A stretch of 64,000 bases of DNA, from positions 62,001 to 126,000 of the forward strand of contig NZ_AHZV01000182.1 of the NCBI RefSeq assembly GCF_000250735.1, in the 5' to 3' direction. The notes beneath the pieces are model-generated. The model was given only the letters and a program-made list of their open reading frames with translations. It had not been told where the DNA came from and ran no database searches. The position numbers and the translations under genes are program-made. This DNA is from Anaerophaga thermohalophila str. Valhall (GTDB lineage Bacteria; Bacteroidota; Bacteroidia; Bacteroidales; Marinilabiliaceae). Shown piece after piece: positions 1 through 64,000 of this stretch (its first letter is position 1; each line of letters opens with the position of its first letter).

Positions 1-1229
1 GAATCAACTTCCTTTTTCCCGTATTTTACAAACATTTTGGAAAGAGCGGGATACTTCAGAACGCCATGAATTGCATCGGCCATGGCATCCACATCCCAAA
101 AATTAGTTTTAATGGCGTAGGTAAGTATTTCGGCAACACCCGACTGATGAGATATCAACACCGGAACATTGCTCTGCATAGCCTCTAATGGTGAAATGCC
201 AAAAGGTTCGGACACCGAAGGCATCACGTAAAGATCACTCATAGCCAGCATGGAAAAGACCTCTTCCCCCCTGAGAAAACCTGTGAAATGAAATTTATCC
301 ATAATTTTAAGCTGGGCAGCGCGTCGTATCATTCGATGCATCATATCGCCACTGCCTGCCATCACAAATCTTACGTTATCGATTTTTTGTAATACCCGGT
401 GTGCTGCTTCAACAAAATACTCAGGTCCCTTTTGCATGGTAATCCTCCCGAGAAAAGTCACCAGCTTTTCATTGGTACCCTTCCTGAAAACCGGTTTCTC
501 TTTGTGTTCCAGGGGTTCAACCGCATTGTATACTGTAGTTACCTTTTCTTCAGGGATACCATATTTTTCAATAACGGTACGCCGGGTAAGGTTACTCACA
601 GCAATCACTTTATCGGCAGCTTGCATTCCCCGTTTTTCAATATCAAAAACTACAGGATTAACGCTTCCCCCGCTCCGGTCGAAATCAGTAGCATGTACAT
701 GTACAATCAATGGTTTTCCGGTAGCTTCTTTTGCAGCAATACCGGCCGGGTAGGTCAGCCAGTCGTGAGCATGGATCAAATCAAACGAATAATCCTGGGC
801 AATTACATTGGCAACCAGAGCATAATTATGGATCTCCTGTAGAAGGTCCTCCCCGTAAGCTCCGGAAAATGGAATTCGCCCATACTCATCGGTCTGGATG
901 TATTGAAAGGGACGCTTCTCTGTTCGCGTTTTTTTATGATGGTAATATTCATCCGGATCGGTATAGGGCATCAATTTGGCACCTACTTCGATGTAATCGA
1001 GTTTGTTACTAAAATATTTCAGGTTAAGCTTACGATGTCGTACCGGAATATTATTGGCACCAACCAGGCTTATACCATGCTGCTCTTCATCTCCAAAAGC
1101 TTTGGGAACAACAAATAATACCTGAAGATCAGAAATATATGACAACCCTTTGGTAAGGCCAAAACAGGCCGTCCCCAGGCCCCCGGATATATGTGGCGGA
1201 AATTCCCACCCGAACATTAATACCCTCAT
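1..1229 (-). CDS. Glycosyltransferase family 4, glycogen synthase-like (C-terminus cut by window edge)
   Basis: Starts at an ATG (1227-1229) that overlaps the stop of the debranching-enzyme gene as ATGA, and stays open to the left edge (about 409 codons). The N-terminus reads MRVLMFGWEFPPHISGGLG, typical of the Bacteroidota glycogen/starch synthase-like GT-B enzymes with the nucleotide-sugar-binding GGLG loop. Near the left edge the C-terminal Rossmann domain shows EPFGISPLE, the E-x7-E motif of GT4 enzymes. Family knowledge: these enzymes transfer glucose from a nucleotide sugar to an alpha-glucan. The translationally coupled debranching enzyme supports a glycogen role. In related genomes a GH57 amylase often follows, which would lie beyond the left edge; that is inference. 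Specificity (ADP- versus UDP-glucose) cannot be read from the sequence. Confidence 0.93.
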   Translation of the reverse strand, partial: MRVLMFGWEFPPHISGGLGTACFGLTKGLSYISDLQVLFVVPKAFGDEEQHGISLVGANNIPVRHRKLNLKYFSNKLDYIEVGAKLMPYTDPDEYYHHKKTRTEKRPFQYIQTDEYGRIPFSGAYGEDLLQEIHNYALVANVIAQDYSFDLIHAHDWLTYPAGIAAKEATGKPLIVHVHATDFDRSGGSVNPVVFDIEKRGMQAADKVIAVSNLTRRTVIEKYGIPEEKVTTVYNAVEPLEHKEKPVFRKGTNEKLVTFLGRITMQKGPEYFVEAAHRVLQKIDNVRFVMAGSGDMMHRMIRRAAQLKIMDKFHFTGFLRGEEVFSMLAMSDLYVMPSVSEPFGISPLEAMQSNVPVLISHQSGVAEILTYAIKTNFWDVDAMADAIHGVLKYPALSKMFVKYGKKEVD

Positions 1230-3163
1230 ACGTTACTGTATTTTTCAATTAGTTTAATAATATGAAGTACACCGGCTACGTTCCAGGCCATTGAAACTGC
1301 CCCTTTCCCTATATGAGGAGGATTCCCGTTGAAACATTCGGAAATGGTTCCGATACAATGGTTCCCCATCTCTTCTTCAAATCCATCCAGCATACGTTTC
1401 ACGAACGACAGCCCCCCCTGCTTATGGATGTCGAGGTAGGCATCGGCAAAAAAAGCAGCCAGCCAGGGAAATACTGTTCCCTGATGGAGGGCAATGTCAC
1501 GTTGGGTCTGATCTCCTTCGAACACACCTTTGTATTTCGGATCCTGGGGTGATAGTGTACGAAGCCCCCGTGGTGTCAGCAATTCTTTTTTTACAACATC
1601 AACAACGGCTTTTCGTTCTTCCTGACTAAGCGGAGAAAAAGGGAAAGCAGCAGCAAATATCTGATTGGGCCGGATGGAAGCATCCCTTTCTTCTCCGTCA
1701 ACATAATCATAAAGACATCCATCTTTGGAGTTCCAGAAAACATTTACGAAAGCTTCCCTGACATTTTGGGCCAGCCGGAAGTATGGTTCAGCAATTTTTT
1801 CCTGCCCTGAATCTACTGCCAATGTAGCAAAATACATAAGCGCATTATACCATAAGGCGTTCAGTTCCACAGTATACCCGGGTCGCCAGGTCACAGGTTT
1901 GCCCTCTGCCATGGCCTCCATCCATGTCAAGGGCACGCCTTCCTTTTTGGCATACAACAGGCCTGAATCGTCCATGCGCATATTTGGTTCATTAAGGCTG
2001 CGATAATGATCAATAACTTCTTTCATAACCTGGCTGTATTTTCCCCAGACATCAAGATCGTTGCAGGTAGAAGCACACTCCTTTAATGTCCAGAAAAACC
2101 AGAGCGGCACATCAATGTCCCGGTTCAGAAGGCTCTTGTTAGATGACAGGTATTTCTTTTCAATTTCGCCAGAAATATGATTCAGGATACTTCTATAGGT
2201 AGAGCGGTCTTCCTGATAGGCAGCCAGGCCGGGTAAAGCCAGCAGAGTGTCGCGATGGCGTTCTCCATACCAGTGATAACCTGCTATCAGTCGGGTTACC
2301 GAACCCTTTTTCATCAGAAACTGCTGCCCCGAATTAAGCAGGTTATTGATCATGCTATCGCGGGGTATGCGTTTTTTCTTCTCACGGGTAAATTTTGCTT
2401 TGAGTCCTCCTGTTTTGGCTTCAGAGGTTCCTGCTGCCATCACGATACTTTCTCCGGACTTAATTCCGGTTTCAAAATATCCGGGAACAAAAAGGTCTTC
2501 CTGATAAGGAAATCCTCTGTTCTGCTCCTTCAGATATTCAATGCCCAGGTACCAATCGGGTACCGGTATAAACTCAATATCTTTACTGGATTGAAGATAA
2601 AGCGCGGGAAACCCTTCATACAACTGAAGGGCAATCCCTCTCTCAACTTCCCTGTACCGGGTGTTCGCAGTCATATTCCGGTATGTCAGTTCATGAACAT
2701 TTCTGAAAGCGAGAAACGGCTTGAATCTGATCATTGTTTCAGAATGAGCTTCTTCCAGGGTAACTTTATACAAAAGCTGCTCTTCCTGCTCCGCAAGCAG
2801 CATCTCTGTCGAAAGAACAACGCCGCCAACCCTGTAGTACCTTTTGGGAATATCGTCAACCTCAAGGCCGGTAAGATATTTATGTCCTTTGGGTTCATAA
2901 TGACTACCCCGGTATTTATGTATACCCAGGTTAAAGACCTGATCGTGCTGTACAATTGAGATATCAAGAGCCGATAAGAGAACATGATGTTCTCCCCCAA
3001 ACTGTTCGAGCGGACAAACCAAAAGCCCGTGATATTTCCGGGTGTTACACCCTATTATCGTTGTGCTGCAATACGACCCTGCCCGGTTTGTACGCAAAAT
3101 TTCTCTGTATAAAGAATATTCAAGGTTGACAAGCCGGGCCTTGTCTAATTCATAGTAAGCCAT
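1226..3163 (-). CDS. Amylo-alpha-1,6-glucosidase (glycogen debranching enzyme)
   Basis: 645 residues. The N-terminal domain contains the hallmark CNTRKYHGLLV segment of bacterial debranching enzymes, followed by a beta-rich domain. The C-terminal half (from about residue 300) is an (alpha/alpha)6-barrel, with HWYGERHRDTLLALPGL and later GDQTQRDIALHQGTVFPWL, where the acidic catalytic residues lie. It hydrolyses alpha-1,6 branches of glycogen in the cytoplasm, acting with the overlapping glycosyltransferase downstream. Start ATG at 3161-3163 is the first in frame. No transmembrane segment or signal peptide is present. The 4-base ATGA overlap implies translational coupling, so synthesis and debranching are co-regulated. 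Confidence 0.95.
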   Translation of the reverse strand: MAYYELDKARLVNLEYSLYREILRTNRAGSYCSTTIIGCNTRKYHGLLVCPLEQFGGEHHVLLSALDISIVQHDQVFNLGIHKYRGSHYEPKGHKYLTGLEVDDIPKRYYRVGGVVLSTEMLLAEQEEQLLYKVTLEEAHSETMIRFKPFLAFRNVHELTYRNMTANTRYREVERGIALQLYEGFPALYLQSSKDIEFIPVPDWYLGIEYLKEQNRGFPYQEDLFVPGYFETGIKSGESIVMAAGTSEAKTGGLKAKFTREKKKRIPRDSMINNLLNSGQQFLMKKGSVTRLIAGYHWYGERHRDTLLALPGLAAYQEDRSTYRSILNHISGEIEKKYLSSNKSLLNRDIDVPLWFFWTLKECASTCNDLDVWGKYSQVMKEVIDHYRSLNEPNMRMDDSGLLYAKKEGVPLTWMEAMAEGKPVTWRPGYTVELNALWYNALMYFATLAVDSGQEKIAEPYFRLAQNVREAFVNVFWNSKDGCLYDYVDGEERDASIRPNQIFAAAFPFSPLSQEERKAVVDVVKKELLTPRGLRTLSPQDPKYKGVFEGDQTQRDIALHQGTVFPWLAAFFADAYLDIHKQGGLSFVKRMLDGFEEEMGNHCIGTISECFNGNPPHIGKGAVSMAWNVAGVLHIIKLIEKYSNV

Positions 3164-3633
3164 ATAGTGAAATTTAGGTTAGTTTATACAATAATGTCTC
3201 GTAACCCTGCTTTAAGTTAATGAGAAACCTTTCAAAAAGCAATCTGTTAGACCTATCTTAAAAATGTTTTTTTGTCAGAAACAGGGTACAAGGGATGTTA
3301 AACCAAATCTAATCAATTGTTAATGTGAATTTAACCTGCTTTCTGCGCAATAAAAATTGGCAAAAAGTGACTTTTTGGATTGAACTCATTAAAGTTTGAC
3401 AGGTATAATAAGACAAAAAAATCCTTCCTGCCCCTGACGCGTTATCAACAACCGGTTCAAATAATGTCAACCAGCAACACAACAGGCTGTTTCAACCCAA
3501 AAGCTCTGGCAAACTAAGACCCTCTTTTTTAATGATTTATTTCGCCCCCAACGTCACCAACTCCGAAGCAATTCCTTTACTGTGATATTAAAGATAAAAA
3601 ATAATTTCCGGAAGCTAAAATTTTTGTTAATTA

Positions 3634-3756
3634 GTGTCTGTCCATAAAGTGCCATTTACTGTGTTACGCTCGTCCGAAAATTACTCATTTACGATGAGTA
3701 AACTCCGTATTTTCGGACTTCGCAGGCCTTGTAAATGACACTTTCTGAACAGACAC
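3634..3756 (+). repeat. R1 palindromic element, copy A (MITE-like)
   Basis: 123 bp bounded by GTGTCTGTCCATAAAGTG and CACTTTCTGAACAGACAC. These ends form an imperfect 26-bp terminal inverted repeat (3 mismatches) running inward through CATTTAC/GTAAATG. Inside lies a second perfect stem GTCCGAAAAT/ATTTTCGGAC. A second copy in the opposite orientation is at 54067-54188. It encodes no protein. It may be a non-autonomous mobile element or a structured intergenic element; no matching transposase is in the window. Confidence 0.8.
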
Positions 3757-3789
3757 ATAATAAGTAGGAATCCTTTCCTACTTTATATA

Positions 3790-3926
3790 CAATACTCAGT
3801 TAAACTTTTGCAGATGACTGGCAATTAATTGTTTAGATAATTAATGGTGCAAATCACAACTCTCTCATAATAAAAACTTTGCGTCATTGCGTCTCAGAGT
3901 TAAGATTTTTTTAACTGACTATTGAT
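3790..3926 (+). repeat. R2 dispersed intergenic repeat, copy A
   Basis: About 130-bp element. One end is close to GTTAAACTTTTGC; then come a variable AT-rich middle and a right half containing ACTTTGCGTCATTGCGTCTC and ending TTTTTAACTGACTATTG. Related copies are at 5790-5920 and 35596-35730, with right-half-only copies at 8083-8140 and 41722-41760. The outer ends are short inverted repeats (GTTAAA/TTTAAC). Confidence 0.7.
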
Positions 3927-3944
3927 ATACAAACACTATATAAA

Positions 3945-4931
3945 TTAAACAAAACCTTCAAAATACCGCTTATCCTCTGTTAAATCCACTTCATCAAACT
4001 CATTTTCAATATCATAAATAATTTCCAGCACTTTTGAGGCAAAATGGCTCTGAACGATATGATCGGGATTCATAAAACGGTGGTTTCTTGCGCGTATTAC
4101 TTTTTCCATTCTTTTGAGGTATTTAAGGGCCCGTGGAGTAAACAATGCCTCTGTAAAACGCATCCAGATATAATTAACGGCACTGACAGAAGGATTTAGC
4201 ATTTTTTCATCATAGAAACGATAATCCCGCAAATCATCCATAACTATTTCATAAGCAGGGAAATACCACACCTTCTCAAACAACTCACACAATTTATCAA
4301 TGGTGAGAAACAAAGCCGCCTTACTTACCTGATTTCCATGTGCCCCGTCTTTCCAGTGTCGTACAGGACTTACAGTAAGAATTATCTTCAGATCGGGATT
4401 AAAAACCCGCAAAGAAACGATAAGTTCTTTATACATGGAAATAATCTCGTCCGGTTCAAGACGATATCGTGAAAAATAGTCGTCCGGAAATTTGTGACAA
4501 TTGGCCACTATTTCAGATGTATCGTAACGCTCATATACGAAAGAAGTGCCGAACGTAAGTAACAAAAAGTCGGCCGTTTCCAAAAAATCGATCGCTTCTT
4601 CAATCGTTTTGTTAATTTTTTCACAAACTTCATCTTTTGCATGATCACTGAATTTCCCGTGAAAATCGAAATGATGCCAAAGACCATCATGTCGGACAAG
4701 TTCTTCGGGCAGGCAATATTGATGATTTATGACACGATTGAGTAAACGGGCTACGGAAACCGGATTGTAAATAACTCCGAAAGGATTAACCAGACTCTTA
4801 AACCGGTTTTCAACAAACCTGGATCCTATATTGTCGGTAAAACAAGAACCAATAAGCATCACCCTTGATCCAACATCTATTGTTGTATCAAATTTGCCCG
4901 GTTCAACGATGGTTCTGAACTCATACGGCAT
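3945..4931 (-). CDS. GSCFA domain protein
   Basis: 328 residues. The family signature is visible near the N-terminus (residues about 23-33): VMLIGSCFTDNIG. GSCFA proteins are common in Bacteroidota and Proteobacteria and are thought to have an SGNH-hydrolase-like fold, with GS(C) as a possible nucleophile-bearing loop and FGTS and PVRHW further along. The substrate is unknown. No signal peptide or membrane segment is seen. The start ATG (4929-4931) overlaps the last 11 bases of the upstream hydrolase gene, so the two are probably translated from one mRNA. Family assignment is firm; any enzymatic role is inference. Confidence 0.9.
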   Translation of the reverse strand: MPYEFRTIVEPGKFDTTIDVGSRVMLIGSCFTDNIGSRFVENRFKSLVNPFGVIYNPVSVARLLNRVINHQYCLPEELVRHDGLWHHFDFHGKFSDHAKDEVCEKINKTIEEAIDFLETADFLLLTFGTSFVYERYDTSEIVANCHKFPDDYFSRYRLEPDEIISMYKELIVSLRVFNPDLKIILTVSPVRHWKDGAHGNQVSKAALFLTIDKLCELFEKVWYFPAYEIVMDDLRDYRFYDEKMLNPSVSAVNYIWMRFTEALFTPRALKYLKRMEKVIRARNHRFMNPDHIVQSHFASKVLEIIYDIENEFDEVDLTEDKRYFEGFV

Positions 4932-5772
4932 GTTCCAAATACTTCAATGATTTTTCCATCCATAAAGATATCCCTGAAAAAAGCTCATTTGATCCTGGTT
5001 CGTTATGTATTTCGTGGCGTGCGCCCTTAACATTGTAAAAAGAGGCATTTTCCCCGATTTTCTCTGCCAGCTGTTGAGTGGTTCCCATATCGGTAATATC
5101 ATCATCGGTGCCGTGTGCCAGGAAGACAGGAATAGTTATACGCGCTGCCTTGCCGAATATTTCATCAGCCCCCCTTGACAATTCAAAAAACAAACGTAAC
5201 GAAATTTTGTGGTGCATGAGTGGATCGCGATCACTTTCGACCTGTATTTTTTCCACACATGTAAGTTGAGATGATTTGATGCGGTTATTAAATCTGAGTC
5301 CCGGTACAAAGTGATCCGCAAATGCTGCAGTTCTCAAAACAATTTCAGAGGGGGGATGTTTCAGCTTTAACCAGGGTGAACTTATGACTGCTCCTGAAAA
5401 ATCCTGACGCTTCCTAAGCAAAAAATTCAGCACAAGATTACCGCCCATACTGTGACCATACAAAAAGACAGGAAGTTCGTCCCAGTTATGTTTCACCCGT
5501 TTTACCAGACTGCCAATATCGTCAAGAAAATCAGACAATCGGGAAATGTGACCTCTGCGTCCCTCTGATAACCCGTGCCCTCTCAAATCTACAGAATATA
5601 CCATAATTCCCTGATCAGTAAAGCGCCGGGCCCAGTTATCATAACGTGCGGAGTGTTCACCAATCCCGTGTACCAGACAAACAACAGCATGTGGCACTGT
5701 AGCCGGTTTCCAGAAACGGCCAATGAGAAAAGTCCCATCGCTGGTAACAAGATTGAACTCCTTGTTTTGCAT
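4921..5772 (-). CDS. Alpha/beta hydrolase, monoacylglycerol lipase-like (serine aminopeptidase S33 family)
   Basis: 283 residues. Contains the oxyanion segment VHGIGEHSARY, the cap-side signature DLRGHGLSEGRRGH (residues about 62-75) and the nucleophile elbow GHSMG with Ser108. Later come the acid loop HGTDDDITD and the catalytic His in GARHEIHNE. This is the Hydrolase_4 arrangement of bacterial monoacylglycerol lipases and lysophospholipases. The exact substrate cannot be inferred. It has no signal peptide and is therefore cytoplasmic. It overlaps the GSCFA gene by 11 bases. The start ATG at 5770-5772 fits the family N-terminus. Confidence 0.9.
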   Translation of the reverse strand: MQNKEFNLVTSDGTFLIGRFWKPATVPHAVVCLVHGIGEHSARYDNWARRFTDQGIMVYSVDLRGHGLSEGRRGHISRLSDFLDDIGSLVKRVKHNWDELPVFLYGHSMGGNLVLNFLLRKRQDFSGAVISSPWLKLKHPPSEIVLRTAAFADHFVPGLRFNNRIKSSQLTCVEKIQVESDRDPLMHHKISLRLFFELSRGADEIFGKAARITIPVFLAHGTDDDITDMGTTQQLAEKIGENASFYNVKGARHEIHNEPGSNELFSGISLWMEKSLKYLEHAV

Positions 5773-5789
5773 ATTATTCTAATAATAAT

Positions 5790-5920
5790 GTTTCGTTAAA
5801 TTTTTACAAACAACTGATAGTTAATTATTTATGGAATTTAAAAGAAATAATCATAACTCTTTCATAATAAACCCATTGCATCTCAGTGTTTTGGCATTTC
5901 AAAACGGACTATTTTAATAA
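5790..5920 (+). repeat. R2 dispersed intergenic repeat, copy B
   Basis: A divergent copy of R2. It begins TTCGTTAAATTTTTACAAAC, continues with CTGATAGTTAATTATTT, TAACTCTTTCATAATAAAC, CATTGCATCTCAGTGTT and ends AAACGGACTATTT. It lies in the divergent region between the hydrolase and yjbQ genes. Confidence 0.6.
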
Positions 5921-6004
5921 ACTGTTACACGGAAAAGAAGTTCACAAACATACAATTTCCGTTCATCTGTTAAAGTAAAAGTTACGATATTTAATATGCT
6001 AAAA

Positions 6005-6040
6005 ATAGTTAATTTTTGAAAAACTTCAAAAATTAACTAT
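6005..6040. repeat. Perfect 16-bp inverted repeat upstream of yjbQ
   Basis: The arms ATAGTTAATTTTTGAA (6005-6020) and TTCAAAAATTAACTAT (6025-6040) are exact reverse complements separated by AAAC. The sequence is A/T-rich with no following T tract, so it is not a classical terminator. It sits about 80 bases before the yjbQ start, in a divergent intergenic space where a regulator site or a transcribed hairpin is possible. Confidence 0.75.
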
Positions 6041-6118
6041 CCATTTTTCGCAATGATTTTGAGGAATTTTATGCATTGACTTATTTTGCTTTGCAATATC
6101 CCCAAAACATCAAAAACT

Positions 6119-6529
6119 ATGCAAAAAACGATAATCATTCCCACACACCGTCACGATCAGTTGGTTGACATCACCGGTCAGGTTGAGGCGTTTGTTGCTC
6201 AATGTAACATTAAGACAGGCCTGGCAAATGTTTATGTTCAGGGGGCAACAGCAGGAATAATGATTCAGGAAAATTGGGACGAGTCGGTACAAACCGATGT
6301 TCTAAACTGGCTTAGAAAAATGATCCCCCATGGCGTCTGGCAACATGATGCCCAGGACAACAACGGCGATTCTCACCTAAAGGCCGGATTTGTAGGTCCT
6401 TCTGAAACCATTCCTATTGTTGACGGACGTTTAGGGTTATCGACATGGCAAAATATTTTTCTGTGTGAATTTGATGGTCCAAGAAGTGAAAGGCGGGTAG
6501 TTATTACAGTGTATAATACTGAAAAATGA
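6119..6529 (+). CDS. yjbQ: YjbQ/UPF0047 family protein (secondary thiamine-phosphate synthase-like)
   Basis: 136 residues from ATG 6119 (an upstream TTG at 6086 is open but adds an atypical tail). It shows the family's internal segments GLANVYVQGATAGI, HLKAGFVGPSETIPI and the end of the fold at LGLSTWQNIFLCEFDGPR. YjbQ proteins are small trimeric cytoplasmic proteins; the E. coli member has weak thiamine-phosphate synthase activity, but the physiological role is unsettled. The gene is monocistronic, convergent with queG, with only 33 bases between the stops. The nearby thiL gene is 7.5 kb away and not linked, so a thiamine role is not shown by context. Confidence 0.9.
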   Translation: MQKTIIIPTHRHDQLVDITGQVEAFVAQCNIKTGLANVYVQGATAGIMIQENWDESVQTDVLNWLRKMIPHGVWQHDAQDNNGDSHLKAGFVGPSETIPIVDGRLGLSTWQNIFLCEFDGPRSERRVVITVYNTEK

Positions 6530-6562
6530 CAATAACTCTCTTAACAGGGCGATTGGTTAAGA

Positions 6563-7498
6563 TTAATCCTCTGAAATAAATTTCAAATTTCGCTTTATTC
6601 CGGAATATCCGGCACGTCTGACAGGACTGCCTTTGGATATGTCATCAAAGGTATTTTTGTCCATTGTCAACCATTCTTCGCGTGTCATATCACGAAATTC
6701 CGGGCGGAGATTAAAGTCGGGGTCTTTGTGTGGGCGTGCTTTCCAGTTCCATGGACAAACATCCTGGCAGATATCACAACCAAACAACCATCCATCAAAG
6801 CGACCCTTAAAGGATTCGGGAATATCACCTTTGTTCTCAATTGTGAGATACGAAATGCAACGGTTGGCATCGAGCTGGTATGGAGACACCAGAGCGTTGG
6901 TCGGACAGGCATCTATACATCGTGTACATCCCCCGCAGGCATCTTTTACCGGTTCGTCCGAAGGGAGCTCAATATTCAGAATTATTTCTCCGATAAAAAC
7001 AAAAGAACCGATGCGGGGATGAATGAGGTTGGTATTTTTGCCGCGCCAGCCAAGACCTGCCCGGACTGCCAGTGAACGTTCGAGTACCGGAGCCGAATCG
7101 ACAAAGAAACGCCCTTCTGCAGCAGTATCCACATCCAACTGAATAAAAGACATCAATTTCTTTAGTCGCTTCTTCATTACTTTATGATAGTCGCGGCCGT
7201 AAGCATATTTTGCCAGTTTTAGCCCTGATTCTAATTTTTCGTTGCGTGGCGGCATATAATTCTGAAGGACAACAACAACGGATCTGGCACCCTCAACCAA
7301 CTTACCTGGATCGGTACGCTTCGCTACATTTCGGGCCATATAATCCATCCCGGCATGGTACCCCCGCTCAAGCCAATGCTTAAAATGACCGGTCTCTTCT
7401 TCAATCTCTTCAGCAGGGGCAAAACCCACATCATCAAAACCAAGGCGGAGGGCTTCCTGCCGTATCAACTGCCCCCTTTCTAGGGTCACTAAATCCAT
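6563..7498 (-). CDS. queG: Epoxyqueuosine reductase
   Basis: 311 residues. The N-terminal cobalamin-binding domain carries VDSAPVLERSLAVRAGLGWRG, with the conserved Asp-Ser and GWRGKN segments. Two ferredoxin-type 4Fe-4S motifs follow: CGGCTRCIDACPTNAL and CDICQDVCPWN. It reduces epoxyqueuosine to queuosine at the tRNA wobble base (GUN anticodons) in the cytoplasm. The length matches short QueG enzymes lacking the C-terminal HEAT repeat. The ATG at 7496-7498 gives the normal N-terminus (MDLVTLERGQLIRQEA). It lies immediately downstream of sufT on the same strand as the suf genes, a sensible context for a double 4Fe-4S enzyme, although the 55-base gap leaves co-transcription unproven. Confidence 0.96.
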   Translation of the reverse strand: MDLVTLERGQLIRQEALRLGFDDVGFAPAEEIEEETGHFKHWLERGYHAGMDYMARNVAKRTDPGKLVEGARSVVVVLQNYMPPRNEKLESGLKLAKYAYGRDYHKVMKKRLKKLMSFIQLDVDTAAEGRFFVDSAPVLERSLAVRAGLGWRGKNTNLIHPRIGSFVFIGEIILNIELPSDEPVKDACGGCTRCIDACPTNALVSPYQLDANRCISYLTIENKGDIPESFKGRFDGWLFGCDICQDVCPWNWKARPHKDPDFNLRPEFRDMTREEWLTMDKNTFDDISKGSPVRRAGYSGIKRNLKFISED

Positions 7499-7553
7499 AA
7501 ATATTACCCGTTATTCATCCACTACTAACAGTTTCTTTCAGAAGCAGATTCCA

Positions 7554-7871
7554 TTATAAAAGTCCCAGCTCAAGCATGGCTTCTTCAGAAAGCATGTCTT
7601 TTGTCCAGGGTGGATCAAAAGTGAGATGCAACTCCACATCGTTTACCCCGTCCACTGCAAGAACTTTTTCGTATACTTCTTCAGGAAGCGATTCGGCAAC
7701 AGGGCAATTGGGAGAGGTAAGTGTCATCACAATTCTAACTTTCCCTTCATCGCGCACTTCGATCTCGTAAATCAGTCCCAGATCATAAATATTGACCGGA
7801 ATTTCAGGGTCATAAACAGTTTTCAGGACTTTTACAATATCACTTTCTATGTTTAAAAATTCTTTTTCCAT
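7554..7871 (-). CDS. sufT: SufT/MIP18-type iron-sulfur assembly factor (DUF59)
   Basis: 105 residues forming a single MIP18/DUF59 domain: YDPEIPVNIYDLGLIYE, then MTLTSPNCPVAESLPEE with the conserved Cys, and the terminal LTFDPPWTKDMLSEEA. Members aid maturation of Fe-S proteins, and SufT is commonly encoded with suf. Here it is the last gene of the minus-strand suf cluster, separated from sufE by about 310 bases that hold repeats and a strong hairpin (7996-8060). Its ATG is preceded within one base by the repeat-derived leader CTAACAATCTGTTGTT, so its translation start is embedded in repeat DNA. Confidence 0.92.
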   Translation of the reverse strand: MEKEFLNIESDIVKVLKTVYDPEIPVNIYDLGLIYEIEVRDEGKVRIVMTLTSPNCPVAESLPEEVYEKVLAVDGVNDVELHLTFDPPWTKDMLSEEAMLELGLL

Positions 7872-7955
7872 AACAACAGATTGTTAGATTGTTAGACTGT
7901 CAGGTTGTTAGGGTTGTTAGGGTTGTTAGTTTGTTAGATTGTTAGATTGTTAGTG
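7872..7955. repeat. Degenerate TTGTTAG short-unit repeat
   Basis: Runs of GATTGTTAGATTGTTAG and close variants with a 7-8-base unit, directly upstream of the sufT start codon. Similar low-complexity tracts occur at 35426-35500, 43095-43145 and 49260-49320. Confidence 0.7.
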
Positions 7956-7995
7956 TTTTACACCTGATATTCTTGTTTTTTTTTGCAAAATTAGT

Positions 7996-8060
7996 GTTCT
8001 GTCACCGCTCCGCGGTTTTAGTATTGTCAACAATTAATAGCCGCAGAGCGGCGACAGAAC
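7996..8060. repeat. GC-rich 20-bp-stem palindromic repeat between sufE and sufT
   Basis: The left arm GTTCTGTCACCGCTCCGCGG pairs with the right arm CCGCAGAGCGGCGACAGAAC (18 of 20 positions) around a 25-base loop that itself contains ATTGTCAACAAT. It is far more GC-rich than its surroundings. It may act as an mRNA-stabilising or attenuating hairpin inside the suf transcript, or be a REP-like element. Confidence 0.75.
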
Positions 8061-8082
8061 GGTAGAATTATGTAATAAGAAA

Positions 8083-8140
8083 AACCTTGCGTCATTGCGT
8101 CTCTGCGTTTAGGTTTTTTAAACTGGCTATTGACTTTATA
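8083..8140 (+). repeat. R2 repeat, right half only
   Basis: Reads CCTTGCGTCATTGCGTCTCT, GCGTTTAGG and TTTTTTAAACTGGCTATTGA, matching the right half of R2. It is followed by ACTTTATAGACACGCAC, which resembles the outer end of R1. The same junction of R2 right half with an R1-like end is found at 41722-41783. Confidence 0.65.
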
Positions 8141-8183
8141 GACACGCACCAGAAAGGGGAGTATTGCTAAACAATACCAAACA

Positions 8184-8606
8184 TCAGTTCTGCTTCACTT
8201 TAAAAGCAAGAGCATAGGCTTTTATTTGTTTTATCATGGCCACCAGCCCGTTGCTCCGGGTGGGCGACAAATGCTCCTTCAAGCCGATCTTGTCTATAAA
8301 ATAGAGATCAGCATCCAGAATTTCATCAGGTGTATGCCCTGAAAGAACGCGCAGCAAAAGTGCTACAATACCTTTCACAATAATGGCATCGCTATCGCCC
8401 TGAAATTCCATTTTTCCGTCGTTCAACTCTGCATGCAGCCAGACTTTTGACTGGCATCCTTCAATCAGGTTTTGTTCTTTCCGGTGTACTTCATCGAACG
8501 AATCCAGTTCGTTTCCCATCTCGATCAAAAGAGAATATTTATCCATCCAGTCGTCGAAGGCAGAAAATTCCTCTATTATTTCGTCTTGTTTTTCATTTAT
8601 CGTCAT
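8184..8606 (-). CDS. sufE: SufE cysteine desulfuration protein
   Basis: 140 residues from ATG 8604-8606. A GTG at 8655-8657 is also in frame and would give 157 residues, but the extra 17 residues are not typical of SufE and would overlap sufS. The active-site Cys is in NLIEGCQSKVWLHAE, and the conserved Arg and His of the fold follow in LLLRVLSGHTPDEILDADL. It accepts the persulfide from SufS and passes it to the SufBCD scaffold. It lies directly after sufS in the operon, the usual Bacteroidota order. Confidence 0.95.
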   Translation of the reverse strand: MTINEKQDEIIEEFSAFDDWMDKYSLLIEMGNELDSFDEVHRKEQNLIEGCQSKVWLHAELNDGKMEFQGDSDAIIVKGIVALLLRVLSGHTPDEILDADLYFIDKIGLKEHLSPTRSNGLVAMIKQIKAYALAFKVKQN

Positions 8607-8656
8607 GGTTCTTTTTTTTACAAAGATAAGAACTTCATACGCAATGCCACGGGACA

Positions 8657-9877
8657 CTATCCAAGCATTGTGCCTACACGGTTCAAAGCCTCTGAAAGAC
8701 GGTCGATTTCATCACGGGTATTGTAAAAAGCAAAAGAGGCTCTGACAGTTCCCGGAATTCCGAAACGATCCATCAAAGGCTGCGCACAATGATGCCCGGT
8801 ACGCAAAGCAAATCCCAGTTTATCGAGCAGTGTTCCCACATCAAACGGATGTGCTTTTCCCAAAAGGAATGAAATTACACTGGTATGATCTGAAGCTTGT
8901 CCAATCAAACGAATACCCGGAACAGCTTTCATTTTTTCCATGGCATATTCGAAAAGATCGTGTTCATAATCCCAAATATCGTTAAGATTTTTGCTTTTGA
9001 GGTATTCCAGGGCAGCACCAAGTGCTATAACACCTGCAAAATTGGGGGTCCCGGCCTCAAATTTATAGGGCAATTCATTGAATGTTGTCCCGGAAAATGA
9101 AACCCTGTCAATCATCTCCCCGCCTCCCTGGTATGGCTCCATTTTCTCGAGCCATTCACGTTTTCCGTAAAGGATTCCCACTCCGGTGGGGGCATACATT
9201 TTATGTCCGCTGAACACATAAAAGTCGCAATCGAGTTGCTTCACATCAACAGGAAGATGATGAATGGCCTGGGCACCGTCAATGATCACAGGAACATCAA
9301 AAGAATGTGCTTTTTCTATAATTTTCTCAACCGGATTGATTGTTCCCATAACATTGCTGATATGGGTTACGGAAACAATTTTTGTTTTGCCTGAAAAGAG
9401 TTTCTCAAAAGCATCCATATCCAGTTCTCCATCATCGGTAACGGGAGCAATTTTTATGTGTATCCCTTTTCGTTTCTGTAATAATTGCCACGGCACAATA
9501 TTGGAATGATGCTCCATTTCTGTCAGAATCACCTCATCACCCTCCGAAAAAAAATGCTCTCCGAATGAAGTGGCCAAAAGATTAATTGACTCGGTTGTAC
9601 CTTTGGTGAAAATGATCTCTTCGTTGCTTCCGGCATTGATAAAACCCGCTACCTTTCTCCGTACTTCTTCAAAAGCTTCTGTACACACATTGCTGAGATG
9701 GTGTACGCCTCTGTGTATATTACTGTTGACACGGCGGTATACATCAGCTTCTGCTTCAATTACCGAAAGCGGCTTCTGGGTGGTGGCCGCATTGTCGAAA
9801 TAGACGAGCGGTTTGCCATACACCTTTTCGGCGAGGATGGGAAAATCGTTTCTTATTTCCTGAATATTAAGACCCAT
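8657..9877 (-). CDS. sufS: SufS cysteine desulfurase
   Basis: 406 residues, a class V aminotransferase-fold PLP enzyme. It shows YFDNAATTQKP at the N-terminus, EMEHHSNIVPW, the PLP-binding Lys in FSGHKMYAPTGVGILYG, and the catalytic Cys in RTGHHCAQPLMDRFG. It releases sulfur from L-cysteine as a persulfide for Fe-S cluster assembly. It is full length and lies between sufD and sufE, with 79 bases to sufD and about 50 bases to the preferred sufE start. Confidence is high because all catalytic residues are present. Confidence 0.97.
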   Translation of the reverse strand: MGLNIQEIRNDFPILAEKVYGKPLVYFDNAATTQKPLSVIEAEADVYRRVNSNIHRGVHHLSNVCTEAFEEVRRKVAGFINAGSNEEIIFTKGTTESINLLATSFGEHFFSEGDEVILTEMEHHSNIVPWQLLQKRKGIHIKIAPVTDDGELDMDAFEKLFSGKTKIVSVTHISNVMGTINPVEKIIEKAHSFDVPVIIDGAQAIHHLPVDVKQLDCDFYVFSGHKMYAPTGVGILYGKREWLEKMEPYQGGGEMIDRVSFSGTTFNELPYKFEAGTPNFAGVIALGAALEYLKSKNLNDIWDYEHDLFEYAMEKMKAVPGIRLIGQASDHTSVISFLLGKAHPFDVGTLLDKLGFALRTGHHCAQPLMDRFGIPGTVRASFAFYNTRDEIDRLSEALNRVGTMLG

Positions 9878-9956
9878 AGCTTTATATATAATAAATCCGG
9901 TACCTGCAGATTACAAACAACAGGCACCGGAACGTATTTCAAAATATTGTCACCTC

Positions 9957-11348
9957 TTACATGCAGGATACACCGGTGCCTTTTTGACCACACACCACGC
10001 ACGAGTGGCACTTATCGAGTTCACCACGGAAGCGTTTTTCAACCAAAGTGCGTATCTGTTCACGAAGCGGTTCCACCTGTATCTTCTCAATCACCTCGTA
10101 AGCAAAAGCGTACATCAGCAAGATTGTAGCCTCCTCCCTGTTGATTCCGCGGGTACGCAGGTAAAACATGGCTTCTTCATCCAGCTGTCCAACTGTGGCT
10201 CCATGGCTGCATTTCACATCATCGGCATAAATCTCCAGCTGTGGCTTGGTATTAATTTTGGCATCTTTGGTCAGCAACAGGTTATTGTTCGACTGATAAG
10301 CATTGGTTTTCTGTGCATCAGGACGAACCATTATTTTTCCGGTAAAAGCACCTGTTGCATGGTCGTCGAGCACCCCTTTAAAAAGCTCATCGCTAAAACA
10401 ATCCGGAACCGCGTGATCAATAAAAGAAAAATTGTCTACATGCTGATTCTTATCAAGCAGGTAGAGTCCGTAAGTATGTCCTTCAGCATGCGTTCCGGCA
10501 AGCTTAAGTGTAATGTTATTCCTTCCTACGCCTGTATGCAAAGTCAGGTTATTGGTCTTCACGTGCGAGTCTTCCTTCTGCTCAATGTAAAAACCGGCGA
10601 CCTGAGTAGTTGCATTATGCTGATTCTGAAGATTGTAAAAATCCAACCGGGCATTTCTATCCACAAAACCCTCTGTCACATTGTTGATCACAAACTTATC
10701 CGATGTCAGGGTATGATCGCACACCATTACACGTGCCTCACTGTTTTCTTCAAGAACAATAAGATTACGCTGATTGGTCATCAAAGGTTCCTCCGACATC
10801 AGGATATTGACAATCTGAATAGGTTTTTCAACCGTCACTCCCCGGGGAATGTGAATATAAAACCCGTCGCTGGCAAACATCGTATTCATTGCTACTATAC
10901 CATCGGAAAGATAAGGTGCATTCTTCCCGTAATATTTCTCAAGAAATGACGGATCCTCTTTGGCCAGTTGCGCCAGACTCCCTATACGGACACCATCAGG
11001 AAGCCCGTCGGGTTTATTGCGTGCATAATACCAACCATTTACAATGAAAATGGTAATTGAATCAAGCGTATCAACATCGCAGGAAAAAATATCCTCAACA
11101 TTTTCAACGAGTGTATCCGGAGTCAGACTCAGGGAATAGTCTCCCGAAAAAAGCGGCTGAAGGTTTGTGTACTTATAATCTTCAACCTTATTCGATGGTA
11201 TGCCCAGTCTCCTGAATGCTTCAAAAGCATCGCTACGCAAAGCATTCATGACGGAGGAAGAGTTGCCTTCGATCAGCGAGCGGTTTTCTTCGAACAAACC
11301 ATCCAGAGTAACATCCCTTCCTATTATATTTTTAATTACATTATCCAT
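9957..11348 (-). CDS. sufD: SufD Fe-S scaffold subunit
   Basis: 463 residues. The N-terminal helical part includes GIPSNKVEDYKYTNLQPLF. The parallel beta-helix core carries YIHIPRGVTVEKPI, and the C-terminal part shows KCSHGATVGQLDEEAMFYLRTRG, the conserved His region. SufD pairs with SufB, and with the SufC ATPase forms the SufBC2D complex that builds Fe-S clusters. An oddity is the extreme C-terminus, which has a cysteine group CHSCVVC followed by a further Cys two residues before the end. Some SufD proteins end in Cys-rich tails, but its use is unknown. It is intact, in contrast to the neighbouring sufB and sufC. Confidence 0.95.
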   Translation of the reverse strand: MDNVIKNIIGRDVTLDGLFEENRSLIEGNSSSVMNALRSDAFEAFRRLGIPSNKVEDYKYTNLQPLFSGDYSLSLTPDTLVENVEDIFSCDVDTLDSITIFIVNGWYYARNKPDGLPDGVRIGSLAQLAKEDPSFLEKYYGKNAPYLSDGIVAMNTMFASDGFYIHIPRGVTVEKPIQIVNILMSEEPLMTNQRNLIVLEENSEARVMVCDHTLTSDKFVINNVTEGFVDRNARLDFYNLQNQHNATTQVAGFYIEQKEDSHVKTNNLTLHTGVGRNNITLKLAGTHAEGHTYGLYLLDKNQHVDNFSFIDHAVPDCFSDELFKGVLDDHATGAFTGKIMVRPDAQKTNAYQSNNNLLLTKDAKINTKPQLEIYADDVKCSHGATVGQLDEEAMFYLRTRGINREEATILLMYAFAYEVIEKIQVEPLREQIRTLVEKRFRGELDKCHSCVVCGQKGTGVSCM

Positions 11349-11391
11349 TCAATCAGCTTATTAATGTTCAACTCAAAAAAGGGAACACACT

Positions 11392-12148
11392 TCAACGATC
11401 TTCAAATTCTTTTTTAATCCAGTCGTATCCTTTAGCTTCGAGTTCGTGTGCCAATTCTTTTCCTCCTGTTTTCACAATCCGCCCGTGATAAAGAACGTGC
11501 ACATAATCGGGGATAATATACTCAAGTAACCGTTGATAATGGGTAATCAGTATAGTAGCATTGTCGGGTCGTTTCAACTTATTTACCCCGTATGCTACAG
11601 TCCTGAGGGCATCAATGTCCAATCCCGAGTCGGTTTCGTCAAGGATGGCCAGTTTGGGTTCGAGCATGGCCATCTGAAAAATTTCATTTTTTTTCTTTTC
11701 TCCGCCGCTAAAGCCTTCATTAACTGACCGGTTGGTGAGGTTGGAATCAATGTCAACCAGCTTTCTTTTTTTCGCGCATCAGCTTCAAAAAATCACTGGC
11801 AGAAATCGGGTCCTGTCCGCGATACTTTCTGATTTCATTGAGAGATGTTCTCAGGAAATTAACCATGCTCACGCCCGGAATCTCAACCGGATACTGGAAA
11901 CTCAGAAATAATCCTTCACGGGCACGGTCTTCAGGAGCCATGTCAAGAATATCATGGCCATTAAAAAGTACCTCACCTTCGCTCACTTCAAACATTTCGT
12001 TGCCGGCAAGCACCGAGGCAAGAGTACTTTTCCCGGAACCATTGGGGCCCATGATGGCATGTACCTCTCCGGGCTTGACTTTCAGGTCAATACCCCGGAG
12101 TATTTCTTTATCATCTATCTTTACATGTAAATTTTTAATCGAAAGCAT
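11392..12148 (-). CDS. sufC: SufC ATPase (reading frame broken by one-base insertion in an A run)
   Basis: The two frames together give a full SufC of about 251 residues. The upstream part (start 12146-12148) carries Walker [10 protein letters not shown] and stops early after LMREKKKAG. The downstream part continues with the Walker B region [15 protein letters not shown] and the H-loop ITHYQRLL. The lost stretch reads [20 protein letters not shown] in the next frame, which includes the ABC signature FSGGE. Removing one base in the A/T run at 11762-11772 restores the family sequence exactly. SufC is the ATPase of SufBC2D and is normally indispensable with suf. A sequencing or assembly error is the simplest explanation; a real pseudogene is less likely because sufS, sufD and sufE are intact. 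Confidence 0.9.
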
Positions 12149-12191
12149 ACGTTGTCTGAATGAAAAATTTAACTTAAGAATTATTTATTGT

Positions 12192-13638
12192 TAGCCCACA
12201 CTACCTTCAAGGCTGATTTCAAGAAGTTTCTGAGCCTCAACGGCAAACTCCATAGGTAACTGATTGATGACCTCCTTCACATATCCGTTAACGATGAGGC
12301 CAACCGCATTTTCGGTATCAATTCCACGCTGGTTGCAGTAAAAATCTGGTCTTCACCAATTTTGGAGGTTGTCGCCTCATGCTCAACCTTTGCAGTGTTA
12401 TTATTGATCTCAAGATAGGGGAAAGTGTGTGCGCCGCATTTGTCACCCAGCAGCAGCGAATCGCACTGTGAAAAGTTACGGGCATTTTCGGCCCTTTTGG
12501 ATACTTTCACCAAACCCCGGTAACTGTTCTGGCTTTTTCCTGCCGAAATACCTTTGGATACCACCAGACTTTTGGTGTTCTTCCCGAGATGAATCATTTT
12601 GGTACCTGTATCGGCCTGTTGATGATTATTAGTAAGCGCAACCGAATAAAATTCACCGGTAGAGTGGTCGCCCATCAATACGCAACTGGGATATTTCCAG
12701 GTAATGGCCGATCCTGTTTCCACCTGTGTCCAGGAAATCTTTGAATAGTCTCCCTTGCACAAGCCCCGTTTTGTGACAAAATTATAGATACCACCCTTCC
12801 CGTCTTTGTCGCCGGGATACCAGTTCTGAACGGTGCTGTATTTTACCTCGGCACGTTCCATGGCAACAATTTCAACAATTGCGGCATGGAGTTGGTTCTC
12901 GTCGCGCATGGGGGCTGTGCACCCTTCCAGATAACTGACATAACTGTCGTCCTCGGCAATTATAAGCGTTCTCTCGAACTGCCCGGTATCCCGGGCATTT
13001 ATCCGGAAATAGGTAGACAACTCAACAGGACAGCGTACTCCCCTGGGAATGTATACAAACGAGCCGTCTGAAAAAACCGCCGAATTTAACGCGGCAAAAT
13101 AGTTATCATTGGGTGGAACAACACTCCCTATATGCTTCTTCACCAAATCGGGATATTCCCGTATTGCTTCGCTGATACTGCAGAAAATGATGCCTTTCTC
13201 GGCCAGTGTCTCCCTGAATGTGGTTTTCACCGAAACACTATCCATGACTGCATCAACGGCCACTCCTGCAAGCTGCTTCTGTTCTTCAAGCGGAATGCCC
13301 AGCTTGTCGAAGGTCGCTTTCAGCTCGGGATCAACCTCATCCATACTGTTAAGCTTAGGCTTACTCTTGGGAGCAGCATAGTAAATAATGTTCTGAAAAT
13401 CGATTTCAGGAATATTCAGATGTGCCCAATTGGGAGTTTTCATTTTCAGCCAGTTACGATAGGCTTCCAGTCTGAACTCCAACATGAATTCGGGCTCACC
13501 TTTTCGTTTGGATATTTCCCTGATCACATCCTCATTCAGACCTTTTGGAAGCGAATCCATCTCAATATCGGTATAAAAACCGTATTTATATTCACCTCTC
13601 GTTACTTCTTCCAGTATTTTGTCTTGTTCTGTTGCCAT
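12192..13638 (-). CDS. sufB: SufB Fe-S scaffold subunit (two one-base deletions near the 3' end)
   Basis: Intact from ATG 13636-13638 through the beta-helix core, including [20 protein letters not shown] and KIGEDQIF. The frame then shifts at the A5 run 12340-12344 (minus-strand T5) and stops early at 12277. Adding one base restores [20 protein letters not shown] second missing base near 12237-12242 must also be restored to end in [11 protein letters not shown] with TAA at 12192-12194. The repaired protein is 482 residues, normal for SufB. First gene of the suf operon, scaffold and assembly site of the SufBC2D complex. Two separate deletions in one essential gene argue for sequence error rather than biology. 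Confidence 0.9.
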
Positions 13639-13892
13639 ATCTCACTAATTCTAATCAATTCATTTTTAGTCTGAGCTGTTGGTCTAATAGCTTGTTGGTG
13701 TTTTCACAGTCTTAATTGCATTCAGAATGACAAAAAACACCTTTTTTGACTTTTCAGACAACTCCAATTTGCATGGTCGTGCTCGATTCAGGACTCTTTT
13801 GTCGGATTACTCCTATTAACTAACAACAACCCTGTAATCCCGGTTCACCGGATTAAGGATTAATAACATTTACGGATGTAAAAATGAGTCTG
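13639..13892. other. Leader and spacer upstream of sufB
   Basis: About 250 bases between the predicted suf promoter and the sufB ATG. No open frame or structured RNA was recognised. The predicted suf mRNA would therefore carry a long 5' leader. Confidence 0.5.
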
Positions 13893-13924
13893 CAAAGTTA
13901 CCAAACATTTAGATTAAATCTAAA
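13893..13924 (-). promoter_or_regulatory. Predicted suf operon promoter (Bacteroidota type)
   Basis: On the minus strand the -7 element TAACTTTG (13893-13900) fits TAnnTTTG exactly. A TTTA at 13921-13924, 20 bases upstream, approximates the -33 TTTG. The 19-bp palindrome at 13907-13925 lies between and over these elements. Confidence 0.6.
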
Positions 13925-13925
13925 T
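13907..13925. promoter_or_regulatory. 19-bp palindrome, candidate DtxR-family operator at the suf promoter
   Basis: ATTTAGATTAAATCTAAAT is a perfect 9+1+9 palindrome covering the -33 region and spacer of the predicted suf promoter. It is followed by a second overlapping palindrome CTAAATTTAG (13920-13929). Operators of metal-dependent DtxR/IdeR/MntR repressors are about 19-bp palindromes of the TTAGG...CCTAA type, which this resembles. Iron-dependent repression of suf is an inference; no regulator gene lies in the window. Confidence 0.55.
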
Positions 13926-14027
13926 TTAGACAGGAATTTAATCCGCACCCAAAATCCGCGAAGAATTGTATAAAATAGAAATGTACTCATTGCGGATTAG
14001 ATAATCGAACGATCAAATCTATTGTTA

Positions 14028-14035
14028 TATCTTTG
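14028..14035 (+). promoter_or_regulatory. Predicted thiL -7 promoter element
   Basis: TATCTTTG matches TAnnTTTG and ends 18 bases before the thiL ATG (14054), predicting a short leader. No good -33 TTTG at the expected spacing was found. Confidence 0.5.
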
Positions 14036-14053
14036 TACTTTAAAACTAAAGCT

Positions 14054-15097
14054 ATGAGCAACACCATCACCCCTCTCTCGGAAATTGGTCTTTTCGGTTT
14101 GATTGAGCGTTATGACAAAATATTTCATAAACGACATGAAACCACGCTTAAAGGCATCGAAAACGACGCAGCCGTCATAAAGATTAAAGACAACAATCTT
14201 GTAACAGCACAAACCATGATGCTCGAGGGCATTCATTTCGATCTCACCTATTTCCCTTTGAAGCATCTGGGGTATAAAGCGGTAGTTTCAGGAATATCAG
14301 ATGTTATAGCTTCGGGAGCTAAACCAACACATATCAACATAGCCTTAGGACTAAGCGGAAAGATGTCGCTCGAAGCAGTAGACAGGCTCATGGATGGTGT
14401 TACGCTGGCTTGTGAAAAATATGATCTTGACCTAACCGGTTTCAGACCTTCATCGTCGTTAACAGGACTTTCCATTGCTGTTTCAGTTTTTGGATTCACA
14501 GAAAATATTCCTTTGAGCCGGTTCGGGGCCGGAGAAAATGACCTTGTCTGTGTAACAGGCGACCTTGGTGCGGCATTTATGGGGCTCCAACTTCTTGAAC
14601 GTGAAAAAAAGGTGATGAAAGAGACAGGTGAAACCAACCCCGATTTCGGAAGTTACGACTACCTGTTGGAGCGACAACTCAAACCCGAAGCCCGTATCGG
14701 ATTATTATCCGGGTTGAAAGATGCCGGCATACGCCCAACATCTATGATTTTGATACGGGAAGGGCTGGCAGCATCACTTTTGCGGCTGTGTAAGGCTTCG
14801 GATGTAGGTTGCAACATTTACGAAAGCAAACTTCCCATTGACCATACTACCACAGCGCTCGGTGACGAGATGGAAATAAACCCGGTTGTGGCTGCCCTTA
14901 ATGGTGGAGAAGACTATGAAATTCTTTTCACCATCTCACTCGATGATTACCAGAAAATTGAAAAAGAAGGAAAGAAACTCGACAATGTCTTTTTAATAGG
15001 CCACATCACCAGCAAAACAAAAGGGTACACCTTAGAGACAAATGCAGGAGAGGAAGTACCCCTTAAAGCCCGTGGATGGGGAAAAAAAGAGGATTAA
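14054..15097 (+). CDS. thiL: Thiamine-monophosphate kinase
   Basis: 347 residues from ATG 14054, chosen because the promoter element and family N-terminus (MSNTITPLSEIGLFGLIERY) fit; an ATG at 14033 lies inside the likely promoter. It has the PurM-like ATP-grasp organisation, with NDAAVIKI near the N-terminus, LGLSGKMSLEAVDRLMDG, VTGDLGAAFMG, and GGEDYEILFT in the C-terminal half. It phosphorylates thiamine monophosphate to the active diphosphate in the cytoplasm. It is transcribed divergently from the suf operon and followed by about 190 bases of purine-rich repeat before ruvA. Confidence 0.94.
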   Translation: MSNTITPLSEIGLFGLIERYDKIFHKRHETTLKGIENDAAVIKIKDNNLVTAQTMMLEGIHFDLTYFPLKHLGYKAVVSGISDVIASGAKPTHINIALGLSGKMSLEAVDRLMDGVTLACEKYDLDLTGFRPSSSLTGLSIAVSVFGFTENIPLSRFGAGENDLVCVTGDLGAAFMGLQLLEREKKVMKETGETNPDFGSYDYLLERQLKPEARIGLLSGLKDAGIRPTSMILIREGLAASLLRLCKASDVGCNIYESKLPIDHTTTALGDEMEINPVVAALNGGEDYEILFTISLDDYQKIEKEGKKLDNVFLIGHITSKTKGYTLETNAGEEVPLKARGWGKKED

Positions 15098-15109
15098 TAG
15101 TGATGAGTC

Positions 15110-15215
15110 AGTAGTTGAGCAAAGAGCAGAGGGCATGGAGCATGGAGCATGGAGTAATGGGAGAAAGGTGGAAGGGTTGGAAGATGGAAGGGTTGGAAAC
15201 TATATTCTTAAATGG
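15110..15215 (+). repeat. Purine-rich degenerate tandem repeats between thiL and ruvA
   Basis: Contains GGCATGGAGCATGGAGCATG and repeated GGAAGGGTTGGAAGATGG units. A reverse-complement-like pyrimidine-rich tract with similar words (GAGCAAAGAG on the other strand) lies at 43150-43235. Low complexity, non-coding. Confidence 0.6.
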
Positions 15216-15289
15216 ATATAAGATGTAAGATAATCTATGAGTGCGCATTGAAAAATTTAACGAACTATTGTTAATTACAAACTCAAACT

Positions 15290-15871
15290 ATGTACGAATT
15301 TATATCAGGGAAAATAGCCCAAACCACACCCGCTTATGTCGTCCTTGAAAACAACGGAATCGGATATCTAATAAACATCTCGTTGAATACTTATGAAGCC
15401 CTGAAAGGGAAGAATGAATCATCGCTATACATCTATGAAAACATCAGGGAAGATGCCTACATACTTTATGGTTTTTCCAGTACAAGAGAAAGAGAGATTT
15501 TTCAGCTTTTGATATCGGTGTCGGGGATTGGTGCCAATACTGCACGCATGATGCTTTCTTCAATGACTCCGGATGAGCTTCAGGCTGCTATTGCCACCGA
15601 AAATGTAAATCAGATAAAAAGCATTAAGGGCATCGGACTAAAAACAGCACAACGTGTAATTGTAGAACTGAAAGACAAAATTGGAAAAACAACCGGAGGA
15701 CAAAAATTACCTGTTCCCGAAGACAATACAAACGCTGAAGAAGCGTTATCTGCATTAGTAATGTTGGGTTTTTCAAAAGGGCCTTCGCAAAAGGTCGTTG
15801 ACAAAATATTGAGAGAAAAGCCGGGAAGTAAAGTTGAAGAAATCATAAAACTGGCGCTCAAGATGTTGTAA
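15290..15871 (+). CDS. ruvA: Holliday junction branch migration protein RuvA
   Basis: 193 residues. The N-terminal OB-fold domain starts MYEFISGKIAQTTPAYVVLE. The two helix-hairpin-helix motifs are seen around LLISVSGIGANTARMML and QIKSIKGIGLKTAQRVI, and the C-terminal domain III (EEALSALVMLGFSK) contacts RuvB. It forms tetramers that clamp Holliday junctions and recruit the RuvB motor. It lies 28 bases upstream of sprA. A ruvA-sprA-gcvH order is known from gliding Flavobacteria, so this linkage is conserved rather than accidental. Confidence 0.96.
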   Translation: MYEFISGKIAQTTPAYVVLENNGIGYLINISLNTYEALKGKNESSLYIYENIREDAYILYGFSSTREREIFQLLISVSGIGANTARMMLSSMTPDELQAAIATENVNQIKSIKGIGLKTAQRVIVELKDKIGKTTGGQKLPVPEDNTNAEEALSALVMLGFSKGPSQKVVDKILREKPGSKVEEIIKLALKML

Positions 15872-15899
15872 CCTAAACCATAGCAGCGCAATTTACTGA

Positions 15900-18800
15900 A
15901 TGCAGAAAACATTTTCCAAATATCTTTTTACTGCTCTGACCATCCTGGTTTTTGCAACCGGGGAGGCTTTTGGCATGTCTTTAAAGACAACCGCCCTGGC
16001 GACCGATATCCCACAAATTCCCGATACTGCAGAACAATTCAAATTAGACCGCATTATTACGCCCGGTCAAATATCGAAAAGTATTGACCCAAAGGACCCT
16101 TATATCCCGCAGCCCGATAATCTTCAATACAGGGCTGAGTACGACCCTTCTACCGGGCTGGTTAACTTGTATAAAATGGTGGGAAATATTCCCGTACAGC
16201 TTCCCTATACAATGTCTGTCGAAGAATACCGTCAAAAGGAATTGAGGCAATCAATGTTCAATTACTGGGAACAGCAAAGAGCAGAAACAGAGGAGACCGG
16301 TGAGGGAGCATCCGGGATCAGAATCGGAGCCGGCCGTGCCGTTGAAAGTATATTTGGAAGTGAAACCATAAATATTCGTCCGCAGGGAATTGCAGAACTC
16401 CAGATTGGTGTCAATCATACCCGTATCGATAATCCCACATTGCAGGAACGGATGCGAAAAACCACCACTTTCGATTTCCAGGAGAAAATACAAATGAACA
16501 TTACCGGCAATATCGGTGACAAGCTACGAATGGGAATTAATTACAATACCGATGCCACTTTTGATTTCGAAAACCAGATAAACCTCGAATACTCGGGACA
16601 CGAAGATGAAATACTGCAAAAAGTAGAAGCCGGAAATGTGACCTTACCTCTGCCGGGAACACTTATCACCGGAAGTCAAAGTCTTTTCGGAGTAAAAACA
16701 GAAATGCAGTTCGGACGCCTCACTGTTACATCCATTTTCTCTCAGCAAAAAGGGGAAACATCAACCATGAACATCCAGGGTGGGGCGCAACAACAGGATT
16801 TCGAAATCAGTGTTGATGAATATGATAAAAACAGGCACTTCTTTCTTTCACACCATTTCAGGGAAAGGTACAATGAAGCCATGAAACATCTTCCGGTAAT
16901 CAATTCTCCATTTAACATTACAAAAGTAGAAGTCTGGGTTACCAACCGAAGCAACAATTTTGATGAATCCCGCAATATTATCGCTTTTGCCGACCTTGCT
17001 GAAAGCGGCGACAACCTTACCAATCCGGGTTTATGGACCAGTCAGCCCGGTGCTTTGCCCTCGAACGGGGCCAACAACCTTTACGATCAGATGAACACCA
17101 CCTACTCGGCCGTTCGCGATATAAACCAGGTTTCCTCCACATTCGCTTCACTCGAATCGCAAGGGTTCAGGGGAGCGCGGGAATATGAAAAAATAGAAAA
17201 TGCACGCCTCCTCAAAGAATCTGAATACACCTTGCATCCAAAACTCGGGTATATCTCACTGAACAGTCCGCTAAATAACGACGAAGTATTGGCTGTAGCC
17301 TACGAATACACCTATAACGGCGAAGTATACAAAGTCGGCGAGCTCAGCACCGGCGGCATAGAAGCTCCCAACAGCCTGTATGTAAAACTCCTGAAAGGAA
17401 CACTTTTGGCACCAAGTGTCAAAACCTGGGACCTGATGATGAAAAACATTTACGCCATTGGTGCTTATCAGGTCAGCCCGGATGATTTTATTATGGACGT
17501 AGTCTACTTCGACGACTCGAAAGGTTCGTACATCAACTATTTTCCTGATGGGCCAAAACCTGAAGAAGGCGGGCTAAACGGTGAATTGCTGATTGGGATA
17601 ATGGGACTCGACCGACTCGACAGTAATCTGGAGCCTTACCCCGACGGTACATTCGACTTTGTTTCCGGATATACCATTTTGCCCGACCAGGGAAGGGTAG
17701 TTTTTCCGGTTGTGCAACCATTCGGAAATAATCTGGAAGAAAAATTGCAGGGTTATCCCGAACTCATAGATAAATACGTATTCCATGCCCTCTATGACTC
17801 CACCCTGACCGATGCTTCGCAGATGGCGGAAAGAAACAAATTCAGGCTTCAGGGTACCTACAAATCATCATCCAGTAGTGAAATTTCGCTCAACGCTTTT
17901 AATATTCCCGAGGGTTCTGTAGTCGTAACCGCTGGAGGACTAAAACTAACCGAAAATCAGGACTACACTGTCGATTACACCACCGGCCGTATTCGCATCA
18001 TAAACGAAGGACTTCTCGAGTCGGGGACACCTATTCAGGTATCACTCGAGAGTCAGGATATGTTTAACCTGCAAACAAAAACTTTGTTGGGAACACATCT
18101 CAACTATCAATTCAATAAAGACTTTAACGTGGGAGCCACACTCATGCACCTGAGAGAAAGGCCCCTTACGCAAAAAGTTAACTTTGGTGACGAGCCCATT
18201 GCCAATACTATATGGGGTCTAAATGCCGCTTATTATACTGAGTCGAATGCGCTGACTTCCTGGATCGATAAACTTCCGTTGGTTGAAACCACCACCCCTT
18301 CATCCATCTCCTTCGAAGGCGAATTTGCCCAACTTATCCCGGGGCACCCCAATGTCATCGAAAAAGAAGGAAACTCGTATATCGACGATTTCGAAGGAAG
18401 TGAAATTCCCATTGATATAAAAAACTGGACCGCATGGAAATTTGCCAGCACGCCCCAGGGGCAACCAGATATGTTTCCCGAAGCTGCCAACATCAATGAT
18501 CTTTCTTATGGGTTCAACAGGGCCAAACTGGCATGGTATGTCATTGACCCCCTCTTTCTGCGAAATAATAACCTTACACCTTCACACCTGAGACAAAACC
18601 CTGATCAACAGTCCAGCCACTTTGTGAGAGAGGTTTATGAGAAGGAGATTTTCCCCTATCGTGAAAGCGCTTACGGCGAACCAACCAACATTCCGGTTTT
18701 GAACCTTGCCTATTATCCCGACGAACGCGGCCCTTATAATTTTGACACCAACCTCACCCCCGACGGCAAACTAAACAACCCCGAGCAACGGTGGGCAGGT

Positions 18801-21800
18801 ATTATGCGTGAAATACAAACCAGTGACTTTGAAGCCGCGAACGTTGAATACATAGAATTCTGGATGATGGATCCGTTTGTTTACGATGACAGTCCCGAAC
18901 GTGGTGGCGATCTTTACATCAACCTGGGTAATATATCGGAAGACATTCTTCGCGACTCACGTAAATTTTTTGAGCAGGGACTGCCCGGCCCAGAGGACCC
19001 GTTTGATGTGGATAGCACGGTTTGGGGGTTTGTTCCTACCAAACAAAGTCTGGTTAATGCTTTCAGTAACGACCCCGGAACACGCTTCATGCAGGATGTA
19101 GGCCTTAACGGAATGAACTCGGAACGGGAAAGGAATTTCTATCGCCAAAATCCACACCCTTTTCTTACGCTGATTGACAACCTGTACGGCTCGGGCGGAT
19201 TAACCGGGAAAGCCTACCAGGAAATAATGAATGATCCCGCTGCCGACGATTACCACTATTATCGTGGTAGTGATTTCGACAGCGAAGAAGCCGGTATTCT
19301 CGAACGCTATAAAAATTTCAACAACCCTGAAGGCAATTCTGTGCCGTCTGAATATTCCAACGAAAGCTACAGTACAGCAGCTACAACGCTCCCCGACGGG
19401 GAAGACATCAACCGCGATAATACCCTGAGTGAAACCGAAAGCTATTACCAATACAGAATTAAACTGCGTCCAGGAAACATGAATGTTGGCGAAAATTTCA
19501 TTACCGATGAAATTGAATCCACGGTGGAACTCAAAAACGGTGAGCGCAGTTCCGTCAAATGGTATCAATTCAAGATACCCGTCAGTGAGCCCGACACCAC
19601 CATAGGAGAACTACGCGATTTCAGCTCCATCCGTTTCATGCGTCTATTCCTGAAAAACTTTTCCGACACCGTCATTTTGCGCTTTGCAACAATGGACCTC
19701 GTGCGTTCCGACTGGCGTAAATATACCGATGATTTGTTTGAAACAGCCGACATGGTGAGTCCCTCACCCGAAACTCAGTTCGATGTAGCCACGGTCAATA
19801 TTGAAGAAAACGGCACCAGAAAACCGGTCAACTATGTATTACCGCCCGGGATTGATCGGGTAATCGATCCCGGAAATCCCCAAATACGGCAGCTCAACGA
19901 ACAGTCAATAGCCCTGAAAACAACAGAACTGGCCGGAGGAGATGCCCGGGGAGTTTATAAAACGCTCAATATGGACATGCGCCAGTATCGTCGCATAAAA
20001 ATGGAAGTACATGCCGAAGAGATCACAGGATATCCGCTGGAAGATGATGAAATTACTGCCTTTATCCGTTTGGGCTCCGACTTTAAAAACAATTATTACG
20101 AATATGAAGTCCCCCTTAAGTTGACACCTCACGGCATTTACAGTAATAACTCCACGGCCGACAGATACATAGTATGGCCCGAGGATAACCAGATAAATGT
20201 TCCTGTGGAATTGCTCCAGGAAATTAAACTGAAACGCAATGACGCCTTAAGGTCAGGTGATACCGATGCTGCCATAAACGAAAAATTCAGCCGTTCTGAT
20301 CCCGACAATACCAGTAATAAAGTTAGCATAAAAGGTAATCCCAACCTGGCCAATGTACGATCGATAATGATCGGTATTCGCAACAGCTCCATCAACAATA
20401 AAAGCGTAGAAGTATGGTTTAACGAACTGCGTCTTTCCGATTTCGATGAAGAGGGAGGATGGGCGGCAAATGCCCGGATGAGCGTAAAACTGGCCGATCT
20501 GGGGAGTATGTCAATGGCCGGAAAAGTGAGCACTATCGGCTTTGGAAGCATTGAGCAAAGTGTAAATGAACGCAGCCAGGAAGACTATTATCAGTACGAC
20601 GTTGCCACCAACCTGGAACTGGGGAAATTGCTCGGGCCTGAATCACGGTTGTCTGCGCCGATGTACATCAGCGTCAGCGAGCAAGTTGCGACACCAGAAT
20701 ATTACCCCCTCGATCCTGATATTCCCATTGATGTAGCGCTGGATAATGCAGATACTAAAACAGAGAGAGACAGTATCAGACACCTGTCGGAAGACTACAC
20801 CAAACGCAAAAGTCTTAATTTCACAAACGTCAGACTAAAACCCAAAGACAATGAAACAAAACTATACGATATCTCGAACCTGAGTGCCACTTATGCCTAT
20901 AATGAATCCAGTCACCGGGATGTTAATACAGAATACAAAATCAACAAAAATTACAGAGGTATTCTGGCCTACAACTATTCCGGACAGCCCCGTTTAATTG
21001 AACCTTTCAAAAAAATCAACGGAGAGGCTTTCAGGCTTATCCGTGATTTCAATTTTTATCTTTTACCCAGTCAGCTAAACTACAGGTGGGAACTTATACG
21101 AGATTACAATGAATCACAGCTGCGAAATGTGAACAATCCTACCTTTAAAATTCCGGTTTCAGTAAGAAAAGATTTTAACTGGAACCGATATTTTGAAATG
21201 ACCTACAACCTTTCCAAATCACTGAAAATTGATTTCAGAACCATCACCAATGCCCGTATTGACGAACCGGAAGGAGCTGTCAATAAAGATTTGTACAAAG
21301 ACGAATATGAGCACTGGAAAGACTCGGTAATGCGTAATCTCATGTCGTTTGGGCGTACCACCAATTATCAGCACAACATAAATGCCAGTTACCGGGTGCC
21401 AGTCAACAAGTTGCCTCTGCTGGACTGGACGTCGGCCAACATCAACTACGGTGCCCAGTTTAACTGGCGGCAGGGACCCATTACCGAGGAAGAATACGAA
21501 TGGGGGAATACCATCCGGAATTCCAATACCATTCAGGCCAATACCCAACTCAATTTTTCCGGACTTTACAATAAAGTAGATTATCTGCGTAACCTCTCCC
21601 GTCCTAACCAAAGAGCAGGAGGCGCTCAACAATTGAGGTATACCAGTCACAGTCTCGACATCAAAAAAGACACTCCTTTCGAAATACAACACCGCCTGGA
21701 TACAAGAGATGTACAGGTTCGTATTTTCGACAGCAATGGCCGTCCCATCAGAGGCGAAACCAGGATCATTGATGCCAACACAGTGACATTTACTTCTCCC

Positions 21801-23333
21801 CGCGACATATCCAATGCACGAACTTTGATTACCGGACAGAAACAAACATCAACTTCACCGGTAAAAATTGTCGCCGACAATCTCTTGCGGATAGCCACCG
21901 GCATAAAAAACCTCTCTGTTTCCTACTCATCCAACAATGGGACTTCTCTTCCGGGGTATCTGCCCGATCCCGGGTTTCTGGGCAATGATGATGTTCGCGG
22001 GGTCAATGCACCCGGCATCCCGTTCCTGCTGGGAATACAGGACAGAGGTTTTGCTATGAAAGCGGTCGAAAACAACTGGCTGACAACCGACAGCACCTTA
22101 AACAGTCCGTATATTATGACCCACTCCGAAGACCTGAATATAAGGGCAACTATTGAACCGTTTGATGGTCTTCGGATTGATCTGACCGCCACACGCCGCT
22201 TTTCAAAAAATCTTAACGAATACTATCTTTTCAACGGAGATCAATTCAGAGGTGTTTTTAACACGATGGAGTCGGGAAGTTTTTCAATGAGTTTCAACAC
22301 TTTAGCAACAGCATTTGAAAAGATTGAGCGTTCGGGAAGTTATGAGTCGGATGCGTATGATCAGTTCCTGAAAAACAGGGACATAATAGCCCGCCGGCTT
22401 GGCGAAAAAAGAGTTGGAAGCAACTATCCAACAACAGGGGATTACTACGAGAATTCTAATATTGCCGGACTCCCATACAGCCCCGACGGATATCCCGACC
22501 TTGGACATACCGTTGAATCGGGTGTAGACGGTTATAACCTGACCTCGCGCGAAGTTATGGTGCCGGCCTTCCTGGCTGCCTATTCCGGGAAAAGTGCCGA
22601 CAACATTTTTACCGAAACATTCCCCTCGCTGTTAAGACTTAAACCCAACTGGCGTATCAACTTTACCGGATTATCTAAAATCGATTTCCTGAAAAAATAC
22701 ATCAAATCTTTCGATGTCAGTCACGCCTATTCATCTACCTACACCATCGGAAACTACCAAACCAACCTCGAATGGCAGGAAAACGGAGACGGTCTCAGTT
22801 TTGTCAGAGACGCTCAGGATAATTTTATCCCAAGGTACCTGATCAATGGTGTAACAATTACCGAACAGTTTTCTCCTTTCCTTCAGTTTAACATTACCTG
22901 GCCGGGTAATTTCAGCACCAGAGCGGAATACAAAAAAGGCAGAATACTCAATCTTAGCTTGAATAACAATCAGTTAATTGAAAACTACAATAACGAATGG
23001 ATTATAGGACTCGGATACCGTTTTGACAAGATGGACATGATCCTGGGGAAATCGAACAATCAGAAAAGAATATCATCAGACCTCAACCTGCGGGCCGACA
23101 TTTCATTGCGCGAAAATTTTTCTATTATCCGAAAAATACAGGAACAATCGAATCAGATGACAGCCGGACAAAAGATTACTACACTCAAAATAACTGCCGA
23201 TTATGTTTTAAGCGACAGGTTTAATGTACAACTGTTCTACGATCGGCAGGTCAACAACCCCTATATTTCATCTTCTTACCCCACTTACAATACAAATGTG
23301 GGCGTCAGCTTCAGATTTTCGCTGGCACAATAA
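15900..23333 (+). CDS. sprA: SprA/Sov, outer-membrane translocon of the type IX secretion system
   Basis: 2477 residues, the size expected for SprA. A hydrophobic signal peptide occupies about residues 1-25. The early region has GRAVESIFGSETINIRPQG, a conserved SprA stretch. The long remainder alternates beta-strand segments with aromatic residues, ending in FNVQLFYDRQ and a terminal beta-signal-like strand VSFRFSLAQ. SprA forms the very large single-chain beta-barrel through which T9SS cargo crosses the outer membrane; it is essential for gliding adhesin secretion. It lies between ruvA and gcvH, as in other Bacteroidota. With porX, sprE and gldH elsewhere in the window it indicates a functional T9SS. 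Confidence 0.97.
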   Translation: MQKTFSKYLFTALTILVFATGEAFGMSLKTTALATDIPQIPDTAEQFKLDRIITPGQISKSIDPKDPYIPQPDNLQYRAEYDPSTGLVNLYKMVGNIPVQLPYTMSVEEYRQKELRQSMFNYWEQQRAETEETGEGASGIRIGAGRAVESIFGSETINIRPQGIAELQIGVNHTRIDNPTLQERMRKTTTFDFQEKIQMNITGNIGDKLRMGINYNTDATFDFENQINLEYSGHEDEILQKVEAGNVTLPLPGTLITGSQSLFGVKTEMQFGRLTVTSIFSQQKGETSTMNIQGGAQQQDFEISVDEYDKNRHFFLSHHFRERYNEAMKHLPVINSPFNITKVEVWVTNRSNNFDESRNIIAFADLAESGDNLTNPGLWTSQPGALPSNGANNLYDQMNTTYSAVRDINQVSSTFASLESQGFRGAREYEKIENARLLKESEYTLHPKLGYISLNSPLNNDEVLAVAYEYTYNGEVYKVGELSTGGIEAPNSLYVKLLKGTLLAPSVKTWDLMMKNIYAIGAYQVSPDDFIMDVVYFDDSKGSYINYFPDGPKPEEGGLNGELLIGIMGLDRLDSNLEPYPDGTFDFVSGYTILPDQGRVVFPVVQPFGNNLEEKLQGYPELIDKYVFHALYDSTLTDASQMAERNKFRLQGTYKSSSSSEISLNAFNIPEGSVVVTAGGLKLTENQDYTVDYTTGRIRIINEGLLESGTPIQVSLESQDMFNLQTKTLLGTHLNYQFNKDFNVGATLMHLRERPLTQKVNFGDEPIANTIWGLNAAYYTESNALTSWIDKLPLVETTTPSSISFEGEFAQLIPGHPNVIEKEGNSYIDDFEGSEIPIDIKNWTAWKFASTPQGQPDMFPEAANINDLSYGFNRAKLAWYVIDPLFLRNNNLTPSHLRQNPDQQSSHFVREVYEKEIFPYRESAYGEPTNIPVLNLAYYPDERGPYNFDTNLTPDGKLNNPEQRWAGIMREIQTSDFEAANVEYIEFWMMDPFVYDDSPERGGDLYINLGNISEDILRDSRKFFEQGLPGPEDPFDVDSTVWGFVPTKQSLVNAFSNDPGTRFMQDVGLNGMNSERERNFYRQNPHPFLTLIDNLYGSGGLTGKAYQEIMNDPAADDYHYYRGSDFDSEEAGILERYKNFNNPEGNSVPSEYSNESYSTAATTLPDGEDINRDNTLSETESYYQYRIKLRPGNMNVGENFITDEIESTVELKNGERSSVKWYQFKIPVSEPDTTIGELRDFSSIRFMRLFLKNFSDTVILRFATMDLVRSDWRKYTDDLFETADMVSPSPETQFDVATVNIEENGTRKPVNYVLPPGIDRVIDPGNPQIRQLNEQSIALKTTELAGGDARGVYKTLNMDMRQYRRIKMEVHAEEITGYPLEDDEITAFIRLGSDFKNNYYEYEVPLKLTPHGIYSNNSTADRYIVWPEDNQINVPVELLQEIKLKRNDALRSGDTDAAINEKFSRSDPDNTSNKVSIKGNPNLANVRSIMIGIRNSSINNKSVEVWFNELRLSDFDEEGGWAANARMSVKLADLGSMSMAGKVSTIGFGSIEQSVNERSQEDYYQYDVATNLELGKLLGPESRLSAPMYISVSEQVATPEYYPLDPDIPIDVALDNADTKTERDSIRHLSEDYTKRKSLNFTNVRLKPKDNETKLYDISNLSATYAYNESSHRDVNTEYKINKNYRGILAYNYSGQPRLIEPFKKINGEAFRLIRDFNFYLLPSQLNYRWELIRDYNESQLRNVNNPTFKIPVSVRKDFNWNRYFEMTYNLSKSLKIDFRTITNARIDEPEGAVNKDLYKDEYEHWKDSVMRNLMSFGRTTNYQHNINASYRVPVNKLPLLDWTSANINYGAQFNWRQGPITEEEYEWGNTIRNSNTIQANTQLNFSGLYNKVDYLRNLSRPNQRAGGAQQLRYTSHSLDIKKDTPFEIQHRLDTRDVQVRIFDSNGRPIRGETRIIDANTVTFTSPRDISNARTLITGQKQTSTSPVKIVADNLLRIATGIKNLSVSYSSNNGTSLPGYLPDPGFLGNDDVRGVNAPGIPFLLGIQDRGFAMKAVENNWLTTDSTLNSPYIMTHSEDLNIRATIEPFDGLRIDLTATRRFSKNLNEYYLFNGDQFRGVFNTMESGSFSMSFNTLATAFEKIERSGSYESDAYDQFLKNRDIIARRLGEKRVGSNYPTTGDYYENSNIAGLPYSPDGYPDLGHTVESGVDGYNLTSREVMVPAFLAAYSGKSADNIFTETFPSLLRLKPNWRINFTGLSKIDFLKKYIKSFDVSHAYSSTYTIGNYQTNLEWQENGDGLSFVRDAQDNFIPRYLINGVTITEQFSPFLQFNITWPGNFSTRAEYKKGRILNLSLNNNQLIENYNNEWIIGLGYRFDKMDMILGKSNNQKRISSDLNLRADISLRENFSIIRKIQEQSNQMTAGQKITTLKITADYVLSDRFNVQLFYDRQVNNPYISSSYPTYNTNVGVSFRFSLAQ

Positions 23334-23396
23334 AGTCTGAAACAGCCAGTTAAAATATATCGATCATTTGTGTTAGATTATTCATGAAAAAATATC

Positions 23397-23404
23397 TAAT
23401 TTTG
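23397..23404 (+). promoter_or_regulatory. Predicted gcvH -7 promoter element
   Basis: TAATTTTG fits TAnnTTTG, 25 bases before the gcvH ATG. A TTTG at 23367-23370 lies at a slightly long distance (26 bases) and may not be the true -33. Confidence 0.45.
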
Positions 23405-23429
23405 AATTAAATCAATAAAATAAAAAATT

Positions 23430-23807
23430 ATGAATATACCGGAAAACCTAAAATTCACCAAAGACCACGAATGGGTTAAAGTTGAAGGTAATACGGCCAT
23501 TGTCGGAATTACGGATTTTGCCCAAAGTGAACTTGGCGACATTGTTTTCGTTGAAATTGAAACAGAAGACGAAGAACTTGAAAAAGAAGAAGTTTTTGGA
23601 ACTATCGAAGCTGTTAAAACCGTATCAGACCTTTACATGCCGGTGTCGGGAAAGGTTGTCGAAGTCAATGAAGAGCTGGAAAGCAAGCCTGAATTAGTCA
23701 ATAAAGAACCCTATGATGGCGGATGGATGATTAAAATAGAAATGAACAATCCCGATCAGGTGAGCGAACTCCTTTCAGCTTCTCAATATAAGGAACTCAT
23801 CAGCTAA
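23430..23807 (+). CDS. gcvH: Glycine cleavage system H protein
   Basis: 125 residues, full length. The lipoyl-attachment motif is in FGTIEAVKTVSDLYMP, with the modified Lys at residue 63. The N-terminal EHWV-like element is KDHEWVKVEG and the C-terminal DGGWMIKIE closes the hammerhead fold. As the lipoylated shuttle of the glycine cleavage complex it carries the aminomethyl group between P, T and L proteins, none of which is in the window. It is separated from sprA by 96 bases with its own promoter-like element. Confidence 0.96.
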   Translation: MNIPENLKFTKDHEWVKVEGNTAIVGITDFAQSELGDIVFVEIETEDEELEKEEVFGTIEAVKTVSDLYMPVSGKVVEVNEELESKPELVNKEPYDGGWMIKIEMNNPDQVSELLSASQYKELIS

Positions 23808-23948
23808 AAGTATTTGAACCATTCGCTATAACCCGTTAAGTAAATGCCTGAACACAGAGGCAATAAGACCAAACAACACCTTTATTAAGGGAAAGTTGAA
23901 ATTTTCAAAATTTAGCCTCATAAGAATTGTAAAAGTTTGACAGGGTAT

Positions 23949-23994
23949 TTCAATCAAAAAAAGGCGCAACAAATTGCGCCTCTTTTTGATTGAA
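23949..23994. terminator. Bidirectional terminator between gcvH and infB
   Basis: A 46-base near-perfect inverted repeat has a GGCGCAA/TTGCGCC core, loop CAAA, and flanking A-rich and T-rich arms. It gives a GC stem followed by a T tract on both strands. It serves the convergent gcvH and rimP-nusA-infB transcripts. Confidence 0.85.
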
Positions 23995-24012
23995 AATATT
24001 ATCTCCGTACTA

Positions 24013-27000
24013 TTACAATGTTCTTGAAACTTCGACTTCCTCGAAGGCCTCAATCATATCGCCTACCTTAATATCATTGAAATTCTTAATATTCAATCCG
24101 CATTCGTAACCGGAAGCTACTTCTTTAACATCATCTTTAAAACGCTTCAGAGAACCAAGTTCACCGGTATAAATAACAATCCCGTCGCGAATGACCCTTA
24201 CTTTAGAACTTCGCTTGATTTTTCCCTCTTTCACCATACAACCGGCCACTGTACCAACTTTGGTAATCTTGAATGTATCGCGAATTTCGAGTGTTGCAAT
24301 AATCTGCTCTTTAATTTCGGGAGACAACATACCTTCCATGGCTGCTTTAATCTCCTCGATGGCATCATAAATAATAGAGTAAAGGCGTATATCAATCTCT
24401 TCCTTCTCAGCCAGTCTGCGGGCAGCCATTGACGGGCGAACCTGGAAACCAATAACAATTGCATTGGAAGCGGCAGCAAGCATAATATCCGACTCGGAGA
24501 TTTGCCCGACAGCCTTGTGGATAACATTAACCTGAATCTCTTCGGTTGACAATTTGATCAGTGAGTCGGCGAGTGCCTCAATAGACCCGTCCACATCACC
24601 TTTAACCACCAGATTAAGCTCCTGGAAATTACCAATGGCAATGCGTCGTCCGATTTCATCGAGGGTAATATGTTTTTGTGTTCTGAGACCCTGCTCACGT
24701 TGCAACTGCGAACGTTTGGTAGCAATTTCCTTGGCTTCGCGCTCATTCTCCATCACATGGAATTTCTCACCCGCTTGTGGTGCACCGTTTAATCCAAGCA
24801 CCAACACCGGTTGTGAAGGTCCGGCCTCTTCAATTTTTTGATTTCGCTCATTAAACATGGCTTTTACGTGACCGTAATACTGTCCTGAAAGGATCAGATC
24901 ACCGGCTTTGAGTGTCCCGGCCTGAACCAGAAGTGTGGCAACATATCCGCGTCCACGATCAAGGCTGGACTCAATAACCGAACCTACAGCAGGTTTATTC
25001 GGATTGGCCTTAAGTTCGAGAAGATCGGCTTCGAGTAAAACCTTTTCAAGCAACTGTTCAACATTGATCCCGTTTTTGGCACTAATATCCTGTGATTGAT
25101 ATTTTCCTCCCCACTCTTCAACAAGATAGTTCATTTTGGCCAGTTCTTCCTTTACCTTATCAGGATTGGCATTGGGCTTATCAATTTTATTAATGGCAAA
25201 CACGATGGGAACACCGGCAGCCGAAGCATGATTTATGGCCTCAACGGTCTGCGGCATTACATTATCATCGGCAGCTACAATAATAATGGCAATATCGGTA
25301 ACCTGTGCACCACGTGCACGCATAGCAGTAAAAGCCTCATGCCCTGGCGTATCAAGGAAAGTAATCTCCCTGCCACCTTCCAGTTTAACATTGTAGGCAC
25401 CAATATGCTGAGTTATCCCACCGGCTTCACCGGCAATAACATTTGTGCTTCTGATGTGGTCGAGCAATGACGTTTTACCGTGATCGACATGCCCCATTAC
25501 GGTGATGATTGGTGGCCGGGGCTGCAAATCTTCGGGACTATCTTCTTCTTCCTCTATGGTTTCGGCTGCGTCTACACTGATAAATTCCACCTTATAACCA
25601 TATTCTTCGGCAACCAGGGTGATGGTTTCCGCATCAAGTCTTTGGTTAATCGAAACAAACAGACCAAGGCTCATACAGGTGGCTATCACCTGGTTTACCT
25701 GAACATCCATCAGATTGGCCAGCTCGTTGGCAGTCAGAAACTCGGTAACTTTAAGCACTTTACTCTCTTCCGACATCCGCTCCTTTGCCTCATGCTCTTT
25801 TTGGGCTGCAGCATCCCTCTTATCGCGACGGTGCCGGGAGGCCTTGGATTTCCCTTTCGAAGTCAGGCGTGCCAGAGTTTCTTTTTATCTGTTTCTGGAC
25901 ATCTTCTTCGCTCACTTCAGGACGGGTCGGCCGTTTTTTTGCCTTGGACTTTTTACGTTTTTCTTTTTTCTCCTGAGACTTACCACCTGCCTGGGTTTGT
26001 TGCTGATTATCATCGATATTCACCCGCTCTTTCTCTTTGCGGATGCGCTTACGTTTTTTCTTTTTCTTCCGCTGCTCGTCTCTGTTGTTATTCTCAGTAC
26101 GGGCATTTTCGGGCAGATTGATTTTACCCACCACGGTTGGCCCCGATAATTTTTTCACCTTGGTAGGCATAAAGCTGTCTTTATCAGCTTTCTCCTGTTC
26201 CTGTCCCGATTCTTTTCCGCTTTTATCCTCCGACTTAATTTCAGGTTTTGCCTCTTGAGGTTTTTCTGTGGGCTTTTCGGTAGATTTTTCAGTCTTTTCA
26301 CCCGACTTCTTTTCCTCTTTCTTCTCTTCTTTCTGAGGATGTTTGGCTGCAATCTTAGCATCCTCTTTTTTACCGGGTGTTCCGGCAGAAGTCTCCGCCT
26401 CCTGCTTTTTGGATTCGGCTGTATCTTTTTTCACATACTTTGTTTCTGCCGGGGATTTTTTATCGAGGTCAATTTTTCCCACCACCTTAATGTCTTTCCC
26501 CTTAGGAGGTTCAACCGGAATATTAACATCCTCTTCGGGTTGTTTCCTCTCTTCTTCAGCTTTCCCGGAAGCAGTAGTTTCCTTCGTCTGTTCTTTTGTT
26601 TCCGCTTCGGCTTTTTCTTCCTGCTTATCTTTTTCTTTCTTCTCCTCTTTCAGCCCTGCTTTCTCTGTGTCTTTACTTACGGGAGGCTTAGCCTCCTGTT
26701 CGACTTCTTTAGCCTTTTCTTCTTTTTTGCTTTCTTCAGATGGCCCTTTCTTGTCGAGGTCAATTTTTCCCACCACTTTAACATCCATTTTTTGCCTGGG
26801 GGAAGACACTTCGGCAGTTGGTTTTTCCTCTTTTTTCCCCACCGGTTTTACCGGTCTTTCCTGATCTTCTTCAATATCTTCAATATCCTCATCTTCATCC
26901 TCATCGTGCTGACTTTCTTTCAAATCATCGATGGACACAGAGGATTTTTTACCCTTGTGCTTTCTGTCGACCAACTTCTGCGATTCCATCTTCACAGTCA

Positions 27001-27166
27001 GGTCCGAACGATATTCCTTTTTCAGAAGATCATACATCTCTTCCGAAACCTTGGTATTCGGGTTGGATTCTATTTCGAACCCCTTTTTATGCAGAAATTC
27101 AACGATTGTGTTGATCCCTACATTACATTCTTTTGCTATTTTACTAAGTCTTTTTCCAACTGCCAT
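24013..27166 (-). CDS. infB: Translation initiation factor IF-2 (reading frame broken by one-base insertion)
   Basis: About 1050 residues when repaired. It contains the N-terminal IF2_N helix ([21 protein letters not shown]), then a long Lys/Glu-rich region of some 350 residues with three copies of VVGKIDL or VVGKINL (about residues 131, 228 and 345). The IF2_N-like [14 protein letters not shown] follows, then the GTPase with G1 [10 protein letters not shown]3 DTPGHEAF and G4 [10 protein letters not shown], and domains II-IV. The frame breaks at the T5 run 25882-25886 (A5 on the coding strand). Removing one base turns [10 protein letters not shown] into [13 protein letters not shown] and joins both parts. 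IF2 is essential, so sequence error is likely. It is the last gene of rimP-nusA-infB, with a terminator behind it. Confidence 0.95.
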
Positions 27167-27229
27167 ATAAAGGACTTTCGTTTTTCTGATAAAAAGATAA
27201 AAAATCTTTGACGGACAAAGATAAACGAA

Positions 27230-28468
27230 TTATTCAAATTCGGCCTTCAGAATATTAATAACGTCGCGAATGGTTTCTTCTTCCAGATCGGTCCTTTTAG
27301 TAAGGTCTTCAACGGTTAGCTCAAGTACGGATTTTGCAGTATCGCAACCAATTGCCTTCAATTCGTCAATGATCCAACCTTCAATTTCGTCTGAAAATTC
27401 GTCAAGAGAAACGTCTTCTTCATCTTCATTCTCTGTCTCACGATAAACATCTATCTCATAACCGGTAAGTTGACTTGCCAGGCGGATATTTAATCCTCCT
27501 TTACCAATTGCAAGAGACACCTCCTCGGGTTGAAGGTAGACATCCGCGCGTTTCTCATCTTCAAAGATTTTAACACTTGATACTTTAGCGGGATTCAACG
27601 CCCGCTGTATAAACAACTGCGTGTTGGTTGTGTAATTGATGACATCAATATTCTCGTTGTGCAGCTCCCGCACGATTCCATGAATACGCGATCCCTTCAT
27701 TCCAACACATGCACCTACCGGGTCAATTCGTTCGTCATAAGATTCCACAGCAACCTTTGCCCGCTCACCGGGTGCACGTACTATCTTCTTAATGGTGATC
27801 AAACCATCATAAATTTCGGGAACCTCAAATTCGAACAAACGTTCAAGAAATACAGGCGATGTACGCGACAAGATAATCAGCGGATTGTTGTTCCGCATCT
27901 CTACTTTGATTACTACAGCTCTCACTGTTTCGCCTTTGCGGAAAAAATCTCCCGGAATTTGCTCTGCCCGCGGAAGGATTAGCTCATTTCCTTCATCGTC
28001 GAGAATAAGCATCTCTCGTTTCCATATCTGGTAAACTTCGCCGGTAACCACCTCGCCGATACGTTCTGTATATTTGTTGTAAAGCTGGTCCTTTTCAAGT
28101 TCCATAATTTGTCCGGCAAGGTTCTGACGCAATGTCAGAATGGCACGACGACCAAATTTATGAAAGTCTACTTCATCCACTACTTCCTCTCCGACTTCGT
28201 AATCAGGATCAAATTTTCTTGCCTCTGTCAATGAAATCTGGGTATTCGGGTCCTCCACCTCTCCGTCGGGGACAACTTCACGGTTTCGCCAGATTTCAAA
28301 GTCTCCTTTATCAATATTTACGATGACGTCAAAATTTTCATCACTGCCGAAGATTTTGACCAGAACACTACGGAATGAATCTTCCAGAACACGTACCATT
28401 GTGGCACGGTCAATGTTTTTTAATTCTTTAAATTCCGAAAAAGTGTCTATCAGATTAATATTTTCCAT
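27230..28468 (-). CDS. nusA: Transcription termination/antitermination factor NusA
   Basis: 412 residues. An N-terminal RNA polymerase-binding domain (LIDTFSEFKELKNIDR) is followed by an S1 domain (GEVVTGEVYQIWKREMLI) and two KH domains (DPVGACVGMKGSRIHGIV and LAIGKGGLNIRLASQLTGYEI). A C-terminal acidic stretch then leads to a helix-hairpin region (ELKAIGCDTAKSVLELTVEDL). It lies 63 bases upstream of infB and downstream of rimP, the almost universal bacterial order. The 230-base gap before rimP's end holds an R3 repeat. Confidence 0.97.
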   Translation of the reverse strand: MENINLIDTFSEFKELKNIDRATMVRVLEDSFRSVLVKIFGSDENFDVIVNIDKGDFEIWRNREVVPDGEVEDPNTQISLTEARKFDPDYEVGEEVVDEVDFHKFGRRAILTLRQNLAGQIMELEKDQLYNKYTERIGEVVTGEVYQIWKREMLILDDEGNELILPRAEQIPGDFFRKGETVRAVVIKVEMRNNNPLIILSRTSPVFLERLFEFEVPEIYDGLITIKKIVRAPGERAKVAVESYDERIDPVGACVGMKGSRIHGIVRELHNENIDVINYTTNTQLFIQRALNPAKVSSVKIFEDEKRADVYLQPEEVSLAIGKGGLNIRLASQLTGYEIDVYRETENEDEEDVSLDEFSDEIEGWIIDELKAIGCDTAKSVLELTVEDLTKRTDLEEETIRDVINILKAEFE

Positions 28469-28571
28469 CGCCTTATAAATAAACGTTGTTACTTCTTTTG
28501 TTCTTTTCGGTGCAACTCCACAGCCAATTATTTCGTGTTACTATTCGTCATTTATTGCAGGATACAACAAC

Positions 28572-28690
28572 CCGTTAAACTTTTACAATACGTTGCAATC
28601 CAATAGCTTGTGTTTAAAAGGCTGTATTTGTAAAATGCAGTATATCAATATTATATGAGTCATCTTGTATCTAAAATCTAACGCTCTATT
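28572..28690 (-). repeat. R3 dispersed intergenic repeat, copy 1
   Basis: In minus orientation it reads from a CAATAGAGCGTTAGATTTTA end through ATATTGATATACTGCATTTT to GTATTGTAAAAGTTTAACGG. Other copies: 53855-53975, 58344-58469, 62712-62830 and a partial one at 43560-43660. It sits between nusA and rimP, inside the presumed operon. Confidence 0.75.
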
Positions 28691-28698
28691 GACACCTG

Positions 28699-29163
28699 TC
28701 ATAATTTCAATAATTCCTTAACTCTCTTAACTTCATCAAAACTAAATTCATACCTGAAAACCTGCAACTCTTTTTTCTTTTTTCCTTCAATTTTCACCTT
28801 TTTCTCTTCTTCGATTACAAATCCTGTCTCAAAAACTTCCTTCAGTACACCTTTTTGTATGCGTCCATCGTTGGTCAATACCTCCAGCGGACGGCCAACT
28901 GCTTTGTGATATTGTTCGATAACTTTAAACGGTTGTCCGATTCCGGGAGAAGACACCTGCAACTCAAAATCTTCGGCCTCCCTGTCAAGTGAATGCTCAA
29001 TGAGACGGGAAACTTCGACACAGTATTCAATAGGCACACCTTTATCACTGTCAATAAAAACCTCTATTTTATTGGAAGGTTTTACATTGACATCAACAAT
29101 AAAGAATCCGTCTTCCTTTACTTTCGAATCAATGAGTTCTACTATTTGTTTCTTTGTTATCAT
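28699..29163 (-). CDS. rimP: Ribosome maturation factor RimP
   Basis: 154 residues. The N-terminal KH-like domain includes GFFIVDVNVKPSNKIEVFIDSD and the conserved LIEHSLDREAEDFELQVSSPGIGQPF. The C-terminal SH3-like domain follows (KAVGRPLEVLTNDGRIQKGVL). It assists 30S subunit maturation. It is the first gene of the rimP-nusA-infB set, with a well-formed Bacteroidota promoter about 65 bases upstream of the ATG. The first ATG (29161-29163) fits the family length. Confidence 0.95.
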   Translation of the reverse strand: MITKKQIVELIDSKVKEDGFFIVDVNVKPSNKIEVFIDSDKGVPIEYCVEVSRLIEHSLDREAEDFELQVSSPGIGQPFKVIEQYHKAVGRPLEVLTNDGRIQKGVLKEVFETGFVIEEEKKVKIEGKKKKELQVFRYEFSFDEVKRVKELLKL

Positions 29164-29227
29164 TCACAATCTATTAATAAAATAGGGGACTTCTGTCCCC
29201 TACCCACTCACTGTGAAAAAACCGCTG

Positions 29228-29259
29228 CAAATATAAGGAATGAAAAGCAATTATGCAAA
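29228..29259 (-). promoter_or_regulatory. Predicted promoter of rimP-nusA-infB
   Basis: On the minus strand TTTG (29256-29259) and TATATTTG (29228-29235) are separated by 20 bases, an exact match to the Bacteroidota -33/-7 consensus. It predicts a leader of about 57 bases. Confidence 0.75.
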
Positions 29260-29370
29260 AACCTTTTTGCCTTAAAATCAAATCATTTTGATAATACAGA
29301 GGGCTGTTTGCTGTATTCGCAATGAATCACTTTCTTTGTATCACAAAATCAAGAAGGTGAAGTGAACGAA

Positions 29371-30606
29371 ATGCAACAATATAATCAGAGAAAGATTGTA
29401 AATGATCCCGTACACGGATTTATCAGCATCCCTGACAACATTCTTTTTAAATTAATTGAACATCCTTATCTCCAAAGACTCAGAAGGATAAAACAACTTG
29501 GACTGACATCCCTTGTTTATCCCGGGGCTGTACACACACGGTTTCAGCACACACTGGGCGCTTTTTACCTGATGGGGTCGGCCATCTCTGTCCTTCGGAA
29601 CAAGGGGCACCTTATTTCATCTGACGAGTCGACGGCAGCCAATGCAGCAATATTGATGCACGACATCGGTCACGGCCCATTCTCTCATGCGCTTGAACAA
29701 ACCCTTATCGAAAATCTTAACCATGAAGACATTTCATTGCTGTTAATGAATCGGTTGAATAAACATTTTAAAGGGCAGCTTTCGCAAGCCATTGAGATTT
29801 TTAAAGGACAAACCGGCAAGCTCTTTTTGCATCAATTGGTTTCGAGCCAACTCGACATGGACCGATTGGACTACTTGAAGCGCGACAGTTTCTTCTCTGG
29901 TGTTTCCGAAGGAATTATCGGTTCCGACCGTATCATCAAAATGCTTGAAATAAAGAATAACCAGCTTGTGATAGAGGCCAAAGGGATTTATTCCATTGAG
30001 AAATTTCTTGTGGCACGCAGGTTGATGTACTGGCAGGTTTATCTTCACAAAACAGCCCTGGTGGCCGAAAAAATGCTCATCAATGCGCTGCGCAGAGCCA
30101 AATATCTGTCGCTTAATAATACCAAAGTGACTGCCCCGCCATTTTTAAGCACCTTCCTGAAGAACAGATTTTGTACCACCGACTTTCTGAACAACCAAAG
30201 GATACTGGATGATTTTACCATGCTGGACGACAACGATATTATGAGTGCCCTGAAATTATGGAGAGATCACAACGATCCAGTGCTTTCTCGTTTATCATCA
30301 AGCCTGCTCAACAGAGATTTGCTACGAATAGAAATTTCAGATACACCGTTTGACAAAGAAAGGCTGCTTGCGCTAAAAAAGGAAAAACAGATTAAGAACA
30401 TAGGTCTCGATGAAATGGATTACTTTGTTTTCACAGACCATATTTCAAACAGTGCCTATAATGTGGGACAGGAAAATATCAATATCCTGTATAAGGACGG
30501 AACAATAAAAGACATTTCCTTTGCCTCAGATATGCTTGACCATACCGCTTTCGCAAAAACGGTAAACAAATATGTGCTTTGTTATCCGAAATCAATAGAT
30601 CGTTAG
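29371..30606 (+). CDS. HD-domain phosphohydrolase (dGTPase-like)
   Basis: 411 residues from ATG 29371; an in-frame GTG at 29362 sits too close to the AGAAGG at 29352-29357. It begins with RKIVNDPVHGFI, the usual N-terminus of this family. The metal-binding HD motif is clear: HTRFQHTLGAFYLM, LMHDIGHGPFSHALE, and SSQLDMDRLDYLKRDSFFSG as the distal Asp. Relatives include dNTP triphosphohydrolases and SAMHD1-like enzymes; the natural substrate here is unknown. In Bacteroidota this gene regularly precedes lpxD. Its last codons and stop (SIDR-stop) overlap the ATAGATCGTTAG leader word found beside other genes. Confidence 0.9.
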   Translation: MQQYNQRKIVNDPVHGFISIPDNILFKLIEHPYLQRLRRIKQLGLTSLVYPGAVHTRFQHTLGAFYLMGSAISVLRNKGHLISSDESTAANAAILMHDIGHGPFSHALEQTLIENLNHEDISLLLMNRLNKHFKGQLSQAIEIFKGQTGKLFLHQLVSSQLDMDRLDYLKRDSFFSGVSEGIIGSDRIIKMLEIKNNQLVIEAKGIYSIEKFLVARRLMYWQVYLHKTALVAEKMLINALRRAKYLSLNNTKVTAPPFLSTFLKNRFCTTDFLNNQRILDDFTMLDDNDIMSALKLWRDHNDPVLSRLSSSLLNRDLLRIEISDTPFDKERLLALKKEKQIKNIGLDEMDYFVFTDHISNSAYNVGQENINILYKDGTIKDISFASDMLDHTAFAKTVNKYVLCYPKSIDR

Positions 30607-30897
30607 ATTTTTGGTTTATCACAAAGATGCGTACCTGAAATAAAATTTAGTCTTTGCACCCTTTGGATGATAATGTTTTGCAGCTTTTGCGTGGAAAATT
30701 CTACCAGTACCTCAAAATAATATTTAACATACTAACAACTAACACATCAACAATATTAACAACTTTAGCAACTCTAACAGCCGTAACAACTTATTTAAAT
30801 GTAAGATGAAATGAACACAGATAGTTTTACCACAATAAGAAACACCCAAAAATAGCCACAATACCCAACTATATTTTACACAGAAAGATATATTTAT
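30607..30897. repeat. Spacer with R5 repeat copy
   Basis: About 290 bases without a gene. The segment 30729-30808 is an R5 copy: ACAATATTAACAACTTTAGC, then CTAACAGCCGTAACAACTTA and AAATGTAAGAT. The same words occur at 35509-35578, 49335-49385 and, inverted, 43025-43106. Confidence 0.6.
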
Positions 30898-30905
30898 TAG
30901 TTTTG
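30898..30905 (+). promoter_or_regulatory. Predicted lpxD -7 promoter element
   Basis: TAGTTTTG fits TAnnTTTG and lies 16 bases before the lpxD ATG. The -33 region (TTTTA at 30874-30878) is a weak match. Confidence 0.5.
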
Positions 30906-30921
30906 TGCCAAATTTTTCAGC

Positions 30922-31950
30922 ATGGAATTTACTGCAAAACAAATAGCCGGGCTCATTCAGGGAGAAATAGAAGGCAACGAAAACCAGGTTGTCAGAGATG
31001 TTTCAAAGATTGAAGAAGGGCGGCCGGAAACGCTAACATTTCTGGCCAATCCGAAATATGAGCACTACATTTACACCACCGAAGCCTCGGTGGTTATTGT
31101 TAATAATAGTTTTAAACCCGAAAAACCGGTAAAAGCCACTCTCATAAAAGTGAACGATGCCTATCAGGCACTTGCCAAATTACTTCAGTTCTATGAAAGT
31201 TCGCTTCCCAAAAAGACCGGCATTGAACAACCCTCTTTCATTCATGAAACTTCCGAAATGGGAGATTTCGTTTATGTCGGGGCCTTTGCCTACATCGGCG
31301 AAAAAACGAAAATTGGAAAAAATGTTCAGATATGGCCGGGGTCTTTTATCGGAGAAGGTGTTATCCTTGGTGACAATACCATTGTCTATTCAGGCGTAAA
31401 AATTTATAAGCATTGCAAAATAGGCTCTGATTGTATCATACATTCAGGAGCGGTGGTAGGTTCCGATGGTTTTGGCTTTGCACCCGGAGCAGATGGTGAA
31501 TATCAGAAAATTCCCCAGGTGGGGAATGTGGTTATCGAAGACCTGGTGGAAATTGGTGCCAACACCACCATCGACAGGGCAACAATGGGTTCAACAATAA
31601 TCCGGAGAGGTGCTAAACTCGACAACCTTGTCCAGGTAGCACATAATGTAGAAATCGGATATAACACGGTAATTGCAGCACAAACAGGAATTGCAGGTAG
31701 CACTAAAATAGGCAGCAACTGCATGTTTGGCGGCCAGACAGGTGTCGCCGGGCACATCAAAGTTGCCGACGGAACCAGACTCGCCGCACAAACCGGGGTA
31801 GCCGGCGCGGTAAAAAAAGAGAACACTACCCTTATGGGCTCCCCGGCATTCGATGCTATGCAATACAACAAATCATACGTTTTTTTCAGAAAATTACCCG
31901 ATTTATATAAGCAACTTCAAGATATTCAACAAAAAATTGCTGAAAAGTAG
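30922..31950 (+). CDS. lpxD: UDP-3-O-(3-hydroxyacyl)glucosamine N-acyltransferase LpxD
   Basis: 342 residues. An N-terminal uridine-binding domain ([18 protein letters not shown]) is followed by a left-handed beta-helix of hexapeptide repeats from about residue 105. It contains [19 protein letters not shown] and the catalytic His in [11 protein letters not shown]. It adds the second acyl chain in lipid A synthesis at the cytoplasmic membrane. First gene of lpxD-lpxC/fabZ-lpxA, which encode steps 1 to 3 of lipid A assembly in adjacent genes. Confidence 0.97.
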
Positions 31951-32007
31951 GAACACGAACCGGCAGACAAAATAATTCCTGCCCGGTTTGACCTAATCTT
32001 TTATATT

Positions 32008-33408
32008 ATGGCTGAAAAACAAAGAACCATTCGAGAAGCTGTTTCATTAAAAGGAACAGGATTACACACCGGCGCAGAAGTCACCCTTACTATGAAGCCT
32101 GCCCCGGTGAACACAGGATTTTGTTTTAAACGTGTCGACTTAGAAGGTCAGCCTGTAATCAGGGCTCTGGCCGACAATGTTGTTTTTACCGAACGCGGAA
32201 CGGTACTCGAAGAGAATGACGCCCGCGTAAGCACCATAGAGCACTGCCTTGCTGCATTGCGCGGGATGGGAGTCGATAACTGTGTAATTGAAGTAGACGG
32301 ACCCGAAGCTCCTATTCTTGACGGAAGTGCCCGCTTTTTTGTCGATGCCATAAAAAAGGCAGGGATTGAAGAACAGGACGAAGATCGTCAATATTTCATT
32401 GTAAAAGAAAAAATGATTGTTGAAGACCCGGAAACAGGCAGTTCTGTTGTCGCCATCCCGGAAGAAGGGCAATCATATCAGGCGCTCATATCATTCGACA
32501 ATTCACTCATCCTGGCCAATCAGTTTGCAAATATCGAAAGCATGGATGAGTTTGAAGAAGAGATTAGTAAATGTCGTACTTTTGTTTTCCTTCATGAGCT
32601 GGAACCATTATTGAAGAACAACCTTATTAAAGGAGGCGACCTGGATAATGCTATTATCATCATTGATAAAGAAGTAGACCAGCAGGAACTGGACCGTTTG
32701 GCAAAATTGTTCAACAAGCCTTCGGTAGAAGTTAAACCAATAGGCATTCTTAATAATCTTGAATTGCACTTTCCAAATGAGCCGGCAAGGCATAAGCTTT
32801 TAGATGTTATCGGCGATCTTACCCTGGCAGGGATGCCAATAAAAGGCAGGATTATCGCCAAAAAACCAGGCCATAAAATAAATGCGGAATTTGCCAAAGC
32901 TGTCAGAAAAGAGATTAAGCGTCGTCAGTTAAAGCAGGATGCTCCGTTTTACGATCCTGATGCCGAACCGGTTTACGACATCAATGCCATTAAAGGATTC
33001 CTTCCGCATCGCCCCCCATTCCTACTTGTTGATAAAATTATTGATCTTCAGGAAAAAACAATCGTGGGTGTCAAAAATGTGACCATGAATGAGCCGTTTT
33101 TTGTCGGGCACTTCCCCGATGAACCGGTAATGCCGGGAGTGCTTCAGGTTGAAGCCATGGCACAGATAGGAGGAATCCTGGTACTAAGCCAGGTAGATGA
33201 TCCGAAACTATACAGTACTTATTTTCTGAAGATTGATAATATTAAATTCAGAAAAAAGGTGGTACCCGGTGACACCCTGGTTTTTAAACTTGAACTGGTG
33301 ACTGAAATAAGGCGGGGCGTTGCCAATATGAAAGGAACGGCTTTTGTCGGCAGCACCATCGTTGCAGAAGGAGAATTCATGGCACAAATTGCAAAAAATA
33401 AACAGTAA
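32008..33408 (+). CDS. lpxC/fabZ: Bifunctional UDP-3-O-acyl-GlcNAc deacetylase / 3-hydroxyacyl-ACP dehydratase
   Basis: 466 residues, the LpxC-FabZ fusion characteristic of Bacteroidota. The LpxC part (about 1-310) has zinc ligands in VSTIEHCLAALRG and RHKLLDVIGDLTLAG. The FabZ hot-dog domain (about 320-466) shows FLPHRPPFLLVDKI and the catalytic VGHFPDEPVMPGVLQVEAMAQ. LpxC commits the cell to lipid A synthesis; FabZ dehydrates 3-hydroxyacyl-ACP from the same acyl pool. Having both on one chain ties lipid A output to fatty acid synthesis. The fusion is intact, 57 bases after lpxD. Confidence 0.98.
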   Translation: MAEKQRTIREAVSLKGTGLHTGAEVTLTMKPAPVNTGFCFKRVDLEGQPVIRALADNVVFTERGTVLEENDARVSTIEHCLAALRGMGVDNCVIEVDGPEAPILDGSARFFVDAIKKAGIEEQDEDRQYFIVKEKMIVEDPETGSSVVAIPEEGQSYQALISFDNSLILANQFANIESMDEFEEEISKCRTFVFLHELEPLLKNNLIKGGDLDNAIIIIDKEVDQQELDRLAKLFNKPSVEVKPIGILNNLELHFPNEPARHKLLDVIGDLTLAGMPIKGRIIAKKPGHKINAEFAKAVRKEIKRRQLKQDAPFYDPDAEPVYDINAIKGFLPHRPPFLLVDKIIDLQEKTIVGVKNVTMNEPFFVGHFPDEPVMPGVLQVEAMAQIGGILVLSQVDDPKLYSTYFLKIDNIKFRKKVVPGDTLVFKLELVTEIRRGVANMKGTAFVGSTIVAEGEFMAQIAKNKQ

Positions 33409-33478
33409 TCATCAAAAATAAAGTTTCCTCCCTGTTTCAGGTTTAAACGGGAAACTGTCATCGCAGTAACAATAATTT

Positions 33479-34276
33479 ATGAAGCAACCATTAGCATACA
33501 TCCATCCCGAAGCAAAAATAGCCCCCAATGTGGTTATCGAACCATTCGTGACCATCGATAAAAATGTTGAAATCGGCGAAGGCACAAGAATAGGCTCCAA
33601 TGTAACGATACTTGAGGGTGCCCGAATCGGAAAAAACTGTAACATTTTTCCGGGAGCCGTAATTTCGGCGATTCCCCAGGATTTGAAATTCGAAGGTGAA
33701 GATTCGCTGGCCATTATTGGTGACAATACAACAATCAGAGAGTTTGTAACTGTTAATCGCGGCACTAAATCAAAAGGCAAAACCGTGGTAGGAAGAAACT
33801 GCCTCCTGATGGCTTATGTACATGTGGCGCACGATTGTGTGATCGGTAACCAGGTTATTCTGGTCAACAGTGTTCAGGTAGCCGGTGAGGTGAAGATTGA
33901 CGACTGGGCTATTGTAGGGGGGTTGTCGGCAATCCACCAGTTTGTTCATATTGGCAGCCATGTTATGATTGCAGGTGGCAGTCTGGTCAGCAAGGATGTG
34001 CCCCCCTATGTAAAGGCCGGCAGGGAACCCATTTCCTATGCAGGTGTTAATTCCATTGGGTTACGTCGCAGGAATTTTTCCAATGAGCAAATCCGGGATA
34101 TTCAGGATATTTACCGCTTTATGTTCCAGAAAGGACTGAACAACAGCCAGGCCATAGAACGTATTGAAGCTGAACTGCCTGCTTCGAATGAACGCGATGA
34201 GATCATTCTCTTCATAAAAAATTCACAACGCGGGATTATAAAGGGATACTACAATCCCGACAACAACAACGGATAA
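33479..34276 (+). CDS. lpxA: UDP-N-acetylglucosamine acyltransferase LpxA
   Basis: 265 residues of left-handed beta-helix repeats (YIHPEAKIAPNVVIEPFV and onward), then a C-terminal helical part (YRFMFQKGLNNSQAIERI). The general base is His118 in AYVHVAHDC, equivalent to E. coli His125. It carries out the first step of lipid A synthesis, and trimerises in the cytoplasm. It is 70 bases downstream of lpxC/fabZ and followed by a strong terminator, so it ends the lipid A transcription unit. Confidence 0.97.
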   Translation: MKQPLAYIHPEAKIAPNVVIEPFVTIDKNVEIGEGTRIGSNVTILEGARIGKNCNIFPGAVISAIPQDLKFEGEDSLAIIGDNTTIREFVTVNRGTKSKGKTVVGRNCLLMAYVHVAHDCVIGNQVILVNSVQVAGEVKIDDWAIVGGLSAIHQFVHIGSHVMIAGGSLVSKDVPPYVKAGREPISYAGVNSIGLRRRNFSNEQIRDIQDIYRFMFQKGLNNSQAIERIEAELPASNERDEIILFIKNSQRGIIKGYYNPDNNNG

Positions 34277-34295
34277 AATGCATCAACACCACGAC

Positions 34296-34343
34296 AACAG
34301 GCTATATCAAGAAACTTCAGAAATATTTTTGATATAGCCTGTT
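34296..34343. terminator. Bidirectional terminator between lpxA and pdxA
   Basis: AACAGGCTATATCAA (34296-34310) and TTGATATAGCCTGTT (34329-34343) are exact reverse complements around an 18-base loop, with T-rich sequence beyond the stem on the lpxA side. Confidence 0.75.
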
Positions 34344-34348
34344 TTGAC

Positions 34349-35416
34349 TTATTGGTCACTTCCGTCCAGGTCTCTCCTGTCTGCATTTTTCAATGGATCG
34401 GAAGATATCTCATCATGCATTTTTCGCCGCTTAAAAACATCAATGGCCAGATAAACAGCTTCACGGAAGGAGCTCTCGTCGGCTTTGTTTTCACCCGCAA
34501 TTTCAAAGGCTGTACCATGATCGGGAGAAGTTCTTACAACCGGCAAACCACCGGTAAAATTTACCCCTTCCGAGAAAGCAATGCTTTTAAAAGGTGCCAG
34601 TCCCTGATCGTGATACATAGCCAGAACTGCATCAAATTTCCCAACGTCACCAGACCCGAACAAACCATCGGCCGGATAAGGGCCAAGAGCCATTATCCCC
34701 TCATTCCGGGCAACTTCGATAGCAGGCGCAATAACATTAATCTCCTCATCCCCTATAAGTCCGTTATCTCCGGCATGCGGATTAAGTCCCAATACTGCAA
34801 TGCGCGGCTTTCTGATGGTAAAATCTATCCGGAGTGTTTTTTCCAGCACTCTGATTTTATCCAGTATCCTTTCCATCGTTAATAATTCCGCAACATCCCT
34901 TAGAGGTACATGCCCGGTAACTACACCAACCTTCAGTTTCGGACTGACCATCAGCATGATATGAGAGGTGGCATTAAACTGTTCGGCCAGATACTCGGTA
35001 TGACCGGGAAAGTTAAACTTATCAGAAAAAGTAACATTCTTATTGATGGGAGCTGTCACCAGTACATCAACAAAACCGTTTTTTAAGTCTTCCACAGCCT
35101 TTTTAAGCGCTTCAAATGCAGCCATACCCCCTGTTTCGGTAGCTTTTCCAAGCTCAACTCGAACATTATCATCCAGGCAATTAACAATATTCACCCGTTT
35201 GGGATGCGCTTCTTCCCCGGATCGTATATTGTTCAGGCTAAAATTAGAAATATTCAAAGCCTTCCGATGGTAGGCAGCCACTTTGGAAGACCCATAAACA
35301 ACAGGTGTAAAAAGCTCTGTTATTTTTGGATCGGCCAGTGTCTTAAATATCACTTCATATCCTATACCGTTTATGTCTCCCTGGGTAATGGCAACCTTTA
35401 TTTTTTCATTGCTCAT
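34349..35416 (-). CDS. pdxA: 4-hydroxythreonine-4-phosphate dehydrogenase
   Basis: 355 residues. PdxA hallmarks are ITQGDINGIGYEVI at the N-terminus, a metal-binding His in FPGHTEYLAEQF, GHVPLRDVAELLT, GLNPHAGDNGLIG, AMYHDQGLAPFKSI and RTSPDHGTAFEIAG. It oxidises 4-phosphohydroxy-threonine in pyridoxal phosphate synthesis (DXP-dependent route, consistent with dxr nearby). It converges with lpxA. Its start codon is preceded by the repeat-derived leader ATCTATTGTAAAT, shared with tsaE. Confidence 0.96.
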   Translation of the reverse strand: MSNEKIKVAITQGDINGIGYEVIFKTLADPKITELFTPVVYGSSKVAAYHRKALNISNFSLNNIRSGEEAHPKRVNIVNCLDDNVRVELGKATETGGMAAFEALKKAVEDLKNGFVDVLVTAPINKNVTFSDKFNFPGHTEYLAEQFNATSHIMLMVSPKLKVGVVTGHVPLRDVAELLTMERILDKIRVLEKTLRIDFTIRKPRIAVLGLNPHAGDNGLIGDEEINVIAPAIEVARNEGIMALGPYPADGLFGSGDVGKFDAVLAMYHDQGLAPFKSIAFSEGVNFTGGLPVVRTSPDHGTAFEIAGENKADESSFREAVYLAIDVFKRRKMHDEISSDPLKNADRRDLDGSDQ

Positions 35417-35704
35417 ATTTACAATAGATGTTTAGATGGATAGATGTTTAGATGTTAGATTATTAGATTATTAGATGTTAGATTATTAGATGTTATAATA
35501 ACATATTTTAACATCACAACAACTTAACAATATTATCAATTCTAACAGCCGTAACAACTTATTAAATTTAAGATTTTTGCTCGTTTCATTTACCCAATAC
35601 TCCGTTAAACTTTTACAAATTACTGATAATCAATTGTTTGTAAAAAACAAAAACAAACAGCAACTCCCTCATATTAAAAACTTTGCGTCATAGCGCCTCT
35701 GCGT
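35417..35704. repeat. Repeat-filled spacer: TTAGA tract, R5 and R2 copies
   Basis: About 290 bases without a gene. 35426-35500 is a degenerate TTAGAT short-unit tract, 35509-35578 an R5 copy (CTAACAGCCGTAACAACTTA), and 35596-35730 a full R2 copy ending AACGGACTATCG. The R2 copy runs into the last codons of the downstream small gene. Confidence 0.65.
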
Positions 35705-36100
35705 TTAGGCATTTTTTAACGGACTATCGTTTCCTGTACGTCGAAAAAAATCGCGCATTAATACTTTTTTGAGTTCCCGATGAATGATCAGCTCTGTGAC
35801 AAGAGAATCGAAAGGAATCTCAGGCACCTGCATCTGATAGCTTTCGATATCTGAAATATCCACATCGATTCGGTAAAGCAAATTAAGAAATTTTTCTGTC
35901 TTTTCTGAAAGCAGGTAAGCCACATGCTGCTTCATTTGTCCAAAAAGTTCCTGGTAAAAATCGTGAACATTACCGGAAAAACCGATGGACAAATCGAACT
36001 CTGCAAAGTCTTTAATAATCTGTGCAGCAGTTTCCCGTATCAGGTCTTCCCGTTTTGAGGCTTTCCTCAGATCGTCTTCAGAAAATGAAGGAAGACTCAT
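35705..36100 (-). CDS. Small conserved-type protein of unknown function, coupled to DUF4837 lipoprotein
   Basis: 131 residues, not recognised as a named family. Mostly helical, acidic N-terminus (SFSEDDLRKASKRED), no signal peptide or membrane segment. Two features might matter: KTEKFLNLLYRIDVDI and SLVTELIIHRELKKVLMRDFF. Its ATG overlaps the stop of the upstream lipoprotein gene (ATGA, 36097-36100), so it is translationally coupled to it. The 3' end (last 8 or so codons) lies inside an R2 repeat, suggesting that the repeat supplied the current C-terminus. A cytoplasmic partner of an envelope lipoprotein is possible but unproven. Confidence 0.75.
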   Translation of the reverse strand: MSLPSFSEDDLRKASKREDLIRETAAQIIKDFAEFDLSIGFSGNVHDFYQELFGQMKQHVAYLLSEKTEKFLNLLYRIDVDISDIESYQMQVPEIPFDSLVTELIIHRELKKVLMRDFFRRTGNDSPLKNA

Positions 36101-37143
36101 TGTTCCTCCCTTCCCTTCTGGTCTTCCTTCGGGTCATCATCAGGAAATCTGAAAGAATACAGAACCGACTCCAGTTGCCAGACCAGATTTCGCTTTTCGG
36201 GTTTCTCGGGAGCATAAACATATCCTTCAGTCACCACAACACGATTGTTTTCGGGATCGATGTGAGCAAAACTCACGAAAGGACCCCCCATTATATCTCC
36301 TTCAACACGCCAAAGACCACGGATTTCAGCAACCTGGTGATCGTTGTGTTCAAATCGTTTATAAGTAACGGGCAACCGGCCTTCGGTGGTCATATATGAC
36401 CCTTCAGACGGCCCTGGAACATTCGCACGAAGAACAGAATCCCGCTTATTCAACAAGTACGGTTCCGTGATGCTTTCATATCCGGTATACTCAAATGAAT
36501 ATACAAACAAGCCCTGGCTGGTTAAAGGTGTTTCATTCGACATCCACATAAAATTCTTTCCCGGCTTATTTTCACTGAAGTTGACGGGAATAATCATAGA
36601 AGCATCCCATACTTCTTTAAATTTTTCGGTCAGGTTTTTGTTTATGTATTTTCTGTAATAAGCCTGACTCCTGTCCCGCTCGGCTCTGACAAAAAAACCG
36701 GTTAATTTTATCTCTTCTTCCCTAACGAGAGAATCGAGCTGCCAGGTATCTTGCGCATAAACTTCGGCCATGGCATGTTGCTTGCCCCACCTGTTTTTGT
36801 AATACCTGACATCAGGTTCGCGGTCATTGCCAAGAAAAACAATAACAAGATTTCTAAAAGGTTTCAACCTTTCACTAAAGGCACGGTGAGGGACAACAGA
36901 TACATCAAAAAGAGACTCTGCCTGCGGCAGACCAACCATGGGTTGACGCATAACAGAGAGCAGGGTTTTTCCTCCCGCACTTTCTTTTACCGAATCATTC
37001 ATTACAATAAGCATTTCTCCCATGCTACCCGATATATTGGGTTTATGAGCCCCTCCTTCATCCTTACACGAAAATAAAACCAGGAAAGCAACTACGGAAA
37101 GAAGTATCCTTATCTGTTTTGATGAAATATTCTTTAAGGCCAT
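36097..37143 (-). CDS. DUF4837 family lipoprotein
   Basis: 348 residues. A signal peptide with lipobox (LFSC, Cys26) predicts a lipid-anchored envelope protein. The body matches the Bacteroidota-specific DUF4837 family as I recognise it, with SGSMGEMLIVMNDSVKE, RAFSERLKPFRNLVIVFLGND and GLWRVEGDIMGGPFVSFAHID. Its function is unknown. The stop overlaps the ATG of the 131-residue gene. Family identification is from recollection of sequence style, so moderately sure. Confidence 0.8.
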   Translation of the reverse strand: MALKNISSKQIRILLSVVAFLVLFSCKDEGGAHKPNISGSMGEMLIVMNDSVKESAGGKTLLSVMRQPMVGLPQAESLFDVSVVPHRAFSERLKPFRNLVIVFLGNDREPDVRYYKNRWGKQHAMAEVYAQDTWQLDSLVREEEIKLTGFFVRAERDRSQAYYRKYINKNLTEKFKEVWDASMIIPVNFSENKPGKNFMWMSNETPLTSQGLFVYSFEYTGYESITEPYLLNKRDSVLRANVPGPSEGSYMTTEGRLPVTYKRFEHNDHQVAEIRGLWRVEGDIMGGPFVSFAHIDPENNRVVVTEGYVYAPEKPEKRNLVWQLESVLYSFRFPDDDPKEDQKGREEQ

Positions 37144-37323
37144 ATTATTAGTTTTGAGTGAAAATTTTGATGAAACTTTTTACTATCCCGATTCGTGACA
37201 TCACCGGTCTTTGTTTTTGAATTTATCAGTTTATCGTAAATTTACAAAAAATTGGATGAGTCCACTCTTACATAGCTCTTTTTGCCAATATCATCTATTG
37301 CGCAAAATTTTTCACATCCACTT

Positions 37324-38559
37324 TTAACGTGGCACCTCATCTTCAGATAGTCTACCTTTGATATCTGCCTTAAACCATTGACTTTCTATCTCCGAATCAA
37401 CACAATGAATGCCTGGATCATTCTTCTTATCCACAGGTTCCCAAACAATTAATTCTTGTCCGGCATAAAGATGCTTTTCTTCCAGATTGTTCCAGATCAT
37501 AATATCTTCAATCCTGCATTCATATTGCATAGCAATGGCATGGAAAAATTCACCGTGATTCACAATGTGAGTAGATTTTTGTCGCCCCGTAGTATCGCCA
37601 TAAGCCTGCATATTATCTTCTGCCGGATGCTCTTCAGTTTGAAAAAAGGGAAGCTGTTGATGGAAAACTTCAATTTTATCCTCGGGAATGACAATCCTTA
37701 CCGGACCCTGTTGAACAGGGATATAGTCCATTTTATAGACGGGGTTCAGGAACCGAAGCAGATTGACAGAAATACCGGTTAATCTGGATATTTGCTCAAA
37801 CGAAATACCACCTGGCACAGAAGTGGTCAGCAACTCTTCATAACGATATTGCGTCGGTGCCGGATAAATATTATAGGCATGATGATATTGCATGGCATAA
37901 TTAATTGCCACGAATGCAGGAACATAACCTCTTACCTGCTCGGGCAGATAAGGTCGGAGTTTCCAGTAATCTGTTTCACCTCCCGATTTTTCTATCGCCT
38001 CTTTAACTGCCCCGATGCCACCATTATAGGCAGCAATTGCCAACAACCAATCATTAAAGTTGTCGTACAAATATTTGAGATAACGACAAGCGGCATCGGT
38101 CGATTTCACAGGGTCGGCCCTTTCGTCAATGTAGGAAGTTATCCTTAAATCAAACATTCGCGAAGCCTGATATAAAAATTGCCAAAGTCCGTAAGCCCCG
38201 GATGTAGATTTTGCCTGTGGTTCCAGGGCGGATTCAATTACAGCCAGATATTTCAATTCAAGCGGAAGTTCATACTTATCCAGGTACTCTTCAAAAAGAG
38301 GGAAATAAAGCTGCGAACGGGACAATATACCGGCCAGATGTTCAGGTCGCTTAATTGTATAAACATCAATATAAGCCTGAACAAATTGATTGTAATGAAG
38401 TGGTATGGGTGTCTGCAAATCCAGTTTTTCTATCCTGGATTCTACCAGATAGACGGGAACATGATTATTCCCCCATACCTTTTCGGCTAACTTCGGTTGC
38501 ATTATGCAAATCAAAAATGCAAATATTCTAAACACCCGGAGTCCTGTCATACAAATCAA
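37324..38559 (-). CDS. Membrane-bound lytic transglycosylase with LysM domain (MltD-like)
   Basis: 411 residues. An N-terminal hydrophobic signal (IFAFLICIMQ) suggests export. The SLT domain (about residues 100-230) has the catalytic Glu in LAVIESALEPQAKS, GLWQFLYQASRMFDL and LLAIAAYNGGIGAVKEAI. A C-terminal LysM (HIVNHGEFFHAIAMQYECRI...LYAGQELIVWEP, about 335-385) should bind peptidoglycan. It cleaves the glycan strand to 1,6-anhydro ends in the periplasm. A terminator lies between it and the upstream tatA, implying its own promoter. Confidence 0.93.
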   Translation of the reverse strand: MICMTGLRVFRIFAFLICIMQPKLAEKVWGNNHVPVYLVESRIEKLDLQTPIPLHYNQFVQAYIDVYTIKRPEHLAGILSRSQLYFPLFEEYLDKYELPLELKYLAVIESALEPQAKSTSGAYGLWQFLYQASRMFDLRITSYIDERADPVKSTDAACRYLKYLYDNFNDWLLAIAAYNGGIGAVKEAIEKSGGETDYWKLRPYLPEQVRGYVPAFVAINYAMQYHHAYNIYPAPTQYRYEELLTTSVPGGISFEQISRLTGISVNLLRFLNPVYKMDYIPVQQGPVRIVIPEDKIEVFHQQLPFFQTEEHPAEDNMQAYGDTTGRQKSTHIVNHGEFFHAIAMQYECRIEDIMIWNNLEEKHLYAGQELIVWEPVDKKNDPGIHCVDSEIESQWFKADIKGRLSEDEVPR

Positions 38560-38585
38560 GTGAAGGTGGTTTAAAAAAGATAATA

Positions 38586-38605
38586 AAAGGGAGAAACCTC
38601 CCTTT
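38586..38605 (-). terminator. Terminator downstream of tatA
   Basis: On the minus strand AAAGGGAG, loop GTTT, CTCCCTTT, followed by TATTATCTTTTTT. This is a typical intrinsic terminator just before the transglycosylase gene. Confidence 0.75.
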
Positions 38606-38636
38606 CACAAAAGACGGACACTGGATAGTCCTTTCC

Positions 38637-38855
38637 TCAGGATTTCTCTTTTTCGGAATTGTCCTCCCCTTCTACAGGTTTCTTTTTATCTTCCGTAGCT
38701 TCATTCCGCGCCTTTTTAAATTCTCTCATTCCCTGTCCGAGTCCTTTCATCAGTTCAGGAATTTTTCGACCCCCGAACAACAATAAAATAGCCAGAATGA
38801 TTACAATCCATTCCCAACCGCCTGGTATTACCAAAAATAATGAAGAAGGTTCCAT
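38637..38855 (-). CDS. tatA: Twin-arginine translocase subunit TatA
   Basis: 72 residues. One N-terminal membrane helix ([16 protein letters not shown]), the hinge [21 protein letters not shown] amphipathic helix, and an acidic/Lys-rich tail. It forms the pore-like oligomer for folded-protein export together with TatC, which is not in the window. It has the single-helix length usual for TatA/E in Bacteroidota. No nearby Tat substrate is evident. Confidence 0.93.
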
Positions 38856-38993
38856 ATTTTCCTTTTTAAAATTAACATGAGGTTATATACTAAAAAGTTA
38901 TGTAGATGAGTTGTTCTGCCTCTTATTCACAAATGTATTAATTAATCGTGAAAAGTGTTGTGCATGCAAAATATTTTGTGACAAATCTGCCTC

Positions 38994-40313
38994 TTATTCG
39001 CTTAGCCATCGGAAAATATCGTTTCCGTTGGCATACAGCAGTAAAGCAATCAGCAAAATCATTCCGATGAGTTGAGCATGTTCCAGAAATTTTTCGCTGG
39101 GCTTTCTGCCCGTTACCATTTCATAAAGAAGGAACAAAACATGTCCTCCGTCAAGAGCCGGAATTGGCAAAATATTCATAAAAGCAAGAATCAACGACAG
39201 GAAGGCAGTGGTTGTCCAAAAACTTAACCAGTCCCAACTGGCCGGGAACAAACTGCCAATGGTTCCGAAACCTCCAACCTGACGCATTCCTTCTTTGGTG
39301 AAAATAAGTCTCAACTGTTTTACATAACTCGCCAACACACTGACACCTTTACTAATTCCGGCAGGAAAAGCTTCAAAAAAACCATATTTGTGTGTCTTTA
39401 CTTCAAGGTAATTGGAAGGCGATTTGGGTGCAATCCCAATCTTGCCCGACTTATTGACCAGAACAGGCAATGACATTAAAACACCATCCCTGTAGAATGA
39501 AATTATCGTGCTATCTCCCGTATATTTATTCAGTTCTGCTACAAATTCATGAAAAAACGGCGCCTCAGTACCGCTAACGGCGATCAGGCTGTCACCCTTT
39601 TTTATTCCGGCTTCCTCGGCAGGCATTCCGCTGATAATAGAATCTACAACAAACGGAATTCTGAACTGAGCAAACTGCTTCACCCCGCCTGAAAGAAACC
39701 GCTGTCCCAAACCGTCAGGCACGGGTAGCCGAAAAACCGAATCTCCCCGCTGAACAGTAAAAGACTCAGGTTCTTCAAGGAGAATGTAATGGACAACATC
39801 AGAAATGGTTTCAACTTCAAATGTGTCTATCGAAAGAATGATGTCGCCATCTTCAAGACCGATCTCATGACCAATGGGATGGTATGAATATCCGTATTTA
39901 GCACCGTCGACTGGAACATATGAATCTCCCCATTTAAAGAGTATCATCCAAAAGATGAACAAAGCCAGAATAAAATTAATCAAAACGCCGCCAACCATAA
40001 TTAAAAGTCGCTGCCATGCCGGCTTCGACCTGAATTCCCATGGCTGGGGAGGTTGCTTTAGTTGTTCTTTATCCATCGATTCATCAATCATTCCGGATAT
40101 TTTCACATATCCTCCAAGCGGAAGCCATCCAATTCCGTACTCGGTTTCTCCTTTTTTTAATTTGAATAAGGAAAAACCGGGGTTGAAGAACAGATAAAAC
40201 TTTTCAACACGCGTTTTGAAAATTTTTGCAAAAAAGAAATGTCCAAATTCATGAAGAATGATCAGGATAGAAAGGCTGAGAATGAGTTGCAATGCTTTTA
40301 TTAAAAATTCCAT
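38994..40313 (-). CDS. rseP: Site-2 intramembrane metalloprotease RseP
   Basis: 439 residues from ATG 40311-40313; an in-frame ATG at 40338-40340 would add nine polar residues before the first membrane helix. The zinc motif HEFGH is in IIILHEFGHFFFAK, the second metal site in MNILPIPALDGGHVLFL near the C-terminus, and a PDZ region covers about residues 200-290. Four or so membrane segments are visible. It cleaves membrane-bound regulators such as anti-sigma factors during envelope stress. It is 80-plus bases downstream of dxr, a common pairing. Confidence 0.95.
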   Translation of the reverse strand: MEFLIKALQLILSLSILIILHEFGHFFFAKIFKTRVEKFYLFFNPGFSLFKLKKGETEYGIGWLPLGGYVKISGMIDESMDKEQLKQPPQPWEFRSKPAWQRLLIMVGGVLINFILALFIFWMILFKWGDSYVPVDGAKYGYSYHPIGHEIGLEDGDIILSIDTFEVETISDVVHYILLEEPESFTVQRGDSVFRLPVPDGLGQRFLSGGVKQFAQFRIPFVVDSIISGMPAEEAGIKKGDSLIAVSGTEAPFFHEFVAELNKYTGDSTIISFYRDGVLMSLPVLVNKSGKIGIAPKSPSNYLEVKTHKYGFFEAFPAGISKGVSVLASYVKQLRLIFTKEGMRQVGGFGTIGSLFPASWDWLSFWTTTAFLSLILAFMNILPIPALDGGHVLFLLYEMVTGRKPSEKFLEHAQLIGMILLIALLLYANGNDIFRWLSE

Positions 40314-40419
40314 GCTCTTTTCTTGTTGTAATTTATTCAATCTGGTTTCAACGAACCCGATTTATTAATCAGGTTAAAACAATCACTAACTGAAAGCGTC
40401 ACAAATATATTGTTTTTCT

Positions 40420-41574
40420 TTATTTTTTTACTATTTCAGCAGCTAATGCTCTGGCCTCTTTATCGGATTCCAGATAATCTGAAAAAACAGGCTTCTCTAC
40501 ATAAGTTGCTTTTAACATGGTTTGTTCAATGACATTCGACATTTGCACGAACCCGATTCTCGAGGCCAGAAAAGCCTCCACGGCCACTTCGTTGGCAGCA
40601 TTCACAATACAAGGCATATTTCCCCCTTTGTTCATAGCTTCAAAGGCGAGAGAGAGGTTTCTGAAAACATTCACATCCGCTTTTTCAAACGTAAGTGTGG
40701 GGTAATCGGAAAAATTAAATCGTGGAAATTTATTCTCTAACCGTCCCGGATAGCCGAGTGCATATTGTATTGGCAGCCGCATATCAGGTAATCCCATCTG
40801 TGCCTTAATCGATCCATCCTCAAATTGCACCATTGAGTGAACGATGGATTGAGGATGCACAACAATCTCAATTTGTGTGGGTTGAACATCAAAAAGCCAC
40901 CTGGCCTCAATGGCTTCAAATCCTTTGTTCATTAAAGAAGCTGAATCGATGGTGATTTTGTCACCCATTTTCCAGTTTGGGTGATTCAGTGCCTGGCATC
41001 GGGTAACTTTCCTTAAAAATTCAACATCTTTGCCCCTGAAAGGGCCCCCGGATGCAGTAAGAATTATTTTTTCAACGGATCGCTTATTTTCTCCCTCCAG
41101 ACACTGAAATATTGCTGAGTGTTCGGAATCAACGGGTAAAACAGGGACATTCCTTTTTTGCGCCAGTTCCATTATCATATCTCCTGCTACCACCAGGGTT
41201 TCTTTATTTGCCAGGGCAATTGGTTTGCCGGCTTCTATAGCTTTAATGGTTGGAAGCAGGCCTGAGAAACCCACCAATGCCACCAAAACCATATCCACAG
41301 TACTCATTGCCCCTACCTGTGCCAAAGCATCACTGCCGGTATAAACTTTTACCGGCAGATTTGATAATTGATCCCGAACCCACTGATATTTATTTTGATC
41401 GCTGATCACTACGGCATTTGGGTGAAACTTTCTGGCCTGTTCAGTTAAAAGTTCGGCATTTTTCCCCGCAGTCAGCACTTCGACCTCGAAAAGACTGCTA
41501 TGCTGCTTTATTACCTCAAGCGCCTGCGTCCCGATAGAACCCGTAGAACCAAGAATCGCGATACGTCGTTTCAT
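40420..41574 (-). CDS. dxr: 1-deoxy-D-xylulose-5-phosphate reductoisomerase
   Basis: 384 residues. The NADPH-binding N-terminus is ILGSTGSIGTQALEVI. Substrate/metal segments: VDSEHSAIFQCLEG, TASGGPFRG, NHPNWKMGDKITIDSASLMNKGFE. It converts DXP to MEP, the committing step of the MEP isoprenoid pathway. The start ATG at 41572-41574 gives a normal N-terminus (MKRRIAILGSTGS). It is followed by rseP on the same strand. Confidence 0.97.
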   Translation of the reverse strand: MKRRIAILGSTGSIGTQALEVIKQHSSLFEVEVLTAGKNAELLTEQARKFHPNAVVISDQNKYQWVRDQLSNLPVKVYTGSDALAQVGAMSTVDMVLVALVGFSGLLPTIKAIEAGKPIALANKETLVVAGDMIMELAQKRNVPVLPVDSEHSAIFQCLEGENKRSVEKIILTASGGPFRGKDVEFLRKVTRCQALNHPNWKMGDKITIDSASLMNKGFEAIEARWLFDVQPTQIEIVVHPQSIVHSMVQFEDGSIKAQMGLPDMRLPIQYALGYPGRLENKFPRFNFSDYPTLTFEKADVNVFRNLSLAFEAMNKGGNMPCIVNAANEVAVEAFLASRIGFVQMSNVIEQTMLKATYVEKPVFSDYLESDKEARALAAEIVKK

Positions 41575-41578
41575 TCGT

Positions 41579-41783
41579 AAAAAATTTGTTTATTAAGGTC
41601 GAATGGAACTCGCATGAAAGCATTTATACAGATCCTTATTGTTGCAATCCTTGCCATGCTCGTTTCATTAGTAGATAATTTTTCTGAGTTACTGGTCTGC
41701 TGGAACCCGCATGAAAGTATTTACACCTCTGCGTTTAGGCTTTTTTAAACTGACTATTAACTTTATGGACAGACACTATTTAA
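41579..41783. repeat. R4 repeat units, R2 right half and R1 end
   Basis: 41579-41723 holds one full and one partial R4 unit: GGAACTCGCATGAAAGCATT, TATACA, CCTTGCCATGCTCGTTTCAT and, again, GGAACCCGCATGAAAGTATT. Then 41722-41760 is the right half of R2 (CTCTGCGTTTAGGC, TTTTTTAAACTGACTATTAA), joined to the outer end of R1 (ACTTTATGGACAGACACTAT). Confidence 0.65.
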
Positions 41784-41785
41784 TA

Positions 41786-42692
41786 TCAGAAAGATATATA
41801 CTCCTGCGGGTCGAGAGGAATACCATTATGCCAAAGTTCAAAATGCAGATGCGGCCCTGTGGTTAACTCTCCGGAATTGCCGACATTAGCAATAGCTTCG
41901 CCAGCTTTAACATGTTCACCGGTCGTTTTCAATAACCTTTCATTATGTTTATACATTGAAATGAAGTTATTGGCATGTTGGAGCTGAATAACATAACCGG
42001 TCTCAACAGTCCATCCCGAGAAAATAACAACCCCGTCCATTACAGCAGACACGCGGGCACCGGGCCCGGCAACTATGTCAACCCCGAAATGTCCTCGCGG
42101 ATCACCAAATTTATTGAGAACCATTCCCTTTAAAGGAGGAAAAAAGAAAGTGTTTTCGATAAGAACACCTAAATTATGTCCCGGCTGTTCAGAAACATTA
42201 AATTTTTCTTCTCGCTCAACCAACGCTCTGAAAATGGAATCTTCTTCCGATCTGGTAAATTCAATATCCTGCCATCCGGCGGTATCTTCAGTTTGGTCCT
42301 CTTCCGATGAAGCAGCCTGCTCTTGCACCGGAGTTGCTCTCTCTTCAGTTCCCGGAACCTCGCCACTGATAATCTGTTGCATATTGTCGATAAAATTATT
42401 CCTCTTTTCAATCTCCAGAAAAAGAGAATCAACTCGTTGTGCATTCCTTACTATCAACAATCTTTGATTGGCATCGGGATAACCCGGAATGTATTCTCTC
42501 AACCCCGTAAAAGCAATGATAAGTGTTACCAATACAATTAACAAAATGGCAGAAAAACCAACGATGGTAAATACATTGAGACGGGATAACCTGATCACCA
42601 ATACTTCTTCGTAGGTCTGTTCGTTGAAGATGGCCAGCTTATATTTACTTTTCTAGCTTTTTAATAAATTCTTTTCTTTTGATACCTGCCAT
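41786..42692 (-). CDS. M23 family metallopeptidase (N-terminus broken by a one-base insertion)
   Basis: About 301 residues when repaired. From ATG 42690-42692 the frame starts MAGIKRKEFIKKLE and then hits a stop. Removing one base from the T4 run at 42649-42652 leads into SKYKLAIFNEQTYEEVLVIR, the standard N-terminus of this Bacteroidota family. A membrane helix follows (IVGFSAILLIVLVTLIIAF), then a periplasmic coiled region, then the M23 domain with GHFGVDIVAG, YKHNERLLKTTGEHVKAGE and GPHLHFELW (zinc ligands H, D and H). It is a LytM-like peptidoglycan endopeptidase or divisome-associated factor. Without the repair the protein would need a TTG start at 42601 and lose its cytosolic head. Confidence 0.88.
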
Positions 42693-43370
42693 GATCTCAC
42701 TTTACATAAATTGTCATTATCTCTTTCATCTCACTCAAAACTCAAAATTCTCTATTTCGTCAGATTTTGAGCATGTCAGTACCAGCAAATCCCACAACCG
42801 GCTAATGACAAAAAACTACAGATTAAAATATTTTCATCCGTATAAAATTTATTTATTAAGGTCGGATGGAACTCGCATGCAAGCATTTATACATGTTTTA
42901 GTTGTGGTAAACCTTCCCATGCTCGTTTCATCAGTATAAAATTAGTCTAAGTTATTGGTCTGATGGAACTCGCATGCAGGATTTATACAGGTTCTTATTG
43001 CTGGAAACCTTATCATGCTTTAGTCATCTTACATTTAATAAGTTGTTACAGCTCTTAGAATTGTTAGTGCTGTTTAGTTGTTAATGTTGTTGATTATTGT
43101 TAGAGTGTTATATGTTTTATTACATTCTCTAACAATCTAACAATCTGTACTTCATGCTACCTTCCTGCCCTTTTACCCTCACACCTTTCCACCTTTACTC
43201 TTTGCTCACTGCCCCCATGCTCATGCTTTGGCCTGTCGGCTACTTTAATCTGACAAAATTAAGCAATATTATGGATGTTACGAAACAAAATTTCACAACA
43301 GACCTTCCATCTAAAAATATTAAACAACAGCCGGCATCTCAGAAATTATCAAAATTTAACACTCAAATCA
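42693..43370. repeat. Repeat-rich spacer: R4 units, R5 (inverted), TTGTTAG and pyrimidine tracts
   Basis: No gene recognised. 42837-43020 has two R4 units (GGAACTCGCATGCAAGCATT and ATGGAACTCGCATGCAGGAT). 43025-43106 is an inverted R5 copy (TAAGTTGTTACAGCTCTTAG). 43095-43145 is a TTGTTAG-type tract. 43150-43235 is a pyrimidine-rich tract that mirrors the purine-rich tract at 15110-15215. Confidence 0.6.
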
Positions 43371-43402
43371 TTTGGAACAGCCGCCAAAAGCTTTTATATT
43401 TG
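43371..43402 (+). promoter_or_regulatory. Promoter of tRNA-fMet
   Basis: TTTG (43371-43374) and TATATTTG (43395-43402), spaced by 20 bases, fit the Bacteroidota consensus exactly. The tRNA 5' end is 38 bases downstream. Confidence 0.8.
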
Positions 43403-43440
43403 CACCTGCAAAACAGAAACAAAAAATTAATAAAATATAT

Positions 43441-43513
<73 letters not shown>

Positions 43514-43515
43514 CT

Positions 43516-43553
43516 AAAAGCCGTAAACCAATAGGTTTTACGGCTTTTTTTTT
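43516..43553 (+). terminator. Terminator of tRNA-fMet
   Basis: AAAAGCCGTAAACC and GGTTTTACGGCTTTT form a stem (one bulged T) with a four-base loop, continuing into a run of T residues. Confidence 0.85.
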
Positions 43554-43559
43554 CAACAA

Positions 43560-43660
43560 TTCGTTAAAGTTTACAATCCAATGAAAAACCAATAGTTTAC
43601 GATTAAAAAGTTTTGTTTACTAAGATTCAGTATATCAAAATCATACAAATCATTTAACAA
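43560..43660 (-). repeat. R3 repeat, divergent partial copy
   Basis: Begins TTCGTTAAAGTTTACAATCC and continues CAGTATATCAAAATCATAC, matching the shared repeat end and the R3 middle (GTATATCAAAAT). The rest of the spacer up to 43922 is AT-rich with no clear feature. Confidence 0.55.
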
Positions 43661-43922
43661 CTATAATTCTAACATTTTGTCATCTTAACTTTCTCATAAC
43701 AAAAGTCCTGCATCTATTCATTCAGGCCTCTTCTTAACAAACTACCGGCACTTAACCTTGCCGGGGAATTTCCCTCACAATATACCATACGATTTTAGAC
43801 TCATCACAAAAAGCACCTTTTGTTCTAAAAAATAGACTGCACCATTGATTTACATATTTGTTTTTCTTAAATTGCAAAAGAAATTAAGCAAACCAGCTTT
43901 AAGCATTACACAATATATTAAA

Positions 43923-45620
43923 ATGAGAAACCTTCAAAACCTGTGCCTAACAGTAGCAATTTTATTTGCATTTATTTCTGTGTCATCAGGTCAGGACAGA
44001 ATTACCGGGAAACCCTTCGCCACCCGGTCCGAAGTAATCGGCGAAAAAGGAATGGTGGCCACAAGCCAGCCCCTTGCCACGCAAATTGGGATTGATGTTC
44101 TTAAGAACGGAGGAACAGCTGTCGACGCGGCCATTGCTGCTAATGCGGCATTAGGCTTAATGGAACCCACTGGAAGCGGAATCGGAGGCGATCTGTTTGC
44201 CATTGTATGGGATTCTCAAACCAAAAATCTTTACGGCATCAACGGAAGCGGACGCTCCCCCAGGTTACTTACCATCGACTACTTCCTTTCAAACAGAATG
44301 AAAAAGATACCGGCATACGGACCCCTGGCGGTTTCGGTGCCCGGATGTGTTGACGCATGGTTTGAACTCCATGAAAAGTTCGGAAAATTATCCATGGAAG
44401 AAATCCTTCAGCCGGCAATCACCTATGCCGAAGAAGGTTTTCCCGTAACCGAACTTATAAGCCATTATTGGAAGCTTTCGCTTAAACACTTTTCCGAATA
44501 TCCGAATGTAATGAGCACCTTCTCTGTTGACGGTGAAGCCCCTGAAAAAGGAGATATTTTCAGAAATCCGAATCTTGCCGGCACCTATCGCCTGATAGCA
44601 GAAGAAGGAAGAGATGCTTTTTATAACGGCCCCATCGCAGAAACCATCGTGAACTTTATACAAAACCAGGGCGGATTTTTAAGCAAAGAAGACTTTTCAC
44701 TTCACAAATCCGAGTGGGTAGACCCCTTACCGGTAGATTACCGGGGTTACACCCTGTGGGAACTTCCCCCCAACGGACAGGGAATCATCGCTCAGATAAT
44801 GCTCAACATCCTTGAAAGTTATGAATTTTCCCCTGAAGATTTCGGTACTCCCCGCCATTTGCATCTTGTCACCGAGGCCAAAAAACTGGCCTTCGAGGAT
44901 CGCGCCAAATTCATTGCCGACCCCGATTTTGCAAATATTCCTCTTAAGCAATTGCTATCTGATGAATACGCTGCTAAAAGAAGAGCTTTGATAGACACTG
45001 CTAAAGCCGGCGCCTATTCACCACGCGCTGAAAACCATAGCGAAACCGTTTATCTTACCGTCGCCGATCAATGGGGAAATATGGTATCGCTTATTCAAAG
45101 CAACTACCGCGGAATGGGATCGGGCATGGTTCCGCCCGGACTGGGCTTTATGATTCAAAACAGAGGTGAGCTTTTTTCCCTGAAGCCCGGAGATGCCAAC
45201 GAATATGCCCCGGGGAAGCGTCCTTTTCACACAATCATTCCGGCTTTTGTTACTAAAGACGATAAGCCCTGGCTGAGTTTCGGCGTAATGGGCGGTGATT
45301 TTCAACCTCAGGGGCACGTCCAAATATTGATGAACCTGATTGACTTTAAAATGAATCTTCAGGAAGCAGGGGATGCTCCAAGATTTGCGCATTCTGGCGG
45401 AAGTTCACCTACCGGCATCAGAGAGAAATCCACCGGAGAAATCCATGCAGAAAAAGGCATACCGTACCAGACCATAAGAGCTTTAATGCAAATGGGGCAT
45501 AAAGTAACTTACGAACTGGGTATTTATGGTGGATTCCAGGGGATCATGTATGACCATGAAAGAGGTATATATATCGGTGCCTCAGAATCCAGAAAGGATG
45601 GACAAGCCGCAGGCTATTAA
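43923..45620 (+). CDS. ggt: Gamma-glutamyltransferase (exported)
   Basis: 565 residues from ATG 43923, which is followed by a clear signal peptide (NLCLTVAILFAFISVSSGQ); upstream in-frame starts would bury it. GGT features: GGTAVDAAIAANAALGL, EPTGSGIGGDLFAIVW, GSGRSP. The autoprocessing nucleophile is Thr375 in SETVYLTVAD, aligned with the first Thr of the E. coli QTTHYSVVD. The second Thr and the His are replaced here. GGTs cleave gamma-glutamyl bonds such as glutathione in the periplasm. It is monocistronic, followed by the histidine kinase gene 185 bases on. Confidence 0.92.
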   Translation: MRNLQNLCLTVAILFAFISVSSGQDRITGKPFATRSEVIGEKGMVATSQPLATQIGIDVLKNGGTAVDAAIAANAALGLMEPTGSGIGGDLFAIVWDSQTKNLYGINGSGRSPRLLTIDYFLSNRMKKIPAYGPLAVSVPGCVDAWFELHEKFGKLSMEEILQPAITYAEEGFPVTELISHYWKLSLKHFSEYPNVMSTFSVDGEAPEKGDIFRNPNLAGTYRLIAEEGRDAFYNGPIAETIVNFIQNQGGFLSKEDFSLHKSEWVDPLPVDYRGYTLWELPPNGQGIIAQIMLNILESYEFSPEDFGTPRHLHLVTEAKKLAFEDRAKFIADPDFANIPLKQLLSDEYAAKRRALIDTAKAGAYSPRAENHSETVYLTVADQWGNMVSLIQSNYRGMGSGMVPPGLGFMIQNRGELFSLKPGDANEYAPGKRPFHTIIPAFVTKDDKPWLSFGVMGGDFQPQGHVQILMNLIDFKMNLQEAGDAPRFAHSGGSSPTGIREKSTGEIHAEKGIPYQTIRALMQMGHKVTYELGIYGGFQGIMYDHERGIYIGASESRKDGQAAGY

Positions 45621-45805
45621 TACATGAGCTCACTCCTGAAAGAGGCTTTTTTGCCAACTTCATTGCTGCAGATTCATAACATATATCTGCCAAAATCGAA
45701 AAGGCACCATAGTTAAATAATCACTATTAAAAAGTTGTTCGTCAAAAGATTTTGGATTAGTTTCAGTAAAAGTTTTTTTTGAAGTACGAAATTTTTTTTG
45801 AAGGT

Positions 45806-47290
45806 ATGAATCTTATAACCAGAATTGTCAAGTTTTTATCCCCCCGCAGGAAATTCAGTTGCTCAGCAAATCCATCCGGGTTTTTTGCAAGTGAAGATGC
45901 TTCCGAATTAATCCGCTCTTTAAACTCTGACATACCTGAATCAAAGATCATTTCATCGATTGATACCCTTGCACTCAAAATATCAAAAACCAGCCAGGCC
46001 GAATATGTATTGATAGCGCGGTTAACCCAGGAACAAAAATTCCAGGTTGAAGCATTTTCGCATACCAGCAAAATTGATCAGCAAAAAAAATCGCTTCAGT
46101 TTGAAACAAAATTACTGAGCTCTTTGCTGCAAAATAATACTGTTCACAGCAATGATCCCGCTGAAATTTTGTCTTCGCTCGGCACCACAAAACATCATGC
46201 TAAATCGGTAACAGCTATGTTACTCAAAAACAGTGAGGGAGTTTCGCTGGGAGCTATTTTCATATTCTCGAAGAAAAAACAGCCAACGCTTACTACCATT
46301 AACTCTCTTCAGTTTTTCTCTTTCTTTGCAGCCTCTGAGTTAAGACATCTCATCAGCAAAGAAAAAATGGAAAAGAAAAACAAGGAGCTTTTAAGAACCG
46401 AAGAAGAACTAAAACTTAAGAACCAACTGCTGGACAACCTTAACAAGAATATTTCGAAAGCCAAACAGGTTGTTGACGAAAGCAGCCGGTTGAAATCGGC
46501 TTTTCTGGCTAATCTCAGCCATGAGATACGAACTCCGATGAATGTAATAATGGGATTTACCGAATTGCTGAGTGCCGAAAACATGTCGGCTGAACAGCGT
46601 CGTCACTACATCGACATAATTCAGCAAAACGGTACACGCCTATTGCACATTATGGACTCTTTAATCGATATATCACGTTTTCAGGCCAAAAATATCGGAA
46701 AAGAACAGAAAGCTTTCTCTCTCAATCATATAATGAAGCAACTTCATAACAACTATCTTTCGGAAATCAGTATAACAGGGAAACCCCTTAATCTCAGGAT
46801 CACCCTCGGGGAACCTGACGGAAAAGACATTGTATCACTCGACAAAGAAGCTACCTATAAAGTACTGAATCATCTGCTTGATAATGCGGTAAAATTTACT
46901 GCCTCCGGGTATGTTCATTTCGGCTATGAAATACGGGAAAAACATATTCTTTTCTTTGTAGAGGACAGCGGAATAGGTATTCCCGAAGGCAAAGAAAATG
47001 TCATATTCGATCTCTTCAGGCAGGGAGATTTGCGCCTGAGCCGTCAGTTTGGCGGTACAGGTCTCGGACTGGCCATTGCCAAACGTTACGTTAGTGCCAT
47101 GAACGGTCAGATATGGTGCCACAACAATGAAAACGAAAGATGTGGCGCTACGTTCAAATTCACTCTTCCATGCCATCCTGAAGTCAAAAAAGAAACCACT
47201 TCTGATGATAAAGATCAGGGGACAAAAAGAAACAGCGGCAGCATGCGACAACTCCAGTTTTCAGCTTCATCCAAACCGGGAAACCAGTAA
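45806..47290 (+). CDS. Soluble GAF-domain sensor histidine kinase
   Basis: 494 residues from ATG 45806, with GAAGGT just upstream; a TTG at 45779 would add nine residues. An N-terminal GAF-like region (about 45-195, SKTSQAEYVLIARLTQEQKF...GAIFIFSKKK) leads to a coiled coil. HisKA follows, with His239 in LANLSHEIRTPMN, then HATPase_c with N box LNHLLDNAVKF, G1 EDSGIGIP and G2 GGTGLGLAIAKRYV. A Lys/Ser-rich tail ends the protein. No membrane segment, so the signal should be cytoplasmic. No response regulator is adjacent on this strand; the sigma-54-type regulator 7 kb away and PorX are candidates only by proximity. Confidence 0.88.
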   Translation: MNLITRIVKFLSPRRKFSCSANPSGFFASEDASELIRSLNSDIPESKIISSIDTLALKISKTSQAEYVLIARLTQEQKFQVEAFSHTSKIDQQKKSLQFETKLLSSLLQNNTVHSNDPAEILSSLGTTKHHAKSVTAMLLKNSEGVSLGAIFIFSKKKQPTLTTINSLQFFSFFAASELRHLISKEKMEKKNKELLRTEEELKLKNQLLDNLNKNISKAKQVVDESSRLKSAFLANLSHEIRTPMNVIMGFTELLSAENMSAEQRRHYIDIIQQNGTRLLHIMDSLIDISRFQAKNIGKEQKAFSLNHIMKQLHNNYLSEISITGKPLNLRITLGEPDGKDIVSLDKEATYKVLNHLLDNAVKFTASGYVHFGYEIREKHILFFVEDSGIGIPEGKENVIFDLFRQGDLRLSRQFGGTGLGLAIAKRYVSAMNGQIWCHNNENERCGATFKFTLPCHPEVKKETTSDDKDQGTKRNSGSMRQLQFSASSKPGNQ

Positions 47291-47305
47291 AGAGACCGGA
47301 AAAAA

Positions 47306-48535
47306 TTAAAAGGCGGCCATCAGCAACCCAATGTCTTTGGAAGGGAGATTAAATTTTTCTCCTATAGTGCGGTTTGTCAGGATTCCCTTGTAAAGATAAA
47401 GACCGTGGCTGACGCCCATATCCTCCTTTATAAGCTGGCTCACACCACCGGCCATGGCGAGTCTCAACAAAACCGGGGCAAAAATATTGCTCAGGGCAAT
47501 AGAAGCCGTCCGGGCTACCCTGGATGAAATATTATGTACCCTGTAGTGAATAACCCCGTGATGAATTACAACCGGTTCCTGTTGATTGGATGAAGCAGTC
47601 ACAGTTTCAATACATCCGCCGTTTCCCATGCTCAGGTCGACAATAATTGAGCCTGGTTTCATCCCTGCAATCTGTTCTTCCGAAATAAGAAACCCACTCT
47701 GTGGGTCGAAATACCGTAAACTACCAATAACGGCATCAGCGGATTTCAAAGCTTTACTAAGCACCTGCGGATGAAGAATGGAAGTAAAAAGCCGCTGCCC
47801 TACGTTTCGCTCAAGCTCACGCAAATTACGATAAGAATTATCAAACACTTTAACCTGACAACCAAGTCCCAACGCAGCCCTGACTGCAAACTCACCGGCT
47901 GTTCCCGCACCGATAACAACTACTTCGGCTGGCGAAATTCCAGTGATTCCTCCAAGCAGTACCCCTTTGCCGTCCTTTTCTTTACTCAGGTATTCGGAAG
48001 CAATCATAATAGCGGCATATCCCTCTATCTCACTCATGCTCCTGACAACCGGGTAGCATTCCGATTCGTCTTTCAGGAATTCATAAGCCAATGCATTGAT
48101 TTTTTTATGCATCAATTGCTGAATGGCGTCGCGGTCCTGTTTTACAAGATGCAACAACGAAATTAGCAGTTGTCCTGGAGACAACAACTGCCGTTCTTCT
48201 TCATCGGGGGGAGCAACTTTAAGAACAACATCACAACGGAACGGGTCTTCGTGATTATTGACAATACGTGCACCTGCTTCAGAAAAATCATGATCGTAAT
48301 AACTGGCTGCGTTACCAGCCCCACTTTCAATTACGATTTCATGGCCGTTGGCGGTTAACAATTCCACGCCCTGAGGCGTCAAAGGAATCCGGTTCTCACC
48401 ATCTTCACGTTCGCAGGGAATGCCAAAAGACATGGATTTCTGCTTTTTTCCCACTTCCATTAATTCCTCTTTAGGCATTAAGCCTGTTTGGTTCATGGCA
48501 AAATAATATGATGCACTTTTCCCGATGTCCCCCAT
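47306..48535 (-). CDS. ald: Alanine dehydrogenase family protein
   Basis: 409 residues of the AlaDH/PNT fold: N-terminal catalytic half with ENRIPLTPQGVELL, the active-site Lys in VVLKVAPP and His in SLLHLVKQD, then the NAD-binding Rossmann motif VIGAGTAGEFAVRAALGLG. It interconverts alanine and pyruvate plus ammonia. The extended N-terminus and C-terminal KEDMGVSHGLYLYKG resemble other Bacteroidota members. It lies downstream of tsaE and porX on the same strand, with 260 bases between ald and tsaE. It converges with the histidine kinase gene, with 15 bases between stops. Confidence 0.9.
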   Translation of the reverse strand: MGDIGKSASYYFAMNQTGLMPKEELMEVGKKQKSMSFGIPCEREDGENRIPLTPQGVELLTANGHEIVIESGAGNAASYYDHDFSEAGARIVNNHEDPFRCDVVLKVAPPDEEERQLLSPGQLLISLLHLVKQDRDAIQQLMHKKINALAYEFLKDESECYPVVRSMSEIEGYAAIMIASEYLSKEKDGKGVLLGGITGISPAEVVVIGAGTAGEFAVRAALGLGCQVKVFDNSYRNLRELERNVGQRLFTSILHPQVLSKALKSADAVIGSLRYFDPQSGFLISEEQIAGMKPGSIIVDLSMGNGGCIETVTASSNQQEPVVIHHGVIHYRVHNISSRVARTASIALSNIFAPVLLRLAMAGGVSQLIKEDMGVSHGLYLYKGILTNRTIGEKFNLPSKDIGLLMAAF

Positions 48536-48795
48536 ACGATAACTCGTTAGATGCTAAGATAACAGTATTACGAAATAACTCATACAGTATAGTGATAACA
48601 AAATACGGTAACTCTAAAAATTAATCATTCAAAAAAAGTGACAAGACCAAATTAAGCAGATGCAGCCTGTCGAAGCAACCGAAATTTTATAAACAATCGT
48701 GTACAAAAAATTTTCTGCGGTCAAGTTACAAAAAAATATATCGTGTTCCGAAATTTTGAAGTATGGAAATGAAGGCTGCTGCTATAATGAATGCA

Positions 48796-49218
48796 TTACT
48801 CTTTTACACGAATGGTGCGGGAGCCATCCGGATTTTCAATAATTGTAACATCCAGGCGGTTGTCTGGTAAAACATTGGCAACTTTCTCAGGCCATTCAAT
48901 CAGACAGATATGGTCACTAAAAAAGTAATCTTCATAGCCCATGTCAAACACTTCTACCACATTTTTCAAGCGGTAAAAATCAAAATGATAAATAACAGTA
49001 TCATTATCAGCGCTATATTCATTAACCAAAGCAAAACTTGGGCTGGTTACTGCGCCTGTCACTCCCATGACGCGACACAAACCTTTGATAAATGTGGTTT
49101 TACCCACGCCCATCTCCCCGTAAAATGCAACCACCTTGTGTTGATGTAACAGCGGCAAAAATTCTTTCGCCGCTTTTTCAATTTCATGTTCAGACTGAAT
49201 GGTAAAAATGTACTCCAT
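48796..49218 (-). CDS. tsaE: tRNA threonylcarbamoyladenosine biosynthesis ATPase TsaE
   Basis: 140 residues. Walker A is GEMGVGKTTFIKGLC, with the switch region TSPSFALVNEY, HFDFYRLKN and CLIEWPEKV. TsaE works with TsaB and TsaD to build t6A37 on ANN-decoding tRNAs. The start ATG follows the leader CTAACGATCTATTGTAAAT with no space, the same repeat-derived word as before pdxA. The upstream spacer (49219-49465) contains short-unit and R5 repeats. Confidence 0.95.
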   Translation of the reverse strand: MEYIFTIQSEHEIEKAAKEFLPLLHQHKVVAFYGEMGVGKTTFIKGLCRVMGVTGAVTSPSFALVNEYSADNDTVIYHFDFYRLKNVVEVFDMGYEDYFFSDHICLIEWPEKVANVLPDNRLDVTIIENPDGSRTIRVKE

Positions 49219-49465
49219 ATTTACAATAGATCGTTAGTTTTCAGATATCAGATTTAAGATTGCTGGATTGTTAGGGTTGTTAGTTATTGTTAGGATTGTT
49301 AGATTGTTAGATTGTTAGATAATGTGAACTTAAACTTAACAATATTAACCACTTAACAATCCAAACAACCGTAACAACATATTAGATCACTATTGACTAA
49401 CCGCTATCAACTAACCACTACAGACCTGCCACGGATATCTTCGCGAGCTTGTGAAGTTATTCTGG
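49219..49465. repeat. Spacer with TTGTTAG tract and R5 copy
   Basis: 49231-49255 resembles the start of R3, 49260-49320 is a TTGTTAG short-unit tract and 49335-49385 an R5 copy (AACAACCGTAACAACATATT). No gene seen. Confidence 0.55.
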
Positions 49466-51020
49466 TTAAAGCGGGACGAGTTGCACCAACGGGACCAGCA
49501 TCTCTTCAAGTGAAATGCCCCCATGCTGAAATGTATCCTTGTAATAATTAACGTAATAGTTATAATTATTGGGATAAGCAAAAAAATCATCTCCCCTGGC
49601 AAAAATATATGAAGTAGAGACATTGACCCGAGGAAGAAACGCATTTTCCGGTCTTTTTACCTCATATACATCTTTTGCTTTGTATGCCAGATTCTTACCC
49701 TGCTTAAAGCGCAGATTTGTATTAGTGTTACGGTCACCCACCACTTTCAGAGGATGTTGTACACGTATGGAACCATGGTCGGAGGTAAGAATAACCCGCA
49801 CCCTTTCTCCTGAAAGCTTCTTGAGTAACTCAAACAAAGGTGAATGTAAAAACCATGAACGTGTTAAGGAACGATAAGCCGACTCATCGGAAGCCAACTC
49901 GCGTATCATCTTCATTTCTGTCCGGGCATGAGATAACATATCAATAAAATTGAACACCAGAACGTTCAGGTCGTACATTTTCAACTGCCCGGGATTATCG
50001 GCCAGCCTTCTTCCGGCCTCGGTGTCACTAATCTTATGATATGAGTAGGTAAAAGAGCGCCGCATCCGTTTGAGAAAAGTGCCTATCAACTCATCTTCGT
50101 ACTGATTACGACCACCTTCGTCGTCCTCATCCACCCACAAATCGGGATAAATCTCCTCAATTTGGGTAGGCAAAAGGCCCGAAAACAGAGCGTTCCGGGC
50201 ATACTGGGTTGCTGTGGGCAAAATACTGCAATACAGGTTATCAGCTTTTACATCGAAATAAGGACGGATGTCATAACGAATGGTTTCCCATTGATCGAGC
50301 CTGAAATTATCGATAACTACCAAAACGACCCTTTCACCTTTGTCAAGACACGGAAGCACATAATTTTTGAATACCCGGTGCGACATCAGGGGACCGGAAT
50401 TATCAGTCAGCCAGTTTTCGTAGTTGTCTTTCACGGTCCGGGCAAACAGCTGGTTTGCTTCGCTCTTCTGCATTTTCAACACCTCATCCATAGGGCTGTT
50501 GGTACTTTGAAGTTCAAGTTCCCAGTAAACCAGCTTTTTATACACCTCACTCCACTCATTTATGCTTAACCGGTCGCTTAGTCTGAATCCGATGTTTGAG
50601 AATTCTGCCTGATAATCACTGGTTGCTTTTTGTGAAACCAGCCGATCGCGGTCAACATGCCTTTTTATCGACGACAGAATCTGGTTGGGTTTAACAGGCT
50701 TGATAAGGTAATCAGCTATTTTGCTCCCTATGGCCTGATCCATTATGTCCTCTTCTTCGCTTTTGGTTATCATGATCACGGGCAGACTCGGTCTGATCTC
50801 CTTCATCTGTGAAAGGGTTTCCAGGCCACTCATGCCGGGCATATTTTCATCAAGAAAAACAAGATCAAAATTATGCTCTTCCAGAATATCAATCGCATCG
50901 TTCCCGTTGGTTGCAGATTCTACAATGAATCCCTTTTCCTGTAGAAAAATCAGATGTGATTTCAGGTGTTCCATTTCATCGTCCACCCAGAGTATCCTGT
51001 ATTTTTTTTGTCTCTTCCAT
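49466..51020 (-). CDS. porX: PorX, T9SS response regulator with PglZ domain (one-base insertion near the 5' end)
   Basis: 517 residues when repaired. The true start is ATG 51018-51020 (MEETKKYRILWVDDE); an extra base in the T8 run 51002-51009 (A8 on the coding strand) breaks the frame after six codons. The uncorrected frame can only be extended upstream through unrelated codons that overlap sprE. The receiver has DDE at 13-15 and the phosphoacceptor Asp57 in LVFLDENMPG, matching Asp58 of Porphyromonas PorX. The C-terminal alkaline-phosphatase-like PglZ domain shows VVLVVIDNFRLDQW and LTSDHGSIRVQHP. PorX regulates and interacts with the type IX secretion machinery; its usual kinase PorY is not in the window. 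It follows sprE by 39 bases. Confidence 0.93.
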
Positions 51021-51059
51021 AGCAAATTCTTCTTCAAAACAACTTTCCCGACAGTCTCT

Positions 51060-53846
51060 TTATCTGTTTCTTTCGGTGTAGGAATATTCGGGAATTTCAC
51101 TTTCATTTATGATTACGGCCGAAGGATCACTCCCCTGCAAATATTTCTCCAAAAAGAATGCTTTGTAATCTTCGACATCAGTGGCATTCTCTATTTTTTG
51201 CCGGTTATCGCCGGATATAATCACTACAAGCGGCTCCTTTACATTGTTCACATTAAAAACAGAAGGCTGATTAATCAACGAAAAGAAATAGTCGAGGCCT
51301 GTCCGTTTATTAGCAAACGGCCCCGTCTCCAAAACAGACAGAGCGGGTGACAACCGGGACCTTTCGAGCTGGAGCCCACCGGTAGCAAAATGGTCAAAAT
51401 TGAAGTTGGCCAATTGAAACATAAGCTCGTTAATATCTGTTTCATTATCAACAACAATCATTAAACGATGTGTAGTGTCCGGTGCTTCCGTAAATTTTTC
51501 AGCGGGAAATTCCTCTGAAGCGGTTCTCCCGGTAGTTTGGGTTGAAGAAACAGTTGTCCCCGGTGATGAGGCAAGATCAATTTTACCGGGCATTTGACCT
51601 TCGTTAAGCTGTTGAAGCCAATATGCGGCTACTTCTGCCTGGGTGGTGCGTGGAAAATCATCCACAATTTGTTGCAAATATTCCCTGAACAATTGTTCTC
51701 TGTTAAGCTGGCTGTAAGCAAATGCATTCAACAAAGCAGTCTGTGGGAGCAATGGTTCATAATTTTCCCTGAAAATTTGCTCCGTTGCCTTCAAAACAGC
51801 ATTCCAGTCACCATTCTTAAAATGATCGTAAGCCCAGGCATAAATCTGCTCCATCTTATGCTCTGATTCTTCCAGGTTTTCAAAATAATCAGGATCATTG
51901 ACAAACTGTGCAAAACGACTGCCGGGATAATCATCGGTAATAACTTCACCGTAATGCTGAATGCATTTTTGATCGTTCATCTCGCGACAGGCAAGGTAAA
52001 TACCTATAAGAGCCTGCTCCCTGTATGGTGTTTCAGGATATTGAGCCAGAAGCTCTTCAAAAAAGTAAACAGCCTCGGAATATTTTTTAAAATTATTGGC
52101 CAATATATTGCCTGCGCTGAAAAGTGATTTCTGTATTTTTTGGTGAGACACGGCTTTTTCTTCAGATGTAAGCGGAAGCCCTGAAATAAGACTCTCCCGT
52201 TTTGGCATCCCGGTTTGAGCCGTTTCTTCCTTTGAGGATGTATCTTCACCCGGACCTGTCTGACTATCAGCAAATGGATCGCCCGGCATCATACGGTCAT
52301 TCCCGTCACCCTTCTGTTCCTGAGCTTCTTTATTGGAACGTCTCCAGTTATCTTCCAACTTACGCCTTCCCCAGCGTTTTTCAAATTCCATTCGACCAAG
52401 GCTGACCATGGTTTGATTATAGAAATACCATTTGCCCGATTCATCTGTTTCTCTGCTACCACGGTTGGCAAAATTACGATAAAAGAAAGCATCGTCGGTG
52501 GAATCAATAAACCCGCTCTCTTCCTCTTTCTGTTGCATTTGAGCAAGCAAATTATCGATAAAGATGTTTCTCTCTTCTTCGGGCAAAGCCGCAATTCTCA
52601 GAACGCTATCTTCGTATTCAATGGTTCTAAGACTTTGAGCAAGCGGTTCCAACCGTTTTTTGATCTTTTCAACCTCAGAAATATCATGATAGCCCGACGG
52701 AAGAGATGCTAATGTAGAATCGTAGTATGCTTCAGCAGCAATGTAGTCACCGGAATTAAAATAGACATCGGCCATCCGCTTATAGATGTTCCCTGCCAGA
52801 ATACGGTTCCGGCCCCCGTAACCTGCAGCCAGTTCCAAATTGGTCAGCGCCATAAGGGTATCGCCCTCCTGGAACCATGTTTTTGCAATAGCATAATAAA
52901 TTTGATCGCGATAATCAAGGTTTTTATATTCTTCCGCAAATTTTTCCAGTTTATTTCTGGATTTTTGGGGATTATCCGGTCTGCCCTCCAGCAGGGCCTG
53001 CTCTATCATGGCATGAATGGTTATTTCATAATCAGGTTTTAATCTGATCACCCTGGTAAAGGCCTCCTGCGCCATACTTTCTCTTCCGGTTCTTTTTGCC
53101 ACCTGCCCAAGAACAAAGTGCCAGCGTATTTTTTCCCACCGGTCGCCGGTGTTTTCTGCTGCCCTGAAGCAATAATCAAGAGCTTCTTCATACCTCTCCT
53201 GAGCTAACCAGTACCAGGCATAGGTCGATTGCTCCAGCACGAAATATTTTTTTTCATCGCCAATTTCGGATGAATATTGCTGTAAAAACCGGAAAGCATT
53301 CTCAAACTCATCCATTTCTATGTAAGCTCTTGCCAGCCAAAGCAACGCTTCAAATCGTGCATCTTTTTCCGGAAAAATTTGCAGTACCATATCAAAAGCA
53401 CTGATAGCCTCATACCATTCCTGAGAATAAATATGAGCTTTCCCTATCAGCATCCACGCATCATCGACCCATCGGTTGAACTCGCGCTGATTATAAAAAT
53501 CGCGGTAATCCGTCGAGCTTCCTGAAGGTTCTCTCCGGGGTTTTGCCGTGATAGAATGCTTTTCGATAAGTTTATGTCCTTTTCGATTGGCTCTGTTCAT
53601 CTGTGATGCAGGCACCTGTCCTCCTGCGGCTTTAGAATAAGCAAACAAAGGCAACACAACTGTATAGTCGTTTTTTACAGTTTCACGCATTCTTTCCCGG
53701 CCTTCCTCAAAACTCTGGACGCCATTGAAAAGAATATTGTACCTTGCGGTAAGATTATGGTATCCCCTCGACAACCAGGTATTCTTCTGCACAGAACAAC
53801 CCCAGAAGGCAAACAACATAAGAATATATGTCAGGTATTTCTTCAC
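51060..53846 (-). CDS. sprE: SprE/PorW, TPR lipoprotein of the type IX secretion system
   Basis: 928 residues. Starts with GTG 53844-53846 (MKKYLTYILMLFAFWGC), giving a lipobox with Cys17. The diagnostic SprE/PorW segment NLTARYNILFNGVQSF follows, then many TPR-like helix pairs over residues about 120-400 and 560-740, with a Gln/Glu/Thr-rich linker between. The C-terminal domain (APDTTHRLMIVVDNETDIN...) is the conserved SprE tail. SprE/PorW links the outer-membrane translocon to the trans-envelope motor. The GTG start lies at the very edge of an R3 repeat, whose leader word is CTAACGATCTGTT. Confidence 0.94.
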   Translation of the reverse strand: MKKYLTYILMLFAFWGCSVQKNTWLSRGYHNLTARYNILFNGVQSFEEGRERMRETVKNDYTVVLPLFAYSKAAGGQVPASQMNRANRKGHKLIEKHSITAKPRREPSGSSTDYRDFYNQREFNRWVDDAWMLIGKAHIYSQEWYEAISAFDMVLQIFPEKDARFEALLWLARAYIEMDEFENAFRFLQQYSSEIGDEKKYFVLEQSTYAWYWLAQERYEEALDYCFRAAENTGDRWEKIRWHFVLGQVAKRTGRESMAQEAFTRVIRLKPDYEITIHAMIEQALLEGRPDNPQKSRNKLEKFAEEYKNLDYRDQIYYAIAKTWFQEGDTLMALTNLELAAGYGGRNRILAGNIYKRMADVYFNSGDYIAAEAYYDSTLASLPSGYHDISEVEKIKKRLEPLAQSLRTIEYEDSVLRIAALPEEERNIFIDNLLAQMQQKEEESGFIDSTDDAFFYRNFANRGSRETDESGKWYFYNQTMVSLGRMEFEKRWGRRKLEDNWRRSNKEAQEQKGDGNDRMMPGDPFADSQTGPGEDTSSKEETAQTGMPKRESLISGLPLTSEEKAVSHQKIQKSLFSAGNILANNFKKYSEAVYFFEELLAQYPETPYREQALIGIYLACREMNDQKCIQHYGEVITDDYPGSRFAQFVNDPDYFENLEESEHKMEQIYAWAYDHFKNGDWNAVLKATEQIFRENYEPLLPQTALLNAFAYSQLNREQLFREYLQQIVDDFPRTTQAEVAAYWLQQLNEGQMPGKIDLASSPGTTVSSTQTTGRTASEEFPAEKFTEAPDTTHRLMIVVDNETDINELMFQLANFNFDHFATGGLQLERSRLSPALSVLETGPFANKRTGLDYFFSLINQPSVFNVNNVKEPLVVIISGDNRQKIENATDVEDYKAFFLEKYLQGSDPSAVIINESEIPEYSYTERNR

Positions 53847-53854
53847 AACAGATC

Positions 53855-53975
53855 GTTAGATTTTTAGATATAAGATAATTCGTACAATTTTGATATACTA
53901 TGTTTTATCAAACAAGCCCTTTTAGCAACAGACATCTGATTTGCAATTTATTACAAAAGTTTTACAAAGTATTGT
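53855..53975 (+). repeat. R3 dispersed intergenic repeat, copy 2
   Basis: GTTAGATTTTTAGATATAAG, then TTTTGATATACTATGTTTTA and ATTACAAAAGTTTTACAAAG. Very close to copies at 62712-62830 and 58344-58469. It starts 8 bases from the sprE start codon. Confidence 0.75.
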
Positions 53976-54066
53976 CTTCATCCGTATAAAATTTGTTTAT
54001 CCAGGTCGGACAGCCTGCCCCTGTTTAGTGCGTGTCTATAAACTCGCAAAAATTTTCACAATATGT
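53976..54066 (+). repeat. R4 partial unit and R1-like end
   Basis: CCGTATAAAATTTGTTTATC and AGGTCGGA match the start of the R4 unit at 42838. GTGCGTGTCTATAAACTCGC at 54030-54049 matches an inverted fragment near 8135-8151. Confidence 0.5.
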
Positions 54067-54188
54067 GTGTCTGTTCAGAAAGTGCCGGTTGCAAGGCTTG
54101 CGAAGCCGCCAAAAACGGAGTTTATCTTAGTAAATGATTATTTTGGCGGCAAGCATAACACAGCAAATGGTACTTTATGGACAGACAC
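54067..54188 (-). repeat. R1 palindromic element, copy B (MITE-like)
   Basis: 122 bp, in the opposite orientation to copy A. The same outer ends (GTGTCTGTTCAGAAAGTG, TACTTTATGGACAGACAC). The internal stem is GCCGCCAAAA/TTTTGGCGGC, where copy A has GTCCGAAAAT/ATTTTCGGAC, so pairing is kept while bases differ. The segment TTATGGACAGACACTATTTA continues identically at 41764-41783. Confidence 0.8.
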
Positions 54189-54384
54189 TATTTATCGGGG
54201 GAACTCTTCCCGGGTAATCGGGACTTGTTTCTTCATGTAAAAATCCCTACCGATAATACATTATAAACTGCCATGCAGCAAAAATATTTCCCAAAATGAA
54301 TCAGAAAAAATACTTTTATACTTGTGTCTGGTAAAACCTGACTCATACTTTAAAACACAAAGATAATCATACCTTCGAAAGAAT
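54189..54384. other. Spacer upstream of the sigma-54-type regulator
   Basis: About 195 bases with no gene. TATACTTG at 54316-54323 is a one-mismatch -7 element, about 60 bases before the regulator's ATG; support is weak. Confidence 0.35.
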
Positions 54385-55736
54385 ATGAGAATAGATATTA
54401 TAGAAGATGACCCGTTTTTCAACCGCATCATAGAACAAGTGGTTAAACAAAACGGAGATCATGAGGTAAAGGTACACTTCAACGGAGAAAGCTTTCTGAA
54501 TCAACAACCATCTTCGGTTGAAGTTGTAACGCTTGACCTTGGTCTGCCCGACATATCGGGAACCGAGTTAATGACAAAAATAAAATCGATCAACCCCGAA
54601 ACCGAAATAATTGTAATATCGGGTCAGGACAACCTGCCCTTAGCGGTAAAGCTTCTGAAACAAGGCGCATACGATTACATTACCAAAGATGAAAACATTA
54701 AAGACAGATTGCTGCATACTTTAAAGAAAATAGAACATCATAACAGCTTAAAACAGGAACTGGCACAATTAAAAAATGAAGTTTCGGACCGCTATGAGTT
54801 TCGGCAAAGCATTATAGGTAACAGTTACGCAATAAAAAACACCTTTACCCTTATTGAAAAAGCCATTAAAGTTCCAAACATCAATATTTCGTTACACGGC
54901 GAAACGGGAACAGGAAAAGAGCTTACAGCAAAAACCATTCATTATAATTCATCGCGCAAAAAAAATCCCTTTGTTACTCTGAATGTAAGCTCACACATAA
55001 AAGACCAGCTGAGAAGTGTCCTGCTTGGTGTTGAAAAAGGTGCCTTTACCGATGCACTGATGACTACCAAAGGCAAGATAGAGGAAGCGGGCGATGGTAC
55101 ATTATTTATTGATGAGATCACTGATCTGGATTCGGAAATGCAATTATTGTTCCTGAATATTCTACAGGAGAAAAAATTTACCAGAATTGGCGGCACTGAA
55201 GAAATTCCGGTGAAATGCAGATTCATAAGCGCAACAAGTTCGGACCTGCTTCAGGAAGTGAGAGAGAAAAGGTTCAGAGAAGACCTTTACTACCATTTAA
55301 TCGGATTGCCAATTACTACCCCGCCACTCAGGGAAAGAGGAAAAGACATCATTTTGCTTGCCGATTATTTCCTTGACAAATTTTGCAGAGAGAATAATTT
55401 GGCTCCCATCAACTTAACACCAGGGGCCAAAAAAAAATACTTACGCACAATTTCCCCGGTAACATAAGGGAATTAAAATCCATAACCGAATTGGCTGCAG
55501 TATTGTCTAACACAGGATCAATCAGGGAAGAACACATTGTTTTCAGTTACTCGGAGTCTACTCCCGAATTACTTCACGAAGAGCTCACTCTCAAAGAATA
55601 CAACGAACGGATCATTATGCATTTCCTGAATAAGTACAACAATGTAATGGTGGTTGCTGATAAGCTGAAAATAGGCAAATCTACCATTTACAATTTGCTG
55701 AAACAGCATAGTGCAACCTCCCTCAAAAACGACTAG
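54385..55736 (+). CDS. Sigma-54-type response regulator, NtrC-like (frame broken by one-base deletion)
   Basis: About 450 residues when repaired. A receiver domain has IIEDDP and phosphoacceptor Asp51 in TLDLGLPD. The AAA+ domain has Walker A GETGTGKEL, Walker B GTLFIDEIT, and the sigma-54 contact loop as GAFTDA rather than GAFTGA. The frame fails at the A9 run 55429-55437. Adding one A gives KKKILTHNFPGNIRELKSI, the conserved end of the AAA+ domain, and continues into the C-terminal Fis-type HTH (VVADKLKIGKSTIYNLLKQH). Read literally, the protein stops at residue 360 without its DNA-binding domain. Sequence error is likely. Confidence 0.88.
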
Positions 55737-55781
55737 CCAATTTAATTCAGCAAACTTTTGGTGCTTTCGCCTCAAATCCGT

Positions 55782-56024
55782 TCACACAGGTACTACTTCC
55801 AATATCTGGGGCACTCTCTGCTTAACCACCATTTCAACACCCCCTTTAAGCGTTTGAATACTCATGGGACATCCGTCGCAAGCACCGGTCAACCTAACTT
55901 TCACGCGCAAATCATCGGTAAGCTCCACAAATGTTATATCTCCCCCATCGGATTGCAGGTATGGCCTGATTACATCCAATGCGTCCAGTACCTCCCTGGT
56001 CAGTTTTTCCTTGTCGATATCCAT
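55782..56024 (-). CDS. NifU C-terminal domain protein (Nfu-type Fe-S carrier)
   Basis: 80 residues, consisting of only the NifU C-terminal domain: VLDALDVIRPYLQSDGGDITFVELTDD followed by the cluster-binding CxxC as GACDGCPMSIQTLKGG. Nfu proteins hold a 4Fe-4S cluster between monomers and deliver it to apo-targets. It is the last gene after mrp with only 7 bases between them, so they are co-transcribed; both handle Fe-S clusters. Confidence 0.93.
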   Translation of the reverse strand: MDIDKEKLTREVLDALDVIRPYLQSDGGDITFVELTDDLRVKVRLTGACDGCPMSIQTLKGGVEMVVKQRVPQILEVVPV

Positions 56025-56031
56025 ACTCTGA

Positions 56032-57141
56032 TCATTTTCTGGTTATTTCAACCACCCTGGTAGGTGGCAGTTTTTGATTGCGTTCTTCAACCGCTTTAAC
56101 GACTTCCTCCCCAAGCATGGTAAAAGCTTTACCGGTAATGCTATCGGGATTCAGTGCCGATGGTTCTCCGCTGTCTCCTCCTTCGCGGATGCTCTGCACA
56201 ATAGGTATCTGCCCCAGCAGTCTAACATTCAACTCTTCAGCCAATCGCCGGCATCCGCCTTCACCAAAGATATAATACTTGTTTTCGGGAAGTTCGGCAG
56301 GCGTAAACCACGACATATTCTCAACCAGTCCCAGTACGGGGACATTGATCTTCTCACCGGTAAACATGCTGATTCCTTTGCGTGCATCGGCAAGGGCAAC
56401 ATCCTGCGGGGTGCTGACAATTACTGCTCCTGTAATGGAAATAGTCTGTACGGCAGTAAGATGAATATCACTGGTACCGGGTGGCAGATCGATGAACAAA
56501 TAGTCCAGTTCTCCCCAATCGCCATCGCCTATGAGCTGTTTGAGAGCATTGGTAGCCATTGCTCCTCGCCAGACGAGTGCATCGTTGGGATCAACAAAAT
56601 ACCCAATGCTCAGTATCTTAACTCCGTATTTTTCAACAGGAATAATTTTGTCTTTCCCTTCAACCTTTCGTAGCAAAGGTCTTGCATCTTCGGTATGAAA
56701 CATTTTAGGTATGGATGGCCCGTAAATATCAGCATCCAGTAGTCCCACCTTATATCCCATACGGGCAAGAGCCACTGCAAGGTTTGCAGCAACCGTAGAT
56801 TTGCCTACGCCTCCTTTTCCGGACGCCACAGCCACAATGTTTTTTACTTCAGGTAACAGCTTTGGAGCCGGTTGCGGAGCCCTGGGATTTACTTTGATAA
56901 AAATATTTCCTTCTATTTCGGCATCCTCACCAACATATTTTTTTATGGCCTGAACCGAAGCCTTTCGGATGGCAGAGATAAAAGGGTCATTGGCCCTGTC
57001 GAATTTCAGACTGAAACTAATACGTTTACCATCTATCCGGATATCATCTTCAACCATCCCCAACGAAACAATATCTTTTTCTTTTTCGGGATGCACAACA
57101 TGCTTCAATGCGTCAATGACCAACTGGGGATAAAAACTCAT
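56032..57141 (-). CDS. mrp: Mrp/NBP35-type P-loop Fe-S carrier ATPase
   Basis: 369 residues. An N-terminal MIP18-like domain (about 1-90, VIDALKHVVHPEKEKDIVSLG) and the deviant Walker A SGKGGVGKSTVAANLAVALA at about 108-127. Later GLLDADIYGPSIPKMF and the segment ENMSWFTPAELPENKYYIFG. In Salmonella ApbC and eukaryotic Nbp35 a CxxC follows this last region to bind the bridging cluster; here no CxxC is present. I recall Bacteroidota Mrp proteins generally lacking it. The gene sits just upstream of the Nfu-type gene. Confidence 0.94.
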   Translation of the reverse strand: MSFYPQLVIDALKHVVHPEKEKDIVSLGMVEDDIRIDGKRISFSLKFDRANDPFISAIRKASVQAIKKYVGEDAEIEGNIFIKVNPRAPQPAPKLLPEVKNIVAVASGKGGVGKSTVAANLAVALARMGYKVGLLDADIYGPSIPKMFHTEDARPLLRKVEGKDKIIPVEKYGVKILSIGYFVDPNDALVWRGAMATNALKQLIGDGDWGELDYLFIDLPPGTSDIHLTAVQTISITGAVIVSTPQDVALADARKGISMFTGEKINVPVLGLVENMSWFTPAELPENKYYIFGEGGCRRLAEELNVRLLGQIPIVQSIREGGDSGEPSALNPDSITGKAFTMLGEEVVKAVEERNQKLPPTRVVEITRK

Positions 57142-57211
57142 AGCTAAATTTATTTAAACTTTTTAAATATAAGGACAAAGATAAAAAATTTTCCAGAAAG
57201 CGAACAATGGT

Positions 57212-57553
57212 TTATTTGAAGCAATCTATTCCATCGGGTGCCCAAAAAACTTTTTGAAAATCCATCACTTTGTCGTTTTTCACTCTAACCCCTTCACTTT
57301 CGAGCAATTCCTGCATTGTATGTGCATTAGGAAAGGCATGCTTTCCTGTAAGCAAACCATTGCGGTTGACAACTCTGTGAGCAGGGACATACCCGGTATG
57401 CGAAAAAGCTTTATTCATGGCCCACCCCACCATTCGAGAAGCACCCGGCGAACCAATGGCGGCAGCCACAGCGCCATAAGTGGTAACACGACCGGCAGGT
57501 ATCTGCTTCACCACCTCGTACACCCGTGAAAAAAAATCACCATTTTCAGACAT
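57212..57553 (-). CDS. Alkyltransferase-like protein (ATL, MGMT family without active-site Cys)
   Basis: 113 residues. The MGMT C-terminal domain is recognisable: VKQIPAGRVTTYGAVAAAIG and SRMVGWAMN (Arg finger and HTH). The active-site motif PCHRV appears as PAHRV, with Ala58 in place of the alkyl-accepting Cys. This is the definition of an ATL protein, which binds O6-alkylguanine and flags it for nucleotide excision repair rather than removing the alkyl group. It is followed on its 5' side by trmB with 9 bases between; this suggests co-transcription of trmB and atl. Confidence 0.93.
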   Translation of the reverse strand: MSENGDFFSRVYEVVKQIPAGRVTTYGAVAAAIGSPGASRMVGWAMNKAFSHTGYVPAHRVVNRNGLLTGKHAFPNAHTMQELLESEGVRVKNDKVMDFQKVFWAPDGIDCFK

Positions 57554-57562
57554 GTCAATCGG

Positions 57563-58330
57563 TTATAGTATTTTGTTGTTTGCTGAATGCCTTGGCTTCA
57601 CACTTCTGCCTGCGCTCCTGTAACTATCGGGTTCGATTTCAATATCAGGTTCTTTAAGTCGATCAGTATCCTGAAGTCTGAATTTCAGATATTTTATCGG
57701 AATACCGTGTTCAAGCCATTTACTTTCATAGTAGGTTTTAATTCCTGTAATTTCATCTTTATATCCGCTTGCATACAAATCGCTCTCATCTGCCAGGGGC
57801 GTAATGTTATTTTCCTTCAGAAGAGCCCTGGTATAGGTATAAAGAAAGTTACTGTCGGTTTTAAGATGCACTATCCCGCCCGGTTTCAGAAAACTACCGT
57901 ATCGTTTTAAGAAAAAAGTACTGGTTAACCGTTTGCTTGCCTTTTTAATCTGGGGATCGGGAAATGTTAGCCAGATTTCATCCACCTCGGACGGTGCAAA
58001 GAAAGACTGAACAACCTCTATTCGTGTACGCAGAAATCCAACATTTTTCAAGCCCTCTTTTAATGATTGGGTGGCACCGCTATACATCCTGCTACCCTTA
58101 ATGTCGACACCTATAAAATTTTTCCCGGGAAACCGACGGGCCAGGCCAACTGTATATTCACCTTTTCCGCAGCCCAGCTCCAGCACAACCGGATGCTCAT
58201 TATTAAAAAAATCACTTTTCCACCTTCCCTTTAATGCATGATCGGCATTGAAAACCTCATCGAAACCGACCTGAACCACATGCGGGTAAGTGGCCATTTC
58301 AGCAAATTTCTTTAGCTTGTTTTTGCCCAC
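57563..58330 (-). CDS. trmB: tRNA (guanine-N7-)-methyltransferase
   Basis: 255 residues from GTG 58328-58330. Class I methyltransferase with SAM motif VLELGCGKGEYTVGLARRFP and FIGVDIKGSRMYSG, then IWLTFPDPQIKKASKRLTS, the TrmB catalytic/tRNA-binding segment. It methylates G46 of tRNAs. It has a family-extended C-terminal tail rich in basic residues. The GTG start is directly downstream of the repeat word CTAACGATCTATTGT; the start codon lies 4 bases after it. Confidence 0.95.
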   Translation of the reverse strand: MGKNKLKKFAEMATYPHVVQVGFDEVFNADHALKGRWKSDFFNNEHPVVLELGCGKGEYTVGLARRFPGKNFIGVDIKGSRMYSGATQSLKEGLKNVGFLRTRIEVVQSFFAPSEVDEIWLTFPDPQIKKASKRLTSTFFLKRYGSFLKPGGIVHLKTDSNFLYTYTRALLKENNITPLADESDLYASGYKDEITGIKTYYESKWLEHGIPIKYLKFRLQDTDRLKEPDIEIEPDSYRSAGRSVKPRHSANNKIL

Positions 58331-58343
58331 AATACAATAGATC

Positions 58344-58469
58344 GTTAGATTATTAGATTTAAGTTACAAGATGATTCGCATCCCGTTGAAAATCTGCATT
58401 TTATCAAAACAAACCCTTCGGGTATAACCAACTGAATTTAAGGTGCTTACAAAAGTTTAACAGACTATT
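58344..58469 (+). repeat. R3 dispersed intergenic repeat, copy 3
   Basis: GTTAGATTATTAGATTTAAG, GATGATTCGC, then CTTACAAAAGTTTAACAGAC. Located between gldH and trmB, starting 14 bases from the trmB start codon. Confidence 0.7.
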
Positions 58470-58489
58470 ACACAACAAATTGTTTGTTT

Positions 58490-58981
58490 TTATTGATCCG
58501 AACTATCCTCAGGCGCCTCAGCCTTTTCAATCCATAATGAAAACGATTTAACTCCCGGCAATTCATCACGGCGCATACCCTGAGTTACAGAAAATGTCAA
58601 TTGACCGGGAGAACTGAGCTTTACACCTCTTCTGTATAGCCAGTACAAAGTTCGTTCTTTGTCGCTCCCTTTTCCGATCCATTGACCGTCCGGCTCAGCC
58701 AGAAAATACTCAATGGTATCGGTCTGCATTTTCCCGTCAGGGCTTTCCACATCGATAAAAAGCCATAAATTACTGTAGGGATAATTGTTGTTGTGCTCAA
58801 GTGAAAACCCTATATTTATTACCTGCGAAGTATCTTCCACGACCGGCTTGAAGACCAGTGTTGAATCTTTATGCCACAATTGTTCCCGGAACTCGTTGCC
58901 GGTTTCGTAAAGCGTACCCCGGTTACAGGCGGTAAACGCCATAATAAAGACAAGGAATATTAATAAAGCACTAATCCTCAT
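58490..58981 (-). CDS. gldH: GldH gliding-motility lipoprotein
   Basis: 163 residues from ATG 58979-58981. The protein starts MRISALLIFLVFIMAF and has a lipobox with Cys19 (AFTACNRG), so it is lipid-anchored. An in-frame ATG at 59110 would put the signal peptide internally, deep inside ricT. The body shows the GldH family: LEHNNNYPYSNLWLFIDVESPDG, DTIEYFLAEPDGQWIG and GVKLSSPGQLTFSVTQGMR. It supports gliding and T9SS function, in a role not fully understood. Its start overlaps the ricT stop by 11 bases; the ricT-gldH order is common in Bacteroidota. Confidence 0.93.
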   Translation of the reverse strand: MRISALLIFLVFIMAFTACNRGTLYETGNEFREQLWHKDSTLVFKPVVEDTSQVINIGFSLEHNNNYPYSNLWLFIDVESPDGKMQTDTIEYFLAEPDGQWIGKGSDKERTLYWLYRRGVKLSSPGQLTFSVTQGMRRDELPGVKSFSLWIEKAEAPEDSSDQ

Positions 58982-60230
58982 TATCTTCGGAAGAGTTAGA
59001 TGACCTGTTTTTCCTGCGCCTTCTGTTCTGGTTAACTGCATTTCCGGATTTATTTGAACTTTTTCTTCGTTTACTTTTTCGCTTTTTCCCTTGCTTTTTG
59101 TTTTGTTCATCGAACCTGGTAATACTGTCTTCTCCTACCACATTGGTATAATCAATTTCGGAAACCACAGCAGCAGTAACAGTTTCCGAGGCCAATCGGG
59201 TAACTTTACGGCCCTGTTTGTTGAGCTCAATGATCTCTTTAACTTTCTTCACGGTCAGCATCACCACGTTACCGGTGCTGTCGCGGCCGGAGGAAAACCA
59301 CATCAGCCTTTTAAAGATATCGGTTTTGAAGTGATAATAAGTTTCTGTTTCCGTTTCCAGAGGGACATCTGTTGGTGGAAAGTCTTTCTGTGCATCAATA
59401 TAAGCATCCAGCTCATAATTGAGGCAACATTTCAACTTTCCGCACTGACCCGCCAGTTTTTGCGGATTCAAAGATATTTCCTGATACCTGGCCGCATTGG
59501 TTGTTACAGAAACGAAATTAGTGATCCAGGTTGAACAGCACAATTCTCTTCCGCACGGGCCGATTCCGCCAATACGACCGGCCTCCTGACGGGCACCAAT
59601 CTGTCGCATCTCGATTCTGACTTTAAAGCGATCGGCCAGTACTTTTATTAATTCCCTGAAATCAACACGTTCATCGGCAATGTAATAAAAAATTGCTTTT
59701 GTACGATCTCCCTGATATTCAACATCGCCAATTTTCATGTTCAAATTCAACCTTTCGGCAATGCGACGAGACTCCAGCATGGTTTCATGTTCCAGAGCTT
59801 TGGCCTCCTCCCACTTATCGATATCCACCTGCTTGGCCTTCCGGTACACTCTTTTAAACTCGTAATCAGAGGGGTCCTGGTTGTTTTTCTTCATTTGCAA
59901 AAGCACCAGCTCCCCGGTAAGGGTTACCACCCCAATATCGTGCCCAGGCGACGCCTCTACAGCAACAACATCACCTTTTTTTAGTTTAAGATGATTGCTG
60001 TTCCGATAAAATCCCTTTCTTGTATTCTTGAACTGAACTTCCACAATATCCGTTTCTTTCCCGGCCCTGGGAAGATCAGACAGCCAGTCAAACACTTCAA
60101 GTTTACCACACCGGCTGCTACATGTATTACATTTACTATTTTGCGGAATAGCTTCTGTATCCATAAAAACACTTTTTTTAAGAGAGCCTTGCCCCGAAAA
60201 GCCAACAGCCATTATAGTGGCAATTTCCAT
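58971..60230 (-). CDS. ricT: RicT/PSP1-domain protein (YaaT homologue)
   Basis: 419 residues. An N-terminal cysteine group (CNTCSSRCGKLEVFDW) resembles the Bacteroidota RicT start, suggesting the alternative ATG at 60164 (397 residues). The PSP1 core includes KKGDVVAVEASPGHDIGVVTLTG, FRELIKVLADRFKVRIEMRQIG, and the Cys-rich GGIGPCGRELCCSTW and LAGQCGKLKCCLNYE. In Bacillus, RicT is part of the Y-complex that guides RNase Y; here no partner is seen. The C-terminus is a Lys/Arg/Ser-rich disordered tail (from about residue 375) that overlaps the start of gldH. Confidence 0.9.
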   Translation of the reverse strand: MEIATIMAVGFSGQGSLKKSVFMDTEAIPQNSKCNTCSSRCGKLEVFDWLSDLPRAGKETDIVEVQFKNTRKGFYRNSNHLKLKKGDVVAVEASPGHDIGVVTLTGELVLLQMKKNNQDPSDYEFKRVYRKAKQVDIDKWEEAKALEHETMLESRRIAERLNLNMKIGDVEYQGDRTKAIFYYIADERVDFRELIKVLADRFKVRIEMRQIGARQEAGRIGGIGPCGRELCCSTWITNFVSVTTNAARYQEISLNPQKLAGQCGKLKCCLNYELDAYIDAQKDFPPTDVPLETETETYYHFKTDIFKRLMWFSSGRDSTGNVVMLTVKKVKEIIELNKQGRKVTRLASETVTAAVVSEIDYTNVVGEDSITRFDEQNKKQGKKRKSKRRKSSNKSGNAVNQNRRRRKNRSSNSSEDNED

Positions 60231-60343
60231 TTTGTATTATTCTGATCTCCGGCACTCAAAAATAGCCGAGAGACCTCCGGACCGTTGTCCGTTATCCCGG
60301 TCAACACTCTCTGGGTATATATTAATTTTAACTAAAGGTCGAC

Positions 60344-61483
60344 TCAGACAAGGTTGTTGGTTAATCTAAACAAACCGGTTATCTTCATCGACATATCGAA
60401 AAGTACAAGTCTGGTGTTACCGTTCTGTTCAATGTGGGTCAAAGCCAGTTCATATTCATTTACCATTTGTTCCACATTGCGATCGTTCACAAAAGACTTA
60501 AAATTTTCGATAAACTTATTTTCGGACGGAGTGGCGTAGACCAACTCCGCTATATCATAATTTGCAATATAGCTTTCGCGCAGAATATCAACACAATAAA
60601 GCAAAAGATTCTTCAGTTGCTCACGGGGCAATGCAGCCGCCCTGTCGACCCACTCGTTAATAGCATCCAGTTTCCCGGAATAGGCATTACGCATTGCAGA
60701 TACAAACATATCATGAAAAAACTGCTTTTCTTCACTGTTGTTTATAATTTCGCGGGCTTCGATAAAGTTACCTCTTGAAATGCGGGCTACAGTTTCCGCC
60801 TCCTCACCGTTAATACTGAAGATGCTTTTCAGTGCTTCTGCAAGCGATGCTTCATCAATTTTGGGAATCTTAAGTTGTTGGGTGCGCGATAAAATTGTTG
60901 GCAACACTCCCGCCGGATAATCCGAAACCAGCACAAACAATGTTCTTGGCGGTGGCTCTTCCAAAATTTTGAGGAGCTTGTTTGCAGCAGAATTGTGCAT
61001 TTTCTCGGGTTGCCAGATAATCATAACCTTATACTTCCCCTCAAAGGTTTTAAGATTTAATTTTTTTATGATCTCGTTGCCTTCCTGAGTATAAATCATT
61101 CCCTGTCCGCGTTCAGCCCCAATAAATGAGAACCACTCACGCTCATTAAAATACGGACTTTGGGCAATAAATCTGCGCCATTCATCCAGATAGTCATTAC
61201 TGACTACAGGTTTACTGCTGTCTTTCTTAACTACCGGAAACACAAAATGCAGATCGGGATGAACGAGCCTGGACATCTTCTTACATGCCGAACACTCTCC
61301 ACAGGCATCTTCTGCTCCCGGGTTCTTGCAGTTAACATATTGGGCAAAAGAGAGGGCAAGTGGTATCTGACCGGCTCCGGGCGGGCCCGTAAAAAGTTGT
61401 GCATGACTGATACGATCCTCACGAACCATTGATATCAGGTGCTTTTTTACAGATTGTTGTCCTATGATGTCCTTAAACAGCAT
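60344..61483 (-). CDS. holB: DNA polymerase III delta' subunit
   Basis: 379 residues. N-terminal AAA+ with GPPGAGQIPLALSFAQ (the Walker A Lys is absent, as expected for the non-ATP-binding delta'), a zinc module CKNPGAEDACGECSACKKM, and QPEKMHNSAANKLLKILEEPPP with TILSRTQQLKIP. The C-terminal collar domain is weakly conserved. It is the stator of the clamp loader, cytoplasmic. It is the first gene of the holB-ricT-gldH group. Its start faces the glycosyltransferase gene: the two promoters must lie within about 110 bases. Confidence 0.94.
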   Translation of the reverse strand: MLFKDIIGQQSVKKHLISMVREDRISHAQLFTGPPGAGQIPLALSFAQYVNCKNPGAEDACGECSACKKMSRLVHPDLHFVFPVVKKDSSKPVVSNDYLDEWRRFIAQSPYFNEREWFSFIGAERGQGMIYTQEGNEIIKKLNLKTFEGKYKVMIIWQPEKMHNSAANKLLKILEEPPPRTLFVLVSDYPAGVLPTILSRTQQLKIPKIDEASLAEALKSIFSINGEEAETVARISRGNFIEAREIINNSEEKQFFHDMFVSAMRNAYSGKLDAINEWVDRAAALPREQLKNLLLYCVDILRESYIANYDIAELVYATPSENKFIENFKSFVNDRNVEQMVNEYELALTHIEQNGNTRLVLFDMSMKITGLFRLTNNLV

Positions 61484-61556
61484 ACCATTTGCTCAATTAA
61501 AGTTGAAGGTCAAAGATAAGAAAAACATCCAGACAGTCTTTTCTAAATTATTGTCC

Positions 61557-61564
61557 TACTTTTG
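61557..61564 (+). promoter_or_regulatory. Predicted -7 promoter element of the glycosyltransferase gene
   Basis: TACTTTTG fits TAnnTTTG. It lies 35 bases before the GTG at 61599 and downstream of the in-frame ATG at 61464, which supports the GTG as the real start. Confidence 0.55.
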
Positions 61565-61598
61565 TAATATCATTAAACAGAAAGCCATAAGAAGCCAG

Positions 61599-62708
61599 GT
61601 GACAGAGAACACTGAAATATCTGCAAAAACAAAAAAGACGGTTCTGTTTTGCCCGCTCGACTGGGGTCTGGGACATATTGCCCGCGATTTGCCGCTCATT
61701 AAAGAATTCAGGAAACACGGACACAGAGTTATCGTTGCTGCCTCTCAGACACTTATCGGGTGGCTTGAAAAAGAATATCCCCAGGTGGAAACAACCCTGT
61801 TCGAAGGGCCGGATATCCGTTACACTAAGAACGGAGCACTGTTTCTGAAACTGATGCTTTTTCTGCCTCACTTGTTTCGATGGCTGAAAAAAGAGAAAAG
61901 CATCACGTCTGCATTAGTTGAAAAATATCACCCCGATCTGATAGTGTCGGATAATCGATACGGAGCAAGGCACCATTCGGTGTATTCTGTAATTATTACT
62001 CACCAGCTGATGCTAAAAATGCCCTCGTTGCTTAGATGGGCCGAATATCCAGTGCATCTTTTGATAAAAAGGCTGATACAGCCATTCAGGGAATGCTGGG
62101 TTCCTGATTTTGAAAAAGAACACTCCCTCGCCGGTGATCTGGTCCATAAATACCCCCTTCCGGAAAATGCAAGATTAATTGGTCCCCTTTCCCGTTTCGA
62201 CGATCCGGAGCTCAACGCTGACGTAAGCAAACAGCCCGATCCCAAAAGTCTGCTGGCAATTATTTCGGGTCCCGAACCACAACGTTCTTTACTGGAAGAA
62301 AAGCTGAAAAACATTCTGAATAATTATCCGGGGAAAATATGCATTGTAAGAGGAACCGATATAAGATCGGCCAGGGTGCAAAAAGCTCCAAAAAAAATGA
62401 AGATATACAATCATTTACAAACCCCGTATCTGCTGAAAAAAATAAAAGAATCTGAGGTAATTATTTCACGGCCGGGATATTCCACTATCATGGATATGTA
62501 TACACTGAAAAAAAGTATTCTGATGATTCCGACGCCAGGGCAAACAGAACAAGAATATCTGGCTAAATATCATCACAACAAATCGCACAAAATTCTGAAT
62601 ATTAAACACATAAATACACCTGGCAACCTTCCGGATACCTTCCCGGAACAAGTGTTAAATAATACTTCGCCGACGAAAAATTTTCGGGAAGTCCTTAACT
62701 TATTATAG
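61599..62708 (+). CDS. GT-B glycosyltransferase (MurG/GT28-like)
   Basis: 369 residues from GTG 61599, preferred over an in-frame ATG at 61464 because a promoter-like element lies between them. It starts with the GT-B N-domain CPLDWGLGHIARDLPLIKEF, a pattern of MurG- and UGT-like enzymes. Its C-domain has SGPEPQRSLLEEKL, HLQTPYLLKKIKESEVIISRPGYST and PTPGQTEQEYLAKY, the nucleotide-sugar-binding end. The acceptor cannot be deduced; a cell-envelope or glycolipid role is likely by family. No membrane helix is seen, although residues 78-105 are hydrophobic. It is divergently transcribed from holB and followed by an R3 repeat that starts 4 bases after the stop. Confidence 0.85.
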   Translation: MTENTEISAKTKKTVLFCPLDWGLGHIARDLPLIKEFRKHGHRVIVAASQTLIGWLEKEYPQVETTLFEGPDIRYTKNGALFLKLMLFLPHLFRWLKKEKSITSALVEKYHPDLIVSDNRYGARHHSVYSVIITHQLMLKMPSLLRWAEYPVHLLIKRLIQPFRECWVPDFEKEHSLAGDLVHKYPLPENARLIGPLSRFDDPELNADVSKQPDPKSLLAIISGPEPQRSLLEEKLKNILNNYPGKICIVRGTDIRSARVQKAPKKMKIYNHLQTPYLLKKIKESEVIISRPGYSTIMDMYTLKKSILMIPTPGQTEQEYLAKYHHNKSHKILNIKHINTPGNLPDTFPEQVLNNTSPTKNFREVLNLL

Positions 62709-62711
62709 ATT

Positions 62712-62830
62712 GTTAGATTTTTAGATATAAGATGATTTATATAATTTTGATATACTGCTTTTTAACAGACACAATCTTTTAGTCACAGGCAATTGGATTG
62801 CAACGTATTGTAAAAGTTTAACGGACAGTA
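62712..62830 (+). repeat. R3 dispersed intergenic repeat, copy 4
   Basis: GTTAGATTTTTAGATATAAG, then ATAATTTTGATATACTGC, TTGGATTGCAACGTATTG and TAAAAGTTTAACGGACAGTA. The best-preserved full copy, inverted relative to 28572-28690. Confidence 0.75.
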
Positions 62831-62838
62831 GACAATAA

Positions 62839-63066
62839 GAACATGTATAAACCAATCTTTCATGAGAGTTCGATCAGGACTTAGAAATGAATATAGGACA
62901 CGAATGACACAGATGATACAGATCATCACAGATAAAATTAGTGGAAATCCGGCTAATCCGTGTAATCCGTGTGCTATTAAAAATAAAATATACGAATGAA
63001 ACGAGCATGGCAAAGATTTTCTCAAAAGAACATGTATAAAATCAATCATGCGAGTTCCATTCGAAA
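62839..63066 (-). repeat. Inverted R4 units flanking an ATCCGTGT hairpin repeat
   Basis: 62839-62881 and 62997-63066 are R4 units in minus orientation (GGAACTCGCATGATTGATTT, GCCATGCTCGTTTCAT). Between them, 62896-62974 is an imperfect hairpin, GGACACGAATGACACAGAT against ATCCGTGTAATCCGTGTGC. Repeats of this ATCCGTG type are, to my recollection, widespread in many phyla. Confidence 0.6.
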
Positions 63067-63435
63067 GCAAGTTAAGGAATTGTTTTGAAATAAACCTGAT
63101 AGAACAGACAAGCAGTCAGGTTATAGTTTTAATAAACTTACTTTTACTTATCATCAACAAAATTAAGAATTTTAAAAAGACGATCGTCCAATCCTTTTTC
63201 CAACAAAAACCCATAGCATTGATTTCCAGAACATTAAAACAGGAAAGCTGTGTAACAGCCGGAAAATAAAGCAAATAAACAACAGGCAACGTTTATCTAA
63301 AAATTCGGGTTATTCATCACAAAAAAGAAACCTTTAATGACAAAATAAGGTATGCTCGGCAAGGAAAATTCTGAAACGGGAAACCTTTCAGAACAAATCC
63401 CGTAACAGTTCAAAACAAGTCAAAGAAAACAGCTT
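63067..63435. other. Gene-poor spacer
   Basis: About 370 bases with no convincing gene. A short open frame from 63048 begins inside the repeat and shows no family. No strong promoter or terminator was seen. Confidence 0.5.
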
Positions 63436-63909
63436 ATGAATTTCTTACCGGTTGTACTAATTTCGGGCGTTACCGTTCTTTTATCCTACATTACGGTTCG
63501 CAAAATATTCCCCGAATTGGTAAGAAAAAAAGCCATTAAGCAGCTCGAGAATATTCTTTTCCCGGAAGGATACTGGCAAAAATCCGAAGTTGTAAGAACA
63601 TTCCGGAAACTCACTGATGAACGGTTCAGTGATGAAGATATTCTTGACTATTTTTTCAAAATAAAAGGTTTACAGACGATAGATATTAATGCAGAAACCA
63701 ACTTCTGGTTAAAAAGATATCTCTTTAGTCCGACCTCTATTAAGCTGAATTACTTTGAGCAGGTGAAATTCTATGAAACATTTCTTAATTATCCTGCTCC
63801 CGGAAGAGGGAATAACCAAACGCTTTATCATCAATCTGTAAATACAAATAAAGAACAAGTAATAACAACACAAAAGCACGCTGCCCGGATGAGTAGAAAC
63901 CCGATATAG
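63436..63909 (+). CDS. Small membrane-anchored protein of unknown function
   Basis: 157 residues, not recognised. One N-terminal membrane helix (FLPVVLISGVTVLLSYITV) is followed by a basic stretch (RKIFPELVRKKAIKQLENI) and a soluble, probably helical domain: EVVRTFRKLTDERFSDEDILDYFFKIKG. The C-terminal 35 residues are polar and low in complexity. It is single, with no same-strand neighbour visible before the right edge. A cytoplasm-facing domain anchored by the first helix is the simplest topology. Coding character and length make it probable but not certain. Confidence 0.65.
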   Translation: MNFLPVVLISGVTVLLSYITVRKIFPELVRKKAIKQLENILFPEGYWQKSEVVRTFRKLTDERFSDEDILDYFFKIKGLQTIDINAETNFWLKRYLFSPTSIKLNYFEQVKFYETFLNYPAPGRGNNQTLYHQSVNTNKEQVITTQKHAARMSRNPI

Positions 63910-64000
63910 AACAGCTATTGAAAAAATAGCGGCAGTAAGCTTCAAAAAACGAACACCCGGTCTGTAATCTCACTTATTCTTCATGGCCCTTGATAGTGAC

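Follow-up and report, generated by a model that had tools for sequence, protein, structure and literature searches.

R1, an imperfect palindrome with two copies in the window (the whole 64,000-nucleotide stretch of DNA that was analysed), is probably (about 0.7) a trans-mobilised MITE of ~163 bp that needs its hairpin core for propagation and belongs to an ERIC-like superfamily as its Bacteroidota branch. The element is built from the left end GTGTCTGTCCATAAAGT, a 123-bp foldback hairpin and a 40-bp tail that closes with the partner terminal repeat; a 6-bp TAWWTA duplication lies on either side. According to the mechanism we propose, a DDE-type transposase acting in trans would cut at the terminal repeats, and R1 would be inserted as double-stranded DNA into AT-rich intergenic sites. 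The core hairpin would be required for propagation, most simply as a DNA cruciform or hairpin recognised by a protein; a hairpin DNA intermediate is possible.

Copies in the window and borders of the element

A preliminary description of the window had reported two palindromes in opposite orientation, at 3634-3756 and 54067-54188. Both were recovered there, and their predicted DNA folds were far better than those of shuffled sequence (z -8.3 for copy 1; -4.8 on the minus and -7.5 on the plus strand for copy 2; 0/200 shuffles as good). The 10-bp inner stems (GTCCGAAAAT/ATTTTCGGAC and GCCGCCAAAA/TTTTGGCGGC) and the outer-stem swap of TTTAC/GTAAA to TTGC/GCAA were exactly as claimed. Of the shared ends, given as 18 bases, one measures 17 (GTGTCTGTCCATAAAGTA in copy 2). 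The palindrome drawn at 123 bp stood, but its length as a unit did not, since the true unit has 163 bp, including a 40-bp right tail; this tail, the 6-bp flanking duplications and a small repeat nested in the tail of copy 1 had been missed. Scanning the window with the core model described below returned copies 1 and 2 as the sole core matches, that of copy 1 spanning 3650-3743 with 106.5 bits. The features are as follows.

3634..3756, + strand: copy 1, 123-bp imperfect palindrome, subtype A (fold z -8.3; model match)
3634-3650, + strand: left terminal repeat of copy 1
3672-3681 / 3709-3718, + strand: inner stem of copy 1
within 3634..3756, + strand: loops of copy 1, TGTGTTACGCTC and TTCGCAGGCCTT
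3757..3789, + strand: first part of the 40-bp right tail of copy 1, ATAATAAGTAGGAATCCTTTCCTACTTTATATA
3930..3936, + strand: last 7 bp of the right tail of copy 1, CAAACAC, beyond the nested repeat
3628..3633, + strand: left target duplication of copy 1, TAATTA
3785..3929, + strand: nested second repeat (R2) including its flanking repeats; R2 itself at 3790-3924, ends CAATACTCAGTTAAAC / TTTAACTGACTATTG
54067..54188, - strand: copy 2, 122-bp palindrome, subtype B
54027..54066, - strand: 40-bp right tail of copy 2, ACATATTGTGAAAATTTTTGCGAGTTTATAGACACGCAC
54189..54194, - strand: target duplication of copy 2, TAAATA; the opposite side, 54021-54026, reads TAAACA (5/6)
41758..41782, - strand: decayed third copy, left end GTGTCTGTCCATAAAGT only (41758-41776), with TAAATA outside, running into R2-like sequence

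The right-hand duplication of copy 1 (3937-3942) reads TATATA, with 4/6 bases kept. R2 inside this copy is bounded by direct repeats of ATATA (3785-3789 and 3925-3929); when copy 1 is read without the insert, the tail measures 33+7 = 40 bp, for an element of 163 bp. R2 is itself MITE-like (135 bp in the window copy, with 5- to 6-bp duplications) and was repeatedly found inserted within R1 copies (window 3785-3929 and 41758, L009:804-1248, L103 and L095).

When the flanks of R1 copies were aligned, the similarity extended ~40 bp past the right end of the 123-bp palindrome and ended at the inverted counterpart of the left end (ACTTTATAGACAGGCAC or a variant), giving an element of ~163 bp (mostly 162-164 bp) with imperfect terminal inverted repeats. 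These repeats were present in ~170 copies (left, GTGTCTGTCCATAAAGT; right, GTGCCTGTCTATAAAGT and variants), and the termini read GTG..CAC. Directly outside lies a 6-bp direct repeat with the consensus TAWWTA. The duplication was exact in 86 of 170 full-length copies, compared with a mean of 17.2 and a maximum of 32 when the right flanks were reshuffled, and it was confined to six positions, agreement one base further out being at background. Its informative middle positions agreed in 86-87% of the 170 copies versus 47-54% expected, and neighbouring R1 copies often have a single TAWWTA in common between them. In other genera, 16/28 copies carried an exact duplication (5.0 after shuffling, at most 10), and the TAWWTA duplication stays while the terminal repeats vary among genera (GTGTTTGTCCATAA or GTGTTTGCAAGAAAA types).

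Copy number, hosts and the search for a transposase

The end motif GTGTCTGTNCANAAAGT, allowing at most one mismatch, matched the genome (4.54 Mb, 371 contigs) 899 times and the reversed control 0 times; with two ends per palindrome, this corresponds to ~450 R1 copies, or ~1.6% of the genome. A two-part motif gave 245 matches in the same genome versus 0 in the reversed control. Forty matches to copy 1, itself counted, were ~98-100% identical to it, and the amplification is therefore recent. Only 4 of 91 full-length copies lay in ORFs, compared with 66% of random windows, and these 91 showed no preferred orientation relative to neighbouring genes (++ 23, -- 24, -+ 10, +- 11).

R1 relatives were present in 15 of the 61 nearest genomes, the named carriers being Labilibacter, Natronoflexus and Salinivirgaceae, which would put the window within or close to the Marinilabiliaceae. 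A covariance model built on the 94-nt core of R1 detected the hairpin core, often in multiple copies, in 70/295 genomes and 55/184 genera of the order (probably Bacteroidales); the plasmids and phages searched gave no R1 match. Contigs of one draft genome (G640) often start or stop inside the hairpin, at about position 70, and such elements seem to break short-read assemblies and are probably more numerous than counted.

No ORF lies inside R1. The preliminary description had proposed looking for a transposase with matching ends, and none emerged: the PF01609 transposases of five genomes were without R1-type ends, and the stretches of the own genome that were examined (at most about 0.9 Mb) held no ORF-bearing element with R1 ends. 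A full-length autonomous version, sought by the end pattern, at PF01609 loci and by long-distance end pairs, yielded nothing beyond R1, nested R2 and tandem copies. The non-autonomous mobile element suggested earlier is borne out by the terminal repeats, the target duplications, the ~450 dispersed copies and the failure to find a transposase between the ends; a domesticated element, the other suggestion, gained no support.

Covariation of the core and drift of inserted copies

Covariation was evaluated in 33 core sequences of the order, aligned to the covariance model, and an independent MAFFT alignment left the picture unchanged. Stem cells were paired in 94.1% versus 71.8% after shuffling, both sides had changed in 169 cells versus 55.9, and the covariation score was 0.532 versus 0.145 (0/500 shuffles), with at most 0.114 for slid partners. 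The 790 stem cells comprised 739 Watson-Crick pairs, 4 G-T, 12 A-C and 35 others. Conservation reached 87% and 94% in the internal loops around CTGCGTTACGCT and TTCGCAAGCCTT, compared with 67% in the outer and 75% in the inner stem, and CTGYGTT, TCAYKTAC..GTAMRCTCC and GCCTTG were nearly constant. Since conservation reaches much further for the core than for the terminal repeats, and the covariation of the core is almost purely Watson-Crick, the core would not be filler.

The selection on structure claimed from the two window copies is thus supported between lineages, but not for each genomic copy. Subtypes A and B have different stems, each complementary within itself; a few chimeric copies combine one arm of each subtype and have mismatched stems, and some copies exchange whole hairpins between outer frames. 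Stem changes without compensation, which the preliminary description had named as the case against itself, are common within the genome: we counted 97 distinct one-sided variants and few double changes, the latter mostly explained by subtype exchange. A-C exceeded G-T (85 vs 28) when every copy was counted, but the excess was gone once each distinct variant entered the count a single time and subtype exchange was taken out (31 vs 23, p 0.34), and a strand preference based on it was dropped. Because new stem changes are mostly one-sided and without G-T preference, inserted copies drift, and we infer that pairing is maintained only in the lineage that keeps transposing. As the stems covary, G·U is nearly absent and inserted copies drift, selection seems to operate at the DNA level on the lineage that moves, rather than on each copy as RNA. 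Separately, 64-bp R1 palindromes without the entire inner hairpin occur at L043:9911, L076:7968 and L081:1873, apparently through core loss, and an R1 relative on the reverse strand of L122 (about 2097-2230) has an extra small hairpin (CCCCGAAGAAAAATCGGGG) within the 3' loop AAGCC..CAGGCTT.

R1 might instead be a plain IS MITE with a functionless hairpin, whose covariation stems from arm-to-arm copying by template switching and whose likeness to ERIC is convergence among palindromes. Terminal repeats and a target duplication suffice for movement, arm-to-arm homogenisation is possible in palindromes, and the chimeric A/B copies show recombination between copies. We nevertheless regard this explanation as unlikely: arm copying cannot hold unpaired loops constant, and few parts of the element are as well conserved over 55 genera as the loops; the new within-genome variants are one-sided, not paired; and the loop motifs match those of ERIC (0/100,000 shuffles).

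That R1 encodes a structured RNA, whether a small RNA or an mRNA-stability hairpin as proposed for Yersinia ERIC, would explain its structure by an RNA function and fits the strong covariation and conserved loops; ERIC transcripts are reported to affect mRNA stability depending on orientation (PMC2229807). In the R1 stems, however, G-U fills 4 of 790 cells against 12 A-C mismatches, and among new variants G-T does not exceed A-C (23 vs 31). From a structured RNA one would expect a higher share of G-U. In addition, orientation relative to genes is unbiased, unpaired stem changes build up in inserted copies, and Rfam gave nothing above the curated threshold, the sub-threshold sX9 matches (best E 0.047) falling on loci of the second family (see below) only. 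The RNA alternative of the preliminary description is disfavoured by the near-absent G-U, the unbiased orientation and the lack of a meaningful Rfam match, and we consider it very improbable.

Movement of R1 as a REP/REPIN by a RAYT (Y1/HUH transposase) is practically ruled out: R1 shares with REPINs its hundreds of intergenic palindromes, single and clustered, and Y1_Tnp genes occur in its own genome and most R1-rich genomes, but R1 has terminal repeats and copy-specific target duplications, which Y1 transposition does not make, no copy lies near any of ten Y1_Tnp genes, the Y1 gene of its own genome is flanked by unrelated CCCGAAGGG palindromes, and the R1-rich genome G080 (89% complete) is without a Y1_Tnp match. 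A Y1 (RAYT-like) transposase gene of the same genome as R1, at L295:1279-1857, with flanking CCCGAAGGG..CCCTTCGGG palindromes, is likely to be part of a genuine Bacteroidota RAYT/REP pair unrelated to R1. Integron attC or tyrosine-recombinase sites seem less likely as well, as no attC boxes were seen by eye and copy-specific duplications suit a DDE transposase better.

Relatives beyond the order and likeness to ERIC

Relatives beyond the order bear on the proposed placement of R1 in an ERIC-like superfamily. With lower but still distinct scores (30-46 bits), the core model matched 29 genomes that belong to a second family within the same phylum group (core CTGCGTTGGGCGGTGCTCGAAATCCTCATGTAC..GTACACTCCGGTTTC..CGTCCGCCTTGC); this second family is probably Chlorobi. 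The loops CTGYGTT, TCAYKTAC..GTAMRCTCC and GCCTTG, together with their layout, recur in the second family, in repeats of E. coli and Comamonas and in published ERIC. Its ends, GGGCACCTCTAAAAA, were paired ~128-144 bp apart only, with no longer element at the listed places in eight genomes.

ERIC repeats were first recognised around 1990 and are described from enterobacteria and vibrios; we know of no mobilising enzyme identified for them. R1, with its clear 6-bp duplications, hundreds of recent copies and at least 55 genera, provides material for finding an ERIC-type mobilising enzyme. ERIC (PMC2759123, Table 1a) shares the parts of R1, their order and the fold: an outer stem, a CTGCGTT loop, an inner stem (CCCCAG/CTGGGG), an apical CTTAC/GTAAG hairpin between TCA and CTCC, the inner stem again and a GCCTTGC loop, the apical hairpin (TCACTTAC..GTAAGCTCC) standing in the order shared with R1. 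A loop-motif regular expression, composed from R1 and the second-family consensus after the resemblance had been noticed, was found in both published ERICs and in 0/100,000 dinucleotide shuffles; its GCCTTGC part agrees with the ERIC of E. coli and not with that of Salmonella, and neither RU-2 nor RU-3 has the motif. The R1 covariance model scored an E. coli ERIC copy at a non-significant 6.8 bits (E 0.61 in 1 kb). The link to ERIC therefore rests on the loop motif and layout, and we call R1 ERIC-like, not ERIC.

Like R1, ERIC (IRU, RU-1; 127 bp) is a long imperfect intergenic palindrome without a transposase and with high copy numbers in some genomes, 711 copies being reported in Photorhabdus (PMC10969869). 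The two differ in that the palindrome of R1 is followed by a 40-bp right tail and its target duplication is the 6-bp TAWWTA, whereas ERIC has TA-ended repeats and is reported to duplicate TA only (PMC2759123). Reports of ERIC come from Enterobacteriaceae and Vibrionaceae (PMC2759123, PMC10969869), and a 2024 review of prokaryotic MITEs, in which no Bacteroid- or Chlorob- name occurs, places it in these two families. YPAL and the RU-2 (168 bp) and RU-3 repeats are likewise small, palindromic and MITE-like, of similar length. IS-derived MITEs such as MITECca01, which derives from the IS982-type ISCca4 in Cardinium (PMC9769881), share with R1 the terminal inverted repeats, the lack of a transposase, multiple copies and a Bacteroidota host; for R1, no parent IS was found, and the interior rather than the ends is most widely conserved. 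A sequence-word search of the literature within reach, with most subscription journals outside it, returned primers and unrelated papers and no earlier description of R1.

Judged by the shared loops and layout, R1 would be the branch of Bacteroidota within a superfamily to which the enterobacterial ERIC also belongs. If so, ERIC would be one branch of a much older family, conserved in its folded core rather than its ends. It is conceivable, though doubtful, that Bacteroidota, the second family (probably Chlorobi) and Proteobacteria with ERIC share a single ancient superfamily of hairpin transposons without genes, and that the ends were exchanged while the DNA-hairpin core was kept because a widely conserved protein recognises it during mobilisation.

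E. coli and Aeromonas have intergenic repeats with a similar core, which was found in Comamonas as well. Repeats of ~150 bp with the core CTCGAAATCCTCAYGTAC..GTACGCTCCGGTTTC lie in intergenic regions at L258:990-1060 (E. coli, beside qseE/qseG), L259 (E. coli, ucpA-cysP) and L260 (Aeromonas), and were present in 2459/5426 E. coli genomes. They apparently represent another ERIC-like family, perhaps the RSA repeats.
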